From Pandoraea oxalativorans (GTDB taxonomy: Bacteria > Pseudomonadota > Gammaproteobacteria > Burkholderiales > Burkholderiaceae): a stretch of DNA of 64,000 nt. The position numbers and the translations under genes were made by a program. Location of the stretch: positions 4,092,001 through 4,156,000 of the forward strand of contig NZ_CP011253.3 of NCBI RefSeq assembly GCF_000972785.3. The letters run 5' to 3'. The notes beneath the pieces are model-generated. The model saw only the letters and a program-made list of their open reading frames with translations, searched no databases and had not been told where the DNA came from. Shown one piece after another: positions 1 through 64,000 of the stretch. Positions within the stretch are counted from its first letter, which is position 1. Each line of letters opens with the position of its first letter.

Positions 1-2
1 TG

Positions 3-662
3 CTCCGTGACGAGCCGCAATATCTGCCGGGAACGTTGGAAGCATTACGTTATGACGTGGGTGCACAGATCGTGGCCATCGGGCAGAGCGCACTGCCCGA
101 TCTTGCCGATGTCGATACGCCGGGAGATGGCGCGTTACATGAGGCAGGCGCACGCGAACTGTCCTACCTCGACAGCGACAGCCCACACGCGGAGGAAGTC
201 CTGCGCGACCACAGACGCATTCTCGACTTCCATTACGGCGCAGCGGGGGTGAACTCGTTCAAAGCGTACGAAGCGCTTCAGGCACTTGAAGCGATGAGGC
301 GCATTGCCTTCCCATCATCGGTACAACTCACGGCTCCCTTCAAATCGGAGGCGGCGGCGATCGCGGCCGCCGTGGCAAAGCCGGACGTGCCATTGGAGCA
401 ACGCCTGAGAAATGCGCGGCACCAGCAACACCGTATCGCCACCTTCATCGGGCATATCGAACGATGTCGGCAGCGCGCCGAACCGCCTCCCTTTCGGAGC
501 AGTACCGCCAGCACGCGGGGCCGGATGCCGGTTTCGGCAGAGCCGGACGCACCGCGCGCACGTCGAAAGGCAGCGGACGCTGGTCCGCCACCTTCCCCGC
601 CTTCCCCGCCATATTCGCTGTCGCGTGAGCACGATCCGCGCTACAACTGCACGCTCCTGTGA
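3..662 (+). CDS. 3' part of an unrecognised protein (5' end outside the window)
   Basis: The frame is open from the first bases of the window to a TGA at 660-662, so this is read as the C-terminal part of a larger protein. A TTG at 36 is the first possible internal start, but it has no clear ribosome binding site. About 220 residues are visible. The first 130 are mixed, Ala/Glu-rich and probably helical. The tail is low-complexity and basic with a Pro/Ser stretch (PPPSPPSPP) near residue 195, and the protein ends in CTLL. Codon use is GC-rich and coding-like. No domain was recognised. The next gene, msrA, is convergent. Confidence 0.4.
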   Translation, partial: LRDEPQYLPGTLEALRYDVGAQIVAIGQSALPDLADVDTPGDGALHEAGARELSYLDSDSPHAEEVLRDHRRILDFHYGAAGVNSFKAYEALQALEAMRRIAFPSSVQLTAPFKSEAAAIAAAVAKPDVPLEQRLRNARHQQHRIATFIGHIERCRQRAEPPPFRSSTASTRGRMPVSAEPDAPRARRKAADAGPPPSPPSPPYSLSREHDPRYNCTLL

Positions 663-680
663 GCGAGATCAATGGCGCGC

Positions 681-745
681 GACTCGTGCGGCCGACTCGT
701 GAGGCCGACTTATGCGGAAGACTCATGCGGCCGACTTATGCCGCC
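681..745. repeat. 13-bp tandem repeat, five copies, running into the msrA stop codon
   Basis: Five consecutive 13-base units of the form GACTYRTGMGGMM start at 681, 694, 707, 720 and 733, and a partial sixth (GACTTCA) starts at 746. The fifth unit contains the msrA stop codon (TAA on the minus strand, 736-738) and the partial unit lies in its last codons. The array therefore occupies the convergent junction of msrA and the upstream partial gene. Units differ by one to four bases, which suggests an old or slowly decaying array. Confidence 0.8.
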
Positions 746-1308
746 GACTTCAACCGGCGGGCGAACTTCTCGCGGAATTTCTTGAGCTTCGGCGCGACGA
801 CATAAGCGCAGTAGCGCTGATCCGGATGCTGACGGAAGTAGTTCTGGTGGTACGCCTCGGCGGGCCAGAACGTCTGCGTGGCGACCACCTGCGTGACGAT
901 GGGATGCGGGTACGTCATCTCCGCCATCAGTTCGGCAATGAGATGTTCGGCCGCCGTCTTCTGTGCGTCGTCGTGATAGAAGATTGCCGAGCGATATTGC
1001 GTACCGACATCGTCGCCCTGACGGTTAAGCGTGGTCGGATCGTGGATCTGGAAGAAGACGACCAGGATTTCTTCAAACGTGACGACGTCCGGGTCATAGG
1101 TCACTTGAACCACTTCCGCGTGGCCCGTGTCGCCTTCGCAAACCTGTTCGTATGAGGGATTGTCGACATGGCCGCCTTCATAGCCCGAGACGACCGACTT
1201 CACGCCGTCCAGTTGCTGATAGCAGGCTTCGAGGCACCAGAAACAGCCACCGGCCAGCGTGGCGACTTCGGTGCGGGTATCGCTCGGGGAGTTCGTCTGC
1301 TCTGTCAT
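736..1308 (-). CDS. msrA: peptide-methionine (S)-S-oxide reductase MsrA
   Basis: A cytoplasmic repair enzyme that reduces the S epimer of methionine sulfoxide in proteins or free methionine, with electrons from thioredoxin. The 190-residue product has the family active site GGCFWCLE near residues 20-27, in which the first Cys is catalytic. It also has the family stretches SGYEGGHVDNPSYEQVC, GHAEVVQVTYDP and FFQIHDPTTLNRQGDDVGTQYRS. The frame is open further upstream, but the ATG at 1308 follows a GAGG ribosome binding site and gives the normal family length. It appears monocistronic: a strong hairpin separates it from hutG upstream, and it runs convergently into the partial gene at 3-662. Confidence 0.95.
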   Translation of the reverse strand: MTEQTNSPSDTRTEVATLAGGCFWCLEACYQQLDGVKSVVSGYEGGHVDNPSYEQVCEGDTGHAEVVQVTYDPDVVTFEEILVVFFQIHDPTTLNRQGDDVGTQYRSAIFYHDDAQKTAAEHLIAELMAEMTYPHPIVTQVVATQTFWPAEAYHQNYFRQHPDQRYCAYVVAPKLKKFREKFARRLKSAA

Positions 1309-1377
1309 CTTGACCTCGCTTGTCGACTGCGATTGTGCGCACTGGCGTCGGACCGTCATGCCGCAGTGCACCAAACA

Positions 1378-1417
1378 AATAGGGCGGGCGATCGAGAGTT
1401 CGATCGCCCGCCCTATT
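1378..1417 (-). terminator. 18-bp perfect hairpin between hutG and msrA
   Basis: Arms 1378-1395 and 1400-1417 are perfectly complementary over 18 bp, with a 4-base loop (GAGT). Read on the minus strand, the hairpin lies downstream of hutG and is followed by ATTTGTTTGG. It therefore most likely ends the hutG transcript before msrA. The T tract is modest, so an mRNA-stabilising or regulatory role is also possible. The rest of 1309-1592 holds no gene I can support. Confidence 0.7.
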
Positions 1418-1592
1418 GTCGCGCAGAAGTCCCGCGAGCGGCGCAAATAACCTCAGGCCTTGCGCGGCGCATAGGATACGTGAAGCCCCGCACCTATGCC
1501 GTTTCATTCGTTCGCGCGCCTGGTGCCCTTAGCTTGCTCGTTTAGCTTGCTCGCTCAGCCCGCCCGTTCAACCGCACGTTTAGCCCGGCAGT

Positions 1593-2549
1593 TCAGCCCT
1601 GCAACTGCGTGATCAGCGGATGCAGCAGACGGGCACCGACACGTGCCGTGAGGCCGTCGCGGTCGTAGGTCGGGTTGTACTCGGCGATGTCCGCCACGCG
1701 CAGCTTGCCCGAACGACGCACCACGCCGATGAGCGCTTCCACCACTTCGAACGCCACGCCGTGCGCTGCCGGTGCCGACACGCCCGGGGCCTTCTCGCCG
1801 GGCAGCACGTCCATGTCGATGGTCAGATAGACGTGGCTCACCTTCGCCAGCTTCTTCTCCAACTGGTCGCACATTTCCGGCAGACGGTGCGCGAGCATCG
1901 TCGAGTCGAGCCAGTAGTCGACGCTCAGCGCGGTGGCGCGCTCGAAGAGCGCGTCGGTGTTGCTGTAACGGCTCACACCGAGACACGCGTAATGGAACGG
2001 CGCCTGACGGCCCGCCAGCAACTGCAAGATCTGCCAGAACGGCGTGCCGGAGCTGGCCGTCGGCTGTGCGCGCAGGTCAAAGTGAGCGTCGAAGTTGAGA
2101 ATCAGAATCGGCTCGTCGCGAAGACGGTCGCCGTAGTGTTCCGCCACGCCAAGGAACGTGCCGTAAGCGATCTCATGTCCGCCACCCAGCACCACCGGAC
2201 GCGCTCCCGCCGCCAACACCTCGGCGACGCGATGGCCCAGCGCGGCTTGCGCCGCTTCGAGCCGTTCGTCGGCACACACGATGTTGCCGCCGTCGAACAC
2301 GGACGGCGTGCCTTGCACGGGCAGGCTCGCCAGTGCCCGGCGCAGCATGTCCGGACCGGCGACAGCGCCCTGACGTCCATGATTACGGCGCACGCCTTCG
2401 TCGCTGCAAAAACCCAGCACCACTGCGCCGCCCGCCACTTCCGATGCTTCGCAAGCATCGTAGTCGCGCAGCACCTGATGCAGACGCAGCGTGTGGCCTG
2501 TTTCGCCGGTATCCACACGGCCTTGCCAGACCGCTCGATCGATTGTCAT
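1593..2549 (-). CDS. hutG: formimidoylglutamase-like ureohydrolase (HutG type)
   Basis: Ureohydrolases of this type split N-formimidoyl-L-glutamate into glutamate and formamide, the last step of one histidine-degradation route. The binuclear Mn site is visible across 318 residues: GGGHE near 122-126, the NFDAHFDLR motif near 151-159, and the TIDMDVLPG motif near 243-251. Length and motifs fit HutG better than SpeB agmatinase, but arginase-family specificity cannot be proved from motifs alone. No other hut gene is in the window. Upstream on the same strand lies a polar amino-acid ABC importer, which could supply histidine or a related substrate. Confidence 0.8.
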   Translation of the reverse strand: MTIDRAVWQGRVDTGETGHTLRLHQVLRDYDACEASEVAGGAVVLGFCSDEGVRRNHGRQGAVAGPDMLRRALASLPVQGTPSVFDGGNIVCADERLEAAQAALGHRVAEVLAAGARPVVLGGGHEIAYGTFLGVAEHYGDRLRDEPILILNFDAHFDLRAQPTASSGTPFWQILQLLAGRQAPFHYACLGVSRYSNTDALFERATALSVDYWLDSTMLAHRLPEMCDQLEKKLAKVSHVYLTIDMDVLPGEKAPGVSAPAAHGVAFEVVEALIGVVRRSGKLRVADIAEYNPTYDRDGLTARVGARLLHPLITQLQG

Positions 2550-2618
2550 ACGTTTTCCTGCCTTGCCTTACCTGCTCGTTACCGAATTACTTTGCGCTTT
2601 GCGTTGACGTACACCGTC

Positions 2619-2648
2619 GCTGCCGCTGCCGCTGCCGCTGCCGATGCC
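2619..2648. repeat. GCTGCC hexamer microrepeat
   Basis: Four perfect GCTGCC units followed by GATGCC lie in the 114-base gap between hutG and the ABC transporter ATPase gene. This is a simple repeat prone to slippage. No coding role is apparent, because the ATPase stop codon is at 2664. Confidence 0.75.
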
Positions 2649-2663
2649 GGTGTCGCGAGATCG

Positions 2664-3446
2664 TTACGCCGAACGCGAAATGACCGCTTGCAGGAATTCA
2701 CGCGTACGCGCTTCGCGCGGCGCAGTGAAGATCTGCTCCGGCGAGCCGGCTTCGATGATGCGGCCTTGATCCATCACGACCACCACGTCGGCGACTTCGC
2801 GAGCGAAGCCCATTTCGTGCGTGACGACGAGCATCGTCATCCCGTCGTTCGCGAGCGCCTTCATGACTTGCAGCACTTCGCCGACCAGTTCCGGATCGAG
2901 GGCCGACGTCGGTTCGTCGAACAGCATGACCTGCGGCTGCATGGCGAGTGCGCGGGCAATCGCCACGCGCTGCTTCTGGCCACCCGACAGCGTGCCCGGG
3001 TAGACATCAGCCTTCGCGGCGAGACCCACCTTGGTGAGCAATTCGCGAGCGAGCTTTTCGGCGTCGGCGTGCTTCATACCGCGCAGCTTGCGCGGAGCGA
3101 GCGTCACGTTATCGAGCACTGTCAGATGCGGGAACAGATTGAACGACTGGAACACCATGCCCACTTCCGTGCGCAGATGATTCAGTGCGTTCTCGCCCAT
3201 CATCTTGCCGTGATCGACGAGCTTCTTGCCGACGATCTCGATGGTGCCCTGCTCGGCCGTTTCCAGCCCGTTGCAGCAACGCAGGAACGTGCTCTTGCCC
3301 GAACCGCTCGGGCCGATGACCACGACGACCTGACGCGACTGCACTTCGAAGTCGATGCCCTTGAGCACCTGATGGCTGCCGTAAGCCTTGCCCAGCCCTT
3401 CGATCTTCAGAATCGGGGCGCCGTTGGTTGTCTTCACTTCGCTCAT
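2664..3446 (-). CDS. polar amino-acid ABC transporter, ATP-binding protein (GlnQ/HisP type)
   Basis: Hydrolyses ATP to drive uptake by the adjacent permease and periplasmic binding protein. The 260-residue product has Walker [10 protein letters not shown] near 45-53, Q-loop [11 protein letters not shown], the ABC signature [15 protein letters not shown], Walker [15 protein letters not shown] and the switch His in VVTHEMGFA. This is the typical single-domain form of the polar amino-acid uptake family. Its start codon overlaps the permease stop (ATGA, 3443-3446), which indicates translational coupling. Gene order on the minus strand is binding protein, permease, ATPase, then hutG. The substrate is not identifiable from sequence. 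Confidence 0.93.
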
Positions 3447-4111
3447 TGCACGGCGCCTCCGGCACGCAGGGACTTCTCGGCGCGCTGCAGCAACAGCGTA
3501 GTGACACCGGTCAGAATCAGATAAACAAATGCAATCGCCAGATACACTTCCAGCGATCGATACGACACGCTGATGATCTTCTGACCTTCGTGCATCACGT
3601 CATGAATCGTGAGCAGCGATACAAGGGCGGAGTTCTTGATCAGCGCGATGAATTCGTTGCCCAGCGGCGGGATCATGCGCACCACGGCCTGCGGCAGAAT
3701 CACCGAGCGCATGGCCTGACCGTAAGGCATGCCGAGCGAGCGGGCGGCTTCCATCTGACCGCGCTCGATCGACTGGATGGCGCCACGCACGATTTCCGAG
3801 ACGTAAGCACCGCTATAGATGCCCAGACCCAGCACGCCGCACACAAACGCCGGCAGCAGAATATTGAACTGAGGCAGACCAAAGAACAGGATGAAAAGCT
3901 GCACCAGCAGCGGCGTGCCACGAATGAACGTGACGTAAGCGGTACAGATGCCGTAGCGAATGCGGTTGGCCGGATTGAGTCGGCCCATGCCGACCAGCAA
4001 ACCCAGGACACAGCCGAGGGCCAGGGCACAGGCGGTGACTTCGACGGTCACGAGCGCGCCACGCGCCAGGTCCGTCCAGTTTGCCCACACCGGCGAAAAA
4101 TCGAGTTCCAT
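3443..4111 (-). CDS. polar amino-acid ABC transporter, permease (HisMQ/GlnP type)
   Basis: An inner-membrane permease of 222 residues with about five hydrophobic segments. The cytoplasmic EAA loop that contacts the ATPase is recognisable near [20 protein letters not shown], and [15 protein letters not shown] follows, as is usual for the His/Gln/Arg permease family. Only one permease gene is present, so the channel is probably a homodimer. It overlaps the ATPase gene by four bases and lies 126 bases after the binding-protein gene. Confidence 0.92.
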
Positions 4112-4237
4112 GCGTACTCCGTCAGTTGCTCTACTGCGCTATTGCTTTATTACAGGGGCGGGCGACGTCACTCCAGCAGAAGCGACGGCCAGCCCGCCCG
4201 GTATTGCTCGGGTAATACGTGATGCGAATGACGCGAC

Positions 4238-4975
4238 TTACTTCGAGGTACCGAAGTACTTGGTCACGAGCGCGGCGTACGTGCCGTCAGCACGCACCTT
4301 TTCCAGCGCCTTGTTCATTTCTTCGGTCAGCGCCTTGTCGTCCTTGCGCAGCGCGAAGCCATAACGCTCGACGGTCAGGGTCTTGTCGAGCACCTTGACG
4401 CTCGGGTTGGCCTTGGCGTACAGCAGCGCTGCGGGCTTGCCCGTCACAGCGGCGTCGGCACGGCCGATCTTCATGAGTTCGAACATCTGGTCGTTCTTCT
4501 CGACTTCCACGCGCGCGACCTTCGGGTAGTTTTCCGTCAGGAACTGCACCGACTTCGTACCGACCTGCACCGACACCTTCTTGCCGTTCAGATCGGCCGG
4601 TTCCTTGATGCTGGTGTTGTCGGCCTTGACCATGATGGCCAGACCGCCGGTGTAATACGGGTGCGTGAAGTTCACGGCCTTCAGGCGTTCGTCGGTGATG
4701 TAGATCGCCGAAGCGGCCACGTCGACACGCTTGGACAGCACGGCCGGGATCAGACCCTTGAAGTCGATATCCGTCCACTCGACCTTCTTGCCCATGGCCT
4801 TGCCCAGCGCTTCGACCATTTCGACGTCGAAGCCGGTGCGCTTGCCGTTATCCACATATTCGAACGGGGGGAACGTGGCGTCGGTGGCAACACGCAGCAC
4901 GTCGTCAGCAGCGAAGACCTTGCTCGAGCAGGTGACGGCCAGCGCCATCGTGAACAGGATGTGACGCAATTTCAT
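4238..4975 (-). CDS. periplasmic amino-acid-binding protein of the ABC importer
   Basis: A solute-binding protein of family 3 (245 residues). The N-terminus is a signal peptide: KLRHILF, then the hydrophobic core TMALAVTC and a likely cleavage after VFAA near residue 23. The mature protein opens with DDVLRVATDATFPPFEYVD and continues with GFDVEMVEALGKAM, the usual start of polar amino-acid binding proteins. An ATCTGGTACTCC region with GGAG precedes the ATG on the minus strand. It is the first gene of the importer operon. The IclR gene upstream on the same strand is only 39 bases away, so the two may be co-transcribed. Confidence 0.92.
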   Translation of the reverse strand: MKLRHILFTMALAVTCSSKVFAADDVLRVATDATFPPFEYVDNGKRTGFDVEMVEALGKAMGKKVEWTDIDFKGLIPAVLSKRVDVAASAIYITDERLKAVNFTHPYYTGGLAIMVKADNTSIKEPADLNGKKVSVQVGTKSVQFLTENYPKVARVEVEKNDQMFELMKIGRADAAVTGKPAALLYAKANPSVKVLDKTLTVERYGFALRKDDKALTEEMNKALEKVRADGTYAALVTKYFGTSK

Positions 4976-5014
4976 CTGGTACTCCTTCGTGTAGTCTCGG
5001 TTCGGAAAAACCGG

Positions 5015-5770
5015 TTAAAAGTACTGCAATCGATTCGAAATACGCTCGGCTGCCGCCACCGTGAGGCGGATCAGCTCTTCGTGGCGCTGCGCCACACGCA
5101 CGGCCGGCGCCATCAGCGTGATGGTGCCCTCCAGACGTTCCTTCGCGGCAAAGACCGGGGCCGACACGCCCCAGACGCCGAAATCTACTTCGCTCTCCGA
5201 CACGGCGTACCGTTGCTTGCGAATCTCTTCGATCTGCGCGGCCAGACGCTCCTGCGCGACGGGCTGGCCAGCCAGTTGACGGCCAATCAGATTCTCGCGG
5301 GTTGTCTGGGGCAGGAAGGAGAGCAAGGCCTTGGCCGAGGCGCCATGCACCAGCGGGTGCGCACGGCCTTTTGCAAACGAGCAGCGCAGCGATTGCTCGC
5401 TCTCGTGCATGTCGAGGCAGACGACCTGACCGTTGGCGGCGACGAGCAGACCGACCGTCTCCCCGGTGCGCTGCACGAGGGCGTCGATCTCTTCCCGTGC
5501 CTGAGTCACAAGATGCGAGTTGTGGTCGAAACCCCACGCCAATTGCACGCCGACCGGACCCGGTTCGTAGAGCGCCTCATGGGCGTGCTCTTGTACCAGC
5601 CCCCACTTCTTGAGCGGAACGAGGTGGCGGTAAACCGTAGAGAGCGGCAGGCTCGTTTGCGCGGCGATCTCGCGTGCCGCGATCGGGCGTCCATGACGCG
5701 CTACAGTCACGAGGACTTGCAGTACGCGCTCGGAGACCGAATGAGCTTCGGTGGTGTCCATCGTCTTCAA
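5015..5770 (-). CDS. IclR-family transcriptional regulator next to the amino-acid importer
   Basis: A predicted effector-responsive DNA-binding protein of 251 residues. The winged helix lies near residues 16-70, with recognition region IAAREIAAQTSLPLSTVYRHL. The C-terminal IclR effector domain follows. It is upstream of the importer and hutG on the same strand, so it probably controls that operon and itself. An imperfect inverted repeat (GCATAGGGA / TCCCTTATGC, 5896-5917) lies about 130 bases before its start and may be an operator. The effector is unknown. Confidence 0.88.
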   Translation of the reverse strand: MKTMDTTEAHSVSERVLQVLVTVARHGRPIAAREIAAQTSLPLSTVYRHLVPLKKWGLVQEHAHEALYEPGPVGVQLAWGFDHNSHLVTQAREEIDALVQRTGETVGLLVAANGQVVCLDMHESEQSLRCSFAKGRAHPLVHGASAKALLSFLPQTTRENLIGRQLAGQPVAQERLAAQIEEIRKQRYAVSESEVDFGVWGVSAPVFAAKERLEGTITLMAPAVRVAQRHEELIRLTVAAAERISNRLQYF

Positions 5771-5935
5771 AAACCAAAGAAAGCAAAAAAATCAGCAGGC
5801 TGTGCCGCCGATGACGACATGGGCGCTATCTTGCGATGCAATTCCCAAAGTAAAAAATGTGATTCTCATCGGATGGTAACAAATTGGGAGATTACGCATA
5901 GGGACTTTCCCTTATGCATCGCGGAAGCCCACCAT

Positions 5936-5975
5936 AAAAAAACGCCGAAACCCTTGTTTGACAAGGCATCCGGCG
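5936..5975 (-). terminator. Rho-independent terminator of the CoA-ligase operon
   Basis: Read on the minus strand, a two-part stem (GCGCCGG and CCTTG pairing with CAAGG and CGGCG, loop about TCAAA) is followed by seven Ts (A run at 5936-5942). It lies about 30 bases after the stop of the acyl-CoA ligase gene at 6007 and before the IclR gene. It therefore ends the 6007-10809 operon. Confidence 0.85.
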
Positions 5976-6006
5976 CTTTTAAGCAAAATTTGAATAAAGC
6001 TTCTGA

Positions 6007-7686
6007 TTAGCGACTCCTGGTAGTCATTTGCGAATTCGCGGCGTCCGATAGCCACTCGATGAGAATCGGTTTTTGCACTTTCCCAAGTGCGCTCTTGGGG
6101 AGGTTCTCGAAAATGACGACGCGTCGAGGCAGTTTGAAGCGCGCGATGCGCGCGCCGAGAAAGTCGAGTACGGACGCCTGCGTCGCACCCGCTTGTGGTG
6201 TCGTCACGACCACGGCCACCGGCACTTCACCCCAGCGTTCGTCCGGCACGCCGACGACCGACGCTTCGAGCACGCCCGGGCAATCGACGAGCGCGTTCTC
6301 GATTTCGGCGGGATAGATGTTCTCGCCCCCGGAGATGATCATGTCCTTGCTCCGGCCGACGACTTCGAAGCAACCGTCTTCGCGCAGGCGCGCCAGGTCA
6401 CCGGAGTGGAACCAGCCGTCGTCGAACGACGCGTGATCGGGCGCGCGCCAGTACTCGCGCATCACGTTCGGCGCCCGCACGAGAATTTCACCGACGTCGC
6501 CCGGTGCCACGTCCTGCCCTGCCGGGTCGACCAGACGCACTTCCACGCCGGGACACGCCCGCCCGACCGCGCCGGGGTACGCCTTCGCCTCGCCGAAGCG
6601 CAATGCGATGGACACCGGCCCCGTCTCCGTTGCGCCATACACCTGCCCGAGCGGAATACCGCGCGCGTGGAAGGCGTCGATGGCGGACATCGGCACGACG
6701 CTCGATCCCGCCATGACGCCCCGCAGCGACGAGAGATCGCTCGCGCCCCACGCCGGGTGCGTTTGCACGGCGCGCAGGGTGGCGGGCACCATCAGCGAGA
6801 GCGTCGGACGATGGCGTGCGACATCGGCGAGCCACGCCGCCGGATCGAAGCGCGGATGCAGGGTGACGCTCGCGCCACAGAGCAGCGCGGGCAACGTCTG
6901 AATGCACAGACCGCCGACGTGAAACATCGGCAGCGTCGAAAGAATGTGATCGTCGGCACGCATGTCGTGCGACCACCAGCTCGCTTCGGCATTGGCCAGC
7001 AGCCCGGCCTGCGTATGCAACGCGCCCTTGGGTTCGCCGGTCGTACCGGACGTGTAGGCGAGCAGCACGGGCGCATCGGGTGGCACGTCCGGGTAGTCGA
7101 CCGGCTTGACCGACGGCACGGCAATCAGGCCGTCGATAGGCGCAATGGCCGGCGGCGGCAAATCGGTGATGGTGTCCTGTTCGAGCAGATCGCGAATCTG
7201 ACGTGCGGCGTCGCGATGCGTGGCGTCGAACCACAGCACGCGCACGCCCGCATGACGCACGATGGCGGCCAGTTCCGGCACGGCGAGCCGGAAGTTCAGC
7301 GGCAGAAAAATGGCACCGGCGCGCGCGCAGGCAAAGAGCAGCGCCAGTTGCAATGCGTCGTTCAGACCGAGACAGGCGACGCGGTCGCCCGGCGCAATGC
7401 GCCACGTCTCGCGCAAATGACCACCAACACGCTCGACACGACGCCACAAGGCGGCGTAGTCGGTCGTGACGGCTTCGTCACCGATACCGCAGCGCAGCGC
7501 CAGCCGTTCGGGCGTGGCGCGCGCATGACGGGCAAGCGCTTCTACAAAAGGCGTCAACTTCTTCTCCGTCACAAGAGAGACGGCGAGGCCATCGCCACCT
7601 GGCGAGCTCGCCGATTCGCTGAACCACGGCACTCCGGATGGGCGAAGCGCGCGCTTCGCCCTGGATGACTTATTCGTCGCGCTCAC
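6007..7686 (-). CDS. AMP-forming acyl/aryl-CoA ligase
   Basis: An ANL-superfamily enzyme that adenylates a carboxylic acid and transfers it to CoA. Motifs in order: P-loop LAYTSGTTGEPKGA near residue 210, GATETGP near 355, GWFHSGDLARL near 432, SKDMIISGGENIYPAEIE near 455, and catalytic-Lys region LPKSALGKVQK near the C-terminus. The GTG at 7686 overlaps the upstream dehydrogenase-like gene by 17 bases. A second GTG at 7572 (VTEKKLTPF) gives a more usual N-terminus, and neither has a strong ribosome binding site, so the first 38 residues are uncertain. It is the last gene of a four-gene operon with a ring-cleaving dioxygenase homologue, so an aromatic or heteroaromatic acid is a plausible substrate. 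Confidence 0.88.
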   Translation of the reverse strand: MSATNKSSRAKRALRPSGVPWFSESASSPGGDGLAVSLVTEKKLTPFVEALARHARATPERLALRCGIGDEAVTTDYAALWRRVERVGGHLRETWRIAPGDRVACLGLNDALQLALLFACARAGAIFLPLNFRLAVPELAAIVRHAGVRVLWFDATHRDAARQIRDLLEQDTITDLPPPAIAPIDGLIAVPSVKPVDYPDVPPDAPVLLAYTSGTTGEPKGALHTQAGLLANAEASWWSHDMRADDHILSTLPMFHVGGLCIQTLPALLCGASVTLHPRFDPAAWLADVARHRPTLSLMVPATLRAVQTHPAWGASDLSSLRGVMAGSSVVPMSAIDAFHARGIPLGQVYGATETGPVSIALRFGEAKAYPGAVGRACPGVEVRLVDPAGQDVAPGDVGEILVRAPNVMREYWRAPDHASFDDGWFHSGDLARLREDGCFEVVGRSKDMIISGGENIYPAEIENALVDCPGVLEASVVGVPDERWGEVPVAVVVTTPQAGATQASVLDFLGARIARFKLPRRVVIFENLPKSALGKVQKPILIEWLSDAANSQMTTRSR

Positions 7687-8914
7687 CCGGCTCGTACAAC
7701 GCCTCGCGACCGATGCGGTCGAGGCACAGCTCGGCTGTCCACGGCAACATTAGCGCGCCGCAACGCGAATCGCGATACATGCGTTCGAGCGGCAAGGTCT
7801 TGAGCATCGACTGGCCGCCGCACGTGCGAATCGCGAGACGGCACAACTCGTTGGCATTCTCCATGATCGTGTACTGCGCTGCATACGCGCGCAAGCGCGC
7901 TTCCTTGCCCGGATCGGCCCGGCCGTCCTGCAAGGCCCGCAGGAACAGCGCGCGCGTTTGCTCCAGCATGATGTGCATCTGCGCGACGGCGATCTGCTTG
8001 GTCGGATACATGCGACGCTTGACCGGCGCGCCCATGCCGTCGGCTTCGCCACGCAGGTATTTGACGGTGAAGTCGTACGCCGCCTGCGCGATCCCCATAT
8101 AGGTCGGTGCGAGCGTCATGAACATGTGCGGCCAGCGGCTCGCCGCCTGATAGTAGACGCCGCGCGGCATCAGTTGCAGTTCGTCCGGGACGAACACGTC
8201 CTTGAAGAGCAGCGTACGCGAGACGGTGCCGCGCATACCGAGCGGATCCCAGTCGCCGGTGACGGTCACGCCCGGGGCGTCGCCCGGCACGGCGATGTAG
8301 AACGTGTCCTTCATCGACAGCTCGGGCTTGTCTTCCGTGCACAGCACGCCGTAGTAGTTCGCCGCGCCCGAGAGCGACGCAAAGATCTTGCGGCCGTTGA
8401 TCCTCCAGCCGCCGTCGACCTTCGTCGCCGTGGTGCCGAACGGGGCCTTGCCGGCGGCGGCCGCGCTGCCTTCGGAGAACGGTTGCGCGTAGATCGCACC
8501 ATCCTGAATCACGCGCGCGAAGTGATGCTTGCGATAGCCCGCATGCTCGGTGCGTTGCTCGGGCGTCATGTCGAGATCGTCGGACAGAATGCCCGTCCAC
8601 ATCATCGAGCAGGTGTGCATGTTGAACGTGAGCGCGGTCGCGCCGCAATGGCGGCCCAGCTCGGCGGACACCATCATGTACGTGGCGAAGTCGGCCCCCA
8701 GCCCGCCGTCTTCTTCCGGGATGCACAACTTCAGCAGACCGGCGGCGCGCATGTCGTCGTAGTTCTCGAACGGAAACGACGCTTCGCGGTCCCAGCGCGC
8801 CGCGCGCGGCGCGAGCGACTCGCGGCCGACCTGTTCTGCCAGCGCCAGCAGGCGCCGCTGCTTGTCCGTGAGCGGGAAGTGCTCGCCGACGATCGAGGGA
8901 GGCTGATAGGCCAC
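7670..8914 (-). CDS. acyl-CoA-dehydrogenase-family flavoprotein lacking the usual catalytic Glu
   Basis: A 414-residue protein with the acyl-CoA dehydrogenase fold: N-terminal helical domain, middle beta domain (YAQPFSEGS, NGRKIFASLSGAANYYG) and C-terminal helical domain (CGGQSMLKTLPLERMYRDSR). Where family members carry the catalytic Glu in YEGT or GEGT after the RD.R helix, this protein reads GALMLPWTAEL, with no Glu at that place by my eye alignment. That recalls acyl-CoA-dehydrogenase-fold flavin monooxygenases, which use reduced flavin and O2. A flavin reductase is encoded divergently from the same cluster. Co-operonic with the CoA ligase, alpha/beta hydrolase and NicX-like gene. Fold is confident; reaction is inferred. 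Confidence 0.85.
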   Translation of the reverse strand: MAYQPPSIVGEHFPLTDKQRRLLALAEQVGRESLAPRAARWDREASFPFENYDDMRAAGLLKLCIPEEDGGLGADFATYMMVSAELGRHCGATALTFNMHTCSMMWTGILSDDLDMTPEQRTEHAGYRKHHFARVIQDGAIYAQPFSEGSAAAAGKAPFGTTATKVDGGWRINGRKIFASLSGAANYYGVLCTEDKPELSMKDTFYIAVPGDAPGVTVTGDWDPLGMRGTVSRTLLFKDVFVPDELQLMPRGVYYQAASRWPHMFMTLAPTYMGIAQAAYDFTVKYLRGEADGMGAPVKRRMYPTKQIAVAQMHIMLEQTRALFLRALQDGRADPGKEARLRAYAAQYTIMENANELCRLAIRTCGGQSMLKTLPLERMYRDSRCGALMLPWTAELCLDRIGREALYEPGERDE

Positions 8915-8935
8915 GGTTGTCTCCTGATGTTTGTT

Positions 8936-9763
8936 CTAGAGCGTTGCGAGGAAGGTGCGCACCTCGGCGTCGAAGGCGGCCGGGTGTGTCAGATTCATGA
9001 GGTGGCCTGCGCCGGGCAGGCAGACGTAGCGCGCGTCGGGAATCGACTCGGCCATGCGTGCCATCACTTTCGGCGGCGCGTTGGTGTCGTGTTCGCCCGC
9101 GATCAGCAACACCGGCACATTCAGACGCGCCAGTGCCGCGCGCTGCTCGAAGCCGACGAGCGCCTGCAACGCGGCGCGATAGGCCGGTGGCGTGAGCGCG
9201 CCCATGGCGTCGACGGCCAGTGCGTGCGCGCTCGCGCGCGTCACGTCATCAGGCTCGCCGAGCATGCCCGGTATGATCGCTTCGGCCATCTCGCGCAGGG
9301 TCTTGCCCGCGTCGAGCGGCGCTGTGCGCTGACGCACGAATTCGCGCTGGAAGTCGCCGTCCGGTTTGCCGAAGGCCGGTGACGTGCCACACAGCACGAG
9401 GGCGGCGACGTCGCGGGTCGCAGGTGCGCCGCGCGCCATCAACTCCTGCACCACCATGCCGCCCATGCTGTGTCCGACGAGGACGAAGCGTGGCGCGTCC
9501 GATGCCTCCGACGTCGAGCGCAACGTATCGAGCAACGTGCGAAGGCTATCGGCGAGCGCCGCCATCGTCGGCTCGGCAGGCATGGCGCTCTCGCCATAGC
9601 CCGGCATGTCCCACGCCACGACGTGGTAACCCGCAGCGACAAACGTGTCGAACTGCGCAGGCCACACGTGCCGGTTGCCGCCGATGCCGTGCAGCAGCAC
9701 GAGCGTGAGCGGACCGTCGCCAGCCTCCCGGTAGGCAGGCGCGGCCATCGTGGGCGGCGTCAT
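8936..9763 (-). CDS. alpha/beta-fold hydrolase in the NicX-like cluster
   Basis: A 275-residue hydrolase. It has oxyanion-hole HGIGGN near residue 28, nucleophile elbow GHSMGG near 100, acid AGEHDTNAPP and catalytic His in GAGHLMN near the C-terminus. The start at 9763 is chosen because its ATG overlaps the stop of the NicX-like gene (ATGA, 9760-9763); the longer upstream reading is Arg-rich and unlikely. In nicotinate degradation the ring-cleavage product N-formylmaleamate is deformylated by an alpha/beta hydrolase (NicD), so a downstream hydrolase role fits. Enol-lactonase-like or thioesterase activity cannot be excluded. Confidence 0.85.
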   Translation of the reverse strand: MTPPTMAAPAYREAGDGPLTLVLLHGIGGNRHVWPAQFDTFVAAGYHVVAWDMPGYGESAMPAEPTMAALADSLRTLLDTLRSTSEASDAPRFVLVGHSMGGMVVQELMARGAPATRDVAALVLCGTSPAFGKPDGDFQREFVRQRTAPLDAGKTLREMAEAIIPGMLGEPDDVTRASAHALAVDAMGALTPPAYRAALQALVGFEQRAALARLNVPVLLIAGEHDTNAPPKVMARMAESIPDARYVCLPGAGHLMNLTHPAAFDAEVRTFLATL

Positions 9764-10809
9764 GAGGCGAACTCGCCTTGCAGTTGCCCGTCGCGCACGA
9801 CGACGTCGCCGTCGAGGGCGATCGTGCATTTACGCAGCGGCAGGTCGAAATGGCCCAGCGTATGGCGTCCCGCGACCTCGTTGGCCCCCGTCGAATAAAG
9901 GAAATTGCCTGCGAAGGCACGCTGCTCCGTGCCGTTGCAATCGCGCTTGTCGTAGCAGGCGAGTGCCTCCCAGCGGGCGCGCGGGTTCAGGCCGAAGCCG
10001 ACGTGCGACACGGCGTACGCCTCGCGGTCGCCCCACGCGGCGAAGTAATCGCGCATGAGGTCGACGTCCACGCCCTCGCCGTCGATAGCCACGACATAGT
10101 CGTCCTCGACGGTGAGCGCGATGCGATCGCGCAAGTATTGTTTGAAGGTGAGATTGATGTCCCCCGGCGCGAGCACGAGCTGGCCGTTGACGCTATGCGC
10201 AGCAGGGAACGCCAGCGCGAGACCGCCGGGCCAATGCGCGACCTGCCCCGGTTTGGCGCACCAGCCCCAGACGCCCCCCACACGCGCGTCGCGAAGTCCG
10301 ATGCGCAAATCGGTACCGGCAGCGGACGTCACATGCATTTGCGCTGCACCGCGCAAACGCTTGATCGCAGCGCGCACTTTCGGCTCCAGCGCCGGGTCGG
10401 TGGCGCAGCGTTCCAGAATTTCGGGATGTTCGTTGGACACCATCAGCACGCGCGCACCGCCGCCCAGAATCTCGGGCAGTTCGGGCGCATGTAACAGGCC
10501 TTCGACGGTGCAGTCGACGACGAGCGTCGCCGCCTTGAGGGCGGCCACGACAGGGGCGAGTTGCCCCAGCGCGTCGCTTGCCCCGGTCGAGCGCACCGGC
10601 ACCGGCGCACTGACACGCGCACTGGGCACGACCAGCCGGAACGGCCTTGCGCCAAGCGCCTCGGCGGCCAACTGCGCCAATTCCACATTGACAGGCCGGG
10701 ATTGCGTTTCAGCTACAATCGCCACCACATCACCGGGTCGTATGTCGCAGCGCCGCAAGGTCTCGGCAAATACGTCGATCCACTTATGCTCGATTCGCTC
10801 GATCAGCAT
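9760..10809 (-). CDS. NicX-like 2,5-dihydroxypyridine 5,6-dioxygenase homologue
   Basis: A 349-residue protein of the aminopeptidase-T-like fold that includes NicX, the Fe(II) extradiol-type dioxygenase that opens 2,5-dihydroxypyridine. From memory of the NicX sequence, the C-terminal half agrees closely: PGDINLTFKQYLRDRI, the YAVSHVGFGLNPRARW block, GNFLYSTGAN and HFDLPLRKCTIALD. The metal-ligand candidates are His and Asp residues in these blocks. It is the first gene of the operon and divergent from a flavin reductase. The window contains no nicF (maleamate amidase) or nicE (maleate isomerase), and it adds a CoA ligase and an ACAD-like gene, so the true substrate may differ from 2,5-dihydroxypyridine. 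Confidence 0.82.
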   Translation of the reverse strand: MLIERIEHKWIDVFAETLRRCDIRPGDVVAIVAETQSRPVNVELAQLAAEALGARPFRLVVPSARVSAPVPVRSTGASDALGQLAPVVAALKAATLVVDCTVEGLLHAPELPEILGGGARVLMVSNEHPEILERCATDPALEPKVRAAIKRLRGAAQMHVTSAAGTDLRIGLRDARVGGVWGWCAKPGQVAHWPGGLALAFPAAHSVNGQLVLAPGDINLTFKQYLRDRIALTVEDDYVVAIDGEGVDVDLMRDYFAAWGDREAYAVSHVGFGLNPRARWEALACYDKRDCNGTEQRAFAGNFLYSTGANEVAGRHTLGHFDLPLRKCTIALDGDVVVRDGQLQGEFAS

Positions 10810-10897
10810 ATCGTCTCCTGAGCGTCCGACCCTTGCGCCCTTGCCGGGCAGCGTTGGCCATCACGCGTCTTGTCGATCTGTTGTTCGTGCCATAGTA

Positions 10898-10911
10898 TAT
10901 GAATATTCATA
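10898..10911. promoter_or_regulatory. 14-bp perfect palindrome in the divergent promoter (candidate MarR operator)
   Basis: TATGAATATTCATA is perfectly self-complementary. It lies in the 145-base gap between the divergent starts of the NicX-like gene (10809) and the flavin reductase (10955). MarR-family dimers usually bind short AT-rich palindromes, and a MarR gene lies one gene away. The site is placed to control both directions. The assignment is by position and symmetry only. Confidence 0.6.
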
Positions 10912-10954
10912 CAAATCAACCCGATCAAATTAGCCGGACGGGAGTGCAGGGAAA

Positions 10955-11473
10955 GTGAACGCCAATCGCGCTTCGGCGCCTGATTTCGACAGCGCAGCTT
11001 TTCGCAGTGCGCTCGGTCAATTTGCGACCGGTGTCACCGTGATCACCACGCGGGCCGACGACGGCTCGCTCATCGGCATCACCGCCAGTTCGTTCAATTC
11101 GGTGTCGCTCACGCCGCCGCTCATCCTGTGGAGTCTTGCCACGCGTGCGGGCAGCATGCCCGTGTTCCGCGAAAACACGCATTACGCCGTGAACGTGCTC
11201 GCTGCCGATCAGCTCGACCTGTGCAAGCGCTTCGCGACGATGAAGGGCGACCGGTTCGCGGGCGTGCCGTACACGCTGTCGGCGTCGGGCACACCGGTGC
11301 TGGACGGTGCACTTGCCTGGTTCGAATGTCACAACCGCAGCCGTTACGACGAAGGCGATCACGTCATCTTCGTGGGTGAGGTGGAGCGTTGTGGCGTGCA
11401 TACGGAGGTTGCAGAGCGCATGCCGCTGATCTTCCACGCGGGCGGCTTCCACAAACCGCAGTCGCTGGGCTGA
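10955..11473 (+). CDS. NAD(P)H:flavin reductase (HpaC/RutF-like) of a probable two-component monooxygenase
   Basis: A 172-residue FMN-binding split-barrel protein: FRSALGQFATGVTVITTR near residue 15, ASSFNSVSLTPPLILWSL near 50, FRENTHYAVNVLA near 75, and C-terminal FHAGGFHKP. Members supply reduced flavin to a partner monooxygenase. The obvious partner candidate is the ACAD-like protein at 7670-8914, encoded divergently. An ATG at 10955 is taken as the start; the GGGAAAG just before it is a weak ribosome binding site. The MarR gene follows after eight bases, so the two are co-transcribed. Confidence 0.88.
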   Translation: MNANRASAPDFDSAAFRSALGQFATGVTVITTRADDGSLIGITASSFNSVSLTPPLILWSLATRAGSMPVFRENTHYAVNVLAADQLDLCKRFATMKGDRFAGVPYTLSASGTPVLDGALAWFECHNRSRYDEGDHVIFVGEVERCGVHTEVAERMPLIFHAGGFHKPQSLG

Positions 11474-11481
11474 GTCACCTC

Positions 11482-11961
11482 ATGTCCGTCGCGCGGCCGG
11501 TTACCTCGGCGACCCCGGCTTCCTCCGACACGCCGTTCGTCGACGACTATCTGCTGTATCTGCTCGCCCGTGCGAGCGCGCTCGTGTCGGACGAGTTTCA
11601 CCGCGAAGTGGCCGCCGCCGGGCTCGGCGTGCTGGAGTGGCGCGTGCTGGCCACGTTGTCCGACGGGCAGGCGCGCATCATCAATCAGTTGGCGGACATC
11701 GTGCTCGCCAAGCAGCCGACCGTCACCAAGGTCGTCGACCGGCTCGAAGCGTCGGGCGACGTCGTGCGGGGCGAGAGCGCCACTGACCGTCGGCAATCGC
11801 TGGTCTCGCTCACCGAGGCGGGCATCGCCCACGTCACCCCGTTGCTGGCAGGTGCGCGACGTCATGAGGCGAGTGTGCTCGCACGATTCGGTGAGCCGCA
11901 GTCGGCACAACTCAAGGAAGCGCTGCGCGAGCTTATCGATCAGATGACGGATCGACGCTAG
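11482..11961 (+). CDS. MarR-family transcriptional regulator
   Basis: A 159-residue winged-helix regulator. The HTH region is VLEWRVLATLSDGQARIINQLADIVLAKQ followed by TVTKVVDRLEASG, and the wing is GESATDRRQSLVSLTEAG, all typical of MarR proteins. The frame is open upstream into the flavin reductase gene, but the ATG at 11482, eight bases after that gene's stop, gives the normal length. MarR proteins in aromatic degradation clusters (NicR, HpaR, BadR) are usually repressors relieved by the substrate or its CoA thioester. By context it should control the divergent catabolic operon. Confidence 0.88.
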   Translation: MSVARPVTSATPASSDTPFVDDYLLYLLARASALVSDEFHREVAAAGLGVLEWRVLATLSDGQARIINQLADIVLAKQPTVTKVVDRLEASGDVVRGESATDRRQSLVSLTEAGIAHVTPLLAGARRHEASVLARFGEPQSAQLKEALRELIDQMTDRR

Positions 11962-12264
11962 TCGCCCTCCTCGCTTACGCACTCCCCTCGCACTCCCCCC
12001 CTCCCCCCTTCCCCCTCCCCGTACCCCGCCAACGAATTCGGGTGAACTCGCATCGAATTCGATCAAATTCGAAAAACTTAAAAGAATCCACCGCGAAATC
12101 GGCGTAAATGTATGCCTGACTTCAATTCCAGCGGCCTGAGCATTCGAATACGCAAGCACCTGCGGCGAAGAATTTCCTACACTATCCGGGATTTCTTCCT
12201 CCACAAAACGCGCCTCACCAAGCGCTTGCGTATGAACGTTTCGAACGCTTCGGAAGCACCGAAT
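11962..12264 (+). promoter_or_regulatory. Leader and promoter region of the kynurenine operon
   Basis: About 300 bases without a supported gene. It starts with a C/T-rich stretch (about 11980-12020) and then has several AATTCG words (about 12041-12070) in an AT-rich segment that probably holds the promoter. kyn operons are often controlled by an Lrp/AsnC-type activator (KynR), and such repeats could be its sites, but no regulator gene of that family is in the window. Reading extends in frame with kynB from 12112, so a longer KynB cannot be fully excluded. Confidence 0.45.
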
Positions 12265-12927
12265 ATGGCGGCCAACTCCGCAGATGTGGCCACTGCGACC
12301 GAGCGTCGCGTGTGGGACATCAGCGCGCCCTTGTCCGCAGACACGCCCGTATGGCCCGGCGACACGCCGCTGACCGAGCAAGCCGTGTGGCAGATCGGCC
12401 CCGGCTGCCCGGTCAACGTCGGCCGCATCACGCTCTCGCCACACACTGGCGCGCACGCCGATGCCCCGCGTCATTACGACGACGCCGGCGTTTGCATCGG
12501 CGAAGTCGACCTTCAGACGTATCTGGGGCCTTGCCGGGTGATCCATTGCATTGGCGCGTCGCCGGTCGTCACGCCGGAGATGGTCGCGCCGCACCTCGCC
12601 AACGTTCCGCCGCGCGTGCTTTTGCGCACTTACACGCAAGCGCCGGTCTCGCACTGGGACAGCGAGTTTTGCGCCGTTGCGCCGGAGACGATCGATTTGC
12701 TGGCGTCGCATGGCGTGAAGCTCGTGGGCATCGATACGCCCTCGCTCGACCCGCAGCAGAGCAAAACGATGGACGCCCATCACCGCATTCGTGCGCATCG
12801 CATGGCGATCCTCGAAGGGCTGGTGCTCGACGCCATCTCACCGGCCGATTACGAACTCATCGCGCTGCCGCTGAAGTTCATGCGGCTCGATGCGAGTCCG
12901 GTGCGCGCAGTGCTTCGCGCACTCTGA
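12265..12927 (+). CDS. kynB: kynurenine formamidase KynB
   Basis: Hydrolyses N-formyl-L-kynurenine to L-kynurenine and formate, step 2 of tryptophan degradation. The Zn-binding motif of the bacterial cyclase family, [14 protein letters not shown], lies near residues 62-75, after the characteristic start [19 protein letters not shown]. Other family blocks are [19 protein letters not shown] and the C-terminal [17 protein letters not shown]. The ATG at 12265 is chosen because GGAAG lies eight bases upstream and the 220-residue length is close to the usual 210. ATG 12232 (231 residues) is the alternative. First gene of kynB-kynU-kynA. Confidence 0.92.
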
Positions 12928-12994
12928 GCATCGCGGCGCCCACGGTTTTCTTTTTTCATTCAACGCTTTTACTCATTACTCCACTACGCAAACC

Positions 12995-14248
12995 ATGACG
13001 TCTTCTCGCAACGATTGTCTGGCCCTCGACGCGGCCGATGCGCTTGCCCCGCTGCGCGCACAGTTCGACCTGCCGCCCAATGTGATCTATCTCGACGGCA
13101 ACTCGTTGGGCGCGCGTCCGATCGCCTCGGCCAAGCGCGCGCAGGAAGTGATTACCGGCGAATGGGGCGTGGGCCTAATCCGCAGTTGGAACGAAGCCGA
13201 CTGGTTCGCGCTGCCGCGCACGCTCGGCGACAACCTTGCTCCGATCATCGGTGCAGGCAAGGGCGAAGTCGTCGTGACGGACACCACGTCGAGCAACCTC
13301 TTCAAAGTGATGGCCGCCGCGCTCGACGCGCAGCGTGAGCGTTCGCCCAAGCGCCGCGTCGTGATTTCCGAGCGCAGCAACTTCCCGACCGATCTGTACA
13401 TCGTGCAAGGGCTGACGCGTCTGCTCGACGACGGTTACTCGCTGCGTCTGATCGACTCGCCGGACGAACTGCAAAGCGCGCTGGGCGACGACGTCGCCGT
13501 GGTGCTGCTCACGCACGTGAACTACCGCACGGGTGCGATGTACGACATGAAGGCGCGCACGGCCGAGATTCATGCGAGCGGCGCGCTGGCGGTGTGGGAT
13601 CTGTGCCACTCGGCCGGGGCTGTGCCGGTCGATCTGAACGGCGCAGACGCCGATTACGCCGTGGGTTGCACGTATAAGTACCTGAACGGCGGCCCGGGCT
13701 CACCGGCGTTCGTGTGGGTCAACAAGAAGCATCAGGACACGTTCTGGCAGCCGCTGTCGGGCTGGTGGGGCCACCGCACGCCGTTCGCGATGACGCCGGA
13801 GTACACGCCGGACGACGGCATCGGCCGTTACCTGTGCGGCACGCAGCCGATCGTCTCGCTGTCGCTGGTGCAGTGTGGTCTGGACATTTTTGCGCAAACG
13901 TCGATGGACGCATTGCGTCGCAAGTCGCTCGCGTTGACCGACCTGTTCATCAAGCTGGTCGAAGCGCGTTGCGCCGATTTCCCGCTGACGCTGGTGACGC
14001 CGCGCGATCACGCGTCGCGTGGTTCGCAGGTGAGCTTCGAGCATCCGGAAGGTTTCGCAGTGATTCAGGCACTGATTGCGCGCGGCGTGATCGGCGACTA
14101 CCGTGAGCCGCGCATCATGCGTTTCGGCATGACGCCGCTGTACACGAGCTTTGCCGACGTGTGGGATTCGGTCGAGATTCTGCGCGACGTGCTGAGCACC
14201 GGTTCGTGGGACAAGCCCGAGTTCCGTCGCCGTGGCGCGGTGACCTGA
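12995..14248 (+). CDS. kynU: kynureninase KynU
   Basis: A PLP enzyme that cleaves L-kynurenine to anthranilate and alanine. The 417-residue product has the family opening [15 protein letters not shown]-contact segments [30 protein letters not shown], and the cofactor Lys in [16 protein letters not shown] near residue 228. The C-terminal substrate-side block [20 protein letters not shown] is also present. ATG 12995 gives the usual length; the frame is open further upstream into the kynB 3' end. It lies 67 bases after kynB and 16 before kynA, consistent with one transcript. Confidence 0.97.
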
Positions 14249-14264
14249 GCGAGGAGTTGTCAGC

Positions 14265-15215
14265 ATGACCAATCCGTCCCCCAAGACTACGACGCCGACG
14301 TCCGACTCGCCCACGCAGGGCGGGTGCCCGTTCGGGCATGGAGGCGAATCGACTGGCGGCGCGTCCGCCACGTCCGCCAGTACGTCTGCCAACGCCACGC
14401 AGTGGCACGACGCACAGCTCGATTTCTCGAAGAGCATGAGCTATGGCGACTACCTGTCGCTCGATCCGATTCTGAATGCCCAGCATCCCCGCTCGACGGA
14501 CCACAACGAGATGCTGTTCATCATTCAGCATCAGACGAGTGAACTGTGGATGAAGCTCGCACTGTACGAGTTGCAGGCGGCGCGAACGGCGGTTCACAAC
14601 GACGAACTGCCGCCAGCGTTCAAGATGCTGGCGCGTGTGTCGCGCATTCTCGAGCAGTTGGTGCAGGCGTGGAGCGTGCTGGCGACGATGACGCCATCGG
14701 AGTATTCGTCGATGCGTCCGTCGCTGGGCAGCTCGTCGGGCTTCCAGTCGTATCAGTACCGCATTCTGGAGTTCATGCTGGGCAACAAGAATGCGGCAAT
14801 GCTGGCGCCGCATTCGCATCGCCCGGACCTGTATCAGCAGGTCGAAGCGGCACTCAACGCACCGTCGTTCTATGACGAAGTGGTGCGCCTGCTGGCGCGC
14901 CGCGATTTTGCGATTGCACCGGAGCGTCTCGAGCGCGACTGGACGAAGCCGACACCGCACGACACGACCGTCGAAGCCGCGTGGCTTGAGGTGTATCGCA
15001 ATCCGTCGCAACACTGGGAGCTATACGAGATGGCCGAAGAACTGGTCGATCTCGAGGACGCTTTCCGCCAGTGGCGCTTCCGTCACGTGACGACGGTCGA
15101 GCGCATCATCGGCTTCAAGCAAGGGACCGGCGGCACGAATGGCGCGCCCTATCTGCGCAAGATGCTCGACGTGGTGTTGTTCCCTGAGCTCTGGCACGTG
15201 CGGACGTTGCTGTGA
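14265..15215 (+). CDS. kynA: tryptophan 2,3-dioxygenase KynA with a Cys-Pro N-terminal extension
   Basis: A haem enzyme that opens the indole ring of L-tryptophan to N-formylkynurenine, first step of the pathway, although encoded last. In 316 residues the family core begins at [16 protein letters not shown]. The haem-ligand region [19 protein letters not shown] lies near residue 80, and [11 protein letters not shown], which contacts substrate and active site, is near the C-terminus. About 45 residues precede the core. They are low-complexity Ser/Thr/Gly and carry CPFGH near residue 21, which resembles a haem-regulatory Cys-Pro motif. GAGGAG lies upstream of the ATG. Confidence 0.97.
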
Positions 15216-15293
15216 GTTTTTTTGCTGTGTGGTGAAAACCGTCGTTTAGAAACGGTTAGCGCGCCTGCCCATACCCGGGGCAGCGGCGCTTGC

Positions 15294-15345
15294 CCGGCCC
15301 CTGACTCCGCTCCAAGACCTTTTAAGTCGCTACGTCAGGGGCCGG
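15294..15345. repeat. Hairpin A with conserved loop (between kynA and the IclR gene)
   Basis: Arms 15294-15305 (CCGGCCCCTGAC) and 15334-15345 pair perfectly over 12 bp around a 28-base loop. Positions 15308-15330 of the loop are the reverse complement of positions 15449-15471 in hairpin B (21 of 23 bases), although the stems of the two hairpins are unrelated. It lies about 80 bases after the kynA stop, so it may also help end the kynA transcript. Confidence 0.8.
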
Positions 15346-15422
15346 ACAATCACCGCCATCGGATGTCCGGAAACTTGGCGCGGTTGTCGATCGTTCGGTG
15401 TCATCGCAACGACGACGGTGAC

Positions 15423-15496
15423 GAATCGGGTTGGGTGTCGCCCGCGGTGCGACTTAAAAGGTAGTGGAGCGCCGCGGGCGACACCCAACCCGATTC
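15423..15496. repeat. Hairpin B with conserved loop (between kynA and the IclR gene)
   Basis: Arms 15423-15447 and 15472-15496 are perfectly complementary over 25 bp. Three further closing pairs (one G-T) make about 28 bp. The loop core, GCGACTTAAAAGGT-AG-TGGAGCG (15449-15471), is the inverted copy of that in hairpin A. It ends 12 bases before the stop of the minus-strand IclR gene. No other gene is visible in 15216-15508. Confidence 0.85.
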
Positions 15497-15508
15497 ACCC
15501 CAGACCGA

Positions 15509-16357
15509 TTAAGCGTTTCCGCTGAGACGAGCGGCCAACTGTTTCAATCGAGGTCCGATCTCCTCCCGAAACACAGCATCCGGAATCGAAGAAGACGGCC
15601 CGCTGCAACTGATCGCGAGCCAGCGGTTTTGCCGGATGTCGCGAAGCGGCACGGCGACGGCGTTGACGCCTTCATGCCACTCGCGAAACGAGTAGCAAAG
15701 CCCCTCCCGCTTGTACGATTCGATCCCTTTGTCGACGCCCGATTGCAACGCGTCCCAGCCGACGTTGCGCAGCGCGGCGGGATTGGCGTCGTAGGCATCG
15801 TGCAGATCCGAGAGCATCGTCTCGCGCTCTGTCGGCGTCATGGCCGCGAGGTAGACGCGCCCCATCGAACTGGTCAGCATCGACAGACGGGAGCCTGCCG
15901 TCAGACCCAGCGTGAGATGCGCGGAATCGCTGCGAATCGTCTCCAGATACATCATATCCACGCCCTCGCGACAGCCCAGCGAGATCGAACATCCCATTTC
16001 TTTGGCAAGCGCGCGCATATGCGGACGCGCCAGCGTCAGCATATCCGTGCCGTTCAGGAAGGCGTAGCCGAGGGCCAGCACGCCCGCGTCCAGCGCATAT
16101 TTGCCGAGGTCAACGTCGTAGCGCAGGTAGCCGAGTTCGGTGAGGGTGTAGGCCAGACGGCTCACCGTCGCTTTCGGCAAGCCCGTGCGCGCGGCGAAAT
16201 CGCGGTTGCCGAGCAGCATGTCGTCCGGTCCGAAAGCGCGCAGCAGTTCGAGGCCTCGCGCCAGCGCCGTGACGAACTTGCGCTCGTCGTGCGACGGCGA
16301 TACGCCATGAGCCGGCGCACCGGTAAGGGCAGACAGGGACGTTTTGATCACAGCCAT
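15509..16357 (-). CDS. IclR-family regulator divergent from gcdH
   Basis: A 282-residue regulator. The winged helix lies near residues 27-85 ([15 protein letters not shown], then [25 protein letters not shown]). The effector domain follows, with [25 protein letters not shown] and [29 protein letters not shown] segments typical of the PcaR/PobR branch. It is divergent from gcdH, with a perfect IclR-type palindrome between them, so it very probably controls glutaryl-CoA dehydrogenase and itself. The ligand may be glutarate, glutaryl-CoA or another aromatic or dicarboxylic acid. Confidence 0.9.
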
Positions 16358-16504
16358 CGCGCACTCCGCATCGACTTCGCAGTCACATTGAACATACCGG
16401 GCAAGCAGGGTCGGACATGATCAAACAGATTCGGCCAGCGCATGCACTGGCCGTTTGCCCGGGAAAAAATTTTAGTGTTAAACTAACTTCGATTTCAGAA
16501 CATT

Positions 16505-16521
16505 GTTCCGCATTGCGGAAC
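16505..16521. promoter_or_regulatory. IclR-type operator upstream of gcdH
   Basis: GTTCCGCATTGCGGAAC is a palindrome with perfect 8-base arms around one central base. It matches the general form of IclR-family operators (TTCCGC-type half sites facing inward). It lies in the 194-base divergent gap, 30 bases before the gcdH ATG and 147 before the IclR start, a position suited to repressing gcdH and autoregulation. Confidence 0.82.
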
Positions 16522-16551
16522 TTTCGTCAAGTTGATTCGAGGAGATGGGTC

Positions 16552-17745
16552 ATGGCAGGCAATGCACAGTTTCACTGGGAAGATCCGCTGTTGCTCGACG
16601 CGCAGCTCACCACCGACGAGCGCATGATTCGCGACGCGGCCGCCGCATATGCGAACGACAAGCTCGCGCCGCGTGTGCTCGAAGCGTTCCGTCACGAGCG
16701 CACCGACGCATCGATCTTTCGCGAAATGGGCGAGATCGGCCTGCTCGGCCCGACGATCCCCGAACAATACGGCGGCCCCGGTCTGAACTATGTGGCCTAC
16801 GGCCTGATTGCCCGCGAAGTCGAGCGCGTGGATTCGGGCTATCGCTCGATGATGTCCGTGCAGTCGTCGCTGGTCATGGTCCCGATCTATGAATTCGGTA
16901 GCGAAGCGCAAAAGCAGAAGTACCTGCCGAAGCTCGCCAGCGGCGAATGGATCGGCTGCTTCGGTCTGACCGAGCCGAACCACGGTTCGGACCCGGCTGG
17001 CATGACCACGCGGGCCAAGAAGGTCGCCGGCGGTTATGAGCTGAGCGGCAGCAAGATGTGGATCACGAATTCGCCCATCGCCGACGTCTTCGTCGTCTGG
17101 GGCAAGCTCGCCGACGAAAACGGCGAGGAGAAGATCCGCGGCTTCATTCTGGAAAAAGACTGGAAGGGTCTGTCGGCCCCCGCGATTCATGGCAAGGTCG
17201 GCCTGCGTGCGTCCGTCACCGGCGAGATCGTGATGGACCAGGTCTTCGTGCCGGAAGAGAACCTGATGCCCGGCGTCTCCGGTCTGAAGGGACCGTTCAC
17301 GTGCCTGAACTCGGCCCGCTACGGCATCGCCTGGGGTGCACTGGGCGCCGCTGAATCCTGCTGGCACATGGCGCGTCAGTACGTACTCGATCGTCAGCAG
17401 TTCGGTCGCCCGCTCGCCGCCAATCAGTTGATTCAGAAGAAGCTGGCCGACATGCAGACGGAAATCACGCTGGGCCTGCAAGGCTGTCTGCGTCTGGGTC
17501 GCATGAAGGACGAAGGCACGGCGGCGGTCGAAATCACCTCGATCATGAAGCGCAACTCGTGCGGCAAGGCACTCGACGTGGCGCGTCTGGCGCGTGACAT
17601 GCTCGGCGGCAACGGCATCTCGGACGAATTCGGCATCGCCCGCCATCTCGTGAACCTCGAAGTGGTCAACACCTACGAAGGCACGCACGACATCCACGCC
17701 CTGATTCTGGGTCGCGCGCAAACGGGTATTCAGGCGTTCTTCTGA
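16552..17745 (+). CDS. gcdH: glutaryl-CoA dehydrogenase GcdH
   Basis: An FAD enzyme that oxidises and decarboxylates glutaryl-CoA to crotonyl-CoA, in the degradation of lysine, tryptophan and glutarate. The 397-residue product carries the catalytic Glu in [18 protein letters not shown] near residue 373, the GCDH-specific [16 protein letters not shown] block, [14 protein letters not shown] near 140 and the [14 protein letters not shown] flavin-contact region. GGAGATGG precedes ATG 16552, which gives the family length; the frame is open upstream but noncoding-like. It is regulated by the divergent IclR protein. In this neighbourhood it could be linked to the kynurenine genes. Confidence 0.97.
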
Positions 17746-17879
17746 TTCCCGAACGCGCAGGGAACAGGAAGCGCGAGAAGTGCGGGGGACTCGCGGTCCC
17801 TCTTCGGGAGCCGATGACGTATCGGTCTCCCGGGTCCGACCGGTTCGCCCCCCGTCTGCGCCCCGCTTTTGTGTCGCTG

Positions 17880-17955
17880 TTGTTGGGTACGCGTCGTTTC
17901 TCGAGCCGCATGTCGCGGGCCGTCAATCCAACGAGGGACGGCGCGTACCCAACAA
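17880..17955. repeat. Long inverted repeat downstream of gcdH
   Basis: TTGTTGGGTACGCG (17880-17893) is perfectly complementary to 17942-17955, giving a 14-bp stem around 48 bases. It lies immediately before, and shares two bases with, the bidirectional terminator at 17954-17987. No gene is supported anywhere in 17746-18047. Confidence 0.7.
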
Positions 17956-17987
17956 AAAATGCCAGCTCATGCGAGCTGGCATTTTTT
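17954..17987. terminator. Bidirectional terminator between gcdH and the peroxiredoxin gene
   Basis: A 15-bp perfect stem, AAAAAATGCCAGCTC pairing with 17973-17987, with loop ATGC and terminal A and T runs on both sides. It serves the plus-strand gcdH transcript and the minus-strand peroxiredoxin transcript that converge here. Confidence 0.92.
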
Positions 17988-18047
17988 ATGTCTTGCTTCG
18001 GCATGAGCGGCGCATCGTCGTGCAACCGCCCATCCATCACCCATCGA

Positions 18048-18686
18048 TTACTTGTTCGGCTGCGGCGTGAGACGCAGATACGGACGCACGGCCTTGTAGC
18101 CCTTCGGGAATTTTTCCTTCAGCACTGCCTCGTCCTTGAGCGACGGTACGATCACCACGTCTTCGCCATCCTTCCAGTTGCCCGGCGTAGCGACCGAGTA
18201 GTTGTCGGTCAGTTGCAGCGAATCGATGACGCGCAGAATTTCGTCGAAGTTGCGACCCGTGCTTGCCGGGTACGTAATGATCAGGCGCACCTTCTTCTTC
18301 GGATCGATCACGAACAGCGAGCGCACCGTCACGGTTTCGCTGGCGTTCGGGTGAATCATGTCGTACAGCTGCGAAACCTTGCGATCGCCGTCCGCCAGGA
18401 TCGGGAAGTTCACCGTAGTGTTCTGCGTTTCGTTGATGTCGCTGATCCAGCCTTTGTGCGACTCCGCATCGTCCACCGACAAGGCGATGGCTTTCACGTT
18501 ACGTTTTTCGAACTCGCCCTTGAGTTTTGCAGTCAGACCCAGTTCGGTCGTGCACACCGGCGTGTAGTCGGCCGGATGCGAGAAAAGGACACCCCAGCCA
18601 TCGCCGAGGAATTCGTGAAACTTGATCGGGCCGATCGATGAATCCTGCTCGAAGTCGGGAGCGATATCACCCAAACGCAATGTCAT
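18048..18686 (-). CDS. 1-Cys peroxiredoxin (Prx6/AhpC-TSA family)
   Basis: A cytoplasmic thiol peroxidase that reduces H2O2 and alkyl hydroperoxides. The peroxidatic Cys lies in SHPADYTPVCTTELG near residue 45, the signature of the Prx6 group. The 212-residue length and C-terminal PKGYKAVRPYLRLTPQP also match that group. No OxyR site could be identified. It has its own promoter region (18687-18900), which includes a CTAAGCTTAG palindrome at 18738-18747, and it converges on gcdH at a shared terminator. Confidence 0.95.
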   Translation of the reverse strand: MTLRLGDIAPDFEQDSSIGPIKFHEFLGDGWGVLFSHPADYTPVCTTELGLTAKLKGEFEKRNVKAIALSVDDAESHKGWISDINETQNTTVNFPILADGDRKVSQLYDMIHPNASETVTVRSLFVIDPKKKVRLIITYPASTGRNFDEILRVIDSLQLTDNYSVATPGNWKDGEDVVIVPSLKDEAVLKEKFPKGYKAVRPYLRLTPQPNK

Positions 18687-18933
18687 TTACGGTCTCCTTG
18701 AGAACCTTTCACTCAGTGGGATCAAGACTAAAGGATGCTAAGCTTAGTCAGAACGAATAAAAAATTTGTTCCAAATGAATTCTGGAAATATACCGCGGCG
18801 AGTCTGTTGTTTTCTGGCAACGACGCGTTGAAAGCGGTACGATAACCCCAATGTCAGTCGCACACCCTCCGCATTTTCCTCCCAGAAACGGGTAACGACT
18901 ATGTCGCAAGTGCATACCAACAAGGAGAAGTTC

Positions 18934-19209
18934 ATGACCGATATCAAATCCGTACTGGCCGACGCCGAAGACCTGCTCAAGCAAGCCGCCAACACGACCG
19001 GTGAGCGTGCTTCCGAATTGAGCGACAAGGCCCTCGCCCTGCTCAAGCAAGCCAAGGAAAAGGCGTCGGACGTTCAGGTCGTTGTGGTTGAGAAGAGCAA
19101 GCAGGCCGCTCGCGCCACGGACGACTACGTGCACGATCATCCGTGGCAAGCCGTAGGCATCGCCGCCGGTATCGGCGTGGTGATCGGCCTGCTGCTCAAC
19201 CGCAAGTAA
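18934..19209 (+). CDS. DUF883-family (YqjD/ElaB-like) inner-membrane protein
   Basis: A 91-residue protein. A long amphipathic helix rich in Ala, Lys, Glu and Ser (KSVLADAEDLLKQAANTTGE) is followed by the family signature DDYVHDHPWQAVGIAAGIGVV and one C-terminal membrane segment ending LLLNRK. E. coli relatives YqjD and ElaB anchor to the inner membrane and associate with ribosomes in stationary phase. ATG 18934 is preferred because AAGGAG lies six bases upstream; ATG 18901 would add 11 residues. It is the first gene of a three-gene yqjD-yqjE-yqjK-like set. Confidence 0.88.
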   Translation: MTDIKSVLADAEDLLKQAANTTGERASELSDKALALLKQAKEKASDVQVVVVEKSKQAARATDDYVHDHPWQAVGIAAGIGVVIGLLLNRK

Positions 19210-19326
19210 GCTCGCTGAATACGCGCAGTCAGCGCGATCGGCATAAGTCACTTCCTCGCCTACTCTGCCAAAGGCGGAGCCTGCCTGACCGGTGCGACGG
19301 GTCGGGTGGGCCGCCCCGTCCAGCCC

Positions 19327-19710
19327 ATGACCGACAATGATCGCACGACCCCGCCGCGGCCTTCGCTACGGCGCCTCGCCGGTGCGTTGCTCGAGATCCT
19401 TCAGTCGCGCATCGAACTCATCGGCATTGAATTGACCGAAGAGAAGGAACGCCTGATGGGCGTTGCATTTCTCGGTCTTGCCGCCATGCTCTTCGGTGTT
19501 CTCGCCCTCGTGTCGCTGACCGCACTGGTCATCGTCATTTTCTGGGACACCTATCGGCTCCAGGCCATGACCGGCATCTTCGTCGTGTATCTCTTGCTCG
19601 CGAGCTGGTGCGCCATGCGTGCGCGCAACATTCTGCGCGATGCCCCGATGCCGTTCGAAGCCACGCTGGCCGAGTTCGAAAAGGACCGTGACGCCCTGCG
19701 TCCGGACTGA
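19327..19710 (+). CDS. YqjE-like phage-holin-family membrane protein
   Basis: A 127-residue protein with a short charged N-terminus, the family stretch SRIELIGIELTEEKERL near residue 30, then two membrane segments (MGVAFLGLAAMLFGVLALVS and MTGIFVVYLLLASW-like). This matches YqjE/holin-superfamily III proteins, which occur beside YqjD-like genes. The ATG at 19327 is used; the frame is open seven codons upstream. Its specific function is unknown, and it is probably co-transcribed with its neighbours. Confidence 0.85.
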   Translation: MTDNDRTTPPRPSLRRLAGALLEILQSRIELIGIELTEEKERLMGVAFLGLAAMLFGVLALVSLTALVIVIFWDTYRLQAMTGIFVVYLLLASWCAMRARNILRDAPMPFEATLAEFEKDRDALRPD

Positions 19711-19723
19711 AGGAGACCCGCCC

Positions 19724-20275
19724 GTGCCGCTGGAACAGAACCATCCACAACGACCGCGTCGCCCGCATCGGTCGCGACGCTCCCGTCACGAACTCCTCGC
19801 CATCCGCAAGGAAATCGTGCTCACGCGCATTGCCGTCGAGCGTGCGGAACTGATTCAGGCGTCCCGTGTGACGCGCGAGCGCCTGCGCAACTTCCGCTGG
19901 GTCCGCTACCTGTTGCCGGGCGGCCTCGCACGCTTCTCCGGACTCGGCGGCCTCGGTGGCCTCGGTGGCCTCGCCAACTCCGGCCTCAAACTCGGCGGTC
20001 TGCTCGAACGATATCCGCTCGTCAGCTCGGTGGCGTCGATTGCGCTGACGGGCCTCTCCCACACGTCTATCGGACGCATCGCCCGTCGCGGACTCAAGTG
20101 GGGCAGCCTCGGGGTGCTCGCGTGGCAAGGCATCAAGCTCTGGCAGGAATCGACGAAAGGATCGTCGACACAAGCCGACGCTTCGACAGACGCCGCGACC
20201 TCAACGAATCCCGCAACAACACCATCGCGCACAGCCGCCAAAGACAACGATCGTGGCTCCCCGCCGTTGATGTAA
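19724..20275 (+). CDS. YqjK-like protein with Gly-Leu repeat
   Basis: A 183-residue protein with a GTG start, supported by AGGAG eight bases upstream and only 13 bases after the yqjE-like stop. The N-terminal 30 residues are strongly basic (PRRPHRSRRSRHELLAIRKE). A helical region (RIAVERAELIQASRVTRERL) resembles the YqjK N-terminus. A GLGGLGGLGGL repeat, a hydrophobic segment around LVSSVASIALTGL and an acidic Thr/Ala/Ser-rich tail follow. The family placement rests mostly on context; function is unknown. Confidence 0.75.
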   Translation: MPLEQNHPQRPRRPHRSRRSRHELLAIRKEIVLTRIAVERAELIQASRVTRERLRNFRWVRYLLPGGLARFSGLGGLGGLGGLANSGLKLGGLLERYPLVSSVASIALTGLSHTSIGRIARRGLKWGSLGVLAWQGIKLWQESTKGSSTQADASTDAATSTNPATTPSRTAAKDNDRGSPPLM

Positions 20276-20288
20276 TACCGGCATTTGC

Positions 20289-20317
20289 GGCAAACCGGCC
20301 TCCAGGTCCGGTTTGCC
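20289..20317 (+). terminator. Hairpin after the yqj-like operon
   Basis: GGCAAACCGG (20289-20298) pairs perfectly with 20308-20317 around a 9-base loop, 14 bases after the last stop. The following sequence is pyrimidine-rich (CTTCCGCCTCT) but lacks a clean T run, so efficiency is uncertain. Confidence 0.6.
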
Positions 20318-20329
20318 CTTCCGCCTCTG

Positions 20330-20480
20330 CCTCGCCCTCCTCGCCCTGCGCCCACTCCTCGCTCTTCTCCCCCCTTCTCGCTCCGCTCCCCCCTCTCGCC
20401 CTTCTCGCCCTTCTCGCTCTTTTCCCCCCTTCTCGCTCCGCTCCCCCCTCTCCCCCCTCTCGCCCTTCTCGCCCTTCTGT
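20330..20480. repeat. Polypyrimidine low-complexity tract with an internal duplication
   Basis: About 150 bases of almost pure C and T on the plus strand, built from CTTCTCGCC, CTCGCTCCGCT and CCCCCCTCT words. Two copies of a roughly 45-base block (about 20375-20418 and 20430-20477) are recognisable. No convincing gene is present in 20276-20550. The tract could adopt unusual DNA structure and is liable to replication slippage. Confidence 0.75.
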
Positions 20481-20550
20481 CTCACCGCGCCATCTCCGCG
20501 CCGCTCCTCATTCGTGCACTCGCGGTCGTGCCCCCCGCTCATACGGCCGA

Positions 20551-21048
20551 CTACGCATCGCAACGCTTTGCGACCCGTGCGCGGCCGTAGGCGTTGATGG
20601 TGATACAGATGCGTCGATCATGCCCCGCGATGCGCACCGTGCCCGACAGCCATTTGCGCGCCTCGGTCCGGATGAAGCCACTTTCGGCGAATGCCAGCCC
20701 TTGCGTGTAATACAAGCCCCACCTCGCCTCGATACTCACGCCCGAGGGCAGCGGCGCATGACGCCCCAATAGCGTCTCACCCGCGTCGAGCCGGTGATTT
20801 CGGTTCTCGTCGACAAACGTCACCCAACCGCTGTTCAGACTCACGCCGTCGTGCGGTGCGATGGCGATTCGCCGATGTCGCCCCAATGCCTCGGCTCGCG
20901 ACGCTTGCATCGTCGCCAGAAATGCGCGCGCCGTCGCCTCTACTGCCACGCGACGCCGCACCGCCTCTATCGACGGCGCGACAGCAAACAGAGCAACGGC
21001 AAGCACCGCCATCGCCACAAGGCATTCGATCAGCGTGACGCCACGCAT
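20551..21048 (-). CDS. GspH/FimT-type pseudopilin
   Basis: A minor type IV pilin-like protein of 165 residues. The prepilin signature is MRGVTLIECLVAMAVLA: cleavage is expected after Gly3, with Glu at mature position 5. The GspH/FimT body follows (RRRVAVEATARAFLATMQASRAEALGRH; WVTFVDENRNHRLDAGE) and it ends with a Cys-containing C-terminus. ATG 21048 is chosen because it places the signature at the N-terminus; the longer reading is Arg-rich. It is the last gene of a four-gene minor-pilin set and lies 82 bases after the PilX-like gene. Confidence 0.85.
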   Translation of the reverse strand: MRGVTLIECLVAMAVLAVALFAVAPSIEAVRRRVAVEATARAFLATMQASRAEALGRHRRIAIAPHDGVSLNSGWVTFVDENRNHRLDAGETLLGRHAPLPSGVSIEARWGLYYTQGLAFAESGFIRTEARKWLSGTVRIAGHDRRICITINAYGRARVAKRCDA

Positions 21049-21130
21049 CGGACGCGCGCCACGCGCGTGATATCTATATCGCCTATATGGCCTACCTCTC
21101 CCATCGATCTGCCGGGACACGCTCCCCCCA

Positions 21131-21772
21131 TCACACATCGCAACGCTCACGTCCGGCCCCCGGCACCTGTGTCGTTATCGCGCTGTCGTGCCACGTCGCG
21201 ACTTCGCGCCAGTTCAACCTGCGCGACGAGAACGATATGGGCGCAGCACCTCCCGCCGCCTGACGTCCATGAGACGCACGAACCTCATAAATCGCTTGCA
21301 GGAAGACTCTCGTGCCGGGCAACTTGCCGCATCCCATCGCGCTTACGCGGTAGCGGCGCACGCGCGACTCTCTTGCCGCCTTCGCCTCGCGCGCGTCCGG
21401 CAAATACTCGGTGAACGCAATTCGCTCGATGAAGTACCGCGCACGGGTCACAGAGACGACGCGCACGTCATTCCAGCCAATCCCGACCCAGCCCGCCATT
21501 TGATTGGGCTCGCGGCTTCCGTCGCGATAACGCGCGCCGATAACGCCATGCGGCCCCTCGTCGAATTCGTACGGTGCAGCGATATCCGGCGCATCCGCGC
21601 CGCCGACCAATCGCTCGCGAGCCGCCCGGAGTGCATCGTGCGCCGCGCCGAAAGCGAGCACCCTGTCGTTCGTGTACGCGATGAAGCGCGTCGCCAGTTC
21701 ACGATGTTGCATGCCTGAGGCCGCCAGCGCCATCAGGGCCGCGAGCCACATCACGATGAAGACACCAACCAT
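21131..21772 (-). CDS. PilX-like minor pilin assembly protein
   Basis: A 213-residue protein with an N-terminal hydrophobic helix (VGVFIVMWLAALMALAASG) and a conserved GMQHRELATRF stretch like PilX proteins of the fimT-pilV-pilW-pilX cluster. It lacks a clear Gly plus Glu5 prepilin motif before the helix. The body is Arg- and Ala-rich, with Cys residues near positions 148 and 211. It overlaps the pilW gene by 22 bases. PilX-type proteins prime or cap type IV pili together with PilV, PilW, FimT and PilY1. The assignment is based on position and N-terminal form. Confidence 0.65.
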   Translation of the reverse strand: MVGVFIVMWLAALMALAASGMQHRELATRFIAYTNDRVLAFGAAHDALRAARERLVGGADAPDIAAPYEFDEGPHGVIGARYRDGSREPNQMAGWVGIGWNDVRVVSVTRARYFIERIAFTEYLPDAREAKAARESRVRRYRVSAMGCGKLPGTRVFLQAIYEVRASHGRQAAGGAAPISFSSRRLNWREVATWHDSAITTQVPGAGRERCDV

Positions 21773-22728
21773 TTCGCCTCCTCGCGAATCCCGCCATCGT
21801 TGCGCCGGTAGGCCACCACCGTGAACACATGCAAATGGACGTCACCGGCATTGGTCAGCCACTTGTACTCGCGACCTCCGGACGCCGCATCGAAGACTTC
21901 GACGGTCCGACCCGCACGCTGCTTTCCCCCCCGTCGCGGTGCGCCCCTTAACACGAGCGAAAATGCCACGGCACCCACGTTCTCCCAGCCACCGGACCCT
22001 GCGGGCGCACTGGGCGGCTTGCGTCGCGCGCTCTTCGCCGGCGTCATCCATCGCAATGGTCCGGCGCCCCCGGCACGCACGCCCAGCCGGATATACATCG
22101 CCTCGACACCGGCGACCAGTACCTGCGCCGCACGCAGCGTTGTGATCTTGTATCCCCGGTCGCCGTATCGACAGAACAGCGACGGGACGCCGTCTTCGCC
22201 CTTGTCGACGTAGAAGGCACTGACGTTACGTTCGTCACCATCGCTTCTCGCTCTGACGGTTGCCCCGCCGCAGTTCTGCACCGCGCCGTTGCCATTGCCG
22301 TTTTCGTCGCCGAAGCCCGCACCGTGGTACTGCACCTCCAGCATCGTGCTGCCCTGCCAGCCACGCTTCGGGCACGTGTCCACCGTGCTTGCGCATTCGG
22401 CACTGGCTCGCAGTGACGGCCAATCGCCTAGCCCGGGTCGCACAGATCGATCTGCGTTGAGGATCGGACCTTCCAACGGATCCCAGTTTCGATATCCGGC
22501 CATGCCCACAGCACGCGTGAGCTGGTTCAGCGCGAACGCAGCACGCTCGTTCACCTCGTATCGTTCCGCCTGCACGCGCCATAGTCGGATGCCCGCGAGA
22601 TAGATCGCCGTCGCAGCCATCACGATCAGCAGACCCAGCGGCATGGCGATCACCCATTCGAGCAGGGTGAAGCCGTGCATGCGACGCTTACCTGCCGGTA
22701 GACGACTAGTCGTTGGCGATGTCGTCAT
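21751..22728 (-). CDS. PilW-like minor pilin
   Basis: A 325-residue prepilin-like protein. After a 17-residue basic leader it has HGFTLLEWVIAMPLGLLIVM, the type IV prepilin cleavage and methylation motif with Glu at mature position 5. YLAGIRLWRVQAERYEVNERAAFALNQLTRAVGMAGY follows, as in PilW proteins. The start at 22728 overlaps the stop of the PilV-like gene (ATGA, 22725-22728), indicating coupling. Cys residues at several positions could form disulfides. It acts with the other minor pilins in pilus priming. Confidence 0.85.
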   Translation of the reverse strand: MTTSPTTSRLPAGKRRMHGFTLLEWVIAMPLGLLIVMAATAIYLAGIRLWRVQAERYEVNERAAFALNQLTRAVGMAGYRNWDPLEGPILNADRSVRPGLGDWPSLRASAECASTVDTCPKRGWQGSTMLEVQYHGAGFGDENGNGNGAVQNCGGATVRARSDGDERNVSAFYVDKGEDGVPSLFCRYGDRGYKITTLRAAQVLVAGVEAMYIRLGVRAGGAGPLRWMTPAKSARRKPPSAPAGSGGWENVGAVAFSLVLRGAPRRGGKQRAGRTVEVFDAASGGREYKWLTNAGDVHLHVFTVVAYRRNDGGIREEAKWLVSSS

Positions 22729-22916
22729 GGCAGACGCTCAACCGCCATGACACCTTGCATCGCAGGCGAAGGCAAAGCGGTTGTGACTACGGTGTGCGCA
22801 ACCGTCCCGGCGGCCGACGACACACCGCCCGCCGCTTGCCAGTGCGCGAAACCCTGCGCACCGGCGACAAGCGCCGTCATCGTGAACAAGACGTCGAGCA
22901 GCGCCGCCCCTCGCAT
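22725..22916 (-). CDS. very short PilV-like prepilin (63 residues), possibly degenerate
   Basis: The frame is coupled to pilW by an ATGA overlap. It starts MRGAALLDVLFTMTALVAG, a prepilin-like N-terminus in which Asp replaces the usual Glu at mature position 5. Only about 35 residues follow the hydrophobic helix, whereas PilV proteins usually exceed 130. No cleavage-and-helix motif occurs upstream, and the continuing frame to 23480 is Arg-rich and noncoding-like. It could be a truncated pilV, a micro-pilin or a pilin remnant. Confidence 0.55.
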   Translation of the reverse strand: MRGAALLDVLFTMTALVAGAQGFAHWQAAGGVSSAAGTVAHTVVTTALPSPAMQGVMAVERLP

Positions 22917-23406
22917 CCTGCGTCGACAACGGAAGTGCGGCGAACGCGGTCTCGACGGTGTCGATGCCGACGCATTCCCCGACGTATGTGGCGACAATCG
23001 GCGTGTTCCTGACTTGTGTGGCAGCGCCGCGCCGACTTCATTTCGTGCAGCACCGCTCAGTGAGGACGGTGCGCGCGCGCGATTCATCTGTACATCACGT
23101 GACGTGTGATGCCCGATGCGTTGCAGCACGTGGTGGCGATCCTGTTGCATGGTGCGATTCCTCGACTCGTTGACGACGTGCCCATCGTCTCGCACCACCC
23201 TCCCCAAACCAATCGGACAACACCGCAAAACCCGCCCCGTTATGCGCGACCTCACTTCTCGTACACGAGATCGTGCACCGCGCCATGCCCGAGAAACATC
23301 GCCGCAGTCGCCCGCGCGGCGCTCGCCGTTCTCGCCATCTTCGTCGCGCCGGTCGCTCGCATCGCACCCGTGCGGACCATCACGCTGTTCACATCCGTCA
23401 TCGCCC
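22917..23406. other. 490-base region with no supported gene
   Basis: Several open frames cross this stretch on both strands, but all are rich in Arg, His and Pro and show no family features. It should hold the promoter of the minor-pilin genes on the minus strand. I see no strong palindrome or sigma-54-like box. Confidence 0.5.
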
Positions 23407-23433
23407 AAAAAAAACGGCGACCGAAGTCGCCGT
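23407..23433 (-). terminator. Terminator of the acyl-CoA-binding protein gene
   Basis: ACGGCGAC (23414-23421) pairs with 23426-23433 around CGAA. On the minus strand it is followed by eight Ts (A run 23407-23414), about 110 bases after the stop at 23542. Confidence 0.82.
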
Positions 23434-23541
23434 CTTTCTTCTCGTCGATAGTCGCGGGTCGCGCCGCATGTGCGCGTCACCTAAGCATCACACTTACCTC
23501 ACTCGAAAGCGTAAGGGGCATCGACGAAGCACGCACCGTCA

Positions 23542-23799
23542 TCACCCCTTGAGGGACTCGATGAGTTCGACGTAAGCCGTTTGCACTTCTTCCTTCGATT
23601 TTCCCTTGAGCATTTCCCAGGCATCGAATTTGGCACGGGCAACGAAGTCCATCGCACCGGGGCGTGCGCCGGAAACGTCGCCTTCCGTGCCTTGCTTGAA
23701 CAGCGCATAAATGCGCAGCAGCGTCAGATTGTCGGGGCGTTCTGGCAGCGTCTTGGATTGGGCTACCGCCTCGTCGAAGCGGGCTTGAAGATCGCTCAT
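23542..23799 (-). CDS. acyl-CoA-binding protein
   Basis: An 85-residue four-helix protein of the ACBP family, which binds long-chain acyl-CoA thioesters in the cytoplasm. Diagnostic residues are present: LTLLRIYALFKQGTEGDV near 25-42, followed by FVARAKFDAWEMLKGKSKEEVQTAYVELI-type helices, in which Tyr31 and the KFDAW block contact the ligand. It is a single gene with its own terminator. ACBPs are widespread in Burkholderiales. Confidence 0.95.
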   Translation of the reverse strand: MSDLQARFDEAVAQSKTLPERPDNLTLLRIYALFKQGTEGDVSGARPGAMDFVARAKFDAWEMLKGKSKEEVQTAYVELIESLKG

Positions 23800-24045
23800 G
23801 GTGTCTCTCCCTGGAAAACAGTCAGCTTATAAGTGACCCGCGCGACGACCGGGCAATGTCCGCAAAATCAATTGCGGCACACGCGTCGACGCTCGGGATG
23901 TTGCGAAGACAACGCGAACAAGGATAGCGACGATGGCCTACGCAAGGTAGGGGCCAGCGTAGAACCCCGCGTCTAAACCTCTTGGGAACTGAGCGGATTC
24001 CTCAGAGACACGGCACCGCACAACGCGCGGCATGCCCGTCAATGC
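23800..24045. other. Intergenic region with no supported gene
   Basis: This is the upstream region of the acyl-CoA-binding protein gene (minus strand), which should contain its promoter. No gene, repeat or strong palindrome was seen. Confidence 0.5.
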
Positions 24046-24086
24046 AAAACGCCCGGCAAATTCAAATTCGAATTGGCCGGGCGTTT
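24046..24086 (-). terminator. Terminator of the RND efflux operon
   Basis: AAACGCCCGGC (24047-24057) pairs perfectly with 24076-24086. On the minus strand the stem ends in GCGTTTTGC, giving a short T run, about 70 bases after the outer-membrane channel gene. The AT-rich loop itself contains the small palindrome AATTCGAATT. Confidence 0.75.
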
Positions 24087-24156
24087 CGACTTGCGAGTCT
24101 TGCATCACCGCGAGACAGTCAGGCAGCGCGAGCCGCCCTCACATCCCGCCGTGAGA

Positions 24157-25644
24157 TCACGACGCAGACGCTGCCGGAGCAGACGCCGCGCCGGCATTGG
24201 CCGGAACGCTGCGCTCTTCCCACCCGCCGCCCATCGCTTTGTACAGCGTGACGAGGTTGGTCCAGCGCGCCAGACGCGTCGCAATCAGCGTTTGCTGCGA
24301 CGAATACAGCGAGCGTTGTGCGACCAGCGCGTTCAGATAGCTGTCCACGCCATTGCGATAGCGCATATCCGAGAGTTTGTAGCTCTCGTCGCTCGCCTTC
24401 ACGAGCGATTCCTGCGCCGCAATCTGATCGTCCAACGTGCCGCGTGCAGCCAGTCCGTCCGACACCTCGCGGAACGCCGTCTGAATCGCCTTCTCGTAGT
24501 TGGCGATCTCGATGCGCTTCTGCACCTTGGCCAGATCGAGGTTGGCGATGTTCTGCCCGCCCGCGAAAATCGGCAGCGTGATGGTCGGTGCGAACGACCA
24601 TGCACCCTGCCCGCCCTTGAACAGATTGCTCAGCGATGCGCTCGCCGTGCCAGCACTCGCCGTCAACGAAATCGACGGGAAGAACGCCGCACGTGCCGCA
24701 CCGATGTTCGCGTTGGCACCCTTGAGCGTGTGCTCGGCAGCCGTCACGTCGGGACGGCGCAGCAGCAAGTCCGACGGCAGCCCGGCAGGCAGATCGGCCA
24801 GCAGGCCCTGCCCGTCGAGCGGACGTGCCGGCGGCAAATCGGCCGGCAGCGGCTGGCCGATGAGCAGCGCCAGCGCGTTTTCGTCCTGCGCCACCTGACG
24901 CGTGTACTGCGCGAAGTTCGCACGCGCCGTATCGACCGGCGTCTGCGCCTGACGCAGATCCAGCCCGGAGGCCGTGCCCACGTCGAAACTGCGCTTGGTC
25001 AGGCTATACGACGATTGCTGGCTCTTGAGCGTGTCCGCCGTAAGCTTGAGCAGCTCCTGATCGGCCAGCCACGTGAGGTAGGCCGTCGCCACTTCCGAGA
25101 CGAGCGTGATATGCGCTGCCTTGGCTGTGTCCTCGCTCGCCAGGTACGACTCCAACGCCTGATCCTTCAGGCTCTGGATGCGACCGAACAGATCGAGTTC
25201 GTACGACGTGAAACCCACGCCGACCTGATAGCTGCGACTGATCCCCGCACGCCCCGACGCCGACAGATCCGCCGGCGAGCGCTGAACCGACGCCTGACCT
25301 GCCGCCCCCACCGAGGGCAGCAGCGCCGAGCGCTGGATCTGGTACTGCGCACGTGCGGCTTCGACGTTGAGCATCGAGACACGCAGATCGCGGTTGTTCT
25401 CCAACGCGATCTCGATCAGCTTTTGCAGACGCGGATCGGCGAAGAAATCTCGCCATCCCAGATCGGCGGCCACGACATTGCTGTCGGCGGCCCCGTTCTG
25501 GTTCGCCGCGCCAGGCGTCTTGTAAGCCGGGCCCGTGGGGAACGACGTGGCGACCGGTGCCTCGGGCCGCTCATAATGCGGCGCGAGGGTACAGCCTGCC
25601 AGAAACGCCGCCGCCAAGGCCATCGGCAATGCTTTGTGCTTCAT
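24157..25644 (-). CDS. RND efflux outer-membrane channel lipoprotein (OprM/NodT family)
   Basis: The trimeric exit duct of a tripartite drug pump, 495 residues. A lipoprotein signal peptide ends in the lipobox FLAGC (Cys18). The mature start TLAPHYERPEAPV is typical of OprM/CmeC/TtgC proteins. Two repeated halves of the outer-membrane-efflux domain follow, with blocks ENNRDLRVSMLNVEAARAQ and SYELDLFGRIQSLKDQALE. The Ala/Ser-rich C-terminus is usual. It starts three bases after the pump gene stop and is last in the operon. Closest in architecture to OprB of the Burkholderia BpeAB-OprB system, but substrate range cannot be told. Confidence 0.93.
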   Translation of the reverse strand: MKHKALPMALAAAFLAGCTLAPHYERPEAPVATSFPTGPAYKTPGAANQNGAADSNVVAADLGWRDFFADPRLQKLIEIALENNRDLRVSMLNVEAARAQYQIQRSALLPSVGAAGQASVQRSPADLSASGRAGISRSYQVGVGFTSYELDLFGRIQSLKDQALESYLASEDTAKAAHITLVSEVATAYLTWLADQELLKLTADTLKSQQSSYSLTKRSFDVGTASGLDLRQAQTPVDTARANFAQYTRQVAQDENALALLIGQPLPADLPPARPLDGQGLLADLPAGLPSDLLLRRPDVTAAEHTLKGANANIGAARAAFFPSISLTASAGTASASLSNLFKGGQGAWSFAPTITLPIFAGGQNIANLDLAKVQKRIEIANYEKAIQTAFREVSDGLAARGTLDDQIAAQESLVKASDESYKLSDMRYRNGVDSYLNALVAQRSLYSSQQTLIATRLARWTNLVTLYKAMGGGWEERSVPANAGAASAPAASAS

Positions 25645-25647
25645 AGG

Positions 25648-28600
25648 TCAGTTTCCTTCCTTGGCGGGACCGGTGGTTGCGTCCGGGTCCTCATGACGCG
25701 CTTCCGGATGTTCCACCGTGTCCAGATCCTCATGGGCGAAGCGCTTGCGCACCAGCACGAAGAAGACCGGCACGTAGTAGATCGCGAGGAACGTCGCGGC
25801 CAGCATACCGCCGATCACGCCGGTACCGATGGCGTGCTGCGACGCCGAGCCGGCACCGTTGGAGATCGCCAGCGGCAGCACACCGAGAATGAACGCCATC
25901 GACGTCATCAGAATCGGTCGCAGACGCAGTCGCACGGCTTCCATCGTCGCTTCCATCAGCGTGCGGCCCTGCTCCTGCAGATCCTTGGCGAATTCCACGA
26001 TCAGAATCGCGTTCTTCGCCGACAGACCCACGGTGGTGAGCAGACCCACCTGGAAGTACACGTCGTTGGACAACCCGCGCAACGTAGCGGCCAACAGTGC
26101 CCCCAACACGCCCAGCGGCACCACCAGAATCACCGAGAACGGGATCGACCAGCTTTCGTACAACGCGGCCAGACACAAGAACACGATCAGGATGGAGATC
26201 GCATACAGCGCCGGTGCCTGCGAGCCCGAAATACGCTCTTCGAACGACAGACCCGTCCACTCCAGACCGATACCCGGCGGGAGTTGCTTCGCGATTTCTT
26301 CCACTGCCTTCATCGCGTCGCCCGACGACTTGCCCGGTGCCGGCATACCCTGAATTTCCACGGCAGGCACACCGTTGTAGCGTTCCAGACGCGGCGAGCC
26401 ATACGTCCACTTGCCCGTGGCGAAGGCGGAGAACGGCACCATCGTCCCGCTGCTGTTACGCACGAAGAGCTTGTTGATGTCCTGCGGCAGCATCCGGTCC
26501 TTCGGTTCCGCCATCACGTATACCTTCTTCACACGACCGCGGTCGATGAAGTCGTTCACGTACGACGAGCCCCACGATGCGGACAACGTCTGGTACACGT
26601 CGGCAATCGACAGACCCAGTGCAGCGGCCTTTTCTTCGTCGACGTCCACCTTGTACTGCGGCGTGTCGTCCAGACCGTTCGGGCGCATGTTCGCCAGATT
26701 GGGGTTCTTCGCCGCCATGCCCAGCATCTGATTACGGGCGGCCATCAGGGCGTCGTGACCCAGACCTGCACGATCCTGCAACTCGAAGTCGATACCGCCC
26801 GCGTTACCGAGTTCCGGCACCGACGGCGGGTTGATCGCGAAGATCATGGCGTCCTTCACGCTGGCGAACGCCTGGTAGGAACGCGCAATCACGGCCTGCA
26901 CCTTGAGGTCGGACGATTGACGGTCTTCCCACGGCTTCATCATCGTGAACGCCAGACCCACGTTCTGACCACGGCCGTTAAAGCCGAAGCCCGTCACCGT
27001 GAAGATCGAACGAACCGAGTCTTTTTCCTTCTCCAGGTAATGCTTCTCGACCTGCTTCATGACGTCGAGCGTACGCTCCTGCGTCGCACCCGGCGGCAAT
27101 TGCACGAGGTTGAAGAAGTAACCCTGGTCTTCGTCCGGCAAGAACGCCGTCGGCATGCGCACGAACAGGAAGCCGACGACCGCCACGATCACCACGTAGA
27201 CGATCACGAGCGGCGTGGTGCGCTTGAGCAAGCGCTCCACCTGCCCCTGATAGGCTTTCGAGCCACTGTCGAACTTGCGGTTGAACCAGCCGAAGAAGCC
27301 GCGCTTCTCGTGCACCTCACCCTTCTTGATCGGCTTGAGGATCGTTGCGCACATGGCCGGCGTGAGCACGATAGCCACGAGCACCGACAACGCCATGGCC
27401 GCCACGATGGTCAGCGAGAACTGACGATAGATGGCGCCGGTCGAGCCGCCGAAGAATGCCATCGGCACGAACACGGCCGAGAGCACGAGCGCCACGCCCA
27501 CCAGCGCGCCGACGATCTGATCCATCGCCTTCTTCGTCGCCTCTTTTGGACTCAGCCCCTCTTCTGCCATCACCCGCTCGACGTTTTCGACCACCACAAT
27601 GGCATCGTCGACGAGCAGACCGATGGCGAGCACGAGGCCGAACATCGACAGCGTGTTGATGGAGAAGCCTGCCGCACCCATGATGCCGAACGTACCGAGC
27701 AGCACCACCGGCACCGCAATCGTCGGGATGATCGTTGCCCGCAGGTTCTGCAGGAACAGATACATCACGAGGAACACGAGCACGATACCTTCGATCAGGG
27801 TCTTGATCACTTCCTCGATCGAGATCTTCACGAACGGCGTGGTGTCGTACGGGTAGTCGACCTTCATGCCCTGCGGGAAGTACGGTTCGAGTTCGGTGAC
27901 CGCCTGCTTGACGGCGGTGGCCGTCTGCAGCGCGTTCGCGCCGGTGGCCAGCGTAATCGCCAGACCGGCTGCGGGCTTGGCGTTGTAACGCGCCACGACC
28001 TGATACGACTCGCCACCCAGTTCAATACGCGCCACGTCACCCAGACGCACTTGCGAGCCGTCCTTGTTGACCTTGAGCAGAATCTTGCGGAACTGCTCCG
28101 GCGTTTGCAGGCGGCTTTGCGCCGTCACGGTCGCGTTAAGCTGCTGGCCCTTCACTGCAGGCGCGCCGCCCAGCTCACCGGCCGAGATCTGCACGTTCTG
28201 CGACTGAATCGCGTTCGAGACGTCGATGACGGTCAGGTTGTAACCGTTGAGCTTCTGCGGATCGACCCAGACACGCATGGCGTACTGCGAACCGAACAGC
28301 TGGACCTGACCCACACCGTTCACACGGCTGATCGGATCCTGCACGTTGGCTGCAATATAGTTCGCCAGGTCGATGTCGGTCATGGTGCCGTCATCGGAAT
28401 ACGCGCCGATCACCAGCAAGAAGTTCTTGGTCGCTTTCGCCACCTTGATACCCTGCTGTTGCACCTGCTGCGGCAGCAGCGGCGTGGCGAGTTGCAGCTT
28501 GTTCTGCACCTGCACCTGGGCGATGTCCGGGTTCGTGCCCTGAGCGAACGTCAGCGTGATCTGAGCGGTACCCGAGCCGTCGGACGTCGACGACATGTAC

Positions 28601-28827
28601 TCAAGGTGATCGATACCGTTCATCTGCTGCTCGATCACCTGCGTGACCGTATCCTGCACGGTCTGCGCCGAAGCGCCCGGATAGGTCGCGGTGATCTGCA
28701 CGGAGGGCGGTGCGATCGGCGGGTACTGCGAGACCGGCAGCTTCAGAATCGAAAGCGCACCGGCCAGCATGATGACAATGGCGATCACCCAAGCAAAGAT
28801 CGGGCGATCGATAAAAAACTTTGCCAT
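25648..28827 (-). CDS. RND multidrug efflux pump, HAE1 family (AcrB/MexB/BpeB type)
   Basis: An inner-membrane proton-drug antiporter of 1059 residues, the usual length. The N-terminus [20 protein letters not shown] is the family hallmark. The proton-relay Asp pair is in [17 protein letters not shown] near residue 408. Porter-domain repeats ([20 protein letters not shown] and [17 protein letters not shown]) and the second transmembrane block near 930-960 are intact. It lies 15 bases after the fusion-protein gene. The operon is divergent from an AcrR-type repressor with a recognisable operator. Confidence 0.97.
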
Positions 28828-28842
28828 GAATAAGGCTCCGCG

Positions 28843-30084
28843 TTATTGGGCTTTGGCGCTCGAGGCGGCGTCGGCCTGAGAGGCGCCCGAAGCGCTGGCA
28901 GCGGCCGGTGCGCTCGCACCCGCCGGCTGTTGCGCCTGAGCACCCGGTAACTGCGCCGGCACTGCCTTCGCAGGCGAACCGGGGCGCGCCTTCTGAAGAC
29001 CGGACACGATCACCTGATCGCCTGCGGCGAGACCCGAACTCACCAGCCACTTGTCGCCGATCGCACGGTCGGTCACGAGCTGACGCAGTTCGATCTTGCC
29101 TTCCTTGTTCACGATGAGTGCCGTCGGCTGACCCTTCTGGTCACGCGTCACGCCTTGTTGCGGCACCAGCAGACCGCCTTCCTTCACGCCTTCCTGGAGC
29201 TTGGCGTGCACGAACATGCCGGGCAGCAACTCGCGGTTCGGGTTCGGGAAGATGGCGCGAACGGTCACCGAGCCGGTCGTCTGGTCGACGGTGATGTCCG
29301 AGAACTGCAGCTTGCCTTCGAGCGGGTACTTCGTGCCGTCTTCCAGCGTCAGTTCGACCTTGGCAGCGTTCTTGCCGGCGCTTTGCAGCTTGCCGTCGGC
29401 CAGCGCGCGGCGCAGACGCAGGCCGTCGGCGGCCGATTGCGTCACGTCCACGTACATCGGATCGATCTGCTGCACGGTCGTCATGAGCGTGGCGGCGCCC
29501 GACTGCACGTAAGCGCCTTCGGTCACTTGCGACAGACCGGTGCGGCCCGAGATCGGGGCCGGCACGTCGGTGTAGCCGAGGTTGATCTTCGCCGTATCGA
29601 CGGCCGCCTTGCCGGCCTGCACATCGGCGTCGGCCTGCAGTGCAGCGGCGACCGCGTTGTCGTAATCCTGCTTCGACACGGCTTCGACGGCGACCAGTTG
29701 CTTGTAGCGATCGGCCAGCAGCTTGGTCGACGCCTGATTCGCCACGGCCTTCGCGAGCGTTGCCTTGGCATTCTCGAAAGCGGCCTGATACGTTGCCGGA
29801 TCGATGTTGTACAGACGCTGGCCAGCCTTGACGTCACCGCCCTCGGTGAAATCGCGCTTGAGCACGATGCCGTCGACGCGCGCACGCACGTCGGCGACGC
29901 GGTAGGGCGCGGTACGGCCTGGCAGGTCGGTCGTCAGCGTGACGCTCTGGGGTTGCAGTGTCACGACGCCGACTTCCGGCACCATGCCCTGCGGCTGCTG
30001 CGGCTTCTTGCCGCACGCGGCCAGGGTCAATACCGCGAGTGCGACGGCAGTGACCATCCCCAGTGAACTTCTCTTGACGTGCAT
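28843..30084 (-). CDS. RND efflux periplasmic adaptor (membrane fusion) lipoprotein
   Basis: The 413-residue product links pump and outer-membrane channel. A lipoprotein signal ends in LTLAACGKK (lipobox Cys near 23). LPGRTAPYRVADVRARVDGIV is the AcrA/MexA lipoyl-domain start. The hairpin region contains KLLADRYKQLVAVEAVSKQDYDNAVA and the second lipoyl half APISGRTGLSQVTEGAYVQ. The C-terminal tail is Ala/Gln/Pro-rich. ATG 30084 is used because it begins the signal peptide and has GGGGG upstream; the frame runs on to 30366 but that part is unlike any adaptor. First gene of the operon. Confidence 0.93.
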   Translation of the reverse strand: MHVKRSSLGMVTAVALAVLTLAACGKKPQQPQGMVPEVGVVTLQPQSVTLTTDLPGRTAPYRVADVRARVDGIVLKRDFTEGGDVKAGQRLYNIDPATYQAAFENAKATLAKAVANQASTKLLADRYKQLVAVEAVSKQDYDNAVAAALQADADVQAGKAAVDTAKINLGYTDVPAPISGRTGLSQVTEGAYVQSGAATLMTTVQQIDPMYVDVTQSAADGLRLRRALADGKLQSAGKNAAKVELTLEDGTKYPLEGKLQFSDITVDQTTGSVTVRAIFPNPNRELLPGMFVHAKLQEGVKEGGLLVPQQGVTRDQKGQPTALIVNKEGKIELRQLVTDRAIGDKWLVSSGLAAGDQVIVSGLQKARPGSPAKAVPAQLPGAQAQQPAGASAPAAASASGASQADAASSAKAQ

Positions 30085-30474
30085 ATACGCCCCCGATAAA
30101 TGGAATGCGGTCAGACAAAATGACGAATAACGTTGCGACGATTGCGACGGCGAAGGCCGGTCCGCAATCCCGTCGCACAAAAGCGGGCGGCAAATACCAA
30201 AAGGCCCGGGTGAGCGGGCCATCGGAGACAGGCCCGCCGGATGGGACGGGCGGGCCAACAGGACGTCCCCGGGCGCGACACAGGCCGCGCACGCTGGCAC
30301 TCGTGTGAGATCGTCGAACAGGCTCCGGGACATCAGGCGACCTTGACTCACGCACCTAACCCCCAATCAGGCGGCGCGGCTACATCAATTCGCTCTCTCC
30401 GGTCAGGGAGTTATCCCTTGGAGGAGGCAGCTTAAATGGTCCCTGTGCAATAGAGCAAGCGGCTGCTATTATAG

Positions 30475-30492
30475 ATACATTCATGAATGTAT
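30475..30492. promoter_or_regulatory. AcrR-like operator in the divergent efflux/repressor promoter
   Basis: ATACATTCATGAATGTAT is an 18-bp perfect palindrome extended by GTA on the right. The right part, TGAATGTATGTA, equals that of the E. coli AcrR operator as I recall it. It lies 82 bases before the repressor ATG and 391 before the adaptor ATG. The 489-base divergent gap (30085-30573) holds no supported gene; an AT-rich TATTATAGATAC stretch just left of the operator is a likely promoter element. Confidence 0.85.
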
Positions 30493-30573
30493 GTAAATCA
30501 TATTGCGTCGCACCATCGTGCGGCGCGGTTTACATGACATTTCACAAATTTCCGCTGCCCCTGTGACACGACG

Positions 30574-31230
30574 ATGGCCCGCAGAACGAAAGAAGAAGCG
30601 ATCGAGACCCGCAATCTGTTGCTGGACACCGCCGAGACGGTGTTCGCGCAGAAAGGCGTGTCGCGCACTTCGCTGGCCGACATCGCCGAAGCCGCCAGCC
30701 TTACGCGCGGCGCCATTTACTGGCACTTCAAGAACAAGATCGACCTCTTCAACGCCATGACGGATCGCATCCGTTTGCCGATGGAGCGCATGATCGACGA
30801 GGAATGCACCGAGCCGGAAGACGGCGACCCGATGCAGCGCATGCACGAGATCTGCAAGCTGGTGCTCAAGGAAACCGCACGCAACGAGCGCCGCCAACGC
30901 GTGCTGGACATTCTGTTCCACAAGTGTGAATGCACGAACGAAATGCTCTCGGTGCTGGAGCGTCAGCGCGAAGCCTGCGCAGACGGCAAGCAGCGCATCA
31001 CGCGCGACATGGAACGCGCCATCGAGCGCGGCCAGTTGCCAGCAGCACTCGACACGCGGCGTGCGGCGATCATGCTGCACGCGCTGGTCGTCGGCATGAT
31101 GTCGGACTGGCTCTTCCTGCCCGACTACGATCTCGGCGCAGAGTGCGACGCCGTGGTCGACGGTTTCTTCGACATGCTGCGCACCAGCCCGGCGATGTTG
31201 CGCCCGGGCGGTCAGACAGCGGCGGTCTGA
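30574..31230 (+). CDS. TetR/AcrR-family repressor of the RND efflux operon
   Basis: A 218-residue regulator with the N-terminal TetR HTH: MARRTKEEAIETRNLLLDTA, then SLADIAEAASLTRGAIYWHF near residues 33-52, which is nearly the AcrR/TtgR/MexZ-type consensus. The C-terminal AcrR ligand domain is recognisable (NERRQRVLDILFHKCE; MSDWLFLPDYDLG). Divergent transcription from the pump operon and the AcrR-like palindrome show it represses the pump, with derepression by bound drugs. It corresponds to BpeR/AmrR in Burkholderia. Confidence 0.94.
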   Translation: MARRTKEEAIETRNLLLDTAETVFAQKGVSRTSLADIAEAASLTRGAIYWHFKNKIDLFNAMTDRIRLPMERMIDEECTEPEDGDPMQRMHEICKLVLKETARNERRQRVLDILFHKCECTNEMLSVLERQREACADGKQRITRDMERAIERGQLPAALDTRRAAIMLHALVVGMMSDWLFLPDYDLGAECDAVVDGFFDMLRTSPAMLRPGGQTAAV

Positions 31231-31239
31231 GCTTTGACC

Positions 31240-31262
31240 CAGGGGCCCATTCGCGGCCCCTG
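31240..31262 (+). terminator. Hairpin after the efflux repressor gene
   Basis: CAGGGGCC (31240-31247) pairs with GGCCCCTG (31255-31262), loop of seven bases, ten bases after the repressor stop. The following CGATTTACTAC has only a short T run. Confidence 0.65.
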
Positions 31263-31398
31263 CGATTTACTACATATATTAATTAGCGGACGTCACGCCC
31301 AATTCTCGCGTTCGCCATGTCCGGCGAACGTGCACATTGTCCCGAATTCTCCGTTTCGCGACGCGGCATTGCCGCGCCCTGCGCCATTCGAGTGCCGT

Positions 31399-31459
31399 GA
31401 TATGGCATATCGCTGTACAGCGCCGCACCGTTATATATAATCTTACACAACGCGTTGTG
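31399..31459 (+). promoter_or_regulatory. modABC promoter region with three consecutive palindromes
   Basis: Three symmetric elements lie in 60 bases: GATATGGCATATC (31399-31411), CGCTGTACAGCG (31411-31422) and CACAACGCGTTGTG (31446-31459). Between the second and third is CGTTATATATAATC, which resembles a ModE half-site (CGTTATAT) and could also be a -10 region. No ORF is supported in 31263-31581. Molybdate-responsive control is expected for mod operons, but which palindrome matters is open. Confidence 0.5.
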
Positions 31460-31581
31460 CACCCCGCGCAGCCGAAGGTCCGGCCTCGCTGCCCGACCGT
31501 ATCCATAAGCCGACACCCGCTGCGCGCCGAACGCCGAGCCAGCCGAGTCTGCCTTGCCACCACACGCTGGAGACCACTTTC

Positions 31582-32403
31582 GTGAAAGCTGTCGCACCCC
31601 CTGTCACTGTTAGCCGCACGTCCCCGGCTTCGAATGCCACTGCCGCCATGCTGGGCCGCGTGCTCGGCGTTGCCGCCGTCGGCGCCAGTCTGTTGTTTGC
31701 CGACCACGCCGCCGCCCAGCAAGTGTTCGCCGCCGCCAGCATGAAAGACGCCCTCGACGATCTTTCCGCCGTCTACACCAGGCAGACGGGCAAGAAGCCG
31801 GTGCTCGTGTACGGCGCAAGCTCGACGCTCGCCCGCCAGATCGAGAAAGGTGCCCCCGCCGACGTCTTCATCTCGGCCGATCAGGACTGGATGGACTACG
31901 CGCAGAAGCACGACCTGATCGACACGAAGACCCGCACCAACCTGCTCGGCAACGACCTGGTGCTGATCGCGCCCGCCACGACCTCGGGTGACGTCGACCT
32001 CAAGTCGGGCGCGGATCTCGACGCCAAACTCGGCAATGGCAAGCTCGCGATGGGCGACCCCGCTCACGTCCCGGCTGGCCTCTATGGCAAGGCCGCGCTT
32101 GAGAAGCTCGGCATCTGGTCGAAGGTGCAGGGCAAGGTGGCCGCCGCCGACAACGTGCGCAACGCACTGCTGCTGGTCGCCCGCGGCGAAGCGCCGTACG
32201 GCATCGTCTACAAGACGGACGCCAACGCCGAGAAGCGCGTGCGCATCGCGGGGACCTTCCCCGCCGACAGCCATGCACCGATCGTCTACCCGGTGGCCGT
32301 GACGAAGCAGGCCAACCGCGCCGACGCCGATCCGTTCTTCAAATTCCTGCAAACGCCGACGGCACAGGCCACCTTCCAGCGTTTCGGCTTCAGCCGTCCT
32401 TAA
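31582..32403 (+). CDS. modA: molybdate ABC transporter, periplasmic binding protein ModA
   Basis: Binds molybdate or tungstate in the periplasm. The 273-residue product has a long signal sequence (core near residues 24-45, probable cleavage after AAA before QQVFAAASMKDALDDL). Anion-site segments are AASMKDAL, YGASSTLARQIEKGAPADVFISAD, GDPAHVPAG and NVRNALLLVARGEAPYGIVY, all diagnostic of ModA. First gene of modABC; modB starts six bases after the stop. Confidence 0.96.
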   Translation: MKAVAPPVTVSRTSPASNATAAMLGRVLGVAAVGASLLFADHAAAQQVFAAASMKDALDDLSAVYTRQTGKKPVLVYGASSTLARQIEKGAPADVFISADQDWMDYAQKHDLIDTKTRTNLLGNDLVLIAPATTSGDVDLKSGADLDAKLGNGKLAMGDPAHVPAGLYGKAALEKLGIWSKVQGKVAAADNVRNALLLVARGEAPYGIVYKTDANAEKRVRIAGTFPADSHAPIVYPVAVTKQANRADADPFFKFLQTPTAQATFQRFGFSRP

Positions 32404-32409
32404 TTCGGC

Positions 32410-33117
32410 ATGGTCGACATGGGCCTCACCACAGAAGAATGGGGCATCGTCGAGCTTAGCCTGCGCGTAGGTCTGTGGGGCACGCTTTGCAGCCTGCCCC
32501 TGGCCTACGCAGCCGCCTGGCTGCTCGCCCGCCGGAAATTCCCCGGCAAGGCGTTGCTCGATGCCATCCTGCATTTACCGCTCGTACTGCCACCGGTGGT
32601 CGTGGGCTTCGCGCTGCTCGTTCTGTTCGGTGCGCAGGGCGCGATCGGCAAGCTGCTGCGTGAGTGGTTCGACTTCACCTTCGCTTTTCGCTGGACGGGC
32701 GCTGCGCTTGCGGCCGGTGTGATGGGTTTTCCGCTGCTCGTACGCGCGATCCGGCAAGCGCTGGAATCGTCCGACACGAAGCTCGAGCAGGCCGCTCAGA
32801 CGCTCGGTGCGGGCCCCTGGCTCACCTTTCTCACCGTGACGCTGCCGCTCACCGCGACCGGCGTGCTGCACGGTTTCGTACTGGCCTTTGCGCGTGCTCT
32901 GGGCGAATTCGGCGCGACGATCACCTTCGTCTCGAACATTCCCGGACAGACGCAGACGCTGCCGCTGGCGATTTACACGGCCACACAAGTCCCTGACGGC
33001 GACGCGATGGTCTGGCGCATGTGCGCGATTTCGGTCGTACTGGCCGTCGCCACGCTCATCTTCTCCGAAGTGTCGATTCGCTTCGGCAATCGCAAGGCGA
33101 TGGGTCATGACGGTTGA
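32410..33117 (+). CDS. modB: molybdate ABC transporter, permease ModB
   Basis: An inner-membrane permease of 235 residues with five to six membrane segments. The ModB signatures are HLPLVLPPVVVGFALLVLFG, SDTKLEQAAQTLGAGPWLTF (EAA loop) and ARALGEFGATITFVSNIPGQ. ATG 32410 or ATG 32419 could be the start; neither has a strong ribosome binding site, which fits translation coupled to modA. Its 3' end overlaps modC by 11 bases. Confidence 0.95.
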   Translation: MVDMGLTTEEWGIVELSLRVGLWGTLCSLPLAYAAAWLLARRKFPGKALLDAILHLPLVLPPVVVGFALLVLFGAQGAIGKLLREWFDFTFAFRWTGAALAAGVMGFPLLVRAIRQALESSDTKLEQAAQTLGAGPWLTFLTVTLPLTATGVLHGFVLAFARALGEFGATITFVSNIPGQTQTLPLAIYTATQVPDGDAMVWRMCAISVVLAVATLIFSEVSIRFGNRKAMGHDG

Positions 33118-34213
33118 AGTTCGCCTCCAACACCGCTTCGGCAGCTTCGTACTCGACGCCGGGTTTGCGGCAGGCATGGGCGTGACCGCCCTGTTCGGTC
33201 CCTCCGGCAGCGGCAAGAGCACGGTGGTCAACGCCGTCTCCGGCCTGCTCAAACCCGACGCCGGGCGCATCGTCGTGGGCGATGACGTGCTCTTCGACAG
33301 CGCCGCCGGTATCGCACTGCCGACCTGGCGTCGCCGCATCGGCTACGTGTTTCAGGACGCACGTCTGCTGCCGCATTTCACCGTGCGCCAGAACCTGCTC
33401 TTTGGCCGCTGGTTGCGACGTCGCGATGTCGCTGCGGCAGGTAGCGGTGCAATCGCCCTCGAACACGTCGTCGAAGTGCTGAACCTCGGCCACTTGCTCG
33501 AGCGTCGTCCGGGCGCGCTCTCGGGCGGCGAGAAGCAGCGGGTGGGCATTGGCCGCGCGCTGCTGTCGTGCCCGCGCATGCTTCTCATGGACGAGCCACT
33601 GGCCTCGCTCGATCATGCCAGGCGTCTGGAGGTCCTCGACTATCTGAACCGCATTCGTCACGAACTGAAGCTGCCGGTGCTGTATGTCACGCACGCGCTG
33701 GACGAGGTCATGCGACTGGCCGATCAGGTGGTGCTGTTCAGGGAAGGACGCACGATTTCGCAGGGCGCACCTGCCGATGTGCTCAATCTGCATCGCGACG
33801 CCCTCGACGGCACGATCGATACTCCGGGCACGGTACTTGAGACGCGCATCGTCGCTCACGACGCGCAATACGGTCTGACGGAGCTTGCCGTGAATGGCAG
33901 CGACACGATCCGGTTGCGCGTTGCCCGCGCGGGTGGCGAGGCGGGAGACGCCTGCCGCATTCTCGTGCGCGAACGCGATGTGGCCGTCGCGACGTCCGCC
34001 CCTGTCGACACGAGCGTGCTTAACGTGCTTCGCGCACGCGTCTCAACGCTGCGCGACCTTGGCGACTCGGTCGAGGTCGGTGCCACGCTCTGCGGCGACG
34101 CTGCAAATACCGTGCTTCGCGCGCGCATCACACGCTTCTCTGCGGATCAACTGCAACTCGCGCCGGGACGTGACGTGTACCTGCTGATCAAATCGGTGGC
34201 GCTGACACGCTAG
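33107..34213 (+). CDS. modC: molybdate ABC transporter, ATP-binding protein ModC
   Basis: The ATPase of the molybdate importer, 368 residues. Walker A is GPSGSGKST near 33, the ABC signature ALSGGEKQRVGIGRALLS near 130, and Walker B MLLMDEPLASLD. The C-terminal third (from about residue 295) is a TOBE/Mop-like domain (LRARVSTLRDLGDSVEVGATL), as in ModC, which can bind molybdate and tune transport. ATG 33107 overlaps the modB 3' end by 11 bases. Confidence 0.96.
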   Translation: MTVEVRLQHRFGSFVLDAGFAAGMGVTALFGPSGSGKSTVVNAVSGLLKPDAGRIVVGDDVLFDSAAGIALPTWRRRIGYVFQDARLLPHFTVRQNLLFGRWLRRRDVAAAGSGAIALEHVVEVLNLGHLLERRPGALSGGEKQRVGIGRALLSCPRMLLMDEPLASLDHARRLEVLDYLNRIRHELKLPVLYVTHALDEVMRLADQVVLFREGRTISQGAPADVLNLHRDALDGTIDTPGTVLETRIVAHDAQYGLTELAVNGSDTIRLRVARAGGEAGDACRILVRERDVAVATSAPVDTSVLNVLRARVSTLRDLGDSVEVGATLCGDAANTVLRARITRFSADQLQLAPGRDVYLLIKSVALTR

Positions 34214-34250
34214 CGTTGCACTGGAAACGCGCTCGCGCCTCTTGAAAAAG

Positions 34251-34289
34251 GACAAGGCGTCGCAACGGAAACCGCTGCGACGCCTTGTC
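34251..34289. terminator. Bidirectional terminator between modC and the MxKDx protein gene
   Basis: GACAAGGCGTCGCA (34251-34264) pairs perfectly with 34276-34289. The plus strand continues GCTATTTTC and the minus strand CTTTTTC, so the hairpin can end both convergent transcripts. Confidence 0.88.
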
Positions 34290-34312
34290 GCTATTTTCGC
34301 TTTGGGAAGCGA

Positions 34313-34597
34313 TTACTTGCTCATCGCGTCGCCCTTGCCCATCGCATCGCCCTTCTTCATGGCGTCGCCCTTACCCATTGCGTCGCCCTTCTTCATGGCG
34401 TCGCCCTTGCCCATCGCGTCGCCCTTCTTCATGGCGTCACCCTTGCCCATTGCGTCGCCCTTGCTCATCGCGTCGTGCTTGGCCATGGCGTCTCCTTTGC
34501 CCATCGCGTCGCCCTTGCCCATGGCGTCCTGTGCAAATGCGGCACCCGTGCCAAGTGCCAGACCCATTGCGATCACTGCCAGATATCGTGTCTTCAT
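34313..34597 (-). CDS. secreted pentapeptide MxKDx/MxKGD-repeat protein
   Basis: A 94-residue protein: signal peptide MKTRYLAVIAMGLALGTGAAFA, then about 70 residues made only of six-residue repeats DAMGKG or DAMKKG, with AKH and SKG variants. It fits the MxKDx-repeat protein family of proteobacteria, whose function is not established. Periodic Met, Asp, Lys and one His could bind metal ions or form an extended charged structure. The repeat is also a nucleotide-level repeat (18-base units), so copy number may vary. Start at 34597 is set by the signal peptide. It is convergent with modC. Confidence 0.9.
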   Translation of the reverse strand: MKTRYLAVIAMGLALGTGAAFAQDAMGKGDAMGKGDAMAKHDAMSKGDAMGKGDAMKKGDAMGKGDAMKKGDAMGKGDAMKKGDAMGKGDAMSK

Positions 34598-34706
34598 TGC
34601 GTTTGCTCCAAGAGTGAGAAATTTCCAGTGAGACGTTTCCTGTCCGTCCCGTAAATCGTGCAGCGCTACGCAGCCGGGAAGCGAATCGAGCGTCCCGGCC
34701 ATCGCA

Positions 34707-35525
34707 TCAACTGCCGCCGAACCAGTTGTATCCCTGGTCCTCCCAATACCCGCCCGAGTACGTGTTCGTCACGTAGATCGCGCGAATGTGCTTGGGATTC
34801 TTGTAGCCGAGCTTGGTCGGAATGCGCAGCTTCATGGGGAAGCCGTACTTCCGCGGCAGCGTCTGGCCGTCGTAGGTAAGCGCCAGCAGCGTCTGCGGAT
34901 GCAACGCCGTGGGCATGTCGATGCTGGTGTAGTAGTCGTCCGCACACTTGAAGCCGACGTACTTCGCCGAGGTGTCCGCGCCGATGCGGCGCAGGAAGTC
35001 GGCGAACGTCACGCCGCCCCAGCGTCCAATAGCGCTCCACCCTTCCACGCACACGTGACGCGTGATCTGTTCGGCCGCGCGCGGCGCGGCGAAGTCGCGC
35101 AAGGCGTCGAGCCGCCACGGCGCTTTGTCGGCAATCAGACCGGACAACTCCAGCCGGTACTCGGCTTCGTCGACCACGGGCGCCTCGTCCATCGTGTAGA
35201 ACGCGTTGAACGGAAACGGACGCGTGATGGCCGAGGCCGGGAACGTCGGGGCCAGCACGCTCTTTCGGAACAGCGCAGCCTGCACGCGATCGTTCCAGCG
35301 CGAGATCCTGGTCAGCGCCGACTCCACGCTGGCGTTGTCGTCGAGCGAACAGCCGGAGAGCAGCGCGACGCCGCCGAGCGACAACGTCCGTGTGAGAAAC
35401 GCGCGGCGCGACGGCTCGGACACGCGACGTGCCATCGGCGCACGGGCTTCGTGAAGAATCGCCTCGCCGTCGCGCACGACCGGGGCGTCGGACATCAGGA
35501 TCGAGGACTTGCGTTCGTGCGTCAT
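34707..35525 (-). CDS. molybdopterin-dependent oxidoreductase (MsrP/sulfite-oxidase-like)
   Basis: A 272-residue exported Mo-cofactor protein. The N-terminus carries a Tat motif SRRAFLT near residue 39, followed by a hydrophobic stretch and a possible lipobox LLSGC. The molybdenum-ligand Cys is in RHVCVEGWSAIGRWGGVTF near residue 160. ADKAPWRLDAL, KYVGFKCADDYYTSIDM and PRKYGFPMKLRIPTKLGYK are sulfite-oxidase/MsrP-fold blocks. E. coli MsrP repairs periplasmic methionine sulfoxide with haem protein MsrQ; here the partner is the haem b protein encoded just upstream, so the substrate may differ. Confidence 0.88.
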   Translation of the reverse strand: MTHERKSSILMSDAPVVRDGEAILHEARAPMARRVSEPSRRAFLTRTLSLGGVALLSGCSLDDNASVESALTRISRWNDRVQAALFRKSVLAPTFPASAITRPFPFNAFYTMDEAPVVDEAEYRLELSGLIADKAPWRLDALRDFAAPRAAEQITRHVCVEGWSAIGRWGGVTFADFLRRIGADTSAKYVGFKCADDYYTSIDMPTALHPQTLLALTYDGQTLPRKYGFPMKLRIPTKLGYKNPKHIRAIYVTNTYSGGYWEDQGYNWFGGS

Positions 35526-35574
35526 GGCGGAGCTTCCTTGGTGTCGGCGTTCGATGAACAGGGGCAGCGCCCGC

Positions 35575-36222
35575 TCAGCGTCCGGTAATCATGGTGCGCA
35601 GCGTGCGGGGCACCAAAGCCACCATCGCCACGTGGACGACGACGAAGCCCACGAGGCCGGCCATCGCGATGAAGTGAACGAGGCGTGCGCCCTGAAAGCC
35701 GCCGAACAGCGTGCACAACCAACCGAGTTGCACGGGCTTCCATACCGCCAGCCCCGACGCGACGAGCAACACCAGGTCGAGCACGGCGAACAGATAGGCG
35801 GCGCGTTGCACCTGGTTGTAGTGACGGGGATCGTCATGCGTGAGCCGACCGCGCAGTGCCGCGAAGAGGTCGCGCACGACACCGCGCGGCGTCAGCGGGA
35901 AAAAGCGACGCGAGAAGCGGCCGCTTGCGGCGTTCGTCGTTAGATAGATCAGACCGTTGGCAACCAGCAGCCACATGGCGGCGAAGTGCCACTGCAACGC
36001 GCCGCCGAGCCAACCGCCGAGCGTGATCTCGTTCGGAAAGCGGAAGGGGAAAATCGGCGAAGCGTTATAGATGCGCCAGCCGCTCATGACCATCGCGACG
36101 ACGGCCAGCACGTTGAGCCAGTGCGTCACGCGCAGCCACCAGGGCTGAACCGTAGCGGGACGCACCGGAGGCTGTGCCGCAGGGGGCACCGACTTCGTCA
36201 TCGTGGTCATCGCGGTCTCCAT
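35575..36222 (-). CDS. cytochrome b561-type membrane subunit for the Mo oxidoreductase
   Basis: A 215-residue inner-membrane protein with four membrane helices and well-placed His ligands for two b haems: WLRVTHWLNVLAVVAMV, LQWHFAAMWLLVANG, and GARLVHFIAMAGLVGFVVVHVAMVAL. It is 49 bases upstream of the Mo oxidoreductase gene on the same strand, so the two form a quinol-to-enzyme or enzyme-to-quinone electron pathway. It is of the nickel-hydrogenase/formate-dehydrogenase cytochrome b type rather than an MsrQ-like protein. Confidence 0.88.
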   Translation of the reverse strand: METAMTTMTKSVPPAAQPPVRPATVQPWWLRVTHWLNVLAVVAMVMSGWRIYNASPIFPFRFPNEITLGGWLGGALQWHFAAMWLLVANGLIYLTTNAASGRFSRRFFPLTPRGVVRDLFAALRGRLTHDDPRHYNQVQRAAYLFAVLDLVLLVASGLAVWKPVQLGWLCTLFGGFQGARLVHFIAMAGLVGFVVVHVAMVALVPRTLRTMITGR

Positions 36223-36457
36223 CGCAGAAGTGTTGTTCGATGGAGTCAGTGTCGCCGCGTGCCGGTGACGAAGTCCTCACGAAGAATTAACTTTTTCGTG
36301 ACGAACGGCGCAAGGGGGAATACCGGGTGCCAAACGGTGTTCCCGTGTTGCGGTGTTGCCGCGCCCGGCAGCTCAGCAGGGCAATCGTGGGAAGCGGGCC
36401 GGGACGACGGTCCTGCGGCCCAGGACGCGATGGACGTCCGGTGCCTTCAGGAGCGGC

Positions 36458-36991
36458 TCACTCGTCGTCCGGGTCGACGGCGTTGCCTTCTTTGAGATAC
36501 GCGTCGAAGGTCGGCACGTGGGCGTCGAGCAGTGAGCGGATTTCCTTGATGAGGGTGTCGTAATGCGCGACGAGGTTCTGTGCGAACGGCGTCAACTGTG
36601 CCCCGCCACCCGAGACGCCACCGATGTGGCGCGTGACGAGCGGCTCGCGAAATTCGTGGTTCATCGCTTCGACGAGCAGCCATGCGCGGCGGTACGACAT
36701 GTTCATACGACGTGCCGCTGCCGAGATCGACCCGGTCGCATCGATGGCGCGCAGCAGTGTGAGACGCCCCGGGCCAAACACCGGCGTCTCGCCGTCGCGA
36801 ATGCGCACACGCACGTCGTACCCTGCCACGCCCGGCGACACCGGCTCCTTGCCAGCCGCTTCGAGCGCTTCGGCCGTCGCCAGCAACTCGCGCGCAAGCG
36901 CGTCGCGCTGAGCGTCTTCCTGCCGTGGCGGTGGTGGCGAGGGTGACACCTCAGCCGTCGCAGATTTGCCCTGACGGCGCTCAACTGGCAT
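36458..36991 (-). CDS. ModE-type winged-helix regulator without a TOBE domain
   Basis: A 177-residue protein whose middle matches the ModE N-terminal DNA-binding domain: PGRLTLLRAIDATGSISAAARRMNMSYRRAWLLVEAMN near residues 75-115, then LTPFAQNLVAHYDTLIKEI. The C-terminal Mop/TOBE molybdate-binding domains of E. coli ModE are absent, so molybdate sensing would need another protein or another mechanism. The first 50 residues are a Pro/Ala-rich extension. It overlaps the CoxG-like gene by 11 bases and lies in a neighbourhood of molybdenum genes. Confidence 0.88.
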   Translation of the reverse strand: MPVERRQGKSATAEVSPSPPPPRQEDAQRDALARELLATAEALEAAGKEPVSPGVAGYDVRVRIRDGETPVFGPGRLTLLRAIDATGSISAAARRMNMSYRRAWLLVEAMNHEFREPLVTRHIGGVSGGGAQLTPFAQNLVAHYDTLIKEIRSLLDAHVPTFDAYLKEGNAVDPDDE

Positions 36992-37598
36992 GGTTGCCCC
37001 ACATGACGATAAAGATCAGAATCAGCAGCGCCACGGCCCATGGCCACCAGCGCGAGAGCTTGCCCCGCGTCGAAGGCATGTCGCGCACCGCGGCGTCGGT
37101 GGCCAGCGCGGCGGCCACTTCGCCGTCGGCGGCAATGGGATCGTTCAGCTTGTGGTGCGGTGCGATGGCTGCCGTCAGGCGTCGGAAGAATTCGTTGGCG
37201 AGCGCGGCGGCCGCCCCGTCGACCTCCGGCGTATCGAGCCTGGCGTACTCGGCGCCGAACTGCGCCTTCAGGTCGTAAGTCATCAATGTGGTCATCGGTC
37301 CTTGCGGTTGCAGCGTGACGGCGGCCTGACCGCGCGTGAGGCCCGCCGACGAGCCGATCCCGTCGAAATGCAGTGTGTACGAGGTCGGCGCGATGACGTC
37401 GGTGAGCTTGATGCGCCCGGTCCAACGTCCGCCGACGGGGCCGAGTGTCGCTGCGATTGCGAGGGTCCACGTCGTATCGTCCACGCGCTCGATCGACTCG
37501 CATCCGGGAATACATCCCTGCAACACGCCCGGGTCGTTGAGCGCGATCCACGCGACGTCGCGCGCGACGGGTAACTGTCGACTGTTCTGTAGTTCCAT
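36981..37598 (-). CDS. CoxG-like SRPBCC protein with C-terminal membrane anchor
   Basis: A 205-residue protein. The first 150 residues are the carbon-monoxide-dehydrogenase subunit G (CoxG) type of SRPBCC domain (ALNDPGVLQGCIPGCESIER; YTLHFDGIGSSAGLTRGQA). The C-terminus is one membrane helix (WWPWAVALLILIFIVMW) with a short tail. CoxG is thought to recruit Mo-enzyme maturation factors to the membrane. There are no cox or xanthine dehydrogenase structural genes in the window, so this protein may serve a Mo hydroxylase encoded elsewhere. Co-operonic with the ModE-like gene. Confidence 0.85.
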   Translation of the reverse strand: MELQNSRQLPVARDVAWIALNDPGVLQGCIPGCESIERVDDTTWTLAIAATLGPVGGRWTGRIKLTDVIAPTSYTLHFDGIGSSAGLTRGQAAVTLQPQGPMTTLMTYDLKAQFGAEYARLDTPEVDGAAAALANEFFRRLTAAIAPHHKLNDPIAADGEVAAALATDAAVRDMPSTRGKLSRWWPWAVALLILIFIVMWGNHAS

Positions 37599-37967
37599 TG
37601 CCTCTCTCCTTAGCGTCTGCGCCCGAAGGACGTCCCTCCCTCAGGTGGCATGGCAGCATCGCAACGTGGCGACGTACGGATATTGCGGCATTGCGGCGTT
37701 GTCTCGAACATCGAACTATTGTGACACGAGTAACCGCTCGTCAGATCACGGCCGCAGCATCGTCTCCTCGGGGTGGCGATGTCGATCCGCCACACGTCGA
37801 CCCTCACCGGAACTCCGTCCGACCGGAGTATCCGCCGAAATACAGCGCGAGCCAAGGCGCGATATACTTCGCCGCATCACATCGAGCGGCGCAGTAACAG
37901 AGCCATCGGCAGCCAGTGTCCCGCTGGCAAGTGGTCGGCCGCTCGCATATTGGCGAAGGAAAGTGCT
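37599..37967. promoter_or_regulatory. Divergent promoter region between coxG-like and xdhC-like genes
   Basis: A 369-base divergent gap. An AT-richer part at about 37690-37735 (TCGAACTATTGTGACACG) is the best candidate promoter area. I see no clean palindrome, and the open frames that cross it lack family features. Confidence 0.4.
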
Positions 37968-38999
37968 ATGGACAGTGTCGATCTGGAAGTGCTGAAGTCC
38001 GCCGTGCAGTGGACGCGCGCGGGCTTTTTCGTCACGCTGGGCACCGTTGTGCGCACCTGGGGCTCCGCCCCGCGTCCCGTCGGCTCGATGCTCGCGATCC
38101 GCGAAGACGGTCATCTCGTCGGCTCCGTGTCCGGCGGCTGCGTCGAAGACGACCTCGTCGCGCGTATTCGCGCCGGCGACTGGCCGCAGGACCGTCCCCA
38201 AATCACCAGCTATGGCGTCACCGCCGAGCAAGCGCATCGCTTCGGGCTGCCGTGTGGCGGCACGCTGCAACTGGTGCTCGAACCCGTGCGTGAGACGTCG
38301 CGCATTCCCGAACTGCTCGACAGCATCGGTCAGTTCCGGCTCGTCGTGCGCGAATTGGATATGAAGACCGGCGCGGTCCGTATGGCGCCGGGACACCACA
38401 CACCGCCCGTGGAATTCGACGGCGAGCGTCTGATCACATCGCATGGGCCGCGCCGTCGTCTGGTGGTGATCGGTGCGGGGCAGCTCTCGAAATATGTGGC
38501 GAGCATGGCGTGCGCGCTTGACTATCACGTGATCGTGTGCGACCCGCGCAGCGAGTATGCGGACGAATGGCAGGTCGAGGGCACCGAACTCTCGCGCGAG
38601 ATGCCGGACGATCTCATCGTCCGTCTGCAACTCGATTCCCACAGCGCCGTGCTCACGCTCACGCACGATCCGAAGCTCGACGACATGGCGCTGCTCGAAG
38701 CGCTCAAATCGCCCGCCTTCTACATCGGTGCGATCGGCTCGCGTGTGAACAATGCGCGGCGTCGCGAGCGGCTCTCGCTGTTCGATCTGAGCACGACGGA
38801 GATCGAGCGGCTGCATGGCCCCGTCGGCATGCATCTCGGTGCGCGCACGCCTGCCGAAATCGCCGTGGCGATTCTTGCCGAGATGACCGCGATCAAAAAC
38901 GGCATCGCCGTCACGCAGACGTTTGCCTTGCGTACCGACAGTGCGGCAGACGGGGCAGACGGCCCCCCCGCTGCCACCGCGTGCCCCAGCGCCGCCTGA
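37968..38999 (+). CDS. XdhC/CoxI-family molybdenum-enzyme maturation factor
   Basis: A 343-residue protein. The XdhC N-terminal domain shows TLGTVVRTWGSAPRPVGSML and VSGGCVEDDLVARI near residues 20-60. The Rossmann-type C-terminal domain has VVIGAGQLSKYVASMA near 165 and FYIGAIGSRVNNARRRERL near 255. XdhC proteins bind and sulfurate the molybdenum cofactor before insertion into xanthine dehydrogenase-type enzymes. ATG 37968 follows GAAGGAAAG. It is divergent from the CoxG-like gene, which matches a shared maturation role. Confidence 0.9.
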   Translation: MDSVDLEVLKSAVQWTRAGFFVTLGTVVRTWGSAPRPVGSMLAIREDGHLVGSVSGGCVEDDLVARIRAGDWPQDRPQITSYGVTAEQAHRFGLPCGGTLQLVLEPVRETSRIPELLDSIGQFRLVVRELDMKTGAVRMAPGHHTPPVEFDGERLITSHGPRRRLVVIGAGQLSKYVASMACALDYHVIVCDPRSEYADEWQVEGTELSREMPDDLIVRLQLDSHSAVLTLTHDPKLDDMALLEALKSPAFYIGAIGSRVNNARRRERLSLFDLSTTEIERLHGPVGMHLGARTPAEIAVAILAEMTAIKNGIAVTQTFALRTDSAADGADGPPAATACPSAA

Positions 39000-39061
39000 G
39001 CGCTCGGCACCTCGCGCCCCGCCCCTTTCCAACGCCGAAAACGACGCCGAAAGCGACGCCG

Positions 39062-39096
39062 AAAAAAAAGCGCCGCCATGAAGAACATGGCGGCGC
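39062..39096 (-). terminator. Rho-independent terminator after the small periplasmic protein gene
   Basis: GCGCCGCCATG (39070-39080) pairs perfectly with 39086-39096, loop AAGAA. Read on the minus strand it ends in eight Ts (A run 39062-39069). It lies about 105 bases after the stop at 39202 and also faces the xdhC-like transcript. Confidence 0.9.
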
Positions 39097-39201
39097 AACT
39101 CGCTCACTCGTTGCAGAGTGGTACTGCCTGGTACTGCCTGGGTAACCTCCACTTACGCATCGAACATCCGTGGCGCTACATTCGCCCGACCGATCGGCAC
39201 A

Positions 39202-39651
39202 TCATTCGTGCGGCCACAGAAACGATGCGACGGCGTGGCCCTTGGCGGAAACCTTCACATCCTTCGTCATGGGTTTGCCCTCGTACGTCACCTTCACGGT
39301 GTAGTCGCCGTCGGGCAACTTCACCAGCATGTACGGCCCTTTCGCGCGAGTATCGAGCACCGTCGTGCCGCCATGCATGATCTGCACCTGTGCGTCGGCA
39401 ATGTATTCGTTCGCGCCATTGCCGCGTGCAGCCATCGTGATGGACAGCGGCCAACGCGACGCTTCGCGCTTGAACGTGCCCGATTCGTCGCTGTCGATGC
39501 CACCGGACACATACGTCACGTTGCCCTGCTGCATCGTCGGGGGCAATGTACCGCCCTGTGCATGCGCGACGGAAATGCCGCCCAGACTGCCCGTCAGTGC
39601 TGCGGCCGTGGCGGCTGCCACCGACCAGCGTTGCCATTGTCGTTGCCACAT
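39202..39651 (-). CDS. small exported protein with carboxypeptidase-regulatory-like beta domain
   Basis: A 149-residue protein with a signal peptide (MWQRQWQRW, hydrophobic Ala-rich core, cleavage near AHA before QGG). The mature part ends in a beta-sandwich-like segment, AKGPYMLVKLPDGDYTVKVTYEGK, as in carboxypeptidase-regulatory-like domains. GGAGG lies in front of ATG 39651. No enzyme motif is seen, and the role is unknown. It is downstream of the DegP-like protease on the same strand, 123 bases away, and has its own terminator. Confidence 0.75.
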   Translation of the reverse strand: MWQRQWQRWSVAAATAAALTGSLGGISVAHAQGGTLPPTMQQGNVTYVSGGIDSDESGTFKREASRWPLSITMAARGNGANEYIADAQVQIMHGGTTVLDTRAKGPYMLVKLPDGDYTVKVTYEGKPMTKDVKVSAKGHAVASFLWPHE

Positions 39652-39774
39652 ATTCAACCTCCCCTTGCATGACTTAAGCGATGCGGTTCGTACCGACAGC
39701 GCTGCCGCCGGTACCCGGGTAGTGCGTGGCATCCCTTGGCGTCTTTCCCGGGGCCTGTGTTGATGCTCAGAGGC

Positions 39775-41331
39775 TTAGCCGAGATCGACCGGGATGAAAA
39801 TCTGTTGCCCGTCGCGCTGCACGAGCAACGCGACATTATTGCCCGCCTTCTTGAGCTTCTCGCTCAGTTGCGCGGCGCTTGTCACCGGCGTGCCGTTGAG
39901 CGACAGAATGATGTCGCCCGCCTCCACACCGGCCTGCTCCGCCGGACCACCTGCACGTGCGACCAGCAGACCGTTCGTCACCTGCGCCGCCTGCTTTTCC
40001 TGCGGCGACAGTTCGCGAACCGCCAGGCCCAGACGACCGTGCGTCGCAGAATCGTCGGCACTCGCCACGTCCTTCTTGTCGCTGAGCGCAGCAATCTTGA
40101 CCGAGACGTCCTGCTTCGCGCCGTTACGCCACACGGTAAGCGTAGCCGTCTGTCCCGGACGCATATCCGCAATCTTCTCCGGCAACTGGACCGAATCCTC
40201 GATGGTCGCGCCGTTGACGGCCAGAATCACGTCGCCCGCCTTCAGATCCGACTTCGCCGCCGGGCCGTTCTTGTCAATCGACGACACCAACGCACCGGTA
40301 GGCTTGGGCAGGCCGAACGATTTCGCCAGCGACTGATTCACTTCCTGAATCGCCACACCGATACGACCGCGACTCACCTTGCCGTACTGCTGAAGCTGCC
40401 CCTTGACCTTCATCGCCATGTCGATCGGAATCGCGAACGACAAGCCCTGGAATCCGCCGGTACGCGAATAGATCATCGAGTTGATGCCGATGACCTCACC
40501 GTTCAGGTTGAACAGCGGTCCACCCGAATTACCCGGGTTGACCGGCACGTCGGTCTGGATGAACGGTGTGTAATTCTCGTCGGGCAACGCACGCGCTTTC
40601 GCCGACACGATACCCGCCGTCACCGTGTTGTCGAAGCCGTACGGCGAACCGATGGCAACAACCCACTCACCCGCCTTCGACTTCGACGGATCGCCGATCT
40701 TCACCGTCGGCAAATCCGTGGCGGCAATCTTCAGCAACGCTACGTCGCTCGTCTTGTCGCTGCCCACGACCTTCGCTTTGTACTCGCGCTTGTCGGTGAG
40801 CTTTACCGTCACCTGACTCGCGTCGTCGACGACGTGGGCGTTGGTGAGGATGTAGCCGTCCGGGCTCACGATGAAGCCCGAGCCGAGGCTGCGCGTCGGC
40901 CCGCTGCTGCCGTCGTCGCCACCGTCGCCGCCGTCGCCGCCGTCGTTACGCGGCGCGCCGTAGAAGTGGCGGAAGAACTGGAACAGCGGATCGCTCGGAT
41001 CCATGCCCGGCGGGAGCTGATTCGACTGATTTGCAGCCGCGCCGCGTTGCGCCGAAGGTTTCCCATCGTGCGTCACACTGATGTTGACTACGGCCGGTCC
41101 GTATTGTTCCGCCAGTTGCGAGAAGTCCGGCACCAGCATGCGGGGCGCGGTATTCGGGCTATTTTGGGCGGCGACCGGGGTCGTAGCCGGGGAGCTTGCA
41201 GCGCTCGCGTCGCTGACCATTTCCGAGGTCAGAGGCGTCTGCCAGTGCTGACGACCGGCCACATAGCCGCCCGTCAGGGCGACGAGCACGGCACCGGCAA
41301 CCAACGTACGAGTGAGCTTCGAAGTCTGCAT
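39775..41331 (-). CDS. periplasmic serine protease/chaperone of the DegP/DegQ (HtrA) family
   Basis: Degrades or refolds damaged periplasmic proteins. The 518-residue product has an N-terminal membrane/signal segment (TLVAGAVLVALTGGYVAG) and a trypsin-like domain with the triad His in YILTNAHVVDD, Asp in TSDVALLKI and Ser in NPGNSGGPLFNL. Two PDZ domains follow (GRIGVAIQEVNQSL and GLAVRELSPQEK). A GGDGGDGGDDGSSG stretch lies in the LA loop. ATG 41331 is preferred because AAGGAGAG lies just upstream. This is the MucD/DegQ-like form of betaproteobacteria. Confidence 0.95.
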   Translation of the reverse strand: MQTSKLTRTLVAGAVLVALTGGYVAGRQHWQTPLTSEMVSDASAASSPATTPVAAQNSPNTAPRMLVPDFSQLAEQYGPAVVNISVTHDGKPSAQRGAAANQSNQLPPGMDPSDPLFQFFRHFYGAPRNDGGDGGDGGDDGSSGPTRSLGSGFIVSPDGYILTNAHVVDDASQVTVKLTDKREYKAKVVGSDKTSDVALLKIAATDLPTVKIGDPSKSKAGEWVVAIGSPYGFDNTVTAGIVSAKARALPDENYTPFIQTDVPVNPGNSGGPLFNLNGEVIGINSMIYSRTGGFQGLSFAIPIDMAMKVKGQLQQYGKVSRGRIGVAIQEVNQSLAKSFGLPKPTGALVSSIDKNGPAAKSDLKAGDVILAVNGATIEDSVQLPEKIADMRPGQTATLTVWRNGAKQDVSVKIAALSDKKDVASADDSATHGRLGLAVRELSPQEKQAAQVTNGLLVARAGGPAEQAGVEAGDIILSLNGTPVTSAAQLSEKLKKAGNNVALLVQRDGQQIFIPVDLG

Positions 41332-41651
41332 GAGTCTCTCCTTACCGACGACCACGTTTGAACATGACTGTCATCGTAGAGAGGCTCCCTTAAGAGAACC
41401 TTAAGACGAAACTTGAAGAAGCACTCGGGAGACTTCTAGACGGCAACGACACCACTCGACGAAAAAGCGTCGACGCCGAAATGTCATTCATCGAAGACGA
41501 ATCAGCGCGACAGTGATGGCTATGCGTTACGGCGGCAGACGTTTGAAAGCGCACCTCGCGTTGTTCGACTTGCGTACGTCGGGTGCCGCTGTCTACGGTG
41601 GCTGGGTGGTGCAATTTTGCGCCGCGCCTTTTCATCGACAGGAGAATCACG

Positions 41652-42086
41652 ATGCGCAAGACCGATATGTTGGGCACCTCCGAAGCGTCCGCGCCCTCCC
41701 AACCCTCCGAGCCCCGTCACCACACACGCCGTGCGTCACGCTGGATCGGCGCAGCCGGTACGTTTCTCTGTCTGACACTGACGATGTCTGTGCAGGCCGC
41801 ATCGGGCAATGGTGTGGGTACGCAGGGCCCGGCCGACTCGACACCCGCACAAGGGCCGACGTCCGGACAAATGCAGAGCCAGAACAGCGAATGTTCGAAG
41901 GATGCGCCGTCCGATCAGGCCATCGTCGGCAAGTCGCTCACGGAAGCCAGGTCGATGCTGCAAGGGTGCCCGTGGCGCATCGGCATGCAGGACGGCAAGA
42001 CCATGCCGATGACGCGCGATCACCGTCCGGAGCGCCGTACGCTCACGATTGAAAACGACAAAGTCACGAGCGTGACGCGCGGATGA
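41652..42086 (+). CDS. exported protein resembling I78-family peptidase inhibitors
   Basis: A 144-residue protein with a signal sequence ending near VQAASG (about residue 50) and a 45-residue Ser/Gln/Pro linker. The C-terminal 60 residues contain a Cys pair (SECSKDAPSDQAIVGK and LQGCPWRIGMQDGK) and end TMDR-like: MPMTRDHRPERRTLTIENDKV. This has the layout of the I78 serine-protease inhibitor domain, in which the RDHRPERL-type segment closes the domain. The match is by eye and moderate. ACAGGAGAATC precedes ATG 41652. It is divergent from the DegP-like protease gene. Confidence 0.65.
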   Translation: MRKTDMLGTSEASAPSQPSEPRHHTRRASRWIGAAGTFLCLTLTMSVQAASGNGVGTQGPADSTPAQGPTSGQMQSQNSECSKDAPSDQAIVGKSLTEARSMLQGCPWRIGMQDGKTMPMTRDHRPERRTLTIENDKVTSVTRG

Positions 42087-42155
42087 TTGGCGCGGTCCGT
42101 CGCCAATGCGGTGTCGACGCGAGCGTCGGCACCGCAAGATGCGAGACGCGCGAGA

Positions 42156-43565
42156 TCACAGCGCCGGGGGCACCGAGGTCGCGCCGCCGAAACTCACACG
42201 CACGCGCAATCCGTGACCGTTGCGCGCATCGAGCAATTCCACCTGCGCGCCGTGCGTCTGCGCGATGTTGCGCACGATGGCGAGACCCAGACCGCTGCCT
42301 TGCGCACGCGGCGCGTCCGGCTCGCTTGCCGCGTGCGCCGGGTGCTGGCCCGAGGCATCGGACGGCACCGTGCCATCCATCGCGGCCGCGCCGCCACGGA
42401 AGAATCGATCGAACACGCGCTCGCGCTCGGCCGGTGCAATACCCGGGCCGGTGTCTTCGATCTCGACGACCGGAGATGGCATCGCCGAGATCAGACGCAC
42501 ATCCACGTGTCCGCCCCGCGGTGTGTATTTCAGCGCGTTGTCGACGAGGTTGCCGAAGAGCGTCTGTAACGCGTTCGTATCGCCGCGCACTCGACCGATC
42601 TGCGCCAGCGCGTCAGGCGCGTCCAGTCCCAGATCGATCCCCCGTGCGACGGCCAGCGCCGCATGGTGCGCCACCACGTCCTGCAACAACGGTGCCAACG
42701 GCAAGTCGGTGAACGCCGCAGCCGCGCGTGCGGCATCCGGCTCCTGGCGCGCCAGCGTGAGCAACTGCGCCACCATGTGCGACGCACGACGCACGCCCTC
42801 ACGCAAGTCGCGCATGGCCTCGGCACGCTCGGCATCGCTGTGCGCGCGTTCGAGCAACTGCACCTGAAGCTGCAAAGCGGCGAGCGGCGTACGCAACTCA
42901 TGTGCAGCGTCTGCCACGAATGCCTTTTGCTGAACCAGTGCGTCATCGAGCCGACCGAGCAAGCTGTTGAGCGCACGCACCAGCGGGCGCACCTCGTCCG
43001 GCAGACCGGCTTCGGGGAACGCCTCCAATGCACCCGGCGCACGCGCATCGAGCGCCTTCGTCACACGACGCAACGGCCTCAACCCACGTCCCACGACAAT
43101 CCACACGAGCAAGCCGAGCAGCGGCATCGCGACGACCAGCGGCAGTAGCGTGCGCAATGCCATCGACACCGCGAGCGAGTCACGGATCACCATCGGCTGC
43201 GCGAGTTGCACGACGTTATCGCCTACGCGCGCCGCGTAGACGCGCCAGTCGCCGACGGGCGTCTGCACAGTGGTGAAGCCGAGTTCGGCACGCGGCGGCA
43301 ACGGCGTGCGCGGGTGCGAGTAGTACAACTCCACGCCGTTCTGGCTCCAGATCTGGATGACGAGACCTTCGGTGTCGTTGTGCTCGCCGGGCACGCTGGA
43401 GAACGATTCGGCAGGCAGCGACAACGCCATCTGCTGCAACTGGAAATCGAACAACTCGTTGGCTTCGGTGCGTGCCTGACGGAAGATGGCGATGCCCGCG
43501 AGCACCAGCGCAATCGCCAGCGTAATGAGCAAACCGAAGAGCAGACGGCGACGAATCGAGCGCAT
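42156..43565 (-). CDS. sensor histidine kinase (QseC/PmrB-like)
   Basis: A 469-residue membrane kinase. Transmembrane segment 1 (LLFGLLITLAIALVLAGIAIF) is followed by a periplasmic sensing region of about 120 residues and transmembrane segment 2 (LLPLVVAMPLLGLLVWIVVG), then HAMP. The phospho-acceptor H-box is FVADAAHELRTPLAALQLQ near residue 245. N, G1 and G2 boxes are LVDNALKYTPRGG, DTGPGIAPAERERVFDRFF and GSGLGLAIVRN. An Ala/Ser/Pro-rich insert lies between G1 and G2. Its ATG overlaps the regulator stop by one base (TGATG). Confidence 0.93.
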   Translation of the reverse strand: MRSIRRRLLFGLLITLAIALVLAGIAIFRQARTEANELFDFQLQQMALSLPAESFSSVPGEHNDTEGLVIQIWSQNGVELYYSHPRTPLPPRAELGFTTVQTPVGDWRVYAARVGDNVVQLAQPMVIRDSLAVSMALRTLLPLVVAMPLLGLLVWIVVGRGLRPLRRVTKALDARAPGALEAFPEAGLPDEVRPLVRALNSLLGRLDDALVQQKAFVADAAHELRTPLAALQLQVQLLERAHSDAERAEAMRDLREGVRRASHMVAQLLTLARQEPDAARAAAAFTDLPLAPLLQDVVAHHAALAVARGIDLGLDAPDALAQIGRVRGDTNALQTLFGNLVDNALKYTPRGGHVDVRLISAMPSPVVEIEDTGPGIAPAERERVFDRFFRGGAAAMDGTVPSDASGQHPAHAASEPDAPRAQGSGLGLAIVRNIAQTHGAQVELLDARNGHGLRVRVSFGGATSVPPAL

Positions 43566-44269
43566 CAGTTCGCCTCCGACGCCGATGGTCCACCGTTCGG
43601 GGTCTCGCTCGTCTGCGCGGGCATCATGTAGCCGACACCACGCACCGTGCGGATCGCATCCGCGCCGAGTTTCTTGCGCAACCCGTGAATGTGGACTTCG
43701 ACGGCGTTGCTCGCCACTTCCTCGCCCCAGCCATAGATGCGCTCTTCGAGCTGCGACTTGGATAGCACGGCCCCGGGACGGTTGAGCAACGCTTCGAGCA
43801 CGGCGTACTCGCGTGCCGAGAGCATGACGGGCGCGCCGTCGCAGGTAATCTGACGCGTTGCCGGGTCGAGCACGATACCGCCATGACGCAGTAACGGTTC
43901 GCTGCGTCCGGCCTGACGCCGGACCAACGCGCGCAGCCGCGCTGCGAGTTCGTCGAGATCGAAGGGTTTGACGAGGTAGTCGTCGGCACCGGCATCCAGC
44001 CCCTTGACGCGGTCCGCCACGGCGTCGCGCGCGGTGGCAATGAGCACCGGCAGTGTCTGACCGCGCCCGCGCAGTGTGCGCAGCACGTCGATGCCGTCGC
44101 GACGCGGCAGCCCCAGGTCGAGCAGCAGCGCGTCGTACGATTCCACGGCGAGCGCGTCGAGCGCACGCTGCCCATCGCCGACATGGTCGACGGTCCAGCC
44201 GTCCTGGCGCAGACCTTTCATGACGGCCGTGGCGATCATCGCATCGTCTTCCACCAACAAAATTCGCAT
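43565..44269 (-). CDS. OmpR/QseB-type response regulator
   Basis: A 234-residue regulator. The receiver domain begins MRILLVEDDAMIATAV, with phospho-Asp in YDALLLDLGLPRRDG near residue 51 and Lys in DDYLVKPFDLDELAARL. The C-terminal OmpR winged helix shows LSAREYAVLEALLNRPG and SNAVEVHIHGLRKKLGADAIRTVRGVGYM-like blocks. It is first in the two-gene operon with the kinase. The stimulus and regulon are unknown. The gene after it on the other strand is dacB. Confidence 0.94.
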   Translation of the reverse strand: MRILLVEDDAMIATAVMKGLRQDGWTVDHVGDGQRALDALAVESYDALLLDLGLPRRDGIDVLRTLRGRGQTLPVLIATARDAVADRVKGLDAGADDYLVKPFDLDELAARLRALVRRQAGRSEPLLRHGGIVLDPATRQITCDGAPVMLSAREYAVLEALLNRPGAVLSKSQLEERIYGWGEEVASNAVEVHIHGLRKKLGADAIRTVRGVGYMMPAQTSETPNGGPSASEAN

Positions 44270-44509
44270 GGTTGGGTACCGGTTGAGGCTTGCCCGGCAT
44301 GTCCGACATCGGTCGCAAGCGTTGGGCGTCCACCGATTTGCCCGACGCAGCGCGCGTCGGGAGGGATCGCTCAATGTTGCCTTCGAGTGACACTCACCGG
44401 AATTCGACTCATTGTAGCGACAGTTCGTTGCACGTCGGACTTACAATGGCACGCATCGCACCGCGCTGTGGGGTTTCGCAGCGCGCAACACTGGAGAACT
44501 CCGCCCGTC

Positions 44510-46168
44510 ATGCGTTTGCTACGCCTGCCCCGCCGCCCTTTGCATTCCCTTCGTCACGCGTCCGACGCACAGCATCGCCTCAGTTCCCCATCGCTTTCGT
44601 CGCTTCCGTCGCTTCCCTCACTTTCGTCCCGCGCCGTCGTTTCCCCGAGGTCTAACGTCGCGCGCGCCTGTGGCGCGGTGCTGGCCATTGCCATGCTGGC
44701 AAGCGTGCCCGTGCAGGCAAAATCCGAAAAGCAGACGACGCGCAAAATGCCGAAGGTGCCGGTGACGGCGCCGCACGCCACGCCGTTGCCGCAACCGCTG
44801 GCCCGCGCGCTGGCGGCGAGCAAGGTACCCGCGTCGCACGTGAGCGTGATCGTCGCGAAAGTGGACAACCCGCTGCAAACGCGCGGCGCGGTGCCTGCAC
44901 CGCTGCTCGCCGTGAATCCGAACGTGCCGCGCAATCCTGCATCGACGATGAAACTCGTCACGACGATTGCCGCGCTCGACACGCTTGGCCCCGACTACCG
45001 GTGGCGCACGCAAGCCTTCACCGACGGTACGTCCGACGGTCGTACGCTCAACGGCAATCTCTACTTCAAAGGCACCGGCGATCCGAAGCTGGTGCCGGAA
45101 GAGATGGAGAAATTCGTCGCTGAGCTGCGCAACGCGGGCGTGACGAACATCAACGGCGACATCGTGCTCGACCGCTCGGCGTATAGCACGGACATCGGCG
45201 CGCAAGGGCCCATCGACGGCGACAGCGACCGGCCCTACAACGTCGCGCCGGATCCGCTGCTGTACTCGTTCAAGGCGATGTCCTTCAGCTTCACCGGCAA
45301 TCCGAACGGCACGGTGGATGTCGGCGTGCTGCCGCCGCTCGCGAACCTGCAGGTCGCGAACGAAATGTCGTCGACGCCCTCGGGCAATTGCGGCGACTGG
45401 CTCACACGGATTCATCCCACACTGAGCACGACACCCGACGGCGCCTACGTGGCGCACTTCTCGGGAACGTATCCGGCGTCGTGCGAAGACAAGGGATGGA
45501 ACATCGCCGCGCCGGATCGTGACCGCTTCTTCCTTGGCGGCTTCCGTGCGCTGTGGCAGGCGTCGGGCGGCCAGTTCACGGGGAACGTGCGCACGGGCGT
45601 CGTGCCGCCAGGGGCGCGCCTGCTCGTCACGCATCGCGGTCAAACGCTGGCCGAAGTCGTGCACGACATGAACAAGTTCAGCAACAACGTGATGGCGCGT
45701 CAGTTGTTCCTCACGCTGGGATTGGCCGCCGACGGGAAAACGCCGGCGAGCATCGCGCGCTCGCGTGAAGTGCTCACGCGCTGGCTCGAGAAGAACGATC
45801 TCGCGACACCGGGCCTCGTCGTGGAGAACGGTTCCGGTTTGTCGCGCGTGGAACGCATCAGCGCCTCGGAACTGGCGCGGCTGCTGCAACACGGCATCAA
45901 TAGCCCGACCGGACAGGTGCTCATCGAATCGATGCCGACGGTCGGCGTCGACGGCACCATGCGCAATCGTCTGTCCAATCGTGACGTCGCGGGCAACGCA
46001 CACATCAAGACGGGAACGCTCGACGACGTAGGGGCCGTCGCGGGCTACGTTGCGACGCGCTCGGGCAGCACCTACGTCGTGGTCTCGCTGATCAACGATC
46101 CGAAGGCCAGCAACGCGCGTCCGTTCAACGATGCGCTGATTTCGTGGGTGTACGAAAACGCCCCTTGA
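44510..46168 (+). CDS. dacB: D-alanyl-D-alanine carboxypeptidase/endopeptidase (PBP4, DacB)
   Basis: A periplasmic penicillin-binding protein that trims and cleaves peptidoglycan cross-links; 552 residues. A Ser/Pro/Leu-rich leader of about 45 residues precedes the signal core near ARACGAVLAIAMLASVPVQA. The active Ser lies in PASTMKLVTTIAALD near residue 146, the SxN motif in HDMNKFSNNVMARQLF, and KTG in HIKTGTLDDVGAVAGY. The large insert typical of PBP4 lies between the first two. ATG 44510 has GGAG about 14 bases upstream, so a start at the signal peptide further down is possible. Confidence 0.9.
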   Translation: MRLLRLPRRPLHSLRHASDAQHRLSSPSLSSLPSLPSLSSRAVVSPRSNVARACGAVLAIAMLASVPVQAKSEKQTTRKMPKVPVTAPHATPLPQPLARALAASKVPASHVSVIVAKVDNPLQTRGAVPAPLLAVNPNVPRNPASTMKLVTTIAALDTLGPDYRWRTQAFTDGTSDGRTLNGNLYFKGTGDPKLVPEEMEKFVAELRNAGVTNINGDIVLDRSAYSTDIGAQGPIDGDSDRPYNVAPDPLLYSFKAMSFSFTGNPNGTVDVGVLPPLANLQVANEMSSTPSGNCGDWLTRIHPTLSTTPDGAYVAHFSGTYPASCEDKGWNIAAPDRDRFFLGGFRALWQASGGQFTGNVRTGVVPPGARLLVTHRGQTLAEVVHDMNKFSNNVMARQLFLTLGLAADGKTPASIARSREVLTRWLEKNDLATPGLVVENGSGLSRVERISASELARLLQHGINSPTGQVLIESMPTVGVDGTMRNRLSNRDVAGNAHIKTGTLDDVGAVAGYVATRSGSTYVVVSLINDPKASNARPFNDALISWVYENAP

Positions 46169-46419
46169 GTGGGGCTGGCGTCGGGCTTGCCTCCTGCTTG
46201 CCTCCTGCTTTCGTCGTGCTGTCGTAGGGCATCGGCGTAGAAGCGAGGCCCGACGCGGCACTTGACGTTTCCCTCTAACGACAGCGCCACCGGGGGCGAT
46301 TCGCGTCAGAATAGACGTTCCATCGGTGTCACCTGCACCGGCCGTGCCACAAGAAGTGGCACGTCAAGAGAGGCGGGGACACCGGTTCAGATGACCCAAT
46401 CGTGAGGAGACGCGAGGTC

Positions 46420-47286
46420 ATGAACGTCGAGTTGATTCTGCTGGCGCTCGCGCCGGTCTTCGTGCTGTGCATCGGCATCGAGGCGTGGTACTGGCGACGC
46501 CGACGTCCCGGCATGTACAGCCTGAAGGACACCATCAGCAACGCGACGCTCGCGCTCATGCATCAGGGTGCCGACAAGCTCGCGTGGCTGCTCATCGTGC
46601 CGTTCTACGCGTGGCTCTACGACCATCACCGCATTTACACGATGCCTGCCGGATGGGTCGGCTTCGTGCTGCTCTTCATCGTTCAGGATTTTCTCTACTA
46701 CGTGTTTCACCGCGCCAGCCATCGCATTCGCTGGCTGTGGGCGGCGCACGTCGTGCATCACTCCTCCGAGCGGCTGAATCTGTCGACGGCATTCCGACAG
46801 AGCCTGATGTATCCCGTCGCGGGGATGTGGCTGTTCTGGACACCGATGGCGCTCATCGGCTTCACCCCGATCCAGATCGTCGGGGTCGTGCTGCTCAACC
46901 TCGCGTTCCAGTTCTTCGTGCACACGCAGGCGATTCCGAAGCTGGGCTGGCTGGAGTATGTGCTCAATACGCCGTCGATCCATCGCGCGCATCACGCGCG
47001 CAATCCGCGCTACATCGACCGGAATTACGCAGGCGTGCTAGTGATCTGGGATCGCATGTTCGGCTCATACGTCGAGGAAAGCGACGCCGAGCCGTGCGAG
47101 TACGGCATCGTCGATCAGATCCACACCCATAACCCGATCACGTTGACGTTCCACGAATGGCGTGCGATGGCGCACGACGTCGTCACGATGCCGGGCTGGC
47201 GCAACAAATGGATGGCGTTATTCGGGCCGCCGGAATGGCGTCATGCACGTGAGACGGCGCCGATGCCGGAGGGGAAGACGACGTGA
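46420..47286 (+). CDS. sterol-desaturase/fatty-acid-hydroxylase family membrane protein
   Basis: A 288-residue di-iron membrane enzyme. Three His motifs are present: FHRASHRI near residue 95, HVVHHSSERLN near 112, and HRAHHARNPRYIDRNYAG near 188. Membrane helices precede and separate these motifs. Such enzymes hydroxylate or desaturate lipids; the substrate here is unknown. ATG 46420 follows GCGAGGTC; the frame is open six codons upstream. It stands alone, with no apparent partner gene, and converges with the Sua5-like gene. Confidence 0.88.
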   Translation: MNVELILLALAPVFVLCIGIEAWYWRRRRPGMYSLKDTISNATLALMHQGADKLAWLLIVPFYAWLYDHHRIYTMPAGWVGFVLLFIVQDFLYYVFHRASHRIRWLWAAHVVHHSSERLNLSTAFRQSLMYPVAGMWLFWTPMALIGFTPIQIVGVVLLNLAFQFFVHTQAIPKLGWLEYVLNTPSIHRAHHARNPRYIDRNYAGVLVIWDRMFGSYVEESDAEPCEYGIVDQIHTHNPITLTFHEWRAMAHDVVTMPGWRNKWMALFGPPEWRHARETAPMPEGKTT

Positions 47287-47327
47287 CGACTTGACGACCT
47301 GAAACGAGCGCGGTCGCAAGCGCGCGC

Positions 47328-48443
47328 TCAAGCGCGTTCGAATGCCGCTGCGGCGCGGCCAAGGCGATCGCCGACGGCCGCCCAGGCGGGCGTGTCCGGC
47401 AGACGCTCGAACAGAATGTGCGTGACGTTGGCGCGGTCGAGGCGGCGCAGCATCGCATACAGGTCGGTCGCGAGACCGGCGGGCGTGGCAGGCAGCACAA
47501 GCTTCACGATATCGGTGGATGCGGCGATATCGGCGGGAAGCGTGGCGAGTGTCGGCGCGAAGGCCACCACAGCCACACGTTCGCCCGCAGGATGCACGGC
47601 CAGCGCCGCCGCGAACTGCCCGGCGTCGCACAGGTACAGCGGCGTGCGCGGCGCGTAATGCGCCTTGAGTGTGCCTGAGGCACGCGGCGCGTTACTATCC
47701 TGCCCCGGCAAACGCGGCATCTCGCCCAGCGCCTCGGCGATCTGTTCCGGCGTGATATGGCCGGGACGCAGCAACGCCGGGAATCCGCGCGACAGATCCA
47801 CAATGGTCGATTCGATGCCGACGGCCGCTTCTCCGCCGTCGAGCACGTGAACGGTAACGCCCGGCAGCCCGGCGAACTCGTCACGCACGTGTTGCGCGGC
47901 GGTCGGACTCACCTGACCGAACCGGTTGGCGGACGGGCCTGCTACGCCACCTTGCCCTCCCTGACTATCCTTGACCCGGGCGAACTCGCGCAGCAGCGCC
48001 TGAGCCACCGGATGCGACGGAACACGCAAACCAACCGAATCCTGTCCGCCGGAGACGGCGTCCGGGATATGCGGTGCGCGTTTGAGAATGAGCGTGAGAG
48101 GACCGGGCCAGAACGCGTCCATCAGCTTGCGCGCGGCAGGCGTGACGTCGTCGCTCCAGTAACCGGGGTCGCCTTCCGGCGAAAAGTGCACGATGACCGG
48201 ATGATTGGCCGGACGCCCCTTCGCCGCGTAGATCGACGCAACAGCCGCCGGATTCTCCGCGTCGCCGCCCAGCCCGTAGACCGTCTCCGTCGGGAACGCG
48301 ACCAGCTCGCCCGCTGCCAGTTGCTCAGCCGCTTGCGTGATGGCGGCCGCCGACGGCATGACGATGCGCGGGGCATCGGACGGGGACGTCGTCGAGGACT
48401 TAGAGGCCGTGGAGGTCGTGGAGGTCGAGGAAGGCGTGGACAT
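47328..48443 (-). CDS. threonylcarbamoyl-AMP synthase (Sua5/TsaC family)
   Basis: Makes threonylcarbamoyl-AMP from Thr, bicarbonate and ATP, the first step of the t6A37 modification of ANN-decoding tRNAs. The 371-residue product is the two-domain Sua5 form. The YrdC domain has AAEQLAAGELVAFPTETVYGLGG, IYAAKGRPANHPVIVH, GPSANRFGQVSPTAAQHVRDE and LDGGEAAVGIESTIVDL. The C-terminal Sua5 domain starts after PGHITPEQIAEALG. A Ser/Thr-rich leader of about 25 residues precedes it. It follows purK by seven bases and is probably in the pur operon. Confidence 0.92.
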   Translation of the reverse strand: MSTPSSTSTTSTASKSSTTSPSDAPRIVMPSAAAITQAAEQLAAGELVAFPTETVYGLGGDAENPAAVASIYAAKGRPANHPVIVHFSPEGDPGYWSDDVTPAARKLMDAFWPGPLTLILKRAPHIPDAVSGGQDSVGLRVPSHPVAQALLREFARVKDSQGGQGGVAGPSANRFGQVSPTAAQHVRDEFAGLPGVTVHVLDGGEAAVGIESTIVDLSRGFPALLRPGHITPEQIAEALGEMPRLPGQDSNAPRASGTLKAHYAPRTPLYLCDAGQFAAALAVHPAGERVAVVAFAPTLATLPADIAASTDIVKLVLPATPAGLATDLYAMLRRLDRANVTHILFERLPDTPAWAAVGDRLGRAAAAFERA

Positions 48444-48450
48444 CGCGCGC

Positions 48451-49644
48451 TTAGTCTTCCAGCGGGATATCGAGGCTCGCTGCGGCGCTCACACACGCCT
48501 TGCGGGCTTCATCGAGCGTCTCACCGGCGAACGTGATGTGGCCCATCTTGCGGCCCACGCGCGCGTCTTCCTTACCGTAGAGATGCACGCGAGCGGACGG
48601 CAGCGCCGCCACTGCCGCCCAGGCGGGCGTACGGGGCTGGTCTTTGGCCGGGCCGTCGAACCAGATGTCGCCGAGGACATTGAGCATCACGGCCGGCGAG
48701 TGCTGACGCGTCTCGCCGAGCGGCAGTCCCGCCATCGCGCGCACTTGCTGTTCGAACTGGCTCGAAGCGCAGGCGTCGATGGTGTAATGACCACTGTTGT
48801 GGGGACGCGGCGCCATTTCGTTCGCGACCAGCGAACCGTCCTTCAGGATGAAGAACTCGACGCACAGCACCCCCACGTAATCCATTTGCGACGCAATCGC
48901 CGCCGCCGCCGCACGCGCCGCGTCGGCAATGGCCGGGGCCGCATCGGGTGCAGGCACCGTCGTCGTCGCGAGAATGCCGTCGATGTGCACGTTCTGGGCG
49001 AGCGGGTAGGTGGCGACCTTGCCGTCGGCGCCGCGTGCACTCAGCACCGACACTTCGAAAGCCAGCGCCAGACGCTTCTCCAGCACGCACGGCACGCCGC
49101 CGAGCGCCGCATAGGCTTCGCGGGCTTCGGCGGGGGTGTTCACACGCACCTGCCCCTTGCCGTCGTAACCGAGACGCGCCGTCTTCAGAATGCCCGGCAG
49201 CACGCTCGCGATGGCCGCGTCGCCTATGGCGGCGAGCGCCTCGTTCGACTCGATCACCAGATGCGGGGCCACAGGCACACCGCAGCTTTCGATGAAACGC
49301 TTCTCCGCCACCCGATCCTGCGCGATCGCGACGCAGCGCCCGGCAGGGCTCACGGTCGTGGTTTGCGCGAGGAAATCGAGCGACTGCGCCGGCACGTTCT
49401 CGAACTCGGTCGACACGGCCGGGCATAGCGCGGCCAGCTCGGCGAGCGCCGTTTCGTCACGATAATCGGCCACGATCAGACGGTCGGCCACGGCACCGGC
49501 CGGGCAGCGCGGGTCCGGATCCAGCACACAGACCTTGTAACCCATCGACTGGGCGGCGAAACAGAACATGCGGCCGAGTTGGCCGCCGCCCAGCATACCC
49601 AGCCATTGGCCGGGAAGGACGGGCGCAGCGGAGACGGAATTCAT
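48451..49644 (-). CDS. purK: 5-(carboxyamino)imidazole ribonucleotide synthase PurK
   Basis: An ATP-grasp enzyme that carboxylates AIR to N5-CAIR in purine synthesis; 397 residues. Diagnostic segments are [20 protein letters not shown] near the start, [13 protein letters not shown], the ATP-grasp loop [13 protein letters not shown] and the C-terminal [25 protein letters not shown]. It lies 40 bases after purE on the same strand and seven before the Sua5 gene. Substrate for PurE. Confidence 0.97.
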
Positions 49645-49684
49645 CGACGTTTAGAAACAGACGGTAGCAGGGACGTTTTTTCTT

Positions 49685-50191
49685 TTACAGCGCGGGCAGC
49701 GTCATGCCGCGCGCCGCTTCGGTCTGCTTCGCACGAAACGCTTCGAGCTTGTCCGCGAGCGTCTTGTCGTCGGCGGCCAGCATCGAGACGGCGAACAGCG
49801 CCGCGTTGGCCGCGCCGGCTTCACCGATGGCGAAGGTGGCGACCGGCACGCCCTTGGGCATCTGCACGATCGACAGCAGCGAGTCTTCGCCACGCAGATA
49901 CTTGCTCGGCACCGGCACGCCCAGCACCGGCACGGTCGTCTTGGCGGCGATCATGCCCGGCAGGTGCGCGGCACCGCCAGCACCGGCGATGATCGCGACC
50001 AGACCGCGCTCGCGCGCGGCTTCGGCGTAACGGAACATATCGTCCGGCATGCGGTGCGCCGAGACGACCTGCGCCTCGTAAGGCACACCGAACTCGGCCA
50101 GAATGGCGGCCGCGTTTTTCATCACTTCCCAGTCCGAGTTGGACCCCATTACCACGCCAACGCGCGGGGCCACGGCTTGTTTGTCGCTCAT
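49685..50191 (-). CDS. purE: N5-carboxyaminoimidazole ribonucleotide mutase PurE
   Basis: Converts N5-CAIR to CAIR. The 168-residue product has the family motif [21 protein letters not shown], the active-site block [19 protein letters not shown] near 45-60, and [25 protein letters not shown]. It lies between purC and purK, 16 bases after purC, on the minus strand. Confidence 0.97.
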
Positions 50192-50207
50192 AGTCTCGGC
50201 GCCCCGC

Positions 50208-51113
50208 TCAGGCCAGTTGCTGGCCGGTCAGGCGCTCGAGCGCCTCGCGGTACTTGGCCGCCGTCTTCTCGACCACTTCCGTCGGCAGCGCCGGTGCAGG
50301 CGGGGTCTTGCCCCACGGCTGCGTTTCCAGCCAGTCGCGCACGAACTGCTTGTCGAACGACGGCGGGTTGCTGCCCACGGCGTACGAGTCGGCCGGCCAG
50401 AAGCGCGACGAATCGGCCGTCAACGCTTCGTCCATCAGGTGCAGGCGGCCGTCGTCGTCCAGACCGAATTCGAACTTCGTGTCGGCGATGATGATGCCGC
50501 GCGTGGCGGCGTAAGCGGCGGCTTCCTTGTACAGACGGATCGAGATCTCACGGATCTGCTCGGCTAGTTCGCGACCGATACGGCTCACCATGTCGTCGAA
50601 GCTGATGTTCTCGTCGTGTTCACCCAGTTCGGCCTTGGCCGCCGGGGTGAAGATCGGCTCGGGGAGTTGCTGCGCGTTTTGCAGACCGGCTGGCAGCTTC
50701 ACGCCGCACACCGCGCCCGTCGCCTGGTAGTCCTTCCAGCCGCTGCCCGCCAGATAGCCACGCACCACGGCTTCGACGAGGATCGGCTTCAGACGCTTGA
50801 CCACGACCGCACGGCCGGCGACCTGCGCGGCTTCGTCGGCAGAGACGACCGTCTCCGGGGCCACGCCCGTCAGGTGGTTCGGCACGACGTGTGCGAGCTT
50901 GTCGAACCAGAAGTTGGCCATCTGGTTGAGCACACGGCCCTTGCCCGGAATCGGCTCGCCCATGATCACGTCGAACGCCGAGAGGCGGTCCGTCGTCACG
51001 ATCAGCAGCTTGTCGTCGCCGACGGCGTAGTTATCGCGCACTTTGCCGCGCGAGAGCAGCGGCAGGCTCTTGAGGGAGGATTCGTACAGGGCGTTCAGAG
51101 CGGGGGTAGTCAC
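50208..51113 (-). CDS. purC: phosphoribosylaminoimidazole-succinocarboxamide synthase PurC
   Basis: Ligates CAIR with aspartate to SAICAR; 301 residues. The N-terminus [32 protein letters not shown] is the family hallmark. WKDYQATG, the catalytic DTKFEFGLD and [19 protein letters not shown] follow. The start is placed at a GTG (51113), which gives the usual length; the frame continues upstream, but that part is Arg- and Gly-rich. It is first of purC-purE-purK-Sua5. In many Burkholderiales fba lies just upstream; here an accessory insert separates them. Confidence 0.95.
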
Positions 51114-51255
51114 GGCGGGACCCAATATCAGGAAGGGCAAAGGCGTAATTATACGCGCGTCGGGGGGCGTTTCACGAAGATGTCGGTCCGGTGAGTCGAT
51201 GGGGCTGTCATCCTCCCATCCCATGGGCCGCCCGCCCCCTCTGCCCTTCGACGGC

Positions 51256-52878
51256 TTAGACCTGCCAGCGGCGGAACTGCGCTTCGAGCCGCGCCTTTTC
51301 CGATGCCCGCACCAGCAGCGCCACGACCGGCGCACGCGAAACCGGATTCGACAGGGGCTTCGACGCCCCCAGACAGTGCCGGTACCAGCCCGTCACCGAA
51401 CTGACGTCGTAATACTTGTTGTCGCAGGTAAGGCCGTAGTCGTCGAACGACACGAGGCGCACGGCATTCGGATCGTTGACGGCGATGGCCTCCTGCGAGA
51501 TCCGGTCCGTGTGGCCATCGACGTACGCGGGAGACAGGAAGCGGATGCCATTCAGTACGTCGAGTTCGTCACGCAACCACAGCATGGCCGTACCCGGCGG
51601 CAAGCCGCCCGACGCCAGCAATGGCGACACCTTCTCGAAGTTCGCTTCGAGATAGTCGGCGAGTCGGCGACGTCCCTCACCGCTTTGCCAGTCGATCCTG
51701 ACGCCGAGGTCTTTTCCCATCAGTTGCTGCCTGAGGATGTGCACCTTGCGCTCGCTGCGCGTGTCGCCCCGCCCCGGTTCGCGCAACATCGTCGTGAGCC
51801 GGGACAGTTCCGCGATCAGATCGAAGCTGCGCGCCGCCACGTTGATGTGGTGATCGCTGGCTTCGGCGCGCTGGCGCACAACCTCGTGCGCGAGGAGGCT
51901 GCGCAGCCGGGCGTCGCCACCGCGCAATTGCAGCGCTGCGCTGGCAATCACGGCGCACGGCCGGGCGATCCCCCGCTCCGAGCAGACGAGCGGGATCTTG
52001 CCCGGATGCGCTCGCATGAAACCCGCTACGCCTTTACCGGCGCGCCAGAGCGCTGCACCGTCGATCGGGGTGTCGAAGCGCTCCATGCCCGTGAACTCCA
52101 TGAACTGCACGTGCGACAGCCCCCCATCGAGATGGAGGCGGCCGGATGTCACGCACGGCAGCATGCCAGCGTCGTGCCCCTGCGCGCCCGGCGCGCTGCG
52201 TCGGCCGCCCCGGCGCGTGACCCGGGCGATGTAATCGCCGACCGGACGCTCCCGATAGCCTGCGCCGTCCGACGCGCCGCCGTCGCGCTCGCGCGGTCGC
52301 TGCATCGTGCCCGGCTCGACGCAGAAGATCGCGCCGATCTGCGGCGTCGTCTTGAGCATGTGCGTGAGGCTATGCGCTTCGGACGGCGTCGCCGTCGGCC
52401 CGACGATGAAACGGTGACCGTCCAGTTCCAGCAGGGCGAAACGGGTGCACTCGCCGTCCACGCGAATAAGCGTCGCCGTGTTCACGCCATAACGCTCGAC
52501 CCACGCTTGCGCCGTCTCGCGCAGCGGCGCCGCCCAGCCGGGCGTCGGATCGTCGTACTCCCAAAGCGAAATGGACGGGGCGACAGCGGTGTTTTGGCTG
52601 GATGCGGCGCGGTCTCGGAGATCGTGCGACGTGACTCGCTTGAAGTCCGCCGCCATCGTCGTGCTCGTCTCCAACGATGGCGAGTCGGTCGCGGACGACG
52701 CGCAAGACACCGGTGACACTTGGGACACGCGGCTTGTCCCGGCCGTCGACGGATCAGGATGGCGGGTATCGCGCAGCGTGCTGGCCATCTCATGGGCGCG
52801 CGCGGGCGGTGGAGACGCTTCGGGTCTCGAAAACCCAAAACACCAGGTCATTGTCTTGGGGAAGCGATTGAACGGCAT
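51256..52878 (-). CDS. putative effector protein with PTP-like and U-box-like regions
   Basis: A 540-residue protein of no family I can name. An N-terminal Ser/Thr/Pro-rich, probably disordered region spans about 1-100. The middle (about 120-310) recalls protein tyrosine phosphatases: [23 protein letters not shown] resembles the WPD segment, and [18 protein letters not shown] near Cys299 resembles the P-loop, but with six rather than five residues between Cys and Arg. The last 85 residues resemble U-box E3-ligase domains: DRISQEAI near 458, [11 protein letters not shown], and the closing NPVSRAPV. Such combinations occur in effectors that act in host cells. ATG 52878 has CGGAG upstream; ATG 52941 is the alternative. 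Function is inferred. Confidence 0.6.
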
Positions 52879-53004
52879 CGATAACTCCGGGGTGCCCGGA
52901 ACGGGCAGGTTGACGGGAGGCAGGAGACTGCCACGCGTCATCGCCCCGGACTTCCGGGAACGGGTCGGTGCCTGTCGTTTTGCATCGGTGTCGGGGTGTG
53001 GGAT

Positions 53005-53072
53005 GAGAGCGGAAGGAAGCGGGAAGGAAGAGGGAAGGAAGAGGGAAGAAAGCGGGAAGGAAGCGGAACGAG
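53005..53072. repeat. Purine-rich GGGAAGGA microrepeat
   Basis: About 65 bases, almost entirely A and G on the plus strand, made of GGAAGGAAG and AGGGAAGGA words. It lies between the divergent starts of the putative effector gene and the SecD-head-like gene (gap 52879-53175). Such tracts can vary in length by slippage and could alter promoter spacing. Confidence 0.75.
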
Positions 53073-53175
53073 ACGCGCAACGAACCGCGGTTACGTCCGT
53101 CGACCGGCCCGGATGTTACCTACAATGGAAACGTTCACCCGACCAAAGTGGCCTGACAAGGCCGAGGGGGCTGCC

Positions 53176-53811
53176 ATGACGATCTCATCGACACCGCGCA
53201 CAATCCGGCAGCCATGTGTCGGACGAATGGGGAGATGGCCTGACGAAGGCAGCCGCACGGCCGTCTTCGGACGCTTCGCGTCGGTCACGGTCGTTGCCGT
53301 CGCCCTGCTGTTACTGTCAAACGCATCAGTTCTGGCGCAGACGGCAGCCGCGACGGCCACACCCCGGACCCAGCACGCCCCCGTTCATCGGGCAACGCCA
53401 CCCCGCACGGCGTCCGCCGGGAGCGCAGTCGACGCCAGCGACCGCCCCGCCCTCCCCCGGCTGATCGCCATCGCCGCGCCCGAAGACGACGATGCCATCG
53501 CGCGCTTCGCGCTTTACGCGGCGCGCGATATCGAACAATTGGGATTGCAGTTTCCGGCGCAGACGGCCAATGGATCGACGGACACCGAGGTCGTCATCAC
53601 GATGAGCCTGCGCGACAGCGCGAGCGCGCGCATGCGCGACTTCTCCCGTCAGCATATGAACGAACCGATGACGCTGATCGTCGACGGCGTGGAGATGATC
53701 ACCGCGACCATCCGCTCCGAGCTGGGCGGCAAATTCCAATTGCAAATGCCCAAAGAAAAAGGTTCATCGCGCAATAGCGTGGAGGGATTTGACAAGTTTT
53801 CGTACTCTTGA
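53176..53811 (+). CDS. exported protein with SecD-head-like domain, 3' end overwritten by an IS
   Basis: A protein of 211 residues as now read. A signal-like hydrophobic segment (VTVVAVALLLLSNASVLAQ) lies near residues 35-55, a Thr/Ala/Pro linker follows, and the domain DTEVVITMSLRDSASARMRDF is then followed by PMTLIVDGVEMITATIRSELGGKFQLQM-type strands. This resembles the SecD P1-head domain, so the fold is probable and the function unknown. GAGGGGG precedes ATG 53176. The last 16 residues (GSSRNSVEGFDKFSYS) are encoded by the left end of the ISL3-type element, so the native C-terminus is lost. It is divergent from the putative effector. Confidence 0.7.
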   Translation: MTISSTPRTIRQPCVGRMGRWPDEGSRTAVFGRFASVTVVAVALLLLSNASVLAQTAAATATPRTQHAPVHRATPPRTASAGSAVDASDRPALPRLIAIAAPEDDDAIARFALYAARDIEQLGLQFPAQTANGSTDTEVVITMSLRDSASARMRDFSRQHMNEPMTLIVDGVEMITATIRSELGGKFQLQMPKEKGSSRNSVEGFDKFSYS

Positions 53812-55067
53812 TGGCAGGAATTTGCCATCAGGAGTGCGTGGAGATGCTGGATCGCAAGCTGCTGGAGTCGCTGGGAGGCTGGCAGGGCTATGCCGTCGAA
53901 CGCGTGGAGTGGCCCGAGGGCACAGGGCGCACGCTGTCGATCTATTTGAAGCCAACCGCCAAGGTGATGCTGTGCGAGCAGTGCGGCGCACGATGTCGCC
54001 AGGTCCATGAGACCACGGTGCGCCGGGTGCGAGATCTGCCGTTATTTGAGTACCGGGTTGTTCTTCATGTTCCACGCCGGCGCTTGTTGTGTGAGCAATG
54101 CGGTGGCCCGCGCCTGGAGCGGCTTACTTGGCTGGGTCGCTACCAGCGGGTGACGGATCGGCTTGCGGCGGCCTGCAGCCAATTGCTGCAATCGAGCAAC
54201 GTGCAGGCGGTGGCGAGGTTCTTCGAGCTGGGTTGGCATACCGTCAAGACGCTGGACAAGGCCCGGCTCCGAGCGTCAGTGCGCGAACCGGATTGGTCCA
54301 GGATCGAGTATTTAGCGATGGACGAGTTCGCCCTGCATAAAGGGCATCGGTACGCGACGGTAGTCGTCGATCCGATCAGCAGGCAGGTGCTGTGGATCGG
54401 CCCAGGACGCTCACGCGAGACGGCTCGGGCGTTCTTCGAGCAATTGCCGCGTGGGGTCGCCCAACGCATCAAGGCCGTAGCCATCGACATGACTACGGCC
54501 TACGAGTTAGAAATCCAGGCCCACTGCCCACGGGCGGAGATCGTCTATGACTTGTTCCATGTCGTGGCCAAGTACGGACGAGAGGTCATTGATCGGGTGC
54601 GCGTGGATCAGGCCAACCAACTGCGCCAGGACCGTCCCGCGCGCCGGGTCATCAAATCGAGCCGCTGGCTGTTATTGCGCAACCGCGACAAGCTAGACCG
54701 GCAGCAGGCCGTCCGGCTCGACGAATTGCTGCAAGCCAACCAGCCGCTGCTGACGGTCTATGTCCTGAGGGACGAACTCAAGCGGCTCTGGTTCTACCGA
54801 AGACCTGCCTGGGCAAAACAAGCCTGGCACCACTGGTGCGAGCAGGCCGAGCAAAGCGGAATAGCCCCCTTGAACACCTTCGCTCAGCGTCTGAAAGGCT
54901 ATCTGCATGGCATCCTGGCCAGATGCCGACATCGTCTAAACACCAGCATCGTTGAGGGCATTAACAACACTATCAAGGTCATTAAGCGGCGCGCCTACGG
55001 CTACCGCGACGAGGAATATTTCTTCCTCAAAATCCGCGCCGCCTTCCCCGGTAATGCTCAATGAACC
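53761..55067 (+). mobile_element. ISL3-family insertion sequence, complete, with imperfect 19-bp terminal repeats
   Basis: A 1307-base element. The left end GGTTCATCGCGCAATAGCG (53761-53779) and the inverse of the right end GGTTCATTGAGCATTACCG (55049-55067) agree at 15 of 19 bases. The flanks AAGAAAAA (53753-53760) and AAAAAAAA (55068-55075) differ at one base. They fit an 8-bp target duplication in an A-rich site, as ISL3 elements make. One transposase gene fills the element and its end overlaps the right repeat. The element entered at the fba terminator and cut the 3' end of the SecD-head-like gene. Confidence 0.88.
53844..55064 (+). CDS. ISL3-family transposase
   Basis: A 406-residue DDE transposase. 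The N-terminal zinc-finger-like region has two Cys pairs (MLCEQCGARC and LLCEQCGGPR). The DDE catalytic core shows EYLAMDEFALHKGHRYATVV (first Asp), KAVAIDMTTAYELEIQ (second Asp) and SIVEGINNTIKVIKRRAYGY (Glu). The ISL3 C-terminus YFFLKIRAAFP is intact, so the gene looks functional. ATG 53844 has AGGAG ten bases upstream; ATG 53808 would add 12 residues. The gene's codon use is less GC-rich than its neighbours, suggesting recent arrival. Confidence 0.93.
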   Translation: MLDRKLLESLGGWQGYAVERVEWPEGTGRTLSIYLKPTAKVMLCEQCGARCRQVHETTVRRVRDLPLFEYRVVLHVPRRRLLCEQCGGPRLERLTWLGRYQRVTDRLAAACSQLLQSSNVQAVARFFELGWHTVKTLDKARLRASVREPDWSRIEYLAMDEFALHKGHRYATVVVDPISRQVLWIGPGRSRETARAFFEQLPRGVAQRIKAVAIDMTTAYELEIQAHCPRAEIVYDLFHVVAKYGREVIDRVRVDQANQLRQDRPARRVIKSSRWLLLRNRDKLDRQQAVRLDELLQANQPLLTVYVLRDELKRLWFYRRPAWAKQAWHHWCEQAEQSGIAPLNTFAQRLKGYLHGILARCRHRLNTSIVEGINNTIKVIKRRAYGYRDEEYFFLKIRAAFPGNAQ

Positions 55068-55115
55068 AAAAAAAAGCCCGGCTTCTGTTCCAGCGCGTGC
55101 TGGCGAAAGCCGGGC
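55068..55115 (-). terminator. fba terminator adjoining the IS right end
   Basis: GCCCGGCTT (55076-55084) pairs with AAGCCGGGC (55107-55115); inner CCAGC and GCTGG also pair. On the minus strand it is followed by eight Ts (A run 55068-55075). It terminates the pgk-pyk-fba direction, about 105 bases after the fba stop at 55221. The A run is also the IS target-site copy. Confidence 0.85.
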
Positions 55116-55220
55116 CTGCGACCTGAGGAGGATCGGGCGTCCGACGTTCGTCAGCGTCCTCCCCTCGCAGGTCGGGCATTGCGCCGTCCGGGGAACCCGG
55201 CGCGGCGGCGATGCGCGGAT

Positions 55221-56285
55221 TTACTTCACGATCTGAGCGAGATCGCCGCTCTTGTACTTCTCGGCCATCTTGTCGAGCGAGACCGACTTGATCTTGCCAG
55301 CCTGACCTTCGCAGCCGAACGACAGGTAGCGCGCCTTGCAAACCTGCTTGGCGGCTTCGCGTGCGGGCTTCAAGTAGTCGCGCGGGTCGAACTTGCTCGG
55401 GTTTTCGAACAGATAGCGACGGATCGCGCCGGTCATGGCCAGACGGATGTCGGTATCGATGTTGATCTTGCGCACGCCGTGCTTGATGCCTTCGACGATC
55501 TCTTCGACCGGCACGCCGTACGTTTCCTTCATGTCGCCACCGAATTCACGGATCTCGGCGAGCAGTTCCTGCGGCACCGACGACGAACCGTGCATCACCA
55601 GGTGGGTGTTCGGAATGCGGCGGTGGATTTCCTTGATGCGGTCGATGGCGAGAATGTCGCCCGTCGGCTTGCGGCTGAACTTGTAAGCGCCGTGCGAGGT
55701 ACCGATGGCGATGGCCAGCGCGTCGCATTGCGTCTGGTGCACGAAGTCGGCGGCCTGATCCGGATCGGTCAGCAGTTGCTCGCGGGTCATCGTGCCGTCC
55801 GCGCCGTGGCCATCTTCCTTGTCGCCCTTCATCGTTTCGAGCGAACCCAGCACGCCCAGCTCGGCTTCCACCGTCACGCCGATGTAGTGCGAGAACTCGA
55901 CGACCTTCTTCGACACTTCGACGTTGTACTCGTAGCTGGCGACCGACTTGCCGTCGGCTTCGAGCGAACCGTCCATCATCACGCTCGAGAAGCCGCTCTT
56001 GATCGCAGCCATACAGACCGCCGGCGACTGGCCGTGATCCTGGTGCATCACGACCGGGATATGCGGGTGGGCTTCCACGGCCGCCGAGATCAGGTGACGC
56101 AGGAACGCTTCGCCAGCGTACTTACGGGCACCGGCCGAGGCCTGCATGATGACCGGCGCGCCAACTTCGTCGGCAGCGGCCATGATCGCGGAAACCTGTT
56201 CCAGATTGTTGACGTTGAAGGCCGGCAGACCGTAGCCGTTTTCGGCGGCGTGGTCGAGCAGCTGTCGCATAGAGACTAGGGGCAT
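55221..56285 (-). CDS. fba: class II fructose-1,6-bisphosphate aldolase
   Basis: Reversibly splits fructose-1,6-bisphosphate into dihydroxyacetone phosphate and glyceraldehyde-3-phosphate with a divalent metal; 354 residues. The N-terminus [26 protein letters not shown], metal site [11 protein letters not shown] near 80, the [12 protein letters not shown] block with catalytic residues near 140, and [11 protein letters not shown] near 280 are those of the CbbA/FbaA-type class II enzymes. It lies downstream of pyk on the same strand, 132 bases away. Confidence 0.96.
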
Positions 56286-56417
56286 GATGTTCTCCTTGGA
56301 ATCACAAAACTAAGCAAATCTTTCTTCGATCCGGAGGCGCCCCGCATGACGACAGCTCGCGCCCGGCGCGGTCGGTGCCATATGCACCGCCTCGCCGTAC
56401 TCGCGCGGCCCGCTTGG

Positions 56418-57860
56418 TCATGCCTGGCCCACCTGAACGATCTTCAACGTGTTGGTGCCGCCGGGTTGCCCCATCGGCTCGCCTACCGTCAGCACGATCG
56501 TGTCGCCGCGCTTCACAATGCCGTTCGAAAGCAGCAGTTGTTCGGCTTGCTTGAGCGCGTGATCGCGGTCATGCGTGGCGTCGGCGCGCATCGCGTAGAC
56601 GTTGCGATACAGCGCCATTTTGCGATGGCTGCTCATCTGCGAAGTCAGCGCAAAAATCGGCACATGAATCTTGTGACGGGACAGCCACAACGCGGTCGCG
56701 CCCGATTCGGTCAGCGCCACGATGGCTTTCGCGCCAAGATGATACGCGGTAAACAGGGCACCGGCCGCAATCGTTTGGTCGATGCGCGTAAAAGTTTGGT
56801 CCAGCCAGTCGCGATCGAGTTCCACCGTTTCCGAGCGCTCGGCTTCGACGCAAATCGCCGCCATCGTCTCGATCGTCTCGACCGGGTACTTGCCTGCCGC
56901 GCTTTCCGCCGACAGCATCACCGCGTCGGTGCCGTCGAGCACCGCGTTGGCGACGTCCGACACTTCCGCGCGGGTCGGCACCGGGTTGTGAATCATCGAC
57001 TCCATCATCTGCGTGGCCGTGATGGTCGTCTTGTTCATCTCGCGCGCGAGCTTGATCATGCGCTTCTGGAGCGCCGGGACCGCCGCATTGCCGACTTCGA
57101 TGGCCAGGTCGCCACGCGCGACCATGATGCAGTCCGAGGCTGCCAGAATCTCTTCGAGCGCCGGAATCGCTTCCGCACGCTCGATCTTCGCGATCATCAG
57201 CGGCTTGATGCCGTACGGCTCGCCCGCCACGTTCGCCAGTCGCCGCGCCATTTCCATGTCGGTGGCGTTCTTCGGGAACGAGACCGCGACGTAATCGGCG
57301 CCCAGCGCCATCGCGGTCTTGATGTCTTCCATGTCCTTCGACGTGAGCGCCGGGGCCGTCAGCCCGCCGCCCTGCCGGTTGATGCCCTTGTTGTTCGACA
57401 GGTCGCCGCCGACCTTCACGGTCGTGTGGATCTCGCTGCCGAGCACGCGATCGACGATCAGCACGATCAGGCCGTCGTTGAGCAGCAGCACGTCGCCCGT
57501 GCGCACGTCGCGCGGCAGTTCCTTGTAGTCCAGACCGACGCGCTCGTCGTTACCGAGTTCGCACTCGCTGTCCAGAATGAACTTGGCGCCGGCTTCGAGC
57601 GTGGTCTTGCCGTTCTCGAACTTGCCGACGCGAATCTTCGGGCCCTGCAGGTCGGCCATGATGGCCACTTCGCGGCCCGCCGCCTTAGCGGCCGCGCGCA
57701 CCATTTCGGCGCGCTCGATGTGGTCCTGCGCCTTGCCGTGCGAGAAGTTCAGGCGAACGACGTCGACGCCTGCGGCGATCATGCGCGAAAGCACTTCCGG
57801 CGTGCTCGATGCCGGACCGATGGTGGCGACGATCTTGGTGGAGCGGTTCATTACATCCAT
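56418..57860 (-). CDS. pyk: pyruvate kinase
   Basis: Converts phosphoenolpyruvate and ADP to pyruvate and ATP. The product of about 480 residues begins NRSTKIVATIGPASSTPEVL. The active-site region is VRLNFSHGKAQDHIERAE near 35, MVARGDLAIEVGNAAVP near 245, the PK signature IATQMMES-like TATQMMESMIHNPVPTRAE, and SAESAAGKYPVETI near 320. The minus-strand sequence GAGGATGAAGAG is a good ribosome binding site for ATG 57860; ATG 57896 and ATG 57851 are alternatives. It is next to pgk in the same direction. Confidence 0.95.
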   Translation of the reverse strand: MDVMNRSTKIVATIGPASSTPEVLSRMIAAGVDVVRLNFSHGKAQDHIERAEMVRAAAKAAGREVAIMADLQGPKIRVGKFENGKTTLEAGAKFILDSECELGNDERVGLDYKELPRDVRTGDVLLLNDGLIVLIVDRVLGSEIHTTVKVGGDLSNNKGINRQGGGLTAPALTSKDMEDIKTAMALGADYVAVSFPKNATDMEMARRLANVAGEPYGIKPLMIAKIERAEAIPALEEILAASDCIMVARGDLAIEVGNAAVPALQKRMIKLAREMNKTTITATQMMESMIHNPVPTRAEVSDVANAVLDGTDAVMLSAESAAGKYPVETIETMAAICVEAERSETVELDRDWLDQTFTRIDQTIAAGALFTAYHLGAKAIVALTESGATALWLSRHKIHVPIFALTSQMSSHRKMALYRNVYAMRADATHDRDHALKQAEQLLLSNGIVKRGDTIVLTVGEPMGQPGGTNTLKIVQVGQA

Positions 57861-58072
57861 CTCTTCATCCTCTTTGAGTAACAGCGCTTTCGACATTACT
57901 GGCGCTTAGAGGTTTGTAACGCAATTAGGCCGCCGCAGGTTAACCAAAAAGTTTGTATTGTCCGTACGAAATCGTTTGATTCGATCTCTGACGTTCGCAA
58001 TAAAGCGATCAAAACCGCCCTCGGCGAACGTTTTCCGGACCTACGAACTCCCCTGCAAGCCCCGCTCCACCA

Positions 58073-58098
58073 GGGTTTGCGCGTTTCGGAGCAAACCC
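58073..58098 (-). terminator. Hairpin between pgk and pyk
   Basis: GGGTTTGC (58073-58080) pairs with GCAAACCC (58091-58098), loop of ten bases, 28 bases after the pgk stop on the minus strand. There is no T run, so it may be a processing site or a weak terminator. The rest of 57897-58125 should hold the pyk promoter, with no clear motif seen. Confidence 0.4.
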
Positions 58099-58125
58099 AA
58101 CACAAATTCCACGCGTTCCGCCCGA

Positions 58126-59331
58126 TCAGTTCGACTGGGCCGCGCGTTGTTCCAGTACGTCGACGGCCGGAAGCGTCTTGCCTTCGAGGAATTCGAGGAA
58201 CGCGCCGCCGCCGGTCGAGATGTAGCTGACCTGATCGGCGATACCGTACTTGGCGATGGCCGCGAGCGTGTCGCCGCCACCGGCAATCGAGAAGCCCTTG
58301 GCCGCAGCAATGGCGCGCGCCAGGGTTTCCGTGCCGTGACCGAACTGGTCGAATTCGAACACGCCGACCGGACCGTTCCAGACGATGGTGCCCGCGCTGC
58401 CCAGTTGCTCGGCCAGCTTGGCGGCCGTTTGCGGGCCGATGTCGAGGATCATGTCGTCGGCAGCCACGTCGGCGGCGGCCTTAACGGTCGCTGCGGCGTT
58501 CGCGCTGAATTCCTTCGCGCACACCACGTCCGTCGGGATCGGCACCGAGGCGCCGCGCGCGGCCATGGCGTCGATGATCGCCTTGGCTTCTTCGACCAGA
58601 TCGGCTTCGGCGAGCGACTTGCCGATGGGCAGACCGGCGGCCAGCATGAACGTGTTGGCGATGCCACCGCCCACGATCAGTTGGTCGACCTTGTCGGCCA
58701 GCGTCTTGAGGATGGTGAGCTTGGTGGAAACCTTCGAGCCGGCCACGATGGCCACGAGCGGGCGCGCCGGTGCGTTCAGCGCCTTGCCCAGCGCTTCGAG
58801 TTCGGCGGCGAGCAGCGGGCCTGCGCAAGCGACCGGCGCGTACTTGGCGATGCCGTGCGTGGTGGCTTCGGCGCGGTGGGCCGTGCCGAACGCGTCGTTT
58901 ACATAGACGTCGCACAGCTTGGCCATCTTCTGCGCCAGTTCGTCGTTGTCCTTCTTCTCGCCCTTGTTGACGCGGCAGTTCTCCAGCAGCACGACCGCCC
59001 CCGGGGCCAGGTCAAAACCGCCGTCGACCCAGTCCGAGATCAGCTTCACGTCGCGGCCGAGCAATTCCGACAGACGCTTTGCCACCGGGGCGAGCGAATC
59101 GGCGGGCTTGAACTCGCCTTCCGTCGGGCGGCCCAGATGCGAGGTCACCATCACGGCAGCGCCGGCGTCGAGCGACATCTGGATCGCGGGCACCGAGGCG
59201 CGGATACGCGTGTCTTCCGTGATTCGGCCCTCATCGTCTTGCGGCACGTTCATGTCGGCGCGGATGAAGACACGTTTGCCGGCGAGGCGGCCCTGGGCGA
59301 TCAAATCGGAAAGACGTACGACGGAAGCCAT
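58126..59331 (-). CDS. pgk: phosphoglycerate kinase
   Basis: Transfers phosphate from 1,3-bisphosphoglycerate to ADP. The 401-residue product has the family signature [20 protein letters not shown] near residue 18, [22 protein letters not shown] near 58, [17 protein letters not shown] near 200, and the C-terminal [42 protein letters not shown] block. It is first of the pgk-pyk-fba series. The gene upstream on the same strand is azlD. Confidence 0.96.
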
Positions 59332-59417
59332 GAGAATCCGGAATAAATGGTGGGAAAAACATGCATTTTAACTGATCCGACCGCTCCGATGCCCATTTTG
59401 CAGGTCCGACGTTCCAC

Positions 59418-59741
59418 CTACAGGAACAGTCGCCCCAGCGTATAAACGACCATCCCGATCACGATCATCTCGATCATGTTGCGCCGCCAGATGAACCAGC
59501 CCGTGGCCGCCACCGCCGCCGCGAGCTTGTGGTTGCCCAGATGCATGGCGAACTGATGATCGAGCAGCACGACCTCCGGTACGACGATGACGGCCAGCGC
59601 CGCCGCCGGCGCGTAGCGCAGGGCACGCTGCAGACGCTGCGGCAACGTCACGCGCTCGCCCGCGAGCAGGAAGAAGGTGCGCGTGACGATGGTGATGGCC
59701 GTCATCGCGACGAAGGCGAACCAGATTTCGAAGGTACTCAT
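59418..59741 (-). CDS. azlD: AzlD-family branched-chain amino-acid export subunit
   Basis: A 107-residue membrane protein with four short hydrophobic segments: TFEIWFAFVAMTAITIVTRT, RALRYAPAAALAVIVVPEVVL, KLAAAVAATGWFIWRR and IEMIVIGMVVYTLGRLFL. ALRYAPAAALAVIVVPEVV is the family hallmark. The ATG overlaps the azlC stop (TGATG at 59739-59743), so translation is coupled. AzlC and AzlD together export branched-chain amino acids or similar compounds. Confidence 0.9.
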   Translation of the reverse strand: MSTFEIWFAFVAMTAITIVTRTFFLLAGERVTLPQRLQRALRYAPAAALAVIVVPEVVLLDHQFAMHLGNHKLAAAVAATGWFIWRRNMIEMIVIGMVVYTLGRLFL

Positions 59742-60598
59742 CAGCGACGCTCTCCCGACGTGCGGCGTTCCTCTTGGACGGCGTCCGACGGAGCTTCGCC
59801 GATCTTCGTCGTCATCGGCGCATTTGCCGCCACGTCGTCCCCTGTCGAAATCGGCACCCGCACCGGGTTGGCCAGCGCCAGGCGCTTCGCATGGCGCGCC
59901 GCCAGTTCGTCGCACACCATGCCCGCAGCCAGCGCGCCGAGCACACCCAGCACGAGATTGAGGCGATACGGCAAATCGAACGCGAGCACCCCGATGAGCG
60001 ACGCGAGCGCGACCGCCAGCATCGTCGAGCGGCTGTTGATCGTGTGCACCATCATGGGAATGAGCGCGAGCGTGCCCGCGAAGCCCAGCCCCCAGCTATC
60101 GGGCACCAGTGCCCCGAGCACGATGCCGAGAATCGACGACACGTGCCAGACCGCCCAGTTGCTCAGCGTGATGCCGTAATACGTCCCCTCTTTGCCCGGT
60201 ACGTAGCCGTTCGCGAAGTTCTGGTTCATGAACATCACGAAACCGAGATCGCCATTGACGTAACCCAGCGCGATGCGACGCGGCAACGACAGATAGGAGA
60301 AGTGCGGCTGGAGGCCCGCGCTGAAGATCACAAAGCGCAGATTGACGATGCCGACCGTGAGCAAGATCGTCCAGAGCGGCATACCCGCGGCGAACAGCGG
60401 CAGCGAGGCCAGTTGCGCCGACCCCGCATAGAGCATCAGGCTCATGCCGATGGCCTGCGGCACGCTCAGCACCGATTTGCTCATGGCGACGCCTGTCACC
60501 AGACCCCATGAAAAAATGGCGGGTAAAAGCGGCGAAATAATGCGGAAACCGGCCGCGAACCCTTCACGTTCAGCGGCAGGCAAACGAAACATTGACAT
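59741..60598 (-). CDS. azlC: AzlC-family branched-chain amino-acid export permease
   Basis: A 285-residue inner-membrane protein with about seven helices. AzlC signatures are REGFAAGFRIISPLLPAIFSWGLVTGVA, LMLYAGSAQLASLPLFAAGMP, ILLTVGIVNLRFVIFSAGLQPHF and a conserved LPRRIALGYVNGDLGFVMF. The C-terminus is hydrophilic and longer than usual. ATG 60598 is used; the frame is open farther upstream but that part has no family similarity. Confidence 0.92.
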   Translation of the reverse strand: MSMFRLPAAEREGFAAGFRIISPLLPAIFSWGLVTGVAMSKSVLSVPQAIGMSLMLYAGSAQLASLPLFAAGMPLWTILLTVGIVNLRFVIFSAGLQPHFSYLSLPRRIALGYVNGDLGFVMFMNQNFANGYVPGKEGTYYGITLSNWAVWHVSSILGIVLGALVPDSWGLGFAGTLALIPMMVHTINSRSTMLAVALASLIGVLAFDLPYRLNLVLGVLGALAAGMVCDELAARHAKRLALANPVRVPISTGDDVAANAPMTTKIGEAPSDAVQEERRTSGERR

Positions 60599-61045
60599 GG
60601 TCGGCTGGGGGGCAGCGCCGGGGTGAGCGACGCGGTGTCTGGCATTACGGGGCGAAGCGGTCCCGACGGCGCCCGGCACGCCCGAGATGACCGCTAGCGG
60701 TCACGGCGCCCGCCAGGGCTGCCGGATTGTCTCGTGAATATGTTCATCATTGGTGGCGGACGTGAGGCCATTATAGCCACGGTAAATAGTTACTTAGTAC
60801 GCGCAAAGCCGTCACTCGCGTGTTTTTTCTGATGCAACGCCGTCGCTGTGGCATACGCGCCACGCGTACCCGGCCATGACCGTCGGGGCGGCTAGCCGTC
60901 CGCAAAGGGCGGCGGCTGCTTTACAATAGCGTCTTTTGGTAAACGGGCGGACGTCACCCAGTGACCGACACCGTCCGGGCAATCCTCAAAACTTCGGATT
61001 CGCGGCCCGCCGCGAATTCATCGATATCACCACGGTCCGAACCCC
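60599..61045. promoter_or_regulatory. Divergent intergenic region between azlC and the zinc-finger gene
   Basis: A 447-base gap with no supported gene. It holds a 16-bp perfect palindrome, TGACCGCTAGCGGTCA (60688-60703), about 90 bases before the azlC start, which may be an operator. An AT-rich TTATAGCCACGGTAAATAGTTACTTAGTA stretch (about 60770-60800) is a candidate promoter area. For the zinc-finger gene, TTTACAATAGCG (60920-60931) is a possible -10 region. Confidence 0.45.
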
Positions 61046-61240
61046 ATGAGCGAAGTCAAACAAATGCCGGTCGTCGAAGTCGGCGCTGAAGATCTGCCGG
61101 TCCACTGCCCGAACCCGAAGATGCAGTTCTGGAGCAGCCACCCGCGCGTGTTCATCGACGTGAGCCACGGCGAAGCCGCCTGCGCCTATTGCGGCACGCG
61201 CTATCGCCTGAAGCCCGGCACCGTGATCAAGGGTCACTGA
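61046..61240 (+). CDS. small zinc-finger protein (zf-CHCC family)
   Basis: A 64-residue protein with the zf-CHCC pattern: VHCPNP near residue 20, HPRVFIDV, and the closing EAACAYCGTRYRL, giving the Cys-His-Cys-Cys set of the NDUFS6-like family. In Burkholderiales this gene sits next to waaF or ilvE genes. Cytoplasmic, no export signal; its role in bacteria is unclear. A GAACCCC sequence precedes the ATG. A hairpin and waaF follow. Confidence 0.9.
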   Translation: MSEVKQMPVVEVGAEDLPVHCPNPKMQFWSSHPRVFIDVSHGEAACAYCGTRYRLKPGTVIKGH

Positions 61241-61256
61241 TCCTGCGTCTTCCTCG

Positions 61257-61286
61257 TGAAACGGCCCGGCCGCCGGGCGCGTTTCA
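61257..61286 (+). terminator. Imperfect hairpin after the zinc-finger gene
   Basis: TGAAACGGCCCGGC (61257-61270) pairs with 61272-61286 with one bulge and a very short loop. There is no T run behind it, so it may be an attenuating or stabilising hairpin ahead of waaF. Confidence 0.45.
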
Positions 61287-61319
61287 TCGCCACGCTTAAC
61301 GAATTGAGTCTCCGCCACG

Positions 61320-62345
61320 ATGCATAAAGCCTTGGTGATCGCCCCCAACTGGATTGGGGACGCGCTGATGGCGCAGCCGTTGTTTACCCTGCTCAAGCGT
61401 CTGCATCCGCGTCTGACCATCGACGCGATCGCGCCCGGCTGGGTCGCCCCGGTGCTCGAACGCATGCCGGAGATTTCGCGCGTCGTCGCCACCGACCTCG
61501 CGCACGGCAAGTTGCAGCCGCTCGAGCGCTACCGGCTCGCGAGCGTGCTGGCCGACGAGGGGTACGACGCCGCCTATGTGCTGCCGAATTCCCTGAAATC
61601 GTCACTGATTCCGTGGCTGGCGCGCATTCCGTTGCGCATCGGCTACAAGGGCGAGCAGCGCTACGGCCTGCTCAACGTGCGTCACGCCAATCCGCGCAAG
61701 GACGAGCGCCCGCCGATGGTGCGGCATTATGCTGCGCTCGCGTTCGCACCGGGCGCCAAGCTGCCCGAGACGTTGCCGACGCCGCGCATCGAAGCCGACC
61801 TGAACGAATCGGCCCGCGTGTTCGCGCGCTTCGGCCTCGATCTGCGCGTGCCGCTCGTGGTGTTCTGCCCGGGCGCCGAGTTCGGACCGGCCAAGCGCTG
61901 GCCGCCGGGACACTTCGCGCAGCTCGCGCAGTTGGTGCGCCGCTCGTTCCCGTATGCGCAGATCGTCGCGCTCGGTTCGGGCAAGGACGGTGCGCTGGCG
62001 CAGCAAATCGCCGCCGATGCACCGTTCGTGCGCAATCTTTGCGGGCAGACGTCGCTGGCCGAGGCCTGCGCCCTGCTCGCACGCGCGAACGCCGTGGTGA
62101 GCAACGATTCCGGCCTGATGCATGTGACGGCCGCCCTGCGCCGCCCGCAGATCGCCTTGTTCGGTTCGTCCGATCCGCGCCACACGCCGCCGCTGTCCGA
62201 GCACGCGCACATCCTGTGGCTACAATTGGAGTGCAGCCCGTGTTTTGCTCGCGAATGTCCGCTGGGCCACACACGCTGTCTGAACGAGTTGATGCCCGAG
62301 CACGTGTTCGCGAATCTGCGCAACATTTTGCTGACGCAGCGCTGA
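61320..62345 (+). CDS. waaF: lipopolysaccharide heptosyltransferase II WaaF
   Basis: A glycosyltransferase family 9 enzyme that adds the second heptose to the inner core of lipopolysaccharide; 341 residues. The N-terminus has KALVIAPNWIGDALMAQPLFTLL. GFC-type nucleotide-sugar motifs include FCPGAEFGPAKRWPPGHFAQLA near 185 and SNDSGLMHVTAALRRPQIALFGSSDPRHTPP near 260. The C-terminal Cys block LECSPCFARECPLGHTRCLNELMPEHV is typical of WaaF. Acts at the inner membrane on the cytoplasmic side. Confidence 0.95.
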   Translation: MHKALVIAPNWIGDALMAQPLFTLLKRLHPRLTIDAIAPGWVAPVLERMPEISRVVATDLAHGKLQPLERYRLASVLADEGYDAAYVLPNSLKSSLIPWLARIPLRIGYKGEQRYGLLNVRHANPRKDERPPMVRHYAALAFAPGAKLPETLPTPRIEADLNESARVFARFGLDLRVPLVVFCPGAEFGPAKRWPPGHFAQLAQLVRRSFPYAQIVALGSGKDGALAQQIAADAPFVRNLCGQTSLAEACALLARANAVVSNDSGLMHVTAALRRPQIALFGSSDPRHTPPLSEHAHILWLQLECSPCFARECPLGHTRCLNELMPEHVFANLRNILLTQR

Positions 62346-62402
62346 GCGCCGCGCACGGCAAGCTTTCGGTTCGATCCTGGTAACACTCAACGGTAAATCC
62401 TC

Positions 62403-62858
62403 ATGCCACGTTTTGTCCGTCTGTTCGATGCCGCCAGTGAAACCATCACGGCCTTTTATGACGCGCTGCGCCGTGGTCAGACGGATCGCGCGATGACACT
62501 CTGGGCGAACGAGGATTTCGTCAGCTACATTCGCGCCGACGGCACCCGCTGGGACGGCCTTGAGCAGATCCGCAGCGGCCTCGTTGCCCAGTTCGCGCAG
62601 AGCGTCGTGCTGATCGACTCGCTCGACACGACCGAGTACGACACCGTCGGCACGGTCGTGCACACGGCGACCGAAGCCATTCGCGTGGGCAAGGAAGACG
62701 CTGGGCAAACGACCGCCCAGCTGATCCACACGACCTACGTGCTGGTGCACGAGCAAGGCGACTGGCGCTTCGCCCACATCCACTCAAGCCCCCTGCCGCC
62801 GCATGCCGTCGAGCAATTCAGCCTGATGATGCACGCGCGTCCGGACGGGCTGCACTGA
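62403..62858 (+). CDS. SnoaL/NTF2-like (DUF4440-type) protein
   Basis: A 151-residue single-domain protein of the NTF2-like fold: FYDALRRGQTDRAMTLWANEDFVSYIRADGTRWDG, then strands ending DWRFAHIHSSPLPP. HIHSS near the C-terminus is common in the SnoaL-like/YybH group. No catalytic motif is evident. It is 57 bases after waaF and 16 before the YheT-like gene, so the three may be co-transcribed. Function unknown. Confidence 0.8.
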   Translation: MPRFVRLFDAASETITAFYDALRRGQTDRAMTLWANEDFVSYIRADGTRWDGLEQIRSGLVAQFAQSVVLIDSLDTTEYDTVGTVVHTATEAIRVGKEDAGQTTAQLIHTTYVLVHEQGDWRFAHIHSSPLPPHAVEQFSLMMHARPDGLH

Positions 62859-62874
62859 GCCGTTCGGTGGTCGC

Positions 62875-63906
62875 ATGACAGCGCGCCCGGCCGTCTTTCT
62901 GCCTCAGGATTACCGGTCGCCCCGGTGGCTGCCCGACGGCCACAGCCAGACGATCTATCCCGCGTTGCTGGGCCGCCGCCCGTCGGTCGAGTTCCGTCGC
63001 GAGACGTGGGATACGCCCGACGGCGACTTCGTCGACGTCGACTGGCTGGTCGCGCCGCCCGCCTCGCAGAAGACCCCGCCCGCCCCCGACGGTCTCGTCG
63101 AAACACCGCTGATCGTGCTGTTCCACGGTTTGGAAGGGGGCTCGGGCAGCCATTACGCCCGCACGCTGATGCGTGAAGTCGAAGCACAGGGCTGGCGCGG
63201 CGTGATTCCCCACTTTCGCAGTTGCAGCGGACGCATGAACCGCGCCCCGCGCTTCTATCACTCCGGCGACAGCACCGAAATCGACTGGATGCTGCAGCGC
63301 CTGCGTGCCCACACGTCCGGCCCGATCTTCGCGGCGGGCGTGTCGCTCGGTGGCAATGTGCTGCTGCGCTGGCTCGGCGAGCGCGAGGGGCATGCGACAC
63401 AAGTCGTCAGCGCCGCCTGCGCCATCTCCGCCCCGCTAGATCTGCGTGCGGGCGGTCTGGCGCTCTCGCACGGCTTCAACATGGTGTACACGCGCAATTT
63501 CCTGGGCACGCTCAAGAAGAAGGCGCTGGCCAAACTCGACCAGTACCCCGGACTCTACGACCGGGAGTTGATGATGGCGGCACGCGATCTCGGCGAGTTC
63601 GATCATGTCGTGACGGCGCCGCTGCACGGTTTTCACAGCGCGTTCGACTACTACACACGCGCGTCGAGCAAGCCGATTCTGCCCGCCATCGAAGTTCCGA
63701 CGCTCGTCATCAACGCCCGCAACGACCCGTTCCAACCGGCCAGCGCGCTGCCCGGCGAAGGCGACGTCGGCCGCTTCGTGCAACTGCTGCAACCGGCGCA
63801 TGGCGGACACGTCGGCTTCATGAGCGGACCGTTTCCGGGCGGCCTGACGTGGATGCCGCGCACGGTCATCGACTATTTCCGTCAGTTTGTGCCCAATGCC
63901 GCGTGA
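62875..63906 (+). CDS. YheT-family alpha/beta hydrolase
   Basis: A 343-residue hydrolase (ABHD1/3-like, UPF0017). SPRWLPDGHSQTIYPALLGRRP opens the protein, and oxyanion HGLEGGSGSHYARTL lies near 83. The nucleophile Ser is in AAGVSLGGNVLLRWLGE near 158, Asp in VINARNDPFQP near 284, and His in AHGGHVGFM near 307. The catalytic triad is complete. YheT relatives act as esterases or lipases on small or membrane-linked substrates; the natural substrate is unknown. Confidence 0.92.
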   Translation: MTARPAVFLPQDYRSPRWLPDGHSQTIYPALLGRRPSVEFRRETWDTPDGDFVDVDWLVAPPASQKTPPAPDGLVETPLIVLFHGLEGGSGSHYARTLMREVEAQGWRGVIPHFRSCSGRMNRAPRFYHSGDSTEIDWMLQRLRAHTSGPIFAAGVSLGGNVLLRWLGEREGHATQVVSAACAISAPLDLRAGGLALSHGFNMVYTRNFLGTLKKKALAKLDQYPGLYDRELMMAARDLGEFDHVVTAPLHGFHSAFDYYTRASSKPILPAIEVPTLVINARNDPFQPASALPGEGDVGRFVQLLQPAHGGHVGFMSGPFPGGLTWMPRTVIDYFRQFVPNAA

Positions 63907-63951
63907 GCTCGACCGCGCATCGCACATACCGACACACATTAAGGTGTCCTA

Positions 63952-64000
63952 ATGGATGAGATCGTTCGACAGGCAATGGCCAAATGGCCCAATGTGCCGC
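63952..64000 (+). CDS. 5' end of a DUF2946-like protein, cut by the window end
   Basis: Sixteen codons are visible: MDEIVRQAMAKWPNVP, preceded by AAGGTG about eight bases upstream of the ATG. The short N-terminus resembles DUF2946 proteins that often follow YheT-type genes in Burkholderiales, but identification rests on this fragment only. Confidence 0.5.
   Translation, partial: MDEIVRQAMAKWPNVP

Follow-up and report, generated by a model that had tools for sequence, protein, structure and literature searches.

Which compound is degraded, and to what, by a set of six genes in Pandoraea oxalativorans that combines a NicX-family ring-cleavage dioxygenase with a CoA ligase and an acyl-CoA-dehydrogenase-like flavoprotein beside the kynurenine genes? 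We addressed this in a window of 64,000 nucleotides, that is, the whole stretch of DNA analysed. A sequence-only reading had described four minus-strand genes facing a flavin reductase and a MarR regulator, and profile and homology searches recovered all six in the window at the predicted coordinates and strands. The features referred to below are:

2664..4975, minus strand: amino-acid-type ABC transporter (ATPase, permease, family-3 binding protein; SBP_bac_3 for the last, the other two read from the sequence)
6007..7686, minus strand: LIG, AMP-dependent CoA ligase (PF00501/PF13193)
7670..8914, minus strand: ACAD, acyl-CoA-dehydrogenase-fold flavoprotein without the catalytic Glu (profile, 35-sequence alignment, predicted model)
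8936..9763, minus strand: HYD, alpha/beta hydrolase (profile match, catalytic residues)
9760..10809, minus strand: DIOX, NicX-family Fe(II) ring-cleavage dioxygenase (7cn3, NicX, E 2.6e-57)
10898..10911, no strand: proposed MarR operator TATGAATATTCATA (conserved palindrome in the divergent promoter)
10955..11473, plus strand: FRED, flavin reductase (PF01613, 6.7e-42)
11482..11961, plus strand: MARR, MarR-family regulator (PF12802/PF01047)
12235..12927, plus strand: kynB, arylformamidase (TIGR03035, 318 bits, cut-off 223; start chosen here)
12986..14248, plus strand: kynU, kynureninase (TIGR01814, 356 bits, cut-off 246; start chosen here)
14265..15215, plus strand: tryptophan 2,3-dioxygenase, TDO (TIGR03036, 437 bits, cut-off 391)

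Layout and conservation of the block

The coupled or overlapping gene ends noted previously are present: HYD and DIOX share 4 bases with the starts chosen in this analysis, and LIG and ACAD share 17 if LIG starts at GTG 7686. The starts of LIG, HYD and MARR are uncertain. An alternative HYD frame begins at 9829, and for MARR the ATG at 11482 is more likely than the TTG at 11389. LIG relatives as called are 425-543 aa long, and therefore the 559-aa frame in the window is probably too long, with the true start below 7686.

Conservation was judged on genome loci, taking the best 80 from 413 relatives found, a set weighted to Burkholderiales in which several contigs end early. A genome search for the gene set had been proposed, and among these best 80 loci the block is conserved, with HYD in 78/80, ACAD in 77/80, MARR in 72/80, LIG in 70/80 and FRED in 67/80; the gene order is far beyond chance. 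Carriers include many soil, plant-associated and freshwater bacteria, and Cupriavidus necator A5-1 (L066) is one of them. FRED is missing from some stretches carrying the block, and in one genome (G424) the DIOX frame has an internal stop. Moreover, several versions of the block have no LIG on the stretch, and the pathway therefore probably does not depend on LIG for its first step, which weakens the earlier proposal that the pathway opens with activation of an acid to its CoA thioester.

The palindrome ATGAANNTTCAT is present in 61/64 divergent intergenic regions, with 62 matches in the 994 kb of those loci, and 10898..10911 is the sole site with at most one mismatch in the 6.5 Mb genome. Through this palindrome MARR would repress the divergent pair.

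A diverged dioxygenase and a probable flavin-dependent hydroxylase

A Pfam search of DIOX itself gave no match; its identity comes from the match to NicX (7cn3, 198 bits) and from PF26233 on its relatives. The two proteins are homologous end to end and share the iron site. The Fe ligands H265, S302, H318 and D320 are intact in 105/105 DIOX relatives, which answers the worry that this protein might be an aminopeptidase. His105 and Arg293 are likewise found in 105/105, His189 in 101/105 and Leu104 in 92/105. DIOX differs from NicX in its partner genes, in a Glu-Gly inserted ahead of the Leu-His pair (104/105 relatives) and in lacking Glu177, retained in 0/105; in the cited sections of PMC7910607 this residue binds N1/O1 of the pyridine. 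DIOX rows also separate from NicX-like rows (100/99).

The same genome carries a nic-type cluster (L083) with a much closer NicX (411 bits to 7cn3, against 198 for DIOX), flanked by FAD-binding, maleate-isomerase-type (PF17645), isochorismatase and molybdopterin proteins. Thus the absence of nicF and nicE reported earlier holds at the locus, where no nicC-, nicE- or nicF-type companion is found among the six genes, but not for the genome, in which a nic-type cluster lies elsewhere. With BLAST at 1e-5, HYD does not match the hydrolase of that cluster. The closer NicX and the loss of Glu177 make 2,5-dihydroxypyridine an unlikely substrate of DIOX. A pathway for nicotinate, picolinate or hydroxypicolinate built on a diverged NicX would suit the homology and the identical iron site, but the closer NicX and the lost Glu177 count against it, none of the six genes is of the isochorismatase-type amidase or maleate-isomerase type, and we regard it as very improbable.

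ACAD was described from the sequence as lacking the catalytic Glu, and the alignment agrees: R-C-G-x-L-M-L-P occupies that stretch, which we take to be the MCAD Glu376 site, in 35/35 sequences. On this ground ACAD is unlikely to be a classical acyl-CoA dehydrogenase. The predicted model (pLDDT 86.7) matches the acyl-CoA-dehydrogenase fold; its top Foldseek match is 5z8t, a 'Flavin-containing monooxygenase' (28% identity), dehydrogenases score alike, and sequence scores are near those of true dehydrogenases. Of the features of group D monooxygenases, the ACAD fold and a partner flavin reductase (67 of the best 80 loci) are both found, but ACAD lacks residues expected in group D oxygenases. Unrelated FAD monooxygenases take the place of ACAD in three loci (L131, L132, L135), and therefore ACAD is probably a hydroxylase, the predicted oxygenase part of a two-component system with FRED. 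A precedent is IacA, described in the cited sections of PMC7225977 as an ACAD-fold indole-3-acetate hydroxylase supplied by a flavin reductase.

LIG and ACAD also score to fatty-acid and dehydrogenase families, and Polaromonas loci have fad-like genes next to LIG on the opposite strand. These observations would fit fatty or other aliphatic acid metabolism, with LIG and ACAD acting on an alkyl acid and DIOX and HYD doing unrelated work. The Glu-less active site of ACAD, its reductase partner, its replacement by FAD monooxygenases and the intact iron site of DIOX all speak against this, and we give it only a slim chance. The ANL motifs of LIG are retained across 75 rows, and the Ser-Asp-His set of HYD (S99, D226, H254) is intact, with each residue conserved in no less than 97% of the 85 rows aligned. 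We propose that HYD is an amide or C-C hydrolase acting after ring opening.

Association with anthranilate genes

The tie to kynurenine and anthranilate drawn earlier extends to other genomes, since Pandoraea and Cupriavidus have kynB-kynU-TDO next to the block, as does one other Burkholderiaceae (27 of the best 80 loci in all). A second set of genes, here called sink genes, comprises a benzoate-type (2-aminobenzoate-like) CoA ligase and a 2-aminobenzoyl-CoA monooxygenase/reductase-like fusion. NCBIfam names the fusion salicylyl-CoA 5-hydroxylase; its two-domain make-up, Rid-family neighbour and kyn links suggest a 2-aminobenzoyl-CoA monooxygenase/reductase-like enzyme. Among the best 80 loci the benzoate-type ligase lies beside the block in 23 and a Rid-family gene in 26, and these and other 2-aminobenzoyl-CoA-type genes adjoin it mostly in Comamonadaceae. 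In family f256 a monooxygenase/OYE fusion, a hydratase and an SDR adjoin HYD-ACAD-LIG; on the G934 stretch HYD-ACAD-LIG and the fusion were seen and DIOX was not; in Shinella, TDO and a benzoate-CoA-ligase-family gene lie downstream of the block. Kynurenine or 2-aminobenzoyl-CoA-type genes occur on 66/110 stretches, and neither kyn nor sink genes on 44/110, some of which are short contigs. The palindrome was absent at the kyn and sink genes in genome and locus scans.

The fusion is present in 28/29 genomes with an ACAD-type block, against 64/349 and 14/112 overall. In the order draw, both sink genes occur in 14/14 ACAD-type genomes against 52/349 overall (Fisher 5e-13, kinship ignored), although such values overstate independence because the 14 genomes come from just four families, with 7 genomes in f192. 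For other classes the fusion is found in 14/14 block genomes against 14/112 overall. One genome with ACAD (G1031) gave no fusion enzyme at 1e-100, and two FMO-type genomes (G593, G471) are without either sink gene. The sink genes of G582 lie ~10-18 kb from the block, beyond the analysed stretch, and P. oxalativorans carries a benzoate-type ligase and an FAD-monooxygenase/OYE fusion outside the block (L127).

Three of the 14 order-draw genomes (G370, G531, G589) combine the block and both sink genes with no KynU or TDO at 1e-40. Since these three gave neither enzyme at that threshold, and since all 14 already carry both sink genes, the block more likely makes anthranilate (or its CoA ester) than uses it as substrate, a role suggested earlier as one possibility. 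Were anthranilate consumed instead, LIG would form anthraniloyl-CoA, ACAD and FRED would hydroxylate it, DIOX would open the ring and HYD would hydrolyse the product. The adjoining kynurenine operon makes anthranilate, and cupin, FAH-family and C-N hydrolase genes found with a block variant (Aminobacter, f259) could be a 5-hydroxyanthranilate branch. Nevertheless, strict co-occurrence with a dedicated sink would be odd for a redundant route, and LIG, absent from several versions, scores only 143 bits against the anthranilate-CoA ligase 4wv3 and 333 bits against its best solved relatives, 8weu/8wev (8wev being a feruloyl-CoA synthetase). We therefore regard consumption of anthranilate as unlikely.

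By-products such as 5-hydroxyanthraniloyl-CoA or 5-hydroxyanthranilate form in the 2-aminobenzoyl-CoA pathway, and their salvage by the block would account for its near-strict co-occurrence with the sink monooxygenase, which it adjoins in f256 and f263 loci. Such a role is improbable given that the block has its own hydroxylase, is adjoined by acid- or amino-acid-importer-like genes and, in Pandoraea and Cupriavidus, neighbours kyn genes rather than sink genes. The ABC transporter at 2664..4975 is a possible importer; relatives of its binding protein occur in 18 of the best 80 loci, all in Pandoraea.

A proposed route to anthranilate

On balance, we lean towards the block being a catabolic funnel, apparently an undescribed one, in which a ring is hydroxylated and opened, and anthranilate or anthraniloyl-CoA is handed to the 2-aminobenzoyl-CoA pathway. 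This retains the two-component flavin hydroxylase, NicX-type dioxygenase, hydrolase and CoA ligase of the sequence-only reading and recasts anthranilate from a possible substrate to the more likely product. In the scheme that we infer, including its reaction order, substrate, flux direction, CoA step and repression, ACAD with reduced flavin from FRED would hydroxylate the ring, DIOX would cut the C-C bond adjoining the hydroxylated carbon, and HYD would hydrolyse the resulting acyl or formyl amide, or a C-C bond. LIG would activate a non-benzoate acid to its CoA thioester, and this acid would be the one that enters the pathway (e.g. indole-3-acetate) or the one released by HYD. As substrates, indoles derived from tryptophan (indole, indole-3-acetate) or some other benzo-fused N-heterocycle are the leading candidates. 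Tentatively, an indolic acid such as indole-3-acetate might pass through CoA activation, C2 hydroxylation by ACAD in the manner of IacA, C2-C3 cleavage by DIOX and hydrolysis to anthranilate or anthraniloyl-CoA.

The quinaldine pathway of Arthrobacter resembles the block in its hydroxylase, ring-cleaving oxygenase and amidase, followed by anthranilate and its CoA ligase, but its dioxygenase is cofactor-free with an alpha/beta-hydrolase fold. IacCD of the iac locus is a Rieske oxygenase, and neither an iacC/iacD oxygenase nor an iacE SDR is found among the block's six genes. The iac locus (IacA/IacG/IacR; cited sections of PMC7225977 and PMC9613470) shares with the block an ACAD-fold oxygenase, a separate flavin reductase and a MarR regulator, whereas the block has a NicX-type dioxygenase and a CoA ligase and probably ends at anthranilate, not catechol. 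The iad locus, from indole-3-acetate to anthranilate, is alike in proposed product, acyl-CoA synthase (IadF) and MarR control (cited sections of PMC12633357 and PMC9613470); the Rieske IadCDE system by which PMC12633357 defines it is absent among the six genes, as are the thiolase IadG and the dehydrogenases IadH/IadJ. According to the cited sections of PMC6221969, the iif/ind locus also takes a two-component flavin oxygenase toward anthranilate, from indole, and in Cupriavidus SHE it is followed by a gene cluster for the 2-aminobenzoyl-CoA pathway. However, IifC belongs to group E and is not ACAD-fold (PMC7225977, cited in part), and the ring is opened by a cofactor-independent oxygenase (PMC6221969, same sections) rather than by an Fe(II) NicX-type enzyme; neither an SDR such as IifB nor a cofactor-independent IifA-type oxygenase is found among the six genes.

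If true, the indolic-acid route would be an undescribed aerobic one, spread over Burkholderiales and other proteobacterial classes. Many proteins filed as peptidase M29 or 2,5-dihydroxypyridine dioxygenase would move to one aromatic pathway, joined there by proteins filed as acyl-CoA or AidB-like dehydrogenases. To our knowledge, no NicX-family enzyme is known outside pyridine catabolism, and the family would then extend past pyridines. Moreover, were auxin or indole the substrate, plant- and water-associated bacteria would have another way of removing a signal molecule.

The block, its neighbours and its promoter

The six genes that the sequence-only reading had described are all confirmed in place in the 6.5 Mb genome containing the window (G000), with kynurenine genes downstream.

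Features of the block and its neighbourhood
6007-11961, minus: LIG, CoA ligase; ACAD, ACAD-fold flavoprotein; HYD, alpha/beta hydrolase; DIOX, NicX-family dioxygenase
6007-11961, plus: FRED, flavin reductase; MARR, MarR
downstream of the block, plus: kynB, kynU and TDO (arylformamidase, kynureninase, tryptophan 2,3-dioxygenase), each exceeding its NCBIfam cut-off

The nearest named relatives of the genome are Pandoraea species (99% in DIOX). A scan of genome contigs with DIOX gave 413 relatives, and among the best 80 of these 413 loci DIOX is accompanied by HYD in 78, ACAD in 77, MARR in 72, LIG in 70 and FRED in 67, counts limited by several contigs that end short. Searches of an open-access library, from which most subscription journals are absent, listed no account of this gene set. 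The block merits its own name.

A perfect palindrome, TATGAATATTCATA, lies between the divergent halves of the block (10898-10911) and is unique in the genome within one mismatch. Its core, ATGAANNTTCAT, is present in 61 of the 64 loci in which DIOX is divergent from FRED or MARR, with 62 matches in their entire 994 kb. We infer that the palindrome is a putative MARR operator.

Several unusual arrangements were observed. One 739-aa frame (L136, 6950-9169) is a fusion of HYD and ACAD, consistent with joint action. A variant block (L138, L139, L142, L143, L160-L163) replaces LIG and MarR with a glutamine-synthetase-like enzyme and, where read, an SRPBCC-hydrolase fusion, TetR and an APC permease; in Aminobacter and family f259 it additionally contains genes for a cupin, an FAH-family protein and a C-N hydrolase. 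On a cyanobacterial plasmid record (Dolichospermum; L141, 11995-13242) an ACAD relative (62%) stands alone, with DIOX not annotated within the surrounding stretch, possibly owing to transfer or assembly. A contig titled Akkermansia muciniphila (L068) has a Comamonadaceae-type block with its neighbours, and its title is probably due to a binning error.

DIOX compared with NicX

The only solved relative of DIOX is NicX (7cn3; E 2.6e-57, 198 bits). PMC7910607 gives its Fe(II) ligands as His265, Ser302, His318 and Asp320, and has Glu177 contacting N1 and O1 of the dihydroxypyridine. Compared with NicX, 105/105 DIOX-type proteins retain these four Fe(II) ligands as well as His105 and Arg293, and 101 retain His189, whilst Glu177 is retained in none and is replaced by Val in 75. 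In a tree of 45 rows, 40 DIOX-type proteins split from five NicX-like ones, which have long branches, with support of 100/99. Moreover, the genome carries a second NicX-like gene, 40% identical to DIOX and much nearer NicX than DIOX is (7cn3, E 3.5e-122, 411 bits), within a nic-type cluster.

Nic-type cluster of the same genome (L083, G000:C1:3738500-3757500)
6201-13356: FAD-binding, maleate-isomerase-type (PF17645), hydrolase, NicX, isochorismatase, molybdopterin and MarR proteins

Given the loss of Glu177 in all 105 proteins and this closer NicX, DIOX is most likely a NicX-family enzyme with a substrate other than that of NicX.

Two further NicX-like genes were seen. One (L136, 16051-19501; 35%), distant in sequence and ~6 kb from the main block, adjoins a gentisate/5-aminosalicylate-dioxygenase-like cupin and a monooxygenase/OYE fusion; the other (L140, 9737-10750) is plasmid-borne and accompanied by Rieske and molybdenum hydroxylase genes, in a Rhodococcus whose source was a quinoline-degrading reactor.

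Association with 2-aminobenzoyl-CoA-type genes

The genome also contains a 2-aminobenzoyl-CoA-type cluster, whose benzoate-type CoA ligase and FAD-monooxygenase/OYE fusion we call the sink.

2-Aminobenzoyl-CoA-type cluster of the same genome (L127, G000:C1:3788000-3807000)
3097-11275: Rid-family, thioesterase-like, benzoate-type CoA ligase, ACAD, hydratase, SDR, monooxygenase/OYE fusion

The association is tested more cleanly on whole genomes than on fetched loci. A DIOX-type gene, assigned by score and alignment start, occurs in 16 of 349 genomes drawn from the order, and ACAD adjoins it in 14. All 14 ACAD-type genomes contain the fusion (1e-100), versus 64/349 overall, and the benzoate-type ligase (1e-110), versus 54/349. 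Both occur together in 52/349 genomes (Fisher 5e-13 for the 14, which fall in four families, uncorrected for kinship). The other two of the 16 (G593, G471) have an FAD monooxygenase in place of ACAD, and neither sink gene was found in them at those thresholds. In a phylum draw ACAD is in 20/397 genomes, 15 of them new relative to the order draw. The fusion is in 14/14 of the new genomes from other classes (12 were fetched, 11 with DIOX on the stretch) and was not found in the fifteenth (G1031), giving 28/29 for both draws together; its rate across the phylum is 14/112 genomes, three ACAD-type genomes included.

Physical linkage was also seen. Among the 80 loci the block adjoins kynB-kynU-TDO in 27, from Pandoraea, Cupriavidus and one further Burkholderiaceae. 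Its neighbours in Comamonadaceae, Limnohabitans included, are the benzoate-type ligase (23/80), a Rid-family gene (26/80), enoyl-CoA hydratase, ACAD, SDR and MarR, with the fusion near the block, at stretch edges, in 9/80. This neighbour set agrees with the 2-aminobenzoyl-CoA pathway as reviewed in PMC4539516 and PMC6221969, although the NCBIfam name of the fusion is salicylyl-CoA 5-hydroxylase. In family f256, of another class, HYD-ACAD-LIG is directly adjoined by fusion, hydratase and SDR; DIOX then follows in L154, L155 and L157 and was not seen on the L158 stretch. Octopine-dehydrogenase-family and 3-hydroxyacyl-CoA dehydrogenase genes lie between LIG and DIOX in L154 (11889-13967). In Shinella a variant block is followed by TDO and a benzoate-CoA-ligase-family gene. 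Over 110 fetched loci (script thresholds: at least 8 kb, DIOX at least 50% identity; a few genomes twice), 29 have a kyn gene, 38 a sink gene and 66 either. Some of the 44 stretches with neither have the sink just beyond, as in G582 (~10-18 kb from the block).

Behind the kyn operon lies a further acyl-CoA dehydrogenase (c7, 16417-17745), which presumably resembles glutaryl-CoA dehydrogenase, although it matched no NCBIfam model at 1e-100; its relatives are also near sink genes in L133, L134 and L162.

A proposed route to anthranilate

The pathway scheme of the sequence-only reading, in which anthranilate was a possible substrate, holds in outline, with anthranilate better placed at the end than at the start. 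Most likely, ACAD with FRED would hydroxylate a ring, and DIOX would then open that ring next to the hydroxyl so introduced. HYD, whose Ser99, Asp226 and His254 are at least 97% conserved across 85 rows, would hydrolyse the product to anthranilate. With indole, 3-hydroxyindole would yield N-formylanthranilate and then anthranilate, the same chemistry as in the nic route (2,5-dihydroxypyridine to N-formylmaleamate to maleamate), and LIG would be left without explanation. Indole-3-acetate or a similar acid would give LIG a use, and the beta-oxidation-type genes adjoining LIG in Polaromonas and f256 loci would fit such a substrate. LIG is nearer feruloyl-CoA synthetase than anthranilate-CoA ligase; it is not on the stretch in L103, L106, L107, L129, L130, L131, L132, L135 and the glutamine-synthetase type. 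Near the block are importer-like genes for acids or amino acids (family-3 ABC, Bug-type, branched-chain-type, MFS or APC; names read from sequence, except the family-3 binding protein and annotated APC permeases), and a charged substrate is therefore favoured over free indole.

At 1e-40, KynU was not found in 6/26 ACAD-type genomes tested (G370, G616, G531, G589, G424, G934), of which G370, G531, G589 and G934 also gave no TDO; these are drafts, the latter four 95-100% complete, and G934 weighs less, its DIOX not having been seen. These four genomes show no sign of a kynurenine route feeding the sink, which fits the block as another source of anthranilate.
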